Shown here one piece after another: positions 1-37,470 of a DNA stretch of 37,470 bases (its first letter is position 1; every line of letters starts with the position of its first letter). The position numbers were made by a program, and so were the translations under genes. The notes beneath the pieces are model-generated. The model saw only the letters and a list, made by a program, of their open reading frames with translations, did no database searches and was not told the DNA's origin. This stretch comes from Gymnopus androsaceus JB14 (taxonomy: Eukaryota > Basidiomycota > Agaricomycetes > Agaricales > Omphalotaceae). The stretch lies in the NCBI GenBank assembly GCA_009733575.1, contig ML769889.1, positions 1 to 37,470 of the forward strand, in the 5' to 3' direction.

Positions 1-300
1 ATATCGGAGATGGACTTCGATTAGGAGAACGTCTTGTATGTGAGAATGCGACTGCGCTGGACGATACGTTGAACGCGTCTACGTTGGCGAAGAACCGGGA
101 AGGTAAAAGAGCGAAGCTGGGAAGTGACGCGCTTCCGTTTCCTAGTGTATGAGCGCAAGGAGATCGCTGGCTCGATGGTGGAGGTAAGTTTGACACTCGG
201 GTCGTACTAGTCACAACAGTAGCCACCCGGCCTCCTCTTTTGAATTTCTGCCTCTTCTTCCTTCCTTCTTCCCTAAAAATCCCGCTTTTGAACAGGAGTC
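1..300 (+). repeat. Duplicated gene fragment, copy 1 (partner near 19150-19480)
   Basis: This stretch matches 19150-19480 in the same orientation. Shared runs include GGAGATGGA, CTTCGATTAGGAG, GAATGCGACTG, AAGCTGGGAAGT and GCGCTTCCGTTTCCTA, followed by a shared splice-donor-like GGAGGTAAGTTTGA. One frame reads well in both copies (here NATALDDTLNASTLAK, there NATVLDNRLNTRTLAK, then KLGS-ALPFP), so the ancestor was probably an exon ending at that donor. This copy has a stop right after ALPFP in the shared frame. The product is not recognised. It looks like a dispersed fragment of a gene, not a working one, and it may continue beyond the left edge of the window. Confidence 0.6.
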
Positions 301-637
301 GCTGGCCACGATTCGATTTTCTGAGCATGAATCCATGTTATAGTTCTAGTGATCTAGCAGTACGCGTCGTTGTTCATGGGCTTTCGAGAAAGGACTTTGA
401 TTGACTGAAACACGATGAAGTCAGTGGCCAAGTTAGTAATGCACTTGCTATCGAAAACTCACCAACAGTGTCCAAGACCAATAGCAATGAATGGACTTGA
501 ATCGCTGAATCCATTATCGTTCCTGTGTATATCGTTTAGTATTCTAGCCGGCTCTCGAGAATGAGACGTCGAGATTCAAGAAAGGTAATGACCGATAAGG
601 GTCCAGAATTGTTGCGACTACCGGTTGCTGGAATCGT

Positions 638-714
638 TCCGATATGGTGTAATGGCTAGTGATACTGCCTCCTTTTAATTGTTAATTAGCCACGGGTTCG
701 ATTCCCACTCGGAA
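638..714 (+). tRNA. Degenerate tRNA-like sequence (tRNA-Glu-like 5' half)
   Basis: The sequence begins TCCGATATGGTGTAATGGC, the typical eukaryotic tRNA-Glu start with its A box. It ends with a B box GGTTCGATTCC and CTCGGAA, which pairs with the first five acceptor bases. The lower T-stem and two acceptor pairs are mismatched, and no clean anticodon stem-loop forms in the roughly 30 nt between the D-arm and T-arm. It is therefore most likely a tRNA pseudogene or the head of a tRNA-derived short element, and not a working gene. An unusual intron-containing tRNA cannot be ruled out by eye. Confidence 0.4.
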
Positions 715-940
715 GTGCTGAGACGTGATAGTATAAAGTTTTCTTTGTTTTCCCACCATTTCTTTCCAACGACCCATACAACTTTTTACGATCCAAAACA
801 CGCCTTTGAATGTCGCACTTGCCACCTTTCGACGTCGGACGATGCGATATTATGTTGATCCGTTGATCCAAAAGTCACAAGTGATCCAAGCGGCGTTTTT
901 CACTCTGGGCGCTTGGAGGCCTCGACCGCTACGAATCACT

Positions 941-947
941 GTATTAT
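941..947. repeat. Left target site duplication GTATTAT
   Basis: This 7-bp sequence lies directly against the left inverted repeat and is repeated exactly at 5008-5014 against the right one. The bases further out differ (ACT on the left, CCC on the right), so 7 bp is the full length of the match. Confidence 0.75.
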
Positions 948-981
948 TGGGGGTCGGCATAACCACTGAAGAAAACGGCAG
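948..981 (+). repeat. Left terminal inverted repeat
   Basis: It starts TGGGGGTCGGCA and is imperfectly inverted at 4974-5007. Mismatches against the other end fall at positions 13, 15, 18, 19, 22, 24 and 33. The shared inner block is AAAACGGC. Confidence 0.8.
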
Positions 982-1448
982 CTTTGGCTTTGTTTGTTCC
1001 CAGCCAAAGCCATGTTCCCACTGTAGCTCTCGCTCGTACTAGACTTAATCTCCATAACCCGTTGTAAAAATATTGTAGAAAGTATCCGTTAAATCATGAT
1101 AAATCAATCTGATCCTATATTTCAAGCTGAAATTTTAATCAAATTAATATGAGGCAAGTTGTGTAGCAAACTGGTACCAAAACTACCTGTAGCGTTATAA
1201 GTAATGTTTTTTTTAGAAAAAGGACTTGAAATACAGAAACGAGAAGCAATTCATTATCCTTTGGCCAATTCAATTTTGTAGTAAATGCGATGTAGCTGTG
1301 AACTAAGACCGCGAGATTCTGCAGGCCAAAATCACTGTGTGCACTTATTCTCACGCTTAGGCTTCTAACTACGACGCGTCGATTCGCGTCGTCGGACTGC
1401 GATCCTAGTCTCTTTCTTATTCTTATACCCTTTCTTGGACCTTATACC

Positions 1449-4400
1449 ATGCCTGGACGAAAATCTCCTGCCAAAATCGCTCAACTAAAGGCTTTACATG
1501 CCTCTAATGCCAAAGATCAACCTGACGAAAATTCTGTCCCTCTAATCTTTTCTGAAACTACTAATACCTCGACTTCCACGCGTTCTAATACCAGGAACAA
1601 GGCTAGCATCGCATCTTTGAAGTCCGAGCTTGAAGGAAAGGTCCAGGAGATAGATGGCCTGAAGGAAACGGTTTCGAAGGCAGCAGAGGATGCAGAGGTT
1701 CAGGAATCCAAGATCTCATCACTTTCGTTCGAAAAAATCACTCTCCTAGCCTCGATCGACACTCTTAAAGCCCAGAACTCGAATCTCATGTCCAGTGTAG
1801 CCCGGCATCGCTCAAGTCGCGGTAAATCTTTGAAGGAATTGCATAGTCTTGGAATTGATTCAAAGAGGGAGAAGAAAGCGTTGCAAAGGAAAGCTAGAGA
1901 CGAAAAGAAGAAGTATCTGAAGGAAATCGAGGGATTACAGGTCACTCTTGAAGAAAACTCACGCGTCATTTCCGTACTTGAACCCGAAAACTCGAAGCTC
2001 TGTCTTGCAGTCACGAAACTCGAAGAAAAACTTTCCGTGTCTTCCGCTACAGTCTCTACTCTTCGCGAACAAATTTCTTCGCTTCGTAAAACGATCTATG
2101 CTCTCGAAAAGCAGGTTGAGCGCTCGAAGAGCTCCCTTGCTACTAGTCGCATGGAGTTAAAGAAACTTTCGGTCTGGGATCCTACCGAAAAAGGCATATA
2201 CAAAGCCTCTGCTCGTAAACTCTTTCGTGACCTGAAAAGGGCTGGGTGTCGTAACCACGATCTTGCTGTCAAATCGTGTGCTGCAGCGTTTGGGATACGC
2301 GTCAAGCGTGTCATGAGCATGCGTACTGGTGGTCGTTGTGTCAGGGAAGGGGGGATCTATGGTTTGATGCAGCTCGGACGCGAGATCAAGAACGCGCCAT
2401 CCTTTGGTGAAGGCAGTGATGGAACGACGGTTAGAGGTGTTACGCAGGAATCTCGTTCGATTACAGTCTCCGTCCCATCGTATGAACCTGGTGTTGATGA
2501 TACAGATCAATCGACTTGGAAACCTGTGACGCGTTTTGCTGATGTTGCCCCTGCACTTGACCACACTGCTCAACGTCAATTTGAAGGATCGGTGGAGCTT
2601 GGTGAACGGATTGCGAACACCTATTCCAACAGTCCGTTAGCAAGTCGTGATGGGCAGAGAATGGATGCAGATGACTACTTTCGAAAGCAGGGTTTCCAGC
2701 ACATGGATCATGCAAAAGATGGGAAGAAGAAGTTTAGGCTCTCGAAGGAGAGGAAGGAACGAGTCGTTAACCGTGACCTTGCAAAGGAGAAGATGAGCAC
2801 GATGACTGTTGACGACATTCTGCGGGAATCGGAAAAGATTAGCGATGCGGATATTCTCAAAGCTGCAGGGAAGAAATTCAAATCTATTACTGAAATGTGA
2901 GTATTTTCTCACAAATATACTTTCATTGGATTGACATTATACCCATAGCTCCGAGTCTGACCGTGGTCAAATCACTCTTGATCTTCTTGAGCAGCGTATT
3001 GGGAAAGAGGCACTGGACATGCTTCCCGAGTCTGAGGCCAGGCTCCTCCGTCTCTTCTTCTTTGTTGGATGCGGTGGGCACAAGTCGCTTAATGCATTCC
3101 GCTATGGGGTCGTTGAAATGCGTGAGACGTGGAAACGGGAAGAACTGAAAGGTCCATGCAATCTTGCAAACAAGGCGACTGATGTGGCTATTCAAATTGC
3201 TACTGATAATACCGATACTGAAGCTCTCGCACGCTGTGTCGCTTCCTGTCCACGCGGTGGTACTAAACTCACCGAGCTTGCTGGTGCACTCTTCCGGCAC
3301 AAAAATCACGAAACTGGGTACCAGAAGAAACACGAAATGTTCATGCAGGCACGCAAACAGGAGCGATATGGTCTTAATCCTACCGACAGCTCGAAGCGAT
3401 TCCCAGATGTCTCAAATACTCGATATCAGTCCCACTCATATGCTGCTGCTGAGCTAGTTGTCTTTCGAGATGACTACCAAGAACTAATCGAGGAGATCTG
3501 TGACGGGAAAACGAAATCTGGCACTAATCACCTTGAAGGAAATGCATTGAAGGGACTACAAGATGCAGATACTCTCTGCGAGCTAGGTGCAATGGCGTTG
3601 GAAGGCCTTTGTTGTTCATGGCCATATATGGCTGAAGTTCGTACTCCGCCAGAAGGTGAACAGTTTGTAAATGCGCTGAGCCCGGAGATGATTGCTCTCC
3701 ATCGTCGAATCCCTGCCTTCTGCGAGAATCTCGCCCTTCATCCTGAAAAAATCTTTCATCCCAACACCCCTCAGAGCGAGTTGACCCTAGATGGAAAGCC
3801 TTTTATTGACAAAACCATCATTCCCGCTCTCAAATTACTCTCTGATGACCTCCCAAACCTCAATCTGATGATTTCTGCAATGTTCCGTGGTGCTACTCGT
3901 GGTTGGTCCATCTTCACACCCGAGTATCGTGATGATCCAAGTGATCCTACCACCATATCATCTCTTTCTCCAGAGATGCTCACTCGCCTTGGGGAGATTC
4001 CTATGACTAATGATGCGAATGAAGGACCGCTTGGCTCTACCCGGGTCTACATTCGCTTCAACCCTAGCAGTGATGCTTATATGTTTTCTGCACAGGCACG
4101 AGCAACGCGAAATAATACGGAATCTTTCATATCAAAACTTTGCACGTTTGATGACCAGTTACATGTGATGCGACTAGCTCGGGCAGAGGATGCAAGCGGG
4201 AAAGCGAGAAAGTTTCGGGAGGAATACCTCAGACTTCAAAAAGAACGTGCGGACTCTGCTCGAATCAAACAGGCCAATCTCATCCAAAAGAAATCCAACG
4301 AAGCAGAACGTTTGAATGCTCTCGGCGCTGAAACGGATCGCACGAAAATTCTGAACATGACTATCAAAGAACTTACCGACCAATTTAAGGTGTACAAATC

Positions 4401-4676
4401 TGTTCTAATGGATCCCATACTGGCAAACGTAACTCAATCTTCCATGAAGAAGAAGGAAAATTGGCTGGCTACTGTACTTGCAGCAGCAGCTCGTATGTAA
4501 GTACTCTGCTCTTCTATTGCTCTCACTTTTCATTCTTTTTTAGCTCGCCAGGATCCATCTCTACTACACCTGAAACTACACTAGGACCCGTTGAAGCAAT
4601 GGCTAAACGGCTGCAGGATTCCATGGACATGGATATTGATGATGAAATGGACGAAGACATGATGGATTTGAATTGA
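1449..4676 (+). CDS. Coiled-coil protein of unknown family carried by the transposon; candidate transposase
   Basis: Three exons (1449-2896, 2949-4496, 4544-4676) give 1,042 residues. Both introns have good donors (GTGAGT, GTAAGT) and acceptors (CATAG, TTTAG), both interrupt a codon after its second base, and the frame stays open, which fixes the model. The N-terminus is Ser/Thr/Lys-rich. Residues about 55-235 are long charged heptad-like coiled coil. Residues about 260-320 hold a compact Arg/Cys-rich segment (RAGCRNHDLAVKSC, then SMRTGGRCVREGG) that could be a DNA-binding helix module. The second half is globular, with a striking MTNDANEGPLGS motif, followed by another Arg/Lys-rich coiled coil and a very acidic Met/Asp C-terminus. 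I recall similar large proteins with a T-N-D-x-N-E-G motif as expanded families in mushrooms, but cannot name the family. Position inside inverted repeats and a target duplication suggests a transposase. A complete DDE triad cannot be assigned by eye. Confidence 0.8.
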
Positions 4677-4973
4677 ATGTATTTTTACTACTCGGAGATA
4701 GCTATAACTAACTTTCTGTATCATCACTTCAGCTACGTTACCTTGTTTTCGATGTTCTCGCCGTGTAAACTTGCCTGTATGTACCGAAAATGCAGTATTT
4801 GCCTTGTATTGGTACTTGATGATATTGAAACTCTATAAGATTTTGTGACCACTTAGATATCATATTTACGAACATATTGTACACCTAAATCTAAATGATT
4901 TGCGTCCTCGTTCATGTGGTACAAGGAGGAACATCGCAAAAAGCGGTTTGGCGCGGTTCCCACGGCTAAGCGC

Positions 4974-5007
4974 CCGCCGTTTTTTCCATAGGCTCTGCCG
5001 ACCCCCA
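4974..5007 (-). repeat. Right terminal inverted repeat
   Basis: Reads TGGGGGTCGGCA inward from 5007 on the minus strand and pairs with 948-981. Confidence 0.8.
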
Positions 5008-5014
5008 GTATTAT
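5008..5014. repeat. Right target site duplication GTATTAT
   Basis: Exact copy of 941-947, directly outside the right inverted repeat. Confidence 0.75.
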
Positions 5015-5567
5015 CCCTTGCGCTGCTCTTTACTACTATGGATCCAGCTCAGAACCTTTACCTATTGAATCTCTTACCGCTTACAATCGGAATTCAGCTG
5101 CGCTTTGAGTGGGTGTGAAACATTATGGGGTGAGCTCAAGACTATATTCTCGCAGTACTACGGACTACGGAAACGGTACAACACACTACGTTTTGGCTGA
5201 TCGAAGCTGAAGTTCCATTGCGACTAAATATGTCAAAGCGTTGAATACTTGTGTCCCGCAACCATGTACAAGTTCCGAGGCAGAATGAAGAACCAATTAC
5301 AGTCGCAGTTTTTGCCCTCAACGAATCATTGACTCACCAGCAAACCTATCGATCTGTTCTTCCCGTCAGTATTCAACGGCCTCGAAGTTGACCATCTTTC
5401 TCGGCTTCCCATGTCATTTTCTTTACTAAACTTTCTGTGTTCTGAATCGTATTGGCCTATATCCTCATATCGCGGCTTCAATTGTCATGCCGTGCCGCCG
5501 TCTTGCATCAGACATCGTTTAAAAGGTCCAACAAGCAAAACAACTCTTCTCTAGATATCAGATTAGG

Positions 5568-6886
5568 ATGCAGCTCACATTTTTTCTGTTCGTTGGTGCT
5601 GTTGCAGCGAAGTGCTCAGATACCATTCATACTATTCAATGAACCGCCCAGGAACTTGACAAAGAATATCCTCAATCCGGACATTGAGAACTTCATCTGG
5701 GAAGTTCTGACAGATTGGAACTCTCCAGGTGGTGTTAGTATTGCGTCGTGCAGCAAAATGTGGACGGAAGCTGGAATGTCGAGAAGAAAGGATACGGCGT
5801 CGCAAAGGCAGATGGTAGTAATATCACGGAAGACACTTTGTTTGCGTTGGGTTCGAATTCTAAAGCTAGTACCTTCAAGTTCTTATGAATGTCTGTCTAC
5901 TGAGCTGCAACATGTTTAGCTATTTGACGTTTTTGCTTCAGGTCTCTTGATCTCAAATGAAACACTTTCCCCTCGGATATCCTGGAAAACGAAAATCGCT
6001 TCCATCTTGACCAGAATGGGCATTGTGGCATCCTCTCAGAGCACTATAATCGATCTCATGAGCCATCGAACTGGTCTCCCAGGACATGACTTGTTTTATC
6101 ACAAGAATCAAAACCGTTCCTCCCTAGTTCGTCAAATCTTTTCATATCGCAGCTTCTCTCCGATTTGATTCCAACAGATATCTAAAATCAAATACCTTAG
6201 GCCCTCCGCTGAATTCCGCGAGATCTTCCAGTACAGTAACCCCAGTTATACTATACTCTCCTACATCCCTGAAGTGCTCTTGAAGATCCCCTTTGCGCGT
6301 TATGTGAAGGAACACATCTTCGATCCGTTGGGACTCAACTCAACGACGTACTCGGGTGATGTTGCGTCGGAAACTGGTAATCTCGCAGATGGATTTGGGC
6401 GCGAAGGCATCAATATTTCTAAGAATATTTTCCGATCGGGAACTCCGAGGGCTTTGCCTTACTGGAATATGATTGGAGGAGAAGATGGTGATGGTGAGGA
6501 TATGGTGAAGTATTCTCCTTTAGTGTAGTGGTTCATCGAGTTTTCAGTTATTTCTGGAGCTGGAGGTGTTATTTCCAGTGCAAAAGATATGGTACGTGCA
6601 ATACTTCAGCACATTCAATATATCAGCTAGATATTGCACCCAGGCGGTCTGGCTACAGGTACTTCTCCTTCAAGGGAAGAATCCGCTCACCGATGAGCAA
6701 GTAATACCCATGGAGGTAATCCAGAAAGCTGCCTCTGGAACTATTGTCGTGATTGGAGATACGTAGGTGCTATTTCATTGCCTCGAACATTTTGCACGCG
6801 TAATGAAATGCTATGTAGCTATTCGAACGTAGTGTCGCCCGTTGTTTATGGTGGTGGCCAAATGTCATTCACGTATCGGGGCCATA
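5568..6886 (+). pseudogene. Decayed serine beta-lactamase-fold secreted hydrolase
   Basis: The start MQLTFFLFVGAVAAKCSDT (from 5568) is a signal peptide, but the frame ends at a stop after 24 codons. Family-like sequence then continues in other frames: FNEPPRNLTKNILNPDIENF, then DGSWNVEKKGYGVAKADGSN, then the catalytic S-x-x-K motif as LFALGSNSK (about 5842-5868). An apparent intron separates this from ISNETLSPRISW and LMSHRTGLPGHD. A YSNPSYTILSYIPE block carries the second (Y-x-N) motif, then ARYVKEHIFDPLGLNSTTYS and a late YGGGQMSFTYRGH. At least four frame changes and several stops make this a pseudogene. It is related in fold to the hydrolase at 35034-36849 but belongs to a different subfamily, with shorter spacing and another C-terminus. 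Similarity stops at about 6886, where UstYa-like sequence begins. Confidence 0.8.
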
Positions 6887-6912
6887 GTAAGTGTTGATCC
6901 TCATCTAGTTGC

Positions 6913-7626
6913 ATCCGCCTGGCTAACCCCGATTATCAAGCTCCCGCAGGAGATGTGCTTGAGTTCGACCTGCGAGTCTTCCACAGCGGGTTTCATGGCG
7001 ACTACTCCGCCTACCAGGGATTCACGCCGGAAATTGATCAAGCATGGGAGGACTTATACGAAGGTCAGTGAAATTATCTCGAACCATGGAATTGGACTGA
7101 CGAATGCCTCCTAGTCGGGGAAGTATCGAGAATCTCAAAGGAGCAAGCAGCACTGTTGCCTAATAAAACCGTACCCATTCCAGGAGACAGCGAGGGCTCT
7201 TATATTGGCGCTTTATATGTTTTTCATGACCTTCATTGTCTGGTTAGTCGCGCTGAATATGGGTCATATCCAAGTCTAAGGTCAATTGATAATTTCTAGG
7301 ACACTATTCGAAAGGCTGTTTTCTTCGAACACTATCCAGCGCAAAATAGGTCTGACCCGATATGGGAGTTCCATACCAGTCATTGTATAGATTCGCTGCG
7401 CCAGACTCTGATGTGCAAAGCAGACATCAGCACGATCACTTGGGCTTGGGAGGAATACCGGGGACTGATTGTTCCTCAGGATGATACTGTTCACCAGTGT
7501 ATCAAGTTCGAAAACCTCTTGGAATGGTCTAAGGAAAGGGCAATTAGTTATGACCTGGTCAACCGCACTGTTCACTTATTGGATGACATTGTCATTCCAA
7601 TATATCACCAGGATGATCTTGAATAA
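6913..7626 (+). pseudogene. UstYa-like (DUF3328) protein, 5'-truncated
   Basis: Three exons read in frame (about 6913-7063, 7115-7242, 7300-7626) with introns 7064-7114 and 7243-7299. The product runs from NPDYQAPAGDVLEFD through EQAALLPNKTVPIPGDS to VFHDLHCL, then SHCIDSLRQTLMCKADIS and ends HQDDLE. The two H-x-x-H-C motifs (HDLHC from 7225, HTSHC from 7372) are the hallmark of UstYa-family oxidases, which act in fungal peptide and other secondary metabolite pathways. The N-terminal membrane anchor and any start codon are missing: the first recognisable codons abut beta-lactamase remnants. The preserved exons contain no stops, so the truncation looks recent. Without an anchor it is probably not functional, unless an upstream exon has been overlooked. 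Confidence 0.75.
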
Positions 7627-7742
7627 GTATTTAGTAGCACCTAGCAGCGATCCTTCATTTCAAGCAACAGTGTGGTATTCGAACGCCATTGGGCTACCGC
7701 TTTGTATTATTATATCAAATATAAACGGTGAGTATACTAACA

Positions 7743-9329
7743 CTAGGAACTTTTTCCAATACCAACGACCCTCATACCCGCCTTTTCCACATGCCTCAGT
7801 CGACGATAAATGTTCTCATCCACCTCTCGATTCTTAAAACACATCACCGCCGAACGCAAGCATACCGTACCCACTCCAGAATCCAAAAAATTATCAAGGT
7901 TATCAGATAACCACCTCGAAGACACCATATCAATGAAGTCCCCATCGTTAAAGCTGGAGCCGCTAAATGTCATATGGAGATGTTGTAGCTTCTGTACCAA
8001 CACCGAGGAGGCGTCGAAGGGACAGGCATGTAGGCTTTGTATGAGCCGAGGGGTAATGGGACTGGGTTTGGTAGCAGTGGTAGCAAACAACCTGGAGTCA
8101 TCTATGGTGAGATCTAGGAGGGAAGGAAGGGAATGGAGTAAATCAATAAGGTCAGCATCTGAGAGTGGGATAAACTTGATGGAGAGAGTGGTGAGATTGA
8201 ATGATGACCGAGATATGAAAGCGCATAGTGCTTTCTTGGGCCATGGTCGCTGGTAATTATTCCTGGCCTCAAGAAGCAAAGAGGTCAAAGAAGGGCATGC
8301 CATCGATGAGAAGACCACTTCAGCCAAGCTCTCAGACAATCCTGTCTGAGATACTGACAAGGATAGTGTCTCAAGAACCGAAGCCATTGTGGGAGGTAAA
8401 GAAAGTTCATAGGATCCTGGTTTAATACCCACTTCTTGGAATTGCAACTCTGTCAGTTTATCGCACACATCTAGAATGTTTTTCATTCCACTAGGATGGT
8501 GCCCCATGGCAAGTAGTTTGAGCTGCTTCCATGGAAATTGGATTTCACCAAGATCCACTGAAGGAATGAATCCAACAGAAAGGCAGCACAGTTGCGGAGC
8601 ATCTTTGAAATCTTCTAGGCCAGCTGGGTAGAGATCTAAATGTGGACACAACAGTCTTTGCAGTGCCGGGTAATGGCGAGGATGCCAGGTCAGTGATTTA
8701 TAGACCTCAAATCCCTGCACTGAAAGCTGCTGCCAACGGTTAACATGTCCAACAAGAGCGTCACACACAGCTGCATGGTGCGGCTGAAGCGCTTCAGGCT
8801 TTCCGGTAATTTCAATGATGAGAGGAGATTGTTGGGAAGATTCGAGGTATAGATCCAGAACCGAAAAATTGTGGGAAGGGACCGACTCCATCTTGAAATG
8901 AATACGAGACCATAGTGCAGGACATGCCTTCACAAGGCTTCGCCAACGCAAGCACACATTGCTAATGGTCAAGGTAGGCATATCCCTAAATTTCTTTGAG
9001 GTGAGCTTGTTCATACCACAAGCATAATCAAAGATCTGCTGGACGGTTTCGTTCGGAATCTTCCGAACGGGAGATCGGAGGGAGCACGAATGAGTTCTGT
9101 ATCTCTCCAATAGCCGACGCTGGTTCTGAAGAACAAGAATACGCGACTGGAGACGGTCAATCTCGGCGTCGCAATCCTCGAGGTCTTTTTCAACGTCGGA
9201 GACGATACCGTCTATGTCTGCTTCGGTTTGTACAGAAGAACCATACTCTGAACGCAGCCTTTGGCGCAGCGCTACAAAGTCCAGATTGGTCCGTAGCCGG
9301 AAGCTCTGTTCGCCTGAAAGGTTCACCAT
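7743..9329 (-). CDS. F-box protein with leading coiled coil (copy A)
   Basis: A single open frame of 528 residues. Residues about 37-78 (VEKDLEDCDAEIDRLQSRIL...) form a coiled coil. The F-box follows at about 86-144 (SPVRKIPNETVQQIFDYACG ... ISNVCLRWRSLVKACPALW). The rest is irregular leucine-rich sequence of the kind that selects substrates. F-box proteins bind Skp1 in SCF ubiquitin ligases. This architecture is a large, fast-expanding family in Agaricales. It is a close paralogue of 17138-18742 (534 residues) and of the dead copy at 23043-24635. It lies 297 bp from the divergent gene at 9627. No intron is needed. The start is supported by similarity to MANLSGERSFRLRSNLDFVA in the sister copy. 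Confidence 0.88.
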   Translation of the reverse strand: MVNLSGEQSFRLRTNLDFVALRQRLRSEYGSSVQTEADIDGIVSDVEKDLEDCDAEIDRLQSRILVLQNQRRLLERYRTHSCSLRSPVRKIPNETVQQIFDYACGMNKLTSKKFRDMPTLTISNVCLRWRSLVKACPALWSRIHFKMESVPSHNFSVLDLYLESSQQSPLIIEITGKPEALQPHHAAVCDALVGHVNRWQQLSVQGFEVYKSLTWHPRHYPALQRLLCPHLDLYPAGLEDFKDAPQLCCLSVGFIPSVDLGEIQFPWKQLKLLAMGHHPSGMKNILDVCDKLTELQFQEVGIKPGSYELSLPPTMASVLETLSLSVSQTGLSESLAEVVFSSMACPSLTSLLLEARNNYQRPWPKKALCAFISRSSFNLTTLSIKFIPLSDADLIDLLHSLPSLLDLTIDDSRLFATTATKPSPITPRLIQSLHACPFDASSVLVQKLQHLHMTFSGSSFNDGDFIDMVSSRWLSDNLDNFLDSGVGTVCLRSAVMCFKNREVDENIYRRLRHVEKAGMRVVGIGKSS

Positions 9330-9626
9330 AAGAGTTGGAGGGATTCTGTAATTTGTCTTGAGTACAAAGAAATGATACAGCTTGGGTTCGACTTACAGTT
9401 GAGAGACTGTTATAGTCTTCCTGAGGAAATCCGGACGATGATTTTCTAGGAATATCTCCGACTTCAAGGGCTCCTTACTCCAGCGTATTGTCGTCAAAGA
9501 CCAAAGAGCCGTAGTAACGCTAGTCACTTGCCAAGCTTGTGGATCGTGACAGATCGTGACAAGTGCATTCAGTCTCGACCACGAGTACCAGTGACCAGAA
9601 TTTCCTTCCTTTACCCTCTCTCTTCC
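9330..9626. promoter_or_regulatory. Shared upstream region of divergent F-box genes, copy A
   Basis: This 297-bp intergenic region separates two outward-reading genes and matches 16787-17137 in inverted orientation along nearly its whole length. It contains a tandem 10-mer GATCGTGACA at 9542-9551 and 9552-9561, which is also conserved as a tandem in the other copy. The block GGGCTCCTTACTC-AGCGTATTGTCGTCAAAGA is likewise kept. Conservation of the non-coding part shows the duplication spanned the region; whether the 10-mer binds a regulator is not known. Confidence 0.55.
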
Positions 9627-10269
9627 ATGGAATGTTCCACTGGCTTCCTACATCTTTCTGACGATTTAATCGTAGAGATTCTCAAGTATTCCTCATCGCG
9701 CTCGACACTTTTGTCAACTATCCTAGTTGCAAAATCAATCTATTATGTCTTTCAGATGTATCCAAAATCGATATTACGTTCATTGTACTATCACGTATTG
9801 GGCCCAACCTTTCCTCAAGCACTCGAGCTCTATCGTTACCGTACTTCCTTGAAAAATAAAGATGGTACATTTACGCAAGCACTGGAAACAGATATTCCCA
9901 TGACGGCACGCGAAAGAAAATCCATAAAAAGCATCGAGCGCCGTATAGTAACAAGGCTGGAAAATATGTTTAGTTTCATGTCAGTGGCAACTACTTGTTT
10001 TGCGCCGAAATTCATTTACAACTCATAATCTCATAGGCACATTGACCGTCCGTCGACTTGAACCCCCGGAATCAATACGATTCCGTCGTGCGGTATATCG
10101 CATAATGTTCTACAATTGCGACTTCCCCACGAACAAATATTCCTATGTCCAAGAGGTCGACCGAGATCCACAGAAGGAGATGGACGAGCTTCGCGAAGAA
10201 CGTTTGAAAAGAAAGGCATTCTTCTCTAAATTCTCTACACAAGAGTTATATACTGTATCTTCTTCCTGA
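9627..10269 (+). CDS. Short F-box-like protein, divergent partner (copy A)
   Basis: Starts MECSTGFLHLSDDLIVEILK, a degenerate F-box (LSDDLIVEILKYSSS) followed by LSTILVAKSI and a charged helix (TARERKSIKSIERRIV). A second open segment (RRLEPPESIRFRRAVYRIMF ... FSTQELYTVSSS) ends at 10269. Joining the two needs an intron near 9973-10036. The only donor that keeps frame is GTTTCA, while the better donor GTCAGT at 9980 would run into a stop. The gene may therefore be decaying. The first 70 residues match the truncated copy at 16517-16786. Further plausible exon fragments lie downstream to about 11040, so the original gene may have been longer. Confidence 0.45.
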
Positions 10270-11400
10270 AAAACCTGGCACGTTACAGCTTTCAGGACGA
10301 ATTCAGTGGTCCGACGCTCGACGGTAGGTGTCTGCACTCGATACTTGCTGCCCTAGAACTGGAACTTGACAGATATCACCTCTCTTGCTCTCGCTGCGGG
10401 GCCTGAGACGATTTTACGCTGTTATCGGTCTCGAAGCGACGACCCAATCAACGATGCAATCGAAGAGCTTGGTGACAAGTTAAAATACCATCCCCCTCTT
10501 GAAAGATTACCTCTCGTACCCACTTCTGCAAGTCCTTGAAGAACGTGAAGTAGGGCCACCGGCTCATGCTTCACTTTCTGGCATTCTATCTCGACTCGAG
10601 TGACTGGAGACAATGAATTACTATGCAAGTACTTTTCAACTTGAACCGTTTGCGTTCTAATGAGCATCTAACGCTGATACTAATACTTAGGCGCTCAATG
10701 TTATTAAGGACTGGGCTTTGATACCCATATGGACGCGAACGAGTGTGTTTTGTATACATGACACTAGTTAGTGCTACTAACTGTTTTTCAGCCTGGACTC
10801 CCCTTTCTGCAAGATATGGTGTCTGGTCCCGGTATTCTGTGAATCATCTTCGTTATTTCTTGTCAGGAACGCTTCGGGAAAATGGAAGTTGAATCGAGAT
10901 TTCTACGCAAAACGCTTGAAGCGCATTCGGACAAGGATTATCTGTCGAAAATCATGGATTATTTCTACGATTGTAACCTTAAACGGGGAGATTATGACAG
11001 CTGGACTAGAGATGTCTTCTCTGCACAGACCAATTCTTAGACGATCACCTCTGGATCTGGCTCCGCTACGTTAAAACTTCCGGTATCTTTTTTTTCTTCC
11101 TGCTCTTAGTAAACTTCTCATTCGTACTATTACAGCGAGCTCAATGAAGACTGCCCGTCTGTTCAAATTTTCGAGCTTGGACCTCGGAGTCTCCGCCTCA
11201 GTGCTCATTATAAAATTTAGGGATGGGTTTAATTGTGAGATTGAGGTTTCGGAATATCATAAAAAATTCAACGTGAGTTTTTATCTGCATTTAGTGGTCA
11301 CCACTGATGAGATTCACTATCCAGCATTTGTGCGAGCCTCAGCTAGGCTCATGGAATTTGGAAGTATAATCTGAATATCACGAACCTGGTTTCAATTCCA
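10270..11400 (+). other. Exon-like remnants downstream of the short F-box gene
   Basis: No long open frame is present. Several protein-like stretches occur in different frames: DDPINDAIEELGDKLKYHPP (about 10440-10500), then KDYLSYPLLQVLEEREVG (about 10500-10560), and KTLEAHSDKDYLSKIMDYFY (about 10905-10965, ending at a stop near 11040). Intron-like borders lie between some of them (GTAGGT near 10325, TTGACAG near 10372). Either this is the decayed 3' part of the gene starting at 9627 or a separate dead gene; I do not recognise the product. Confidence 0.35.
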
Positions 11401-11900
11401 TTTTCTCGCAAGTGTTTCTCCCTGTGGATCAAAGAACTTAGTCACATCTTTACAACAGTACTCGATATTTTTGTTTTACTGTACAACCTTTCTCGAAACC
11501 GCCTATTTTCAAACCCGTGTTCTTCGTCATCCACGTCAACTGTTATAGCTTTCCCAACCGAGCCTAGACTCAGAGACCCGAATCGCTTGAGCATCCCCGG
11601 CTCCGTCATTGTACCAATTCTATGCGCATGCGGCAGCAGCAGCGCCGCGATGGCGACTTGGAGGGAGGTGAGGCTATGAGCTGACTGTTTGTTTCATCAT
11701 TTTTTTTGAGATCTGTATCTGTTTCCGACGCTACGACTTTAGGCGTGGGCGCAAATGCTGAACGCAGGTTGCCCACAACACATCGGCGGGCTGTTTATTC
11801 ATTTTTGGAAAATGCTTTAGAAAATCAGGGGGAAGATGGCGCAGAATTTAGAGAAGTATATGGGACACAAACAACAACTTGGATACCCCAGAAAGTTCAT
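11401..11900. other. No gene seen
   Basis: I see no supported coding or RNA feature here. A GCAGCAGCAGCGCCGCGATGGCG patch sits near 11630 and a T-run near 11697-11707. The last ~100 bp are the upstream flank of the tRNA-Phe gene. Confidence 0.5.
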
Positions 11901-11999
11901 GGGGGTATAGCTCAGCTGGGAGAGCAGCAGACTGAAGTCGCGCTGAGGTGTATACTTGTTTCTTTCTGAAGGTCCCGCGTTCGATCCGCGGTACCCCCA
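11901..11999 (+). tRNA. trnF(GAA): tRNA-Phe (anticodon GAA) with a 26-nt intron
   Basis: The acceptor GGGGGTA pairs fully with TACCCCC, with discriminator A at 11999. The D-arm is GCTC/GAGC, the T-arm CCGCG-TTCGATC-CGCGG. The anticodon loop begins CTGAAG with anticodon GAA at 11934-11936. The variable region AGGTC and the flanks match eukaryotic tRNA-Phe. The intron (about 11938-11963) sits at the canonical position, after base 37. The anticodon stem GCAGA/TCTGA has one mismatch (27-43, G-A). TTTTT at 12023-12027 is a fitting RNA polymerase III terminator. Confidence 0.9.
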
Positions 12000-12535
12000 T
12001 AAATGAAATTTGCTTTGATCTCTTTTTGCAATCTTTTTGTTGAACAAACTATTAGGCATGATTCAACAACGTACATACCAATAATTTTTGAACCCTCCTT
12101 CCTTCCCAAATTATGCCGAGGTTGATATTGTCTTCCCTGCTTCTAGTAATATTTGACTGCTGACATTGAACATGACACTTGACACGACAAGATAGGACAA
12201 GAATTGGAATCCGGGACTCGTATCGCAGAGACAGTCACATTGGCCAATCATCTAGTGGCAGATCGACAAGCGGCCTGAAGGCTCGGCTGAAGATTCCAGG
12301 AACTCGGAGGATGGGCTGTGCGCCGTGCGCTCTAACGCCAAGAACTTGAAGGTCCGAGGTTTTTTCTTTCGTTCCTTCACCATCGGCCTACTATTCCTGC
12401 AGGCTTATTCTCCTCAGAAACCTTTCAAGGTCTGAACGTTCGATTTGGAATTGGAATTGGGCGAGAATACGAGATTGATTGGAGAGCAGATACAGGACGA
12501 ATTAACGACAACACTGAACACTAATACCATCCATA
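12000..12535. other. No gene seen; upstream region of the small membrane protein gene
   Basis: After the tRNA terminator I see no further RNA or coding feature. The segment 12240-12370 is GC-richer than its surroundings but gives no stable call. Confidence 0.45.
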
Positions 12536-13003
12536 ATGTCCTACGACGCCTCCCTTCTTGCTTCAGCGCCCAAGGCGACCAGGGAGATGGTCCAAGAAGG
12601 ATATAATCCCTATATCCTCGATGCACAAACTCAAGCGAGATCGAAATCGAGCCAGATAGCGCCCGCGGCTGTTGAAAATGGGGAAAACTCTCAGCCTCCG
12701 TCCAAAGAAGCCCATCTGAACACCCGAACAACGCCCAAGCTTCCCTTTTATCGTACTCGCACAGGGATAATCATAATATCTCTTGTTGCACTCGCTATAC
12801 TGGCTGCTATTATTGGAGGGGCTGTAGGCGGGACACGACACAGCTCACATGCAATCAATTCAGTCTCATCCTTATCCTCATCCTCATCATCCTCCTCCTC
12901 CTCCGCCACCGCCTCCTCGAATTCGAACGGAGCTCAAGGTGTTGGCGGTGGTACCAGTACTACAACTACTACAAGCGCAACTACCAGCGCGAGAGAAAAC
13001 TGA
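12536..13003 (+). CDS. Small single-pass membrane protein, function unknown
   Basis: A single 155-residue open frame. Residues about 1-70 are polar and cytosol-like. One strong transmembrane helix at about 77-99 (GIIIISLVALAILAAIIGGA) is bounded by Arg/Lys on the N-side, suggesting that the C-terminal part faces outside or the lumen. The C-terminus is a long Ser run, then Gly and Thr-rich (residues about 110-150), the kind of region that is usually heavily O-glycosylated. The layout (polar N-terminus, KLPFYRTRTGI-TM-GG, Ser/Thr tail) is common among small wall- or sensor-like proteins of mushrooms, but no family is recognised. The Ser run is encoded by a TCC/TCA microsatellite, so its length may vary between strains. 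Confidence 0.6.
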   Translation: MSYDASLLASAPKATREMVQEGYNPYILDAQTQARSKSSQIAPAAVENGENSQPPSKEAHLNTRTTPKLPFYRTRTGIIIISLVALAILAAIIGGAVGGTRHSSHAINSVSSLSSSSSSSSSSATASSNSNGAQGVGGGTSTTTTTSATTSAREN

Positions 13004-13967
13004 TAAACTTGGACTGAGGACCTTGTAGGCAAGTTGTATCTTTTTCTCTTCTATCTGTTTATTGCGTTTATTGACTCTACATCGTACAGGGCTTTCTTCA
13101 GATTGAGGAAAGAATCCGAATTCATCACACTCACCCGTCAACTCCATAATTTCTATCATCTTATCCTATTTTCCTATGTCTTATATGTATTCGTATCCAT
13201 CCCGTACCAGTTTCGAATCGATGCTTTATCGGAACCCAAGTACCCTTGCATCCTCGCCATCCTTGAATGTGTTACGTCAAATTTCAACACGACGTTTTCG
13301 TTCCAATTGCCCTTGCGCATTCGCTGAACGCGACGACAAAAGCGTCCGATAGGTAATAGTCTCCCTTTCAGCTCGTCATCTTCCTGCGCTCTATCTTTCT
13401 AACAGAGTATGGATGACTATCATTTTCACTCCTACCTCTGTGTTTGCTCGCCAGACCCGCTTCGTCTAAATTGTTCGAGTCGAGTCGTGCACATTAGCTC
13501 GTAAACTGAATCTTGGATATCTCTTTTTATTGGGAAAAAAAGTTCCTTTGATTGAAGTAGTGGCTCCCTCGTTCAAATCGTTGCTCACATACACCGGTTT
13601 TTATTCTTAGATTTTTAATCTTAGACTAATCCAACGTGCCTTGGACGATGCCCACTCCCACTCGGAGTCTTCGGGTCGGTTCTAGCTCCAAAATCGTAGT
13701 GCGCTGTAGTCTCTGAATCCATACAGTCAACGGAACATTCTCGGTAATGTATACATATTCAACTCTTCTTCAAGTTACATTTCTCATTTACTAAATCTCT
13801 TCTTCTTCGATTACAGAGCCATCATTCACCCTGCTTCCCGTCACATTCACAACCATCCATCCATCTATTAAAAAGGGGCTGGCATCATTCATCTGTTCAG
13901 CCAAGTCATTAATGTTGATACCTGGAGTTCTGGTTACCTTGAAGTTATGCGATGTCCTAGATGGAGA
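13004..13967. other. No gene seen
   Basis: AT- and pyrimidine-rich sequence without a supported coding frame. Open frames here are short and show no protein-like composition. Confidence 0.5.
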
Positions 13968-14085
13968 ACAATACGATCCAATGCTTAACGGAGACGTAGC
14001 CTTGGAATAACACCAGATCTAGTTGACAGCTACTAGGCGCTTAAGTATACAGGAGCGCAATGTGAACCTCTAAACTCAACGTTCC
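13968..14085 (+). repeat. Dispersed repeat with CTTAACGGAGACGTAG core (copy 1)
   Basis: CTTAACGGAGACGTAG-CTTG-AATAACA, then AGCTACTAG-CGCT-AAG and ACAGGAG recur at 19540-19655 in the same orientation. A third partial copy (CTTGACGGCGACGTAGTCATGG) lies near 19681. This copy directly precedes an F-box relic. Confidence 0.55.
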
Positions 14086-14094
14086 CTTGACGTC

Positions 14095-14430
14095 TGTCTA
14101 AGTGACGTCCCTCAATCTGCGCACGAATCTTGAGTTTTCTAGTAATCTGCCTCACCTGGGACACGCATCCTCGCTACTATCGATGAGATCCAGGTCTCCG
14201 CATATCCATTTATTGCAGGTGCACGATGATTTCGCATTTACCCGCCATGAAGATTTTTTTGAGGTCGGCTTTCCAGGTGTTTCCCGGCCTACCTGAACTG
14301 CAAGTTTCCATCTGGTGCTTGCCACACCGAATGTTCTGGAACCAGCGTTCAGCACTTGGACCATGCCGTGTAATAGACCTTCCTTCCTTCCATCTACCAT
14401 CACGAAACTCGAGCGACAAGTAATCATTTG
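14095..14430 (+). pseudogene. C-terminal relic of an F-box gene
   Basis: Read in the plus direction with frame changes, this gives RSRSPHIHLLQVHDDFAFTR and then SAFQVFPGLPELQVS. These align with LRSKFPHIRSLQFSESLEF and RWASQVFPSTRGLQVS near the end of the intact F-box protein encoded at 19913-21385. Only the last quarter of such a gene remains, and no start or F-box is seen. The relic is in the opposite orientation to the intact gene. Confidence 0.55.
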
Positions 14431-14587
14431 TTCAACTCGTATCCAAGTCTGTTCTGTCAAAACTCTGACATGTAATTTCGAATTTCAGAACGTACTAGAA
14501 GCTTGGTACAGTATTAGGAGTTTTTCGATAGTATGCCAAATACTAATAAGTATACGGTATTCGAGCACTTCAACAGTACTTATTCAA

Positions 14588-15433
14588 TCAATATTCGATA
14601 ATAGTACGATAATAATTAGACTTCGAAGTGCACTCTTCGGACTTGGCTTCATTACTCTTGGCTTCATTACTCGGATTTGAATACAACCCTAAGGAAACTA
14701 AATTGGCGAACTGTAAATTTCTGTGAGCATCATGAAGTAGAACAGAACAGCCTGGGTACTTACAATGCATCAAGCACACCTTGTCTTCGTAATTCTGGGT
14801 CTCTGTGAGCATAGTGGAGATCGTAGAGAGTATTAAAGTACTTACACCTTCCTCTAAACCTTCCACTTCGCGACGAGGTTCTTGGTCCTTGACATCTCCA
14901 TGATGGCTTATATAGCCATCGCACGCAATAGCATCCTCAATCGCTGTAAAAACACGATCCGAATGATCATCGCGCGAAGAATGCGAGAAAATATCCCAGA
15001 AAACAATGTCATTAGTGGTAAAACCCTGTCCCTTTTTCCATGTCAAGAGTCGCAAATTCACGTCCATATCTTCATGCAAAGCATCCAGATCCCTGTACGC
15101 ATGGCCTATTGTATGGATAGATTCTTGGCATTGGTCAACCTGGACTATATCCAGCTCAAACCCATAGATTTTCGCCAGTGGTGCAATGTGTGCTAGGAGA
15201 GTGTCATCTTCCTTGTCACTACGATAGTAAGAGTACCCATCGTTATGGAGCAAGAAAAGAGCTAATTCAGGAGCTTCGACGCCAGCCTGAAGCCTCTCGC
15301 GCCAGACTTTGAAGGTGTCTCTCAGTCCGGGAACAAGAGGTGATGTTCCTGCTAATGTTGAGAAGAGGCTTGCGGTCGGAGGCGCAATGAGATGGTATGT
15401 CAAGAAACAAACAGCTCGAATCTTGGGAACCAA
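14588..15433 (-). CDS. Hypothetical protein, 281 residues or slightly shorter if spliced
   Basis: The open frame runs from MVPKIRAVCFLTYHLIAPPT to TIIEY. The middle (VWRERLQAGVEAPELALFLL ... DIVQVDQCQESIHTIGHAYR ... WDIFSHSSRDDHSDRVFTAI) has normal globular composition; I do not recognise a family. Two intron-like segments lie near the 3' end: GTAAGT at 14845 with an acceptor ending at 14801 (45 nt, frame-neutral), and GTAAGT at 14763. Splicing the second would replace the repetitive C-terminus (SNEAKSNEAKSEE). A frame upstream of this start encodes a signal-peptide-like MQQSTIFLCTLPLSMLVSTT but in another register, so the true start is uncertain. Confidence 0.5.
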   Translation of the reverse strand: MVPKIRAVCFLTYHLIAPPTASLFSTLAGTSPLVPGLRDTFKVWRERLQAGVEAPELALFLLHNDGYSYYRSDKEDDTLLAHIAPLAKIYGFELDIVQVDQCQESIHTIGHAYRDLDALHEDMDVNLRLLTWKKGQGFTTNDIVFWDIFSHSSRDDHSDRVFTAIEDAIACDGYISHHGDVKDQEPRREVEGLEEGVSTLILSTISTMLTETQNYEDKVCLMHCKYPGCSVLLHDAHRNLQFANLVSLGLYSNPSNEAKSNEAKSEECTSKSNYYRTIIEY

Positions 15434-16516
15434 TTTCTACCGTCGTCGATACCAACATAGAAAGTGGCAAAGTGCATAGGAAAATAGTAGATTGTTGCAA
15501 GGGTTGTTGGCCACCGTGAATGTTTCCTTTAAGAAAGTCCCGTGTTTGACATCAAGAGTGATGCCAGAGGAGCGGTAGGAGTACAACAATTAGAGTGGCG
15601 AAATGGCGATTGGTGTGAGTTGGATTTTTGTGTACTGTGTTGCACACGTAAGTAATAGCTTTCGCAAGAACATTCCAGCCTTGCCTGATTTTTCCGAGAC
15701 ACCCCTCTCTCCTGTATCGTCAACGAATGTAGCTAGTGTGAAAACGAGGCTTGGATTCTCATCATCGAAAGTAGGTCTGCGGCGTTCTTGGATCAGTGGT
15801 GACTATCCCGGACCACTCAGGGTTCTGGAACTCGATCTGCGAAGTGATCGTTAGCCAGTAGCGCACCCCCAGCATAAGATGATCCTTACAGATGGAGAAA
15901 GGAACTCAATCGCCCCACGTCTAGCGACACCACGATATTCAAGCTCAGCCGTCGTCAACTGGAAAGCTCAAATCGCCAAACTTCGAGTTATTGAGCATGA
16001 TGCCAAGATAAGGCGGATTGAAGATAGAAGTCAGAGCAGCTGCCTGAGAGTTTTCGGTGCACAATGATTTGGTGAATCTCGAAGAGAGGTCTACGACGTA
16101 TTCATTAATAAACGGCCTTGTTACCGGTCAAGACGTACCCTTATATCACTGATCTTGGTTTTCGAAGGTTCAAGGCGAGCATATCCTGTTAAAGAGGACG
16201 AGAATATGTCCCATTCTTCAGCTAGCATTTCGTTTGTGAGGAGATCGGGGTCCATCATGATGTGAGAGTAAGTAGTTGTGGGCTTTCTGCAGCTCAAGAG
16301 TGGCGTTATTTATACCAAATAACAATGAAAATTTGTGGCCCGATAGCCATCCACTGTGCTATGTATAAGTAACAAAGAAACTTGATTCGAGGCCATCAAA
16401 GAGAAAAAGACAAAGACATGCGCAATGAGGAAAATTGAACATATTTAACTACTCACCTGAAGCTAAGCATCATCTTTCAACCTTGTCACGGCACACTCTA
16501 TAGATCTCCGTTCGTA
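15434..16516. other. No gene seen
   Basis: Short open frames only, none with a recognisable product or supporting splice pattern. The segment between 15600 and 16070 has protein-like patches in several frames and may be an old relic. Confidence 0.4.
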
Positions 16517-16786
16517 CTACGAGTACTGCGCTATCAGACTCCAGAGGGATACCTGTTCCCGGTCATTTTCCTCCCGAGAAGGAACGTAGCGATAAATTTC
16601 GAGAGTCAGAGCAAAGGTTGGGCCCAATACTTGATAGTACAATGAGCGTAATATCGATTTTGAATACATCTGAAAGATCGATTTTGCAACTAGGATAGTT
16701 GACAAAAGCGTCGAGCGCGAGGAATACTTGAGAATCTCTTCGATTGAATCGTCAGAAAGACGTAGGAAGCCAGTGGAACATTCCAC
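16517..16786 (-). pseudogene. Truncated short F-box-like gene, divergent partner (copy B)
   Basis: Starts MECSTGFLRLSDDSIEEILK and ends after 89 residues. The first 70 residues match the gene at 9627 (LSTILVAKSIFQMYSKSILR; the other copy has three extra residues YYV). Similarity fades after EIYRYVPSREEN, and a stop follows soon. It sits 351 bp from the F-box gene at 17138 and reads away from it, as in copy A. It is probably a truncated remnant, although a short product could still be made. Confidence 0.55.
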
Positions 16787-17137
16787 GGAAGAGAGAGGAA
16801 ATTCTGGTCACCGGTACTGGTCACCGGTACTGGTGGTCCGAGTCGAGAACTGAATAATTCTGATAATTCACTGAATACACTTGTCACGATCTGTCACGAT
16901 CTACAAGCAAATGACTATCGTTACTACGGCTCTTTGTCTTTGACGACAATACGCTAGAGTAAGGAGCCCTTGAAGCATCGTGTGTATTCTTGCCGATATT
17001 TCTTGTGTCTTTCAGACAATTTTCATCTTCCGGATTCCCTCAGGGACTTTAACCACTTTTTCTTTCAACCGTAAGTCGAACCCAAGCCGTATCATTTCTT
17101 TTTACTCAATAAAAACTATAGAATCCCTCCAACTCTT
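16787..17137. promoter_or_regulatory. Shared upstream region of divergent F-box genes, copy B
   Basis: Inverted counterpart of 9330-9626. The tandem 10-mer TGTCACGATC (16882-16891, 16892-16901) is kept. Specific to this copy is a tandem duplication of the 13-mer GGTCACCGGTACT near 16806-16831. Confidence 0.5.
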
Positions 17138-18742
17138 ATGGCGAACCTTTCAGGCGAACGGAGCTTCCGGTTACGAAGTAATCTGGACTTCGTGGCGCTG
17201 CGCAAAAAGCTGCGTTCTGAGCACGGTTCATCTGTACAAACCAAAGCAGAAATAGACATAATCGTCTCCGACGTTGAAAAAGACATCGAGGATTGCGACG
17301 CCGAAATCGACCGCCTACGGTCCCGCATTCTTGTTCTTCAGAATCAGCGTCGGCTATTGGAGAAATACAGAACTTATTCGCGCTCCCTCCGATCTCCCAT
17401 TCGGAAGATTCCGAACGAAATTGTCCTGCAAATCTTTGATTATGCTTGCGGTATGAACAAGCTCACCTCGAAGAAAGTTGGAGATATGCCTACCTTGACC
17501 ATTAGCAACGTGTGCTTTTGGTGGCGAAGTCTTGTAAAGGCATGTCCTCCACTATGGTCTCATATTCATCTCGAGATGCAATCAGTCCCTCCCAACAACT
17601 TTTCGATTTTGGATTTATACCTCGAATCTTCCCGACAATCCTCTCTCATCATTGAAATTACCGGAAAGCTTGAAGCGCTCAAGCCGCACCATGCAGCTGT
17701 GTGTGACGCTCTTGCTGGACATGTTAACAGTTGGCAGCAGCTCACAGTACGGGACTGGGAGGTTTATAAATTCCTGACATCATCCCAGAATCCTCGACAT
17801 TATCCGGCATTGCAGTCACTTATGCTTCCAGACTTAATCCTCTTCCCAGCTGGTCTAAAGGATTATAGGGATGCTCTGCAACTGCACAGGCTAACCCTTC
17901 TTTCCATGCCTTCCATGAATCTTGGTGAAATCCAATTTCCATGGAAGCAGCTCAGACTACTTGCCCTGGGGAAACATCCCAGTGGAATAAAAAACATTCT
18001 AGATGTGTGCGATAAACTGAAGGAGCTACGCTTTCGAGAAGATTTCGATGGATCCTACAAACTTTGTCTACCTCCCGCAATGGCCCCTGTACTGAAATAC
18101 TATCCTTGTCAGTATCTCAGACAGAATCTATCTGAGAGCTTGGCTGAAGTGGTCTTCTCATCGATGGCATGCCCTTCCTTGACCTCTTTGCTTCTTGAGG
18201 CCAGGACTAATTACCGGCGGCCATGGCCCAAGGAAGTACTACGCGCTTTCATATCTCGATCATCATTCAATCTTACCACTCTCTCTATCAAGTTTATCCC
18301 GCTTTCGGATGCCGACCTTATTGATTTACTCCATTCCCTCCCTTCACTCCTAGATCTCACCATAAATGACTCCAGGCTGCCTGCTATGTATACCACTGCT
18401 ACCACCCCCAGTCCCATTACTCCTTGGCTTATGCAAAGCCTACACGCCTGTCCCTCCCACGCCTCCTCGGTGTTGGTACAGAGACTACAAAGTCTCCATA
18501 TGACATCTAGCGGCTCCGACTTCAACGATGGGGACTTCATCGATATGGTGTCCTCGAGGTGGTTACCTGATAACCTCGAGACCAGTAATTTTTTGGATTC
18601 TGGAGTGGGTACGGTATGCTTGCGTTCAGTGGTGATGCATTTTAAGAATCGAGAGGTGGATGAGAACATTTATCGGCGACTGAGACATGTGGAAAAGGCG
18701 GGTATGAGGATCGTTGTTATTGGAACAAGTTCCCAGTGTTAG
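17138..18742 (+). CDS. F-box protein with leading coiled coil (copy B)
   Basis: A 534-residue open frame and close paralogue of 7743-9329. The order is the same: coiled coil at about 38-78 (VEKDIEDCDAEIDRLRSRIL), F-box at about 86-144 (SPIRKIPNEIVLQIFDYACG ... VCFWWRSLVKACPPLW), then leucine-rich substrate-side sequence. A few short insertions (for example SSQN near residue 212 and MY in the SRLPAMYTT region) and a longer C-terminus (GTSSQC) distinguish it. The stop codon of copy A falls where this copy reads Gln-Cys-stop. It is presumed to act in an SCF ubiquitin ligase through Skp1; the target is unknown. Confidence 0.88.
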   Translation: MANLSGERSFRLRSNLDFVALRKKLRSEHGSSVQTKAEIDIIVSDVEKDIEDCDAEIDRLRSRILVLQNQRRLLEKYRTYSRSLRSPIRKIPNEIVLQIFDYACGMNKLTSKKVGDMPTLTISNVCFWWRSLVKACPPLWSHIHLEMQSVPPNNFSILDLYLESSRQSSLIIEITGKLEALKPHHAAVCDALAGHVNSWQQLTVRDWEVYKFLTSSQNPRHYPALQSLMLPDLILFPAGLKDYRDALQLHRLTLLSMPSMNLGEIQFPWKQLRLLALGKHPSGIKNILDVCDKLKELRFREDFDGSYKLCLPPAMAPVLKYYPCQYLRQNLSESLAEVVFSSMACPSLTSLLLEARTNYRRPWPKEVLRAFISRSSFNLTTLSIKFIPLSDADLIDLLHSLPSLLDLTINDSRLPAMYTTATTPSPITPWLMQSLHACPSHASSVLVQRLQSLHMTSSGSDFNDGDFIDMVSSRWLPDNLETSNFLDSGVGTVCLRSVVMHFKNREVDENIYRRLRHVEKAGMRIVVIGTSSQC

Positions 18743-19149
18743 TACATACAGTACGTTATACTAATTATTCTCCAATTGCAAGTGGGCCGTTATTATCCAA
18801 CCCGAGCTCACTATAACCTGTAGCGCTACGCCAATAGTCAACAAGCTACTGAGTGTGAAACTAGCCTCTCAGACTTGGAAGGTACACAGTGAGTTGAACC
18901 GCGTCACCGGTGAACGAGAACGACAATGGATTATGGTTTTACTTTAGTGAACGGAGACGGAGGGACCAGCAGCGAATGAGTCGGTTTTGTATCCCGATTA
19001 CCAGTATCTGCCCAGGTCAAGGCCTTCGGAGCCCAATCCAAACGCGGAGGTCAACTAGAGTCAAGCGGAGTATTTCTCTAATGTCAGTGTCACAGATTCC
19101 GTCTCCCAAAGGTTAATACCTATTCAAGTGGAAGTATGTTGGGATATCG

Positions 19150-19480
19150 TGCTGCGTATGCATATTGGAGATGGATTCTAGGCCCTAGCTTCGATTAGGA
19201 GGTCATTGTCTATATAGCGGGAATGCGACTGTGCTAGACAACAGATTGAACACGCGGACTTTGGCTAAGAGCATGGAAAGGAGAAGAGGCAAGCTGGGAA
19301 GTAATGCGCTTCCGTTTCCTATGAGTCATAGCAAGGAGACCGATCGCTCGATGAATGTGGAGGTAAGTTTGAGACTCGTGTTTTTCAGCATTTCACTGAT
19401 CACAACGTTAATCTCGAGTTGCACGAGGCTCTCCTCTTTTCTGCTTGTGCTTCTGTCTTCCTTCCTCGGTTCTTCTCTAA
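19150..19480 (+). repeat. Duplicated gene fragment, copy 2
   Basis: Direct counterpart of 1-300. In this copy the shared frame stays open past ALPFP into MSHSKETDRSMNVE and then a GTAAGT donor, so it preserves the ancestral exon end better than copy 1. Confidence 0.6.
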
Positions 19481-19539
19481 CATGGATTTGCATGTGAACC
19501 TCCTTCGGCCCTTCGTCTCACTTGTGCTCGTGAGATGAG

Positions 19540-19655
19540 AATAATACTTAACGGAGACGTAGTCTTGAATAACATCAATCTACAATAGACCGGGATCGTC
19601 AAGCTACTAGCGCTCAAGCACACAGGAGAAGCGCAGATCTCAAAGCAGAGCTTGG
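19540..19655 (+). repeat. Dispersed repeat with CTTAACGGAGACGTAG core (copy 2)
   Basis: Same orientation as 13968-14085. A third, shorter copy follows about 130 bp downstream. Confidence 0.55.
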
Positions 19656-19912
19656 ACTTTGAAGAGATGGACTGTGAGACTTGACGGCGACGTAGTCATG
19701 GCAGAATAAACGCATAAATATATTGCTCATACTGTAAGTATACACACTTTACTATCACTGATTAAATTAAACTTAGACCTGGATCGTCGAGATTTGTGAT
19801 GTGGGCCAGCGGCTGTTCAAAGCAGATCTGAACAGTAAAAAATCATCAGAACGATGGATTAATAAGTATAATATAATTGGTTCGTACTCACCGCGAGTCA
19901 GACTCGAGTTTG

Positions 19913-21385
19913 CTAGACACACGAACCTCCGTCCTGATACCAAGCTTCTACGTCTTTAGTTTTAAAATCAAATGCAAGAGTTTTGACGGATGGCCAAAAC
20001 TGCGCGACGGCTCGAGCAAAGGATGCATTGTGGCTTGAAGTCCATGATGGTAAGGCAGAAACTTGCAGTCCTCGTGTGCTTGGAAACACCTGGCTAGCCC
20101 ACCTCACAAGCTCTTCATCCTGGATCGTTGAATGCTGGAGGAACTCAAGCGATTCGCTGAACTGCAACGAGCGGATATGGGGAAATTTGGATCTCAACGA
20201 TAGTGAAGATGTATCCTCGGCAAGGAAATTTCCTTGCAAGTCAGGTAGAGCAAGAGAAACCCTGAGCGTCATGACCGTAGAAAATTTGCATAGGAGCGCA
20301 AAGAGGTCCCACAGCTGGAAACTATTGTCTGCTGATTTTTCGGAGTCGATCGTAATTTGTGCGAGCGCGGGTAGTCGAGAGGGAGGGGAAAGGATGCAAC
20401 ATAGTTGTGAAACCGTTCCTGTAAGGCGTGTAAGGCGGGAAACCCAGCCTGTGACACTCGGAGAGGCCGAGAATCCTTTAACCTGCCTTCCACAAAAGAG
20501 GCTGTTTAATCCGCGGTGACGATTGGAAAATTCAGCGAGGACTTGCATATCAGTCTGCGTACTCGGAATTGGTCCATAGAAACCTAAACTCTGAAGAGAA
20601 GGTAGACAAATAACCGGCAGAATCCGGGTCCACTCTTCAGAGCAACATGCTTCGAGGGATGAAATGGCTGGTGAGGAATTTATGAATCTGACTAGCCAGT
20701 GGTGGAAGGGTTCGGTGATAACCATGGGAAATGGCATTTCCTCGGCAATCAAGAAGTGAGTGAGAGAGCGGTTGACAGGGGGGTTGAAATCGAATGAGCC
20801 ATGCGCCAAGGGTACTATGCCTTGAATCCTGAGCGTCCTGCACTGGGTGCGTTGCACTTCCTGAATCATATCTTCGAATAGTTCATTGAAAGAAGAGAAT
20901 GACTCTGAGGGCTTTGAGGAAGGGCCCTGTCCAGTGAATATGACAGAGATGGAGCTTAAAATATGGTGGATCCTGCGTAGTGTGAGCACCAAAACCCTCA
21001 TCTGTTGAATAGGTATCGGTGCTGATTCTGAGAACGTGACATGTATATGCTTGATATCTCGCATACTGCCGAGGATACATGTCAAGTTTTTGAGAGCATC
21101 AAAAGAGATTTCTTTTAACACGAATGTGTATGTAGGCCGGTTATCAGGAAGATTTTCAGAGAACTCTTCTCGCCCCTGAGTCGACACTCTAAGCCAGGAT
21201 TTATCGGGGTTGTATGGTGCGCGACGAAGGTAGTTGCTCCCGGCGATTCGATTAAAAGTTTTGCAGGACTCTACTAGTGGGATAAGCGAATCGAGGTCTG
21301 TTTCATCACAGATATAGGATAGCAATTCCTCGGGAAGATTGAATAAATTGGTGGTCTTTCCTATATTTCGACCATTAAAGATCAC
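19913..21385 (-). CDS. F-box protein, a different subfamily
   Basis: A single 490-residue open frame. The F-box lies close to the N-terminus at about 14-55 (LFNLPEELLSYICDETDLDS ... SCKTFNRIAG), with no leading coiled coil. It continues as leucine-rich irregular sequence with repeated short L-x-L and x-L-P-x-L-x patterns (LPSLQSLGF, LPALAQITI, FPHIRSLQF, WPSVKTLAF), as in F-box proteins of mushrooms with a degenerate leucine-rich fold. It is only distantly related to the 7743/17138 family. It reads away from the UBE2S-like gene across 270 bp. A relic of its C-terminus lies at 14095-14430. Confidence 0.85.
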   Translation of the reverse strand: MIFNGRNIGKTTNLFNLPEELLSYICDETDLDSLIPLVESCKTFNRIAGSNYLRRAPYNPDKSWLRVSTQGREEFSENLPDNRPTYTFVLKEISFDALKNLTCILGSMRDIKHIHVTFSESAPIPIQQMRVLVLTLRRIHHILSSISVIFTGQGPSSKPSESFSSFNELFEDMIQEVQRTQCRTLRIQGIVPLAHGSFDFNPPVNRSLTHFLIAEEMPFPMVITEPFHHWLVRFINSSPAISSLEACCSEEWTRILPVICLPSLQSLGFYGPIPSTQTDMQVLAEFSNRHRGLNSLFCGRQVKGFSASPSVTGWVSRLTRLTGTVSQLCCILSPPSRLPALAQITIDSEKSADNSFQLWDLFALLCKFSTVMTLRVSLALPDLQGNFLAEDTSSLSLRSKFPHIRSLQFSESLEFLQHSTIQDEELVRWASQVFPSTRGLQVSALPSWTSSHNASFARAVAQFWPSVKTLAFDFKTKDVEAWYQDGGSCV

Positions 21386-21655
21386 GAAAAAAGGGAGAAT
21401 TATTCAACTAACCGAATTCGAGATGAGGGGCCATGACAGTAGAAGAAGACCGCGAAAAAAAACGCTTTGGCGCAGTCCGGCAAAGTCCGCCGGAGCACAA
21501 TGGCTCCCACGTGGTGGTGGCAGTGCTGACAAAGCCAATTATTCTCAATTTGGATCAACCAAGTTCAACTTGAACTTTCCCGTCCATCTGTCTCTGGTCT
21601 CCAATATCTCTCTCGCGAGCCCATCGTTGCATACATCCTCCAGCTGAATCTCAGA
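21386..21655. promoter_or_regulatory. Divergent promoter between F-box and UBE2S-like genes
   Basis: 270 bp between two outward-reading genes. It holds a palindromic CCACGTGG (21507-21514), the core of bHLH-factor sites, and TTTGGCGC (21466-21473), a match to the E2F-type consensus TTTSSCGC. Both are plausible for a cell-cycle enzyme, but they are short and only a motif match. Confidence 0.4.
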
Positions 21656-22706
21656 ATGGTACGAAATTTTCCTTACTAGAAGCTGCTGTTTTTATCTAAA
21701 TAGATTGCGAAACTAGTCCCTCACACCCGCTGCCCTTCGACGCTTAATGCGAGAATTATCAGAGCTAAGGAACTCGCCGCCAGAAGGAATTCGAATTCAA
21801 ACCAATGAGGATAACATGCTCGATGTAGTAGGAATTATCGAAGGACCCGGTAAGTTCGGCGAGATACAGTGGCCAGAATGACGCGTCGTAAGACTGATTC
21901 TCATCCTCACAGAGGGGACGCCTTATGCTGGCGGGTACTTTAAAGTCAAATTCAGATTCACAGAAGAATTTCCCGCTGCTCCTCCCAAATGTTCTTTCGC
22001 GACGAAAATCTTCCACCCAAATGTCTCCAGCTCAGGCGAGATTTGTGTGAACACGCTGAAAAAGGACTGGAAATCTACCTATGGAATCGGACATATACTG
22101 GTTACAGTTAAATGTCTACTGATTTACCCTAATCCCGAGTCAGCTCTGGATGAGGAGGCAGGCAAGCTACTTTTGGAGGATTATCAGGCGTATGCTTCTA
22201 GAGCCAGGTTAATCACAAGCGTGCATGCTACTCCGCGCACGAAACCAGTCGAGTTTAACACGCCGACTGCCAGCGAAGACTCGTCGGAAGCTGCTGGGCC
22301 CTCATCCTCATCCTCTTCTGCCTCTACACCACAACCATCGTCACAACTCTCACCTCCGATAATTCCCAGTTCTACTCGCAAATCACTCTCTCCTGCACCT
22401 TCGTCAACGACACCTGCACCCCCAACCTCCGTCATTCCATCCATTCCGCTCACATCGTCGCCTTCTTCGAACAAGGATGGTGCTATCCCGAACAGGGACC
22501 GACATCCGTCTCCGTCACCGCTTGGCACTGCAGACGCTAACATACATCATGACAAGACTGGAGCTGTAACAGTGGAAAAGGACAAGAGCAAGATGGGCTT
22601 GGTTTCCGCTCCTGCTTTGACTGGCACCAGAGCAGTTAAACGCGCTGCGGCCTCTGGCGGGGCGACGAATGCGGAAAAAAGGAAAAAGGCGTTGAAGAGG
22701 TTGTAA
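21656..22706 (+). CDS. UBE2S: Ubiquitin-conjugating enzyme E2, UBE2S type
   Basis: Three exons (ATG at 21656-21658, 21717-21849, 21913-22706) encode 309 residues. The first intron follows the ATG itself; using the acceptor ending at 21716 gives [20 protein letters not shown], the expected first helix, whereas an earlier AG would not. The UBC fold spans about 5-151 with the HPN motif at 80-82 and catalytic Cys90 in GEICVN, then RHVL-like [20 protein letters not shown]. This sequence is closest to UBE2S, the E2 that extends Lys11-linked ubiquitin chains with the anaphase-promoting complex. A Ser/Pro-rich tail (about 152-290) ends in a basic stretch KRKKALKRL; animal UBE2S ends LRRL, which docks on the APC/C. 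The tail is longer than in animals. Confidence 0.9.
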
Positions 22707-23042
22707 TCTCTCCCTGGGATACATTAACAACACTGTCTTTTGATGATGTTGCCCTTTTCGTTGTCGTTCGTCGTATCTATTCTCATGTTTATGTTTGACC
22801 GTTTCTATCTTCTCTGGTTTACATATATGGAGGCAGCTTCTAGCATTTGTATCGTCTGTTTGTACTTATCTAGTACTCCTCCCGACATGACTTATCTCTT
22901 CGTCGTCGCCGTATTGATGATGCTCATGTGGAAATGGCCAAAGCAATGAATCATGGTTGAAAAGACAAACGTTTGCTTAAATACGTTGAAATTAGTCTCG
23001 AGAATCCAGAGGAACGAATAACGATACAGACCGAGGGAGCTT
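22707..23042. other. Region between convergent gene ends; no gene seen
   Basis: Holds the 3' flank of the UBE2S-like gene and the 3' flank of the dead F-box copy. No separate feature is supported. Confidence 0.5.
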
Positions 23043-24635
23043 TCACGATTCAGGACTTTTATCAACAATAACGACCCTCATGCCGGCCTGTTCAAGGTGC
23101 CTCGAGGGTGAATAAACCTTATCATTCACCCCTCGATTCCTGAAACGCATGACCACTGAGCGCAAGCACTCCGTCCCGATACCAGAATCCAAATGATTTG
23201 CGGTATGGACTTGAAGTCCAAACGCATCACTATCCGCAGGTAGCCACCTCGACGATACCATCTCTATGAATTCCCCATCGTCAAATGCGGTAGAGCCACT
23301 GAAAGTTACGTCGAGAGTCTGCAGCCTCCGTACAAGAGCGGAGGAGACTGAGGCGGATTTTGTGTGAGGGAAGGCGTGCAGACTATGTATGAGCCGAGAG
23401 GTAATGGGGCTTGGGGTGGTAGCAGTGGTGGCGAGTGATTGCTTGGAGTCATCTATGGTGAGATGGAGGAGGGAAGGAAGGCGATGGAGTAAATCAATAA
23501 GGTCGGCGTCCGAGAGTGCGATAAATTTGATGGAAAGAGTAGTGAGGTGGAACGACGACCGAGATATGAAGGTGTGTAAAGCTTCTTTAGGCCACGCTCG
23601 ACGGTATTCATTCCTGGCCTCAAGAAGTAAAGAGGTCAAGGAAGGACATGACATCGATGAGAAGACCACTTCAGCCAAGCTCTCCGACAGAGATGTCTGA
23701 GAAACGGACAACGATAGCGTCTCAAGAACCGAAGCCGTTGCGGGAGGTGAAGAAAGTTCATAGGATCCTGGTCCAGCATCCACTTCTCGGAATTGCAACT
23801 CTGTCAGTTTATCACAGATGTGTAAAACATTTTTCATTCCACTCGGATGTCTCTCTAGGGAAAGTAGTCTGAGCTGCTTCCATGGAAATTGGATTTCACC
23901 AAGATCCTGAGAAGGAAGGACACGAATGTACACAGATGCGGAGCATTCCTGTAACGTTCTAGACCGCGTAGATAGAACTCGAAATCTGGAACTATAAGGG
24001 TCTTCAGTGCCAGATAATTCAGATATGATACATACCCAGCCCCGCACTGAAAGCTGCTGTCAACGGCTAACATGTGCAATAAGAGCAGAACAGACAGTCT
24101 GGTGATGTAGCTCTAGCGTCTTGGGTTTGCCAATGAGTTCAATACAAAGGGGAGATTGTCGAGAAGATTCAAGATATAAGCCTAAAATGAGGAATTCGTT
24201 GGGAGGAATTAACTGCATGTTGATGCGAATAAAAGACCAAAGCGCAGGTCGAGTTTTTACGAGGCTTCGCCAGCGTGAGCACACACTACTAATCACCAAG
24301 GTAGGCATATCCCCTAATTTCTTTGAGGTGAGCTCGTTCATACCACAAGCATATTCAAAGATGCGAAGGACAGTTTCGTTGGGAAGCCTTCGAATAGGGG
24401 ACCTAAATGAGCGCAGGTAAGTCCGGTATTGCTCTAAAAGCCGATGCTGATTGTGAAGAGCGATAATGCGTGACTGCAGGCGGCCGACCTCCGCCTCGCA
24501 ATCCTCAAGGTCTTTGTCTACGTCGGCGAGAATTCCAGTTACGTCCGTGACAGCAGGACCATGTTCGCAACGCAGCCTTTCAAGTAGCGCCACGAAGTCC
24601 AGATTGCTTCGTAGCCGGAAGGTCTGTTCTCTCAT
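23043..24635 (-). pseudogene. F-box gene with leading coiled coil, dead copy (copy C)
   Basis: Homologous along its whole length to 7743-9329 and 17138-18742. The first 191 codons are open (coiled coil DKDLEDCEAEVGRLQSRIIA; F-box RRLPNETVLRIFEYACGMNE). A nonsense change then turns the Trp codon of SWQQL into TGA near 24058. The following ~180 bp need at least two frame changes (YLNYLALKTLIVPDFEFYLR is readable in a different frame) before the C-terminal 300 codons resume with LGEIQFPWKQLRLLSL. Similarity to copies A and B extends into the upstream flank up to about 24740. Confidence 0.85.
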
Positions 24636-24781
24636 TCGCTTTTCGGATAAGAGATATCAGGATTCTATACATTATCTTTAGAAGAAAAAATGATGCAGTC
24701 TGAGTTTCACTTATAGCTGAGAGAGTTCGGGAAAGAACTAATTGAGACTCTTGTTAGCCTCCAAGAGCTGATATCCATGAG

Positions 24782-25132
24782 ATGTTAACGCCTGACTTGT
24801 TGCACCAGATTATCAAAGGTTGCTTCAAAGACATGCTTGTTGACTGGATTACTTCATATCTCACCATTACCCATGGAGAGTCACACTCAAAAGAGATCTG
24901 GGATGAGATAGATCATCGGTGAGCATATCACATGAATAAAAATCTAAGTATTTCAGCTGACTTACAACTAGAATTTCTCTTGTACCATCGTTTCCTGGTC
25001 TGCGGCGCTTCCCGCAAGGGCGACGGTTCAAGCAGTGGACAGGCGATGATTCTAAAGCCTTGATGAAGGTATATTATACATTGTTCATTGAGTATCTACT
25101 AAGTAGCAAAATATCTAGGTTTTCCTTCCCAT
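24782..25132 (+). pseudogene. Plavaka-like (CACTA-type) transposase relic
   Basis: Starting at 24782 the frame reads MLTPDLLHQIIKGCFKDMLV, then THGESHSKEIWDEIDHR. After an intron come PSFPGLRRFPQGRRFKQWTG and DDSKALMK, then another intron ending TATCTAG and VFLPIV. This block is typical of the large transposase-like proteins of Plavaka elements common in mushrooms, with both introns still recognisable. The N-terminal part is missing. The reading is cut at 25133 by the 5' LTR of a Copia element. The assignment rests on remembered family motifs. Confidence 0.6.
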
Positions 25133-25353
25133 TGTCGTCGGTGAATGACCAAGCGTCTAATCAGAGCGCCTAAGTAGGTCCTGCATTTGGTAGCATTACT
25201 AACCTGGGACGGAGCAACAGCCCCTTTATCGCTCGTTGCTCCGAACCAGGTATGATACCCTTTTCTTTATTATTATTATTCTTACTTACTTATCGCTCGT
25301 TGCTCCGAACCAGTTTCCAAATATATTACTTTAGAACCGACCTGATTATAACA
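25133..25353 (+). repeat. 5' LTR (221 bp)
   Basis: Begins TGTCGTCGG and ends ATTATAACA. It has an internal direct repeat, TTATCGCTCGTTGCTCCGAA, appearing twice about 60 bp apart. It differs from the 3' LTR at about 14 positions. Confidence 0.9.
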
Positions 25354-25372
25354 GGTTATGGGCCCCGTGCTC
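25354..25372 (+). promoter_or_regulatory. Primer binding site for initiator tRNA-Met (anticodon-arm type)
   Basis: Directly after the 5' LTR, GGTTATGGGCCC is complementary to the anticodon stem-loop of a eukaryotic initiator tRNA-Met (loop with CAUAAC). Copia itself primes from a cleaved half of the same tRNA, so this fits a half-tRNA primer. Confidence 0.65.
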
Positions 25373-25482
25373 TAAATCTGCGCACACAATATATTTGGAA
25401 CTGGTAGAAACTCTATTCGAATCACATCCAACCAACCTCCACACAACACCTAATCGTCCTCCAACTCTTGACAAATAAAACT

Positions 25483-26649
25483 ATGATGTCTGATGCTACA
25501 GAAGAAACCGACAAATCGAGTTGGAAGCGACTCACGCTTACCCCTATTAAGGAGGGAGACGATGGCTCGAACAACTACAACAAGTTCAGGAGAAAATCTA
25601 CACTTGAACTCGATGCAATGGGCTACTGGAAATTCATCGATGGACCAGAATACAACCCACCGAAGATTCCAGAACTCCAACCGAGTACATGAGTTGAAGG
25701 AGTAGACGATACAGGGAATAAAGTCTCAATCAGATTACCTGGAAACGAAATACTTGTCCAGGCTGCGAAATACGATGCGAAAGCCTGGCTCGACGGCGAC
25801 AAGAAGACTCTATCAGCCATAGTCAAGGCTGTCCCCATCCAGAAACTGTATGTTGTCAATGGATGCACAACTGCTCACGCAGCATGGTTTGCCCTCAAGA
25901 ACGAATACGAGCCGGCAAACAGTCTTGCAGCCATTGGTATCAAACAGCAAATTATTGGTAATTGCTGCATCAAAGGTGATGACCCCGTAAACTGGCTGCG
26001 GGTCATGATTCAACTTTACGGGAGACTTCGAGACGCTGACCCGACTATGATGCCTGACACCAAATTTGCGAGGCACCTCGCCACCCTGATGACTGGCGAT
26101 GTTAATTGGAGGTACTGCCGAGATGACCTCCGCAGGTTGATGAAAGAAGCAGAGGCGGCTGGGAAACCGTACTCGTTGAAACAGGTGATACAATGTCTGA
26201 GAGAGGAGGAGATCGAGATGGGAATAGCCCCTTCGGTAGCATCTATCAACGCTATAGTCGCGACAGGTAAAGGAAAGGGCAGAGAACGTGCTGTTCCTGG
26301 TGTCTATTCAGCTGGACAACAATTCACTCCTCAGGGAAACTCCAAGCACCAGAGTCAGAGGAACGATCGAAAACAGAAACCTTACCCTGGTGGAAATAAC
26401 CGCTCCAATCCCAAGCTTATCTGCGACAACACACACTGTGCTTTCCCAGTCGGCCACACGAAGGCCGAGTGCTTCGTCTACGGAGGTGGTAAAGCAGGTC
26501 AATACCCACCCAACTTCCGAGGTCAAAGGGATATACACCTCTCCCCGGAAGCTAGAGTCGCTGCACGTAGGAAGCAAGCAATTGAGAAAGCCAATGGGAA
26601 TGTAGCGACCACAAAGATGGTAGAAGAGGTCGACGGTGACCCAAGTTGA
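25483..26649 (+). pseudogene. Copia gag region
   Basis: From MMSDATEETDKSSWKRLTLT to VEEVDGDPS, with an in-frame stop near 25690. Matrix/capsid-like helices (DGDKKTLSAIVKAVPIQKLY, WFALKNEYEP, LMTGDVNWRYCRDDLRRLMK) follow. A zinc-knuckle-like CDNTHCAFPVGHTKAEC is seen at about 26420-26470, as in Copia gag. A second stop ends the frame before the protease. Confidence 0.75.
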
Positions 26650-26655
26650 CACACC

Positions 26656-27179
26656 GTGTCTGCGAACTACGGACAGGCGACGGAGGAGGAAGTGGAGGAA
26701 ATTCTAGGGCAAGTAGAAGGCAGCTTTGCCTTCATGATGGAAGTGGAAGGAGACGTTGTTGATGACGATGATGAGATCAAGTTTGATGAAGTTGTAAATG
26801 TCAACGCGGTAGCATTGAACATGGACATTCCACCCGAAGACTCGGTAAACCATGACACTGGAGCCACAAGGCATATATTTCGCGACAGAAAATTCTTCCA
26901 CGACTACGCAGACCTTGAAACACCACTCAGTGTCCATGGTTTTGGTTCAAAACTATCTGCTGTAGCCATCGGGAAAGGGTCAATTGTACTAAAGGCAAGC
27001 GTAGGAAATTCGACCCACACCTTTTCACTATCAAATGTCCTACATATCCTGTCTGCTTGTTGCAACCTTATCTCCGGTTCTAGACTCGATAGGAAAGGTG
27101 TCAGCACTCGCACTGGTGATGGGAAGATCACTTACCTCAATGAGAAAAAGGTGCCGTTCGCATTGGGGTCCATCATATG
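26656..27179 (+). pseudogene. Copia aspartic protease region
   Basis: The active-site-like motif HDTGATRHIF (Asp codon at 26854) replaces the usual D-S-G-A with D-T-G-A. LSNVLHILSACCNLISGSRL matches the conserved block near the protease end (normally NVLYVP...NLIS). The frame stops at 27179 before the integrase zinc domain. Confidence 0.7.
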
Positions 27180-27352
27180 AGAGTTGTACAAGATGGATGT
27201 GGTCCTGGTACAAGCCCGGACTCTGATCCGAAGAAGTCCTCGACATCCTCGCAATCAGCGATGATGGCGGGAATGGTTCCTGATGTTACGAGATTGTTTG
27301 GTCCCAGTTCGGATTCCGAACTGGCCAAACATGTGGGTTTTACCACTGTCTA

Positions 27353-28063
27353 ATGGGCCATATAGACGTTAAAGGCCTCAAGCGCGCCACTACTGGCCTT
27401 CCAATTGATGCGGTAGAGGTCAAGAACTGCCGCATATGTGCGCTATCGAACATCAAACACCTTCCTTTTCCTCGACGGTCTCATACACGAGCAGACCGTC
27501 CTCTATTCCGTATTCATTCCGACATTTGTGGTCCCCTTCCTCTCGGTTACGGCTCTTTTCGTTACTTCATTATATTTGTTGACGACCACTCTCGTTATAT
27601 CTGGATATTCTTCCTGAAGACGAGATCGGACACCATTAAATCTTTCGACGAATTCCGCCTGGCAGCGGAATGATACCTGGGATATCTCGTTTCTGTCTTG
27701 AGGGTAGACAACGCCCCCGAACTCATATCAGGTGCTTTCGAAACTTACTGCAAGAAAGTGGGTATCTCATACGAGAGACCTATAGCCAATGCGCACCAAC
27801 AGAATGGAGTCGCTGAGCGAACCATTCAAACTATCGAATACATGATGCACGCAATGCTCGTTGATGGGAATCTGTCCCATTGGTTTTGGCCTTGTCTGCA
27901 CTAGCAGGCATCTACATAAAGAACCGCGTCCCACATTCTGCCATTCCCAACAAAACCAAAACACCATTCGAATCCATCCTAAATCGACGAGCTGACTTAT
28001 CACATCTCCGCCCTTTTAGGCGCTCTAGTCACCTCGAGGAAGACCTATTCGGACAGCCTCAAT
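27353..28063 (+). pseudogene. Copia integrase region
   Basis: A zinc-binding H-C-C segment (MGHIDV ... NCRICALSNIKH) precedes the catalytic core. The DD35E triad is complete: HSD (Asp at 27521), RVDNAPE (Asp at 27707) and NGVAE (Glu at 27815), with 35 residues between the last two. A stop near 27671 and a frame change near 27900 break the frame. GNLSHWFWPC and NRVPHSAIPNKTKTPFE are further family blocks. Confidence 0.8.
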
Positions 28064-28314
28064 AAAGTTACCGAACATGGAGAAGAAGGGCGTTTTGTGG
28101 GTTATGCGAGAGATTCTAAAGGGTATCTCATCTACTTTCCACAGTCTCAGCACCATCCGTGCGCAATGACGAGATGTTGTATTTCACAGTTTTCCCTCTT
28201 CCTTGCCCTCCCCTCCGCCTTCAGAATTCCTCTTGGGACGAACATTCCTTTCGAATCCGAGCGTCGTGAACGAGACACTGAATGAGGCAGCGAACACTTC
28301 CCGCGAGACACCCT

Positions 28315-28560
28315 TATGCCACAAGATGGCAAAAGTCCACAAGATGGCATTGAAAGTCCACAAGCTGGCGACTCAGACGCGTGAGTAATGACTCTGTGTC
28401 CAAGAAATTTGTTCTAACCTGTACATACAGGTTGAACCCAAGTCCACAAGATGGCACCTCACAGTGCAGTAAGATGCTCCCTGACTCAGTTTAAAATTAA
28501 AAAAATTTACATTAAATTGTAATTGTAGCTGGCCACAAGATGGCATCGCTCCTGGTACAC
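28315..28560 (+). repeat. Degenerate CCACAAGATGGC repeats in the Copia linker
   Basis: CCACAAGATGGC or a close variant occurs five times between integrase and reverse transcriptase, encoding P-Q-D-G or P-Q-A-G units in one frame. Two intron-like segments (28381-28430 and about 28469-28528) interrupt the array. Confidence 0.6.
28381..28430 (+). other. Spliceosomal-intron-like segment inside the Copia element
   Basis: GTGAGT donor, CTAAC branch-like motif, TACAG acceptor, 50 nt. Joining the flanks keeps the frame of a P-Q-D-G repeat on both sides. Confidence 0.55.
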
Positions 28561-28845
28561 CATCTAATAATCCTGTGGACAAAGATGTCATCATGGACAA
28601 TCCCCCAGTGGATGCTCCGAGGCGAAGTGGCCGTACATGTAGACTTCCAGCAAGATACATGTGGTTAACCATGTCGGTACCTCAGATGAGGGGGGGCCAG
28701 ACTCAAACTTACTCGAATATATCCTCAGCACCGACAATGAACTGGAGATCGAATATGCGACAAGACAGATTTCCCTTCCTTAGCACAAAGCTTCATACAT
28801 GCACTGAAATTGCCTATGCAGGTGCTGTGCTCACTGAACCAATAG

Positions 28846-29849
28846 ATGATTCCAAAGAGAAAGACCCGGCTTCAGTTCAAGAAGCGCAGTCTTCGATATA
28901 CTTGGACCTATTGGCTAGCTGCTATCTATGAGGAGCTCGAATCATTGAAAGAGAAAGGAGTGTATGAGGAAGTAGATGAGCTTCCACAAGGAAGGAAAGC
29001 ATGTGGGTCCAAATGGGTCCTACACATCAAATGAAACAAGGAAGGTCTCATTGCACAATTCAAAGCTCGTCTCGTAGCAAAGGGCTTCACCCAGATTCCC
29101 AGGGCAAGACTTCACTTATACTTTCGCCCCCGTCACTCGCTGGGAATCAATGAGGACAATCCTAGCCCTAGTTGCTGAACATGACATGGAATTACGCCAA
29201 ATTGACATGTCAAAACAGCTTATTTAAATGGTCCCCTGGACAAGGAGATTTACATGCGAAAGCCTTGATTGTAGGATCAGGTTACTGGAGATTATGAAAG
29301 GGACTATATGGGCTCAAACAGTCAGGGAGACAATGGTACTTGGAACTGAACTCGAAGCTCGAGTCCATTGGTTTCAAACAAACAGAATCAGACTGGAGCG
29401 TATACACTTGCACTCAAGGATCTGAACGATCTTACATCACCACCAGCATTGACAACATGCTCATTGCATCATCTTTGAAATCCGAATCTGACTCTGTTAT
29501 CGACTCACTTGCATCCCTATTTGAGATCACTGACAATGGTGACCCAACCTTTCATCTTGGCTGCGGTATCACATGGGACAGAGAAGCACGCACCCTGAAG
29601 ATTGATCAATACACGTACACACAGTCTATCCTCTGGGAATTCGGTTTCGAGAATTGCAACCCCATCCACACACCCATGGATCCAGGAAAATGCTTATCAC
29701 CACAAACCACTCCCCTCACACCTGAAGAGCAGAAAACAGTGGACAAATTCCCTTATGGCGCCATGTTGTTGGAAAATGCATGTATCTCTCGAATTGTTTG
29801 TGTTCCGACATCAGCTACACCGTTTGGGAACTGGCTGGCTACATGGTGA
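28846..29849 (+). pseudogene. Copia reverse transcriptase region
   Basis: Starts with AAIYEELESLKEKGVYEEVD and CGSKWVLHIK, the usual N-terminal Copia RT block, then QFKARLVAKGFTQIP. Stops near 29032 and several frame changes follow. The catalytic Y-V-D-D is replaced by S-I-D-N (29445-29456), with MLIAS after it, so the enzyme could not be active. Confidence 0.8.
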
Positions 29850-29905
29850 GCTATGGTCTGTCGCACATTGCTGCCGCAAAACACCTCCTATGATACCTAA
29901 AGGGG

Positions 29906-30469
29906 ATGCAGAAGCACACGCTTGTTCTGGGATTGACAAATTTGGTCTATCCTATGATACGAGTGCTGTCTGACTCGGATTGGGGAATGGGCGATTCCAA
30001 GAAATCTATATTGGGATTCATCATTATGATGGGTGATTCACCACTCTCATGGAGTTCGAAACAACAGGGTGTTGTCGCCCTATCATCATGCAAAGCAGAA
30101 TACCTCGTATCTACGCACTGCACACAAGAAGTTCTGTGGTTCAGGAACCTCTTTAATGAACTAGGATTCTCACAACACTCTCTGACAACTATCTTCTGCG
30201 ACAACCAAGGGGCAATTGCCTGCACTCACGACCCTCATGCACATAGCAAAATGAAACATATCACTATACACGAACACTTCATTCGGGATTGCATTCTCAA
30301 ACGACAAATTGACATCGTCTATATTTTAAACAAGGACAACTTTGCGGACTTACTTACTAAACCATTACACAGAGTACTACATACACGATGGGTCTCAATG
30401 CTCAGACTCGATGCCGGTCAAGGGGGGGTGTTGTTGGTGAATGACCAAGCATCTAATTGGAGCGCCTAA
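29906..30469 (+). pseudogene. Copia RNase H region
   Basis: SDSDWGMGDSKKSILGF, SSCKAEYLVSTHCTQEVLW and FCDNQGAIACTHDPHAHSKM are the conserved RNase H blocks (Asp, Glu, Asp ligands all present). VYILNKDNFADLLTKPLHR is the typical end of a Copia polyprotein. The frame then runs into the 3' LTR. Confidence 0.85.
30420..30428 (+). promoter_or_regulatory. Polypurine tract
   Basis: AAGGGGGGG immediately before the 3' LTR, the expected plus-strand primer. Confidence 0.7.
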
Positions 30470-30649
30470 GTAGGTCCCGCATTTGGTAGCATTACTAACC
30501 TGGGATGGAGCAACAGCCCCTTTATCGCTCGTTGCTCTGAACCAGGTATGATACCCTTACTTTATTATTATTATTCTTACTTACTTTATCGCTCGTTGCT
30601 CTGAACCAGTTTCCGAATATATTACTTTAGAGCTGACCTGATTATAACA
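30429..30649 (+). repeat. 3' LTR (221 bp)
   Basis: Begins TGTTGTTGG and ends ATTATAACA. Most differences from the 5' LTR are transitions at CpG sites. Confidence 0.9.
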
Positions 30650-30689
30650 AAGGTTATGTGTTCCAAGTACATCAGCAAAAACTGTTTGG

Positions 30690-30945
30690 GCCTTGGATGG
30701 CCTGAAGTTAACCTCAAGATAACTCAAAGACACCTAGGTTGCCTAGGATGACCTAGGAATTAGGGGGGTAGACTTTGACAACCTGAAGTAACCTGAGTCA
30801 CCTGAGAAATCTGAAAACCTGAGGTAGTCCTAGGTAACCTAGGAGGCCTAGGCTGCCTACGCCATCCCAAGTCCGGCCCCTGTAATCTAGGAGGCTTAGG
30901 TTACCTAGGCTATCCCTGGCCCAGACCATTTTTCCTGATGTAAGG
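30690..30945. repeat. CCTAGG-rich degenerate repeat block
   Basis: The hexamer CCTAGG occurs seven times and CCTGAG or CTTAGG variants several more times, often spaced 8-12 bp (ACCTAGGTTGCCTAGGATGA, GTAACCTAGGAGGCCTAGGC). The pattern is nearly palindromic, and could be the subterminal region of a DNA transposon. No protein is encoded. Confidence 0.5.
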
Positions 30946-30966
30946 CTGTGGGTCAATAAGGTAATG

Positions 30967-31205
30967 GTAAGATATGCCCAGATTTGACTGGTATCACATG
31001 ATCCAATGGATGCAGTATTTTAATTATCAAGTTTTCTACAACCATTTTTCGAAAAAATGGCCTTGGGGCACCTTAAAGAAAGGTCATTTGTGTCAAGCCC
31101 CAAGGCCATTTTTTCAAAAAATGTCTTGTAGAAAATTTTAGAAGCAAAATAGTGTGTCAATGAGAGCACGTGATACCAGTCAAATCTGATCTGGGCATAT
31201 CTTAC
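30967..31205. mobile_element. 239-bp foldback / MITE
   Basis: Both ends read GTAAGATATGCCCAG inward, followed (after a 5-bp insertion on one side) by ATTTGACTGGTATCAC. Inner arms also pair: TTTTCTACAA and AAAAAATGGCCTTGGGGC. The whole element can form a long hairpin. The first T-A of each end could be a mariner-type TA duplication. Confidence 0.7.
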
Positions 31206-31447
31206 AAGAAAAACTTTCATATAAGGAGCCAAACCTAAAGGTTCAGCAAAAAGGCATCCAAATCTAACCTGGTTCTCGGTTTCCCTCAATGGGGGAAGGG
31301 GGGGGGGGGGGGGTCCAGAGGCTCTTGAAGTCAAAATATTTCAACCATTTTTGTGGTTATTTTCATGTTGAACAATGCTTTCAAGTACCATATATGTACA
31401 ATTCCACATTTATCCTGTACTAGAGAGCATCAAATCCTCCTTGCAGG

Positions 31448-32029
31448 TAGTGCTGCCACGGTGCAGTTCACGAACCTTGTGAACCCAGTTCAAACCCGAA
31501 CTGCACCCAGGGTTCAGGTTCGGAAATTTTTGGTAGGTTTGCACCTGCACCAAACCTCTGAACCTCAGGTGACCTTATACATTATTTTTCCTGCTTTTTG
31601 TAAGATAAATGGGGTCAAAGCATAAAATCTTAACCTCCAAATTTATATAAAGTGAGTTTTTAATCATGAATTAACCAATTAAAGTATTTATTACACATGG
31701 CAACTGTTACCTAAGCCTTGACTCGTCACCACACCTGCTCTTACTTGACTGTTACTTGCATGATTTTCAGCAAAAGAGATGGTGGTATGTTCTTGGAGTA
31801 GAATTCATAACATGTAACAAATATAAAATGAAATAACAGTGGTAATGGGCCTCAGTGAACAGTTTAAAAAATTCAGGTTCAAACCTGTTCAAACCTGCAC
31901 CGAACCTTGAACCTAGGTTCAAGGTGCAAGTTCGAGAAAATTTGAACTGCACTTGAGGACCTGAGGTTCAGGTTCAAGGTTCGGAAAAATTTGCCCGAAC
32001 CTGCACCGAACCGCACCGCGGCAGCACTA
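31448..32029. mobile_element. 582-bp hAT-type MITE
   Basis: Inverted repeats begin TAGTGCTGCC at both ends; 20 of the first 22 bases match and both differences are A/G. A perfect 8-bp duplication CTTGCAGG flanks the element (31440-31447, 32030-32037). TIR sequence and duplication length are diagnostic of hAT. There is no coding capacity. Both subterminal regions are full of GGTTCA/GAACCT units that resemble transposase-binding repeats. Confidence 0.85.
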
Positions 32030-32680
32030 CTTGCAGGCAATATATGCTGTTAATGTGGATGGGAGAAAGTTTGTGGAAAGCCCTGAATTACTCTGAACTG
32101 ATGTAATAAAAGTGCAGTTATGCCAATTGGCCTGAAATAACATTACACTAAAGGGTGAATGTCTTCAGGACACTTTGAAATTTCAAAAATTAGGCTCCGG
32201 CAACAGCGGCATAGCAAAAATGTCAGGTGGGCATGGGAATTCACTACCATATAAGGAAAAGGAGGGGGGGCCTTGAAGCCTTAAGGTCAAAAATACAATG
32301 CGATATTTAAATATTTATTTTTGCATACCCCTTGAATTCAACTACACTCAAGGTTCAAGGGCAAGAAATCTCCATGTTACAAAATTCTACCTACTGCCAT
32401 ATCTAATTAGGACAAGATGCCTAGTCCATTGAATATTCTTGATAAGTTTCCTTTCCTTCCCATTTCTATAAGTGATTATTAAAACTAATATGTTCACTAG
32501 TGTGAGGGCTCACCTTTGAACTGGTCATTTGGAAATACTGCTATCTCAAAGATGGTTGCTCAATAGTTTCAGTTTCAGAGAGATGGAGATCATGGAAGGT
32601 CTCTTCTAGTGGGAGTTGATTCAAGTTAAGCATGATGATCAATGCCATTGGGTAAATTGCCTAAATTACAAGAATGAGTT
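32030..32680. other. No gene seen
   Basis: AT-rich sequence with a short G-run (GAGGGGGGGCCTTGAAG near 32263) that resembles the GGGGGGG...CTTGAAGTCAAAAT region near 31300-31340. Possibly part of an older element that the hAT MITE entered. Confidence 0.4.
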
Positions 32681-32689
32681 CATGTGTGT

Positions 32690-33960
32690 AAATGGGTGAA
32701 ACTCAGGCTCACAGTTATTCCAAAGAATATTGGATTTAAAATGTCATTCACAAGCGCCACTGAAGAGAATATAGTAGTGTGCATGTCCAATGCTGTAAAT
32801 ATGATACATAGGAGCTGAAAGGGTTGCTTAGTATGAGGTAAAGTAAATGTAAGGATACCATACTTGAGCAATGCAGAACAACGCTCTAGACTCCACAAGC
32901 AGTAGAAGTATTCTGATTGTTGGTGAAAACCTTTGGTTTGGGAGTGCCAGCAGGTCCAATGATATTGTTGCATGATGTTGAAACCTGAAAGTTGAACCAG
33001 AGCTGAACAGAGTAAATTTGTGATGTGCCTTCTTTTCTCAGACAAGTCTTACCGAACTTTCAGTCCAATGAACAGTGTTGCAGTCAGATTTACACCCAAA
33101 GAAATAATCAGACCAGCAAAATCAATGCTAATGGCATTCTTGAAGTTCAGTTGTATATCCTGAATTATACAACCAGCCAGATTTACTGCTTGAAGCTGGT
33201 CAGTTCCAACAAGTAAATAGAGATGCTGTAAAAAATTACCAAGATTTCCAATCATGAGAGCAATAAGCACACCTCTAATTGATTTGGACTAATGCCAGAT
33301 GACACAAGCTCTCCGCAAGACAATTCCATCGCTAATCATGAGCTGTATGTTCCCACGACACAGTCATCTTTGCAAACACAATAAAGTAAACATTTGCTAC
33401 TCACACAAATAGTCCCAGGCCAACTGATTTGCGCTGCCCATGGAAGAACAGCCATGTCTGCAGAAATAAACTGATCTTCCAGTACATTACTTGATATTTT
33501 TATGAGGCCAAATTGGATTGCAACTGGAATTTGAGCTGAGGTGGCAATGCAGCACCATGTACTGGCAAAAGTTGTGGCAATCAGGAAGGAAAGAAATAAC
33601 ACCCTAGCGTATCCTTGAATACCCTTCTTTCTAACAAGCAAAACCCCCCATGAAAAAAGTTCAGAGTGGAGATACAAGTGTGAACTTATGAAGTATTTAC
33701 ATGAAGGTATAAATTGCTAAGGTGGCTGAAAGAATGAAAACACCTGTTAGGACCAAAGTCACATTAGCACTCCAGCGAATACTCATAACCCTTTACAATG
33801 GAATATTCACCATATACAACGCATGTAGCAATACCTTGACGTTGACCAAGATAGATAACTCTGTATCCGAGGATCAAACCCCCACTGCAAACAGCGTATC
33901 AGATTCTCACCTACGGTTTAAGAAGCAAGCAAGATGTGATCATCTTGCACCACAGTGATG
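32690..33960 (-). pseudogene. Multi-pass membrane protein, mushroom-type, probably dead
   Basis: Reading the minus strand gives hydrophobic exon pieces in order: LTGVFILSATLAIYTFM, then LFLSFLIATTFASTWCCIAT with DQFISADMAVLPWAAQISWP, then LMISDGIVLRRACVIWH, IRGVLIALMIGNLG, then DFAGLIISLGVNLTATLFIG, RILLLLVESRALFCIAQ and LLCIIFTALDMHTTIFSSVA. Intron-like GT/AG borders separate them. This order of helices, including I-x-D-x-I-V-x-x-R-A and L-L-L-x-x-E-S-x-x-L-F-C, is one I associate with the large seven-helix hypothetical membrane protein families of Agaricomycetes. An in-frame TAG at 33289-33291 (minus strand) after CVIWH and uncertain outer exons suggest a pseudogene. Confidence 0.55.
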
Positions 33961-34630
33961 ATCAAGAATGATCAAGAGCAGAAGGGCAACTTGGATTCAA
34001 TTTTAATGGGCTACGAGCATCGCATCGGAGATGTCTCGCAGATTGTGGAAAAAGAATCCCTCAGTCTACATTGAATTTATTGTGCACAAGGTCAGCGCGC
34101 CCAAACAATCAAAATCTATTGAACAGTCGAACCCTCTGCCGGTAACCCGCTGGAGGATAGTGGATGTATACATGTCAGTCATGGTTTCAAGTTTGTAACT
34201 GGGAGCTGGATGAGGATAACAAGCTTAAGGGCAACGATTCGTAATGATATCCGAGACGAGACAGATGACCGTTGTACCCCGATTCAGTACTGTTATGGAG
34301 GAAGCATGAGGGAACCAAAGAAATTCCGTTGGCAACCCGAATGGGATTATCGGGAGAAGGTCAATTGCCGAGGGTTTGGATTAGTGTAGACAACGCATCG
34401 AGTTATCACTACTTCTCTGGATTCGAGTTCCGAATCTTTAGCAGGCTGAAGAAGCTCAGTCAGGATTCTTAAGAGTCACAAGGTTGGATATCTCGTTTAC
34501 TCGTGCCGAACAACTTATCTTCAGTCAGTCGCGAACTAATCTGAAAGGCAGTTCAAAAGTGCACAGAAACCTAGTAGTAAAGCAAACGAACGAATGATAA
34601 CGACCAACCAGGCCCCCCTCCCACAGACCC
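33961..34630. other. No gene seen
   Basis: Only short open frames without protein-like features; nothing supported. Confidence 0.5.
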
Positions 34631-34633
34631 TCG

Positions 34634-34745
34634 CCTGAATTAGCGCAAATTAGGACCCAGATTTGACGGAATCCTTGGCCGTTTTTAGCGTAAAGTAGGC
34701 CTCAAAGCTCGAAGCCTTGCCTGTTAGAGCGTAAATTAGGCCCCC
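34634..34745. repeat. Three degenerate TAGCGTAAATTAGG units
   Basis: TTAGCGCAAATTAGGACCC, TTAGCGTAAAGTAGGCCTC and TAGAGCGTAAATTAGGCCCC are spaced about 45-55 bp. They read as a decayed tandem repeat. Confidence 0.5.
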
Positions 34746-35033
34746 GGAGGGTTTTAGAGGTAAGCGTACAGTATCTCATGGCTAGAAATCACAGCAAGAA
34801 ATGCGAAAAACAAACTAGCTTCAGCTAGACGTTCACTGTTACTGTTACTCGTGTAGTTATTCGTTACACACCAGTCCCCAAAAAGTCATCTGAAGACGCT
34901 CGTTGCTAAAACGACCGACATGAATGAGTGAATGTTATATTTGCGAGGACATTGGTAAGACTACTACTATCGAAAGTTCAAAAACTAAACTAAGCAATTG
35001 ATATCCGATTCTTTTCTGGAGGCTTTAGCACCC

Positions 35034-36849
35034 TCACTCCTCCCTGTATAGTTCGGACTCCCACGCCCTAGGAGAAATGCTTGTAGCACTCCCATCAGCA
35101 TCAAGCGTGAACAAGAATTCGTCAATCCCAATTTCGTTGTACGTGGTCGAGTCAAAGCCGAGCCATGTAGCATTGTTCCAGGCTTGAGAGACAACACCAG
35201 TGCCCGTCGAGGTCAACTGAGGAAAAACTGCGCGATATGAGGCCTTGGACGTCGTCGAGTTGACTTGCGCGTTCAACCCCGTCGGGTAAAGTCTGATGTC
35301 CGAGTCCACTCCAATGAAGTCGGAGCCGTTACTGATGAAAGACTTGATGCCCAGACCAGGCTTACCAGCGTCGATGGAGAGCTCGATGGAGGAGTTCAAA
35401 TCGAACGATCTGTAGCTGCCAGCCAATTTCGCCATGGCTTGTTCTCGGCTGCTTGCTCCAAAGCGGGCAGGAATGCGTCGATGATAAGGTCCGCGGTGAC
35501 GGCGCTGACTTGAATGGCATCTCCTCCTGCGGCCAAAGTTGCAAAGCCAGCATTGTAGTCTGGAATAATGACGAGCACGGAGGAGTAGGCACCAACGTCG
35601 CCGGATTTGGTGTAGAGGTCGACGACGCGGCCATCGACGGAGGTTCGGATGATTTCCCAAGGCTTGCCAACCGACATCTGGAGGCTGGCTGTGTGTGCCA
35701 CGGGTTTCACCCAGCTACGAGTGGTGGAGGGAGATAGCACTTCATTGTTCAGCATGCTCTGTCCTATTCTCATTAGGTCGGCAAGAGTGGAGTATATACC
35801 GCTACCAGGAGTCTCATCGCCTGCTTCGTAGGACCAGGCACTTCCGCTGATACTGAACGGAATAACGGCCTCGGTAGAGTTAACGGGCTCACTGTAACTG
35901 GTTCCATTCAGCCCTAATCTCCCAACCAGGTCTCTCCGGAACATCAACTCGAACGATTCGCCGGTGATGTTTTCAAGGGCATACCCCAGGATCTGGTACG
36001 CAGCGTTCGAGTATGAGGGCGAGCCGAATGGGCTGAATACTGGGTGACGTTGAGTAAGACCCTGGAAATATTCTTATTTCATTGTCAGTATGCAGTTCAT
36101 CCTTGCAATCGAAAAGCCTACCTTCTCTAGAGCAGGGTCCGTGGCATTTGTAGCACACTGTGGTGCGTCACTGCTGTTCAGAGGCGGAAAACCAGATGCA
36201 ACAAGCTGAGCCGAGGTAAAGTTATTATTAGTCAGTTCGTCCTGCTTGGGAGACTATACAACATAGTCAGTACAAGATTCATGAAGAGAAGTAAAATATT
36301 TCAATCACATTCCTGGCTATTCCTGCCATATGGCTTGCAAGCGCTCCAAGTGTGACTATTAGTCCAGTCTACGCAGTCCACCGCGTCTGTCTGTGCATTG
36401 CAACTCTGTGCGGCCGCTTCGAGCTCAGGCACGACGTCAGTGACTTTATGATCCCAAACGTCCTCACCCGCTTCGATGAGGAACAGGTAAGCAGTCAAGA
36501 GCTTCGACACGCTTCCAATACGATAGATACTGTTGTGATCGACCTGTGTTGTACCAGGAGCGGCGAGCGTGGACGAGCTATGCTCAAAGTCCAAAAGAAT
36601 AGATTTTGTGTCGAAGAGACCAATGGAGTACGAGGTTGTATTGGCCCCGAGCTGTCCGAATTTGCACTCGCCCGTCTGGGTAGCACTCGCTAGAGATGCG
36701 TTCAGGCTACTGAGTGCTTGTGAAAAATCGACATTGGCCAGAAGATCTGATGGTGGTTGGAATCCTTGTCCAAGAGGAGGAGGGAAAGCGGTAGCTGCCA
36801 AGACAGCTGAAGTTACACCAGGAATAACCAAGTAAGCTGAAAGCCTCAT
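35034..36849 (-). pseudogene. Secreted serine beta-lactamase-fold hydrolase with two apparent frameshifts
   Basis: Three exons (36849-36309, 36253-36122, 36061-35034; GT-AG introns of 55 and 60 nt). Signal peptide MRLSAYLVIPGVTSAVLAAT. The catalytic S-V-S-K is at residues 113-116 (YRIGSVSKLLTAY), the second motif Y-S-N in SPSYSNAAYQILGY, and a K-S-G in YTKSGDVGAY fits the third. This is the class C beta-lactamase / esterase fold, here a eukaryotic secreted hydrolase, and the C-terminal domain (LAGSYRSFDLNSSIELSIDA ...) resembles that of the ARB_00930-like group. In exon 1 one extra base near 36358-36362 shifts the frame: VTLGALASHMAGIARN continues in the next register. In exon 3 one base is missing near 35436-35440, between ALEQAAENK and AMAKLAGSY. 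Everything else is intact, so either it is a very young pseudogene or the assembly has two single-base errors. Confidence 0.8.
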
Positions 36850-36891
36850 GTTAGAAAGAAATAAGTGACCGCGCTGTGGCCTAGCAGAGTA

Positions 36892-36898
36892 TTATATA
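36892..36898 (-). promoter_or_regulatory. TATA box of the secreted hydrolase gene
   Basis: TATATAA on the minus strand, about 43-49 bp before the start codon at 36849. Confidence 0.5.
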
Positions 36899-37045
36899 GC
36901 AAGTTGCCGCTCATCATTTGATTCTTGACAATTAGTTGTAAGAAAGTAGTAGTGACGTCGATAATTACTAACAGCTCACCTTTGAAACTTGAAAGACTGA
37001 ATACCATATAACAAGCTGCCGCTCGTCATTTGATTCTTGAGCGCA
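36893..37045. repeat. Direct repeat of about 35 bp upstream of the hydrolase
   Basis: ATATAGCAAGTTGCCGCTCA... (from 36893) and ATATAACAAGCTGCCGCTCG... (from about 37007) each continue TCATTTGATTCTTGA. The copies are about 114 bp apart and include the TATA region in the first copy. Confidence 0.6.
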
Positions 37046-37054
37046 GAAATTAGC

Positions 37055-37163
37055 TAGACCGTATTAGCCGCGTGTCTCAAAATGTTTTTGGTCAACTTTT
37101 GAATTGTTTTTGAATAGCTCCACGTCTCAAAATCGTTTTGAGACATGCAACTAATAGGGTCTA
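37055..37163. mobile_element. 109-bp mariner-like MITE
   Basis: The ends read TAGACCGTATTAG and, inverted, TAGACCCTATTAG, then TGTCTCAAAA on both sides; 25 of 30 bases match. The outermost TA on each side fits a TA duplication. The right arm also holds a short palindrome (GTCTCAAAA/TTTTGAGAC). Confidence 0.65.
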
Positions 37164-37229
37164 ATATTAGTCGTATAGATGGAACAATCCGCTGTTAAAT
37201 AACACGGAACATGACCATGACATCCTTAA

Positions 37230-37372
37230 GGTCACCTTGAAGCTCACTTGGCAAACACTTTGAACCGTGACAAGGATACTAATTGGACGAAGGGGTTTCG
37301 GCACAAAGGGGCCCTGCAACGCATCCTTTCAAGTACAGTGAGTGTGTCCAGGTGAACTTCAAGGTGGTATGA
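37230..37372. repeat. Short imperfect inverted repeat at the right edge
   Basis: GTCACCTTGAAGCTCACTTG (37231-37250) is inverted at about 37349-37370 (CCAGGTGAACTTCAAGGTGG). No coding sequence lies between. Possibly another small element end. Confidence 0.4.
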
Positions 37373-37470
37373 AAGCACCATAGCCACTGCGCGAATAGGA
37401 ACAAATGCGTAAACTGGAGAAGTCGCTCCTCAAGTCACAGGAGTGCGCAGAAAACCTGTACGTGCCGCTT

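Follow-up and report, generated by a model that had tools for sequence, protein, structure and literature searches.

The window analysed here, a stretch of 37,470 nucleotides that forms the whole of contig C507 of the assembly, contains at positions 948-5007 a unit of 4,060 bp with inverted ends and a flanking 7-bp duplication. The sole long gene of this unit comprises three exons and 1,042 open codons without an internal stop, its splicing being deduced from the reading frame and the intron borders. The features, with the grounds for each, are as follows.

941-947, no strand: left target-site duplication GTATTAT (sequence; identical to 5008-5014)
948-981, forward strand: left terminal inverted repeat (27/34 complementary to the right end)
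1449-2896, forward strand: exon 1, coding for the N-terminal coiled coil, followed by the conserved box and by D324, D420 and D424 (open frame, GT donor, conservation)
2418-2420, forward strand: codon of D324 in an SDGTT motif, candidate first catalytic acid (D in 138/143 aligned rows)
2706-2720, forward strand: codons D420 to D424, DHAKD, of which D420 or D424 is the candidate second catalytic acid (conservation)
2897-2948, forward strand: putative intron 1, GT..AG, 52 bp
2949-4496, forward strand: exon 2, with CxxH, a helical-looking block and TND-x-NEG (46 matches in the genome)
3070-3081, forward strand: codons C524 to H527, the CxxH (C in 157/157 and H in 156/157 aligned rows)
4021-4023, forward strand: codon of E841 in TNDANEG, candidate last catalytic acid (E in 145/148 aligned rows)
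4497-4543, forward strand: putative intron 2, GT..AG, 47 bp
4544-4676, forward strand: exon 3, with an acidic C-terminus and the stop TGA at 4674-4676 (open frame, splice borders)
4974-5007, reverse strand: right terminal inverted repeat, last bases TGCCGACCCCCA (complementarity with the left end)
5008-5014, no strand: right target-site duplication GTATTAT (sequence)

The outermost 12 bases on the left (948-959, TGGGGGTCGGCA) and on the right (4996-5007, TGCCGACCCCCA) are complementary at 12/12 positions, the figure over the whole 34-base ends being 27/34. In an inverted-repeat search of positions 801-5200 this end pair ranked first, with 38 nt at 79%, where the 38-nt pair takes in 6 bases of the duplication. 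Exact repeats of the last 12 bases of the TGCCGACCCCCA type were seen at the right ends on contigs C36 and C261 and at the left ends on C36 and C167. The unit, its inverted ends, the perfect GTATTAT and the uninterrupted spliced gene, on which the first-pass annotation had based its reading of an apparently intact transposon copy, were all found again in the sequence. Its description of the product as a long coiled-coil protein holds for the length of 1,042 residues and for the presence of a coiled coil; the coiled coil is, however, limited to approximately the first 240 residues, and the part conserved among homologues extends over residues ~250-960.

A few other features of the window were noted by eye. 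A tRNA-like stretch lies at 638-713, 230 bp to the left of the element, where ARAGORN and Rfam reported nothing. Three related, F-box-like frames at 7743-9392, 17075-18742 and 23043-24656 occur in both orientations and look like a local gene duplication, and frames at 25693-30469 resemble pieces of a Copia-type retrotransposon.

A search of the assembly (83.3 Mb, 934 contigs) with exon 2 gave 46 matches on 29 contigs, with identities from 100% down to 27%, and both flanks were compared for 19 of these copies. Paired ends (at least 13/16 bases) together with a perfect 7-bp duplication were found in 8/19 copies, as against 2/342 mismatched left/right pairs; among the same control pairs, longer duplications (8-10 bp) numbered at most 3 of 342. 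The combination of ends and 7-bp duplication exceeds chance. All eight duplications are different: GTATTAT in the window, CAAGAGG (C593), AATATAT (C220), CAAAGAA (C49), TGTACAG (C60), CTAGTTG (C82), CAATGAA (C215) and TATACAC (C298). A ninth copy, on C377, has CAGTAAG on both sides and a damaged left repeat that is cut to TGGGA. The 16 ends of the eight good copies give the consensus TGRNNRTGGGCA, in which T1, G2, C11 and A12 are invariant, and copies whose proteins are only ~30% identical still have the ends and the duplication length in common. The earlier proposals, that related proteins might sit inside such ends and that the same genome should be searched for further copies of the inverted repeat with 7-bp duplications, were both borne out within this genome, and in two deep protein lineages.

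The remaining copies are less regular. In the copy on C113 (182-187 kb) the 44-bp inverted repeat is perfect, yet its flanks differ (GTATATG and CTATATC) and have only TATAT in common; the duplication may have undergone two changes, or the event may have been one of 5 bp. No end pair was detected in 9/19 copies (C181, C105, C547, C343, C61, C89, C256, C332 and the right half on C36), although a right end can still be recognised on C105, C547, C343 and C36. Homologues without the inverted ends had been named beforehand as an outcome that would speak against a transposon, and such homologues were therefore seen in part. Because several of the pairless copies are truncated or interrupted, we read these cases as decay. 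A pattern search for further ends, allowing up to 2 mismatches, gave 33 matches compared with 20 in a reversed control, and a few of these matches resemble solo ends. On C247, C7 and C318, contigs with no family protein match, isolated ends of TGGTAGTCGGCA/TGGGAGTGGGCA type occur, which are possible solo ends or non-autonomous copies.

Selection on the protein, considered below, would equally be expected of an ordinary host gene that happens to lie between chance inverted repeats. Such a gene is hard to reconcile with eight copies bearing different 7-bp duplications over a background of 2/342, or with the truncated and stop-bearing copies, and we regard this explanation as extremely improbable.

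Homologues of the protein are numerous in other fungi. With window residues 245-960 as the query, 49 homologues were detected; a 47-row profile detected 9 proteins, and the corresponding exon of the C593 copy detected 229, of which 120 were listed, each search having scored approximately 8,000 candidates. Among the matches listed, all named proteins are hypothetical, uncharacterised or unnamed and come from mushroom-forming fungi, with Mycena, Lentinula, Schizophyllum, Trametes, Armillaria, Suillus and Ceratobasidium as example hosts; some matches come from metagenomes, with no host assigned. None of the matches listed (the 49, and 120 of the 229) carries a precomputed Pfam domain. In a midpoint-rooted tree of 154 rows, 43 rows group with the window protein (local support 0.59) and 111 with the C593 protein (0.98). 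These two proteins are identical at 154/505 core positions, and the other six good copies side with C593 at ~27-32% identity to the window. Since the window and C593 copies both qualify, both parts of the tree include elements with ends and 7-bp duplications. The element architecture is known from this one genome, and the homologues of other species are known as proteins.

Conservation across the family is concentrated at a small number of acidic residues and a CxxH. In an alignment of 158 rows, D420 is kept in 152/156 and D424 in 155/156 aligned rows, and E679 and E808 are likewise conserved. All six residues of the D-D-D-C-H-E set are intact in 119 of the 131 rows that are gapless at these columns, the 27 rows with a gap at one of the six being left out of this count. 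Median spacings are 87 residues for D324-D424, 101 for D424-C524 and 296 for C524-E841. The remark in the first-pass annotation that a similar TND-x-NEG motif occurs in mushroom proteins called hypothetical agrees with the presence of E841 in 145/148 rows from many mushrooms. From this pattern, D324, D420 or D424, and E841 are predicted to form an RNase H-like catalytic site. On the sequence evidence, the unit at 948-5007 is very probably a copy of a DNA transposon, and its protein a predicted D-D-E cut-and-paste transposase. The catalytic role of the protein is a prediction, and the protein might instead be a passenger, with a different transposase mobilising the element in trans. The protein gene is, however, the sole long gene in the unit, both protein lineages sit between related ends, and the acids and the CxxH are conserved, so that a passenger appears very unlikely.

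Comparison with domain libraries did not place the protein in a known superfamily, as had been suspected from the sequence at the outset: no transposase matched over cut-off in Pfam or NCBIfam, and none was found in PDB. No family of any kind exceeded the Pfam cut-off in two exons of the window gene or in ten sister proteins. Among 47 family members, 33 weak families appeared at E<=0.1, with no transposase among the 25 of 33 listed, and NCBIfam gave a single weak match, below cut-off, for eight proteins. A profile search of PDB with the full alignment matched only within the coiled coil or at the extreme C-terminus (best E 0.00049), and with a set of 18 proteins that have short N-termini and no long coiled coils it gave no match. 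Exon 2 alone matched viral fusion proteins over residues 280-359 (best E 1.6e-5; all others >0.09); we take this match as chance because the profile search gave no repeat of it. No named transposase appeared in the three homologue searches (approximately 8,000 candidates each, the third among 120 of 229 listed).

KDZ transposase domains are very numerous in this genome, with at least 161 profile matches, and there are 23 matches for MULE and 145 for hAT dimerisation. None of these, among the matches listed, overlaps the 46 family matches; in the closest case noticed, a fragment of the family lies ~1.4 kb from the hAT match C316:5261-5380. Local hhalign comparisons with two KDZ and two MULE proteins, all four confirmed to carry KDZ or MULE domains, remained at the level of shuffled sequences; this negative is weak, since the family profile was set against individual sequences. 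As positive controls, three family members outside the profile, with relatives at 39-46% identity inside it, were recovered at 100%.

The order D, D, C/DxxH, E is common to the family and to hAT, MuDR, P, Kolobok and Dada. In hAT, CxxH and E are separated by a long block, and the corresponding block of the family has a median of 296 residues. The hAT7 elements of rust fungi, classed by hAT similarity, also have 7-bp duplications, according to a passage of PMC12730594. The family may thus be a diverged lineage of a named C/DxxH superfamily, most plausibly hAT, that lies beyond the reach of sequence profiles. On the other side, no hAT, MULE, KDZ or other transposase model of Pfam exceeded its cut-off among the matches listed for the two exons, the 47 members and the ten sister proteins, and the 145 hAT-dimerisation matches are free of overlap among those listed, with a profile that covers the C-terminal domain only. 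The family ends start with TGRNNRTGGGCA, and the N-terminus is a coiled coil in which no BED-type finger was seen. Taken together, we consider a hAT lineage possible but doubtful. Abr1, a short element of the mushroom Agaricus bisporus, resembles the present family by description in that it has inverted ends and duplicates 7 bp. A passage of PMC10051438 terms it non-autonomous and of hAT type.

Dada offers a second comparison. In passages of its description (PMC3706591), it has duplications of 6-7 bp, the order D, D, DxxH, E and a spliced gene, all of which the family resembles, and it is present in Laccaria, with 15 families by annotation in Agaricus bisporus (PMC3706591 and a mushroom-paper passage). 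The family could therefore be a fungal branch of Dada in which inverted ends were kept or gained. The same passages describe Dada as having no terminal inverted repeats, inserting into snRNA or tRNA genes and bearing CCCC and CCHC zinc fingers, and the family differs in all three: it has inverted ends and eight different targets, and the conserved CCCC-finger cysteines are absent from its 158 rows, where only C524 and the neighbouring column 525 keep a cysteine in at least half of the rows, which sets it apart by Dada's description. The spacing also differs, the zebrafish Dada protein being given as D-68-D-176-E (PMC3706591) against the family medians reported above. A Dada branch is, on balance, improbable.

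Kyakuja, placed within KDZ, likewise has 7-bp duplications and mushroom-forming hosts, with CA..TG ends and no inverted repeats in the passage describing it (PMC12730594). The ends of the family are TG..CA and inverted, the proteins scanned gave no PF18758 match among those listed, and hhalign gave no KDZ signal. For MuDR/MULE there is no PF10551 match among those listed for the proteins scanned, and hhalign was no better than with shuffles; P and Kolobok were compared by Pfam scans only, with no match. The 7-bp length, which had been called unusual, is indeed uncommon but not unique, since Kyakuja and hAT7 have 7 bp and Dada 6-7 bp.

Passages of mushroom papers name hAT, KDZ, Plavaka, Dada and others, and not this group (PMC9674265, PMC8290104, PMC10051438, PMC7473861), and no description of the group was recognised in the largely open-access literature that was searched. 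Under a rule used by Repbase, as given in a passage of PMC4455052, iterated profile searches that start from one superfamily should not converge on a second. The three homologue searches, with approximately 8,000 candidates scored in each, are in line with this rule as far as they reach. The transposon group is real and its general kind is known, while it is unnamed in the libraries and literature searched. It matched none of the named superfamilies in these searches and probably has the rank of a superfamily among the C/DxxH transposases. The most far-reaching interpretation, held with moderate confidence, is a new eukaryotic cut-and-paste superfamily that is mushroom-wide, hidden among hypothetical proteins, and characterised by TGRNNRTGGGCA ends, 7-bp duplications and D-D-CxxH-E.

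If the unit moves as a cut-and-paste transposon of this kind, the N-terminal coiled coil would multimerise the protein, and the conserved box before D324, along with the block of ~300 residues between CxxH and E841, may serve end binding and assembly. In this working model, which we consider likely, the protein would bind both ends and excise the element at its TG..CA ends, the target would be opened by cuts with a 7-base stagger and joined to the excised element, and gap repair there would yield the 7-bp duplication. The window copy is probably autonomous.

The closest DNA relatives of the window copy, on C261, C36 and C167, are all broken. The C261 copy is 99% identical in exon 2 and has one stop, and it matches the window copy only from position 1882 onwards, through to the right end. 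On C36 (259.6-276.2 kb) there is a right half, and ~12 kb away a left half in the opposite orientation that carries inserts of ~0.37 and 1.3 kb, an arrangement suggestive of rearrangement or nesting; C167 has the left part only. Comparison of the window with three copies at 65-66% protein identity gave pN of 0.21-0.23 and pS of 0.77-0.83 (saturated). The window and C261 copies differ by 7 synonymous and 5 non-synonymous changes, and against the decayed C36 half the pN/pS-type ratio is 0.76. The joined flanks of the window copy match the filled site only, and because no empty site was found in this assembly, we make no claim of recent movement.

Its intact ends and open gene make the window copy an immediate candidate for a transposition assay in yeast. 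For mushroom genomes, the family could mean that hundreds of hypothetical proteins are redesignated as probable transposases and that repeat libraries are corrected, and one more branch of the C/DxxH transposases would be opened to testing.
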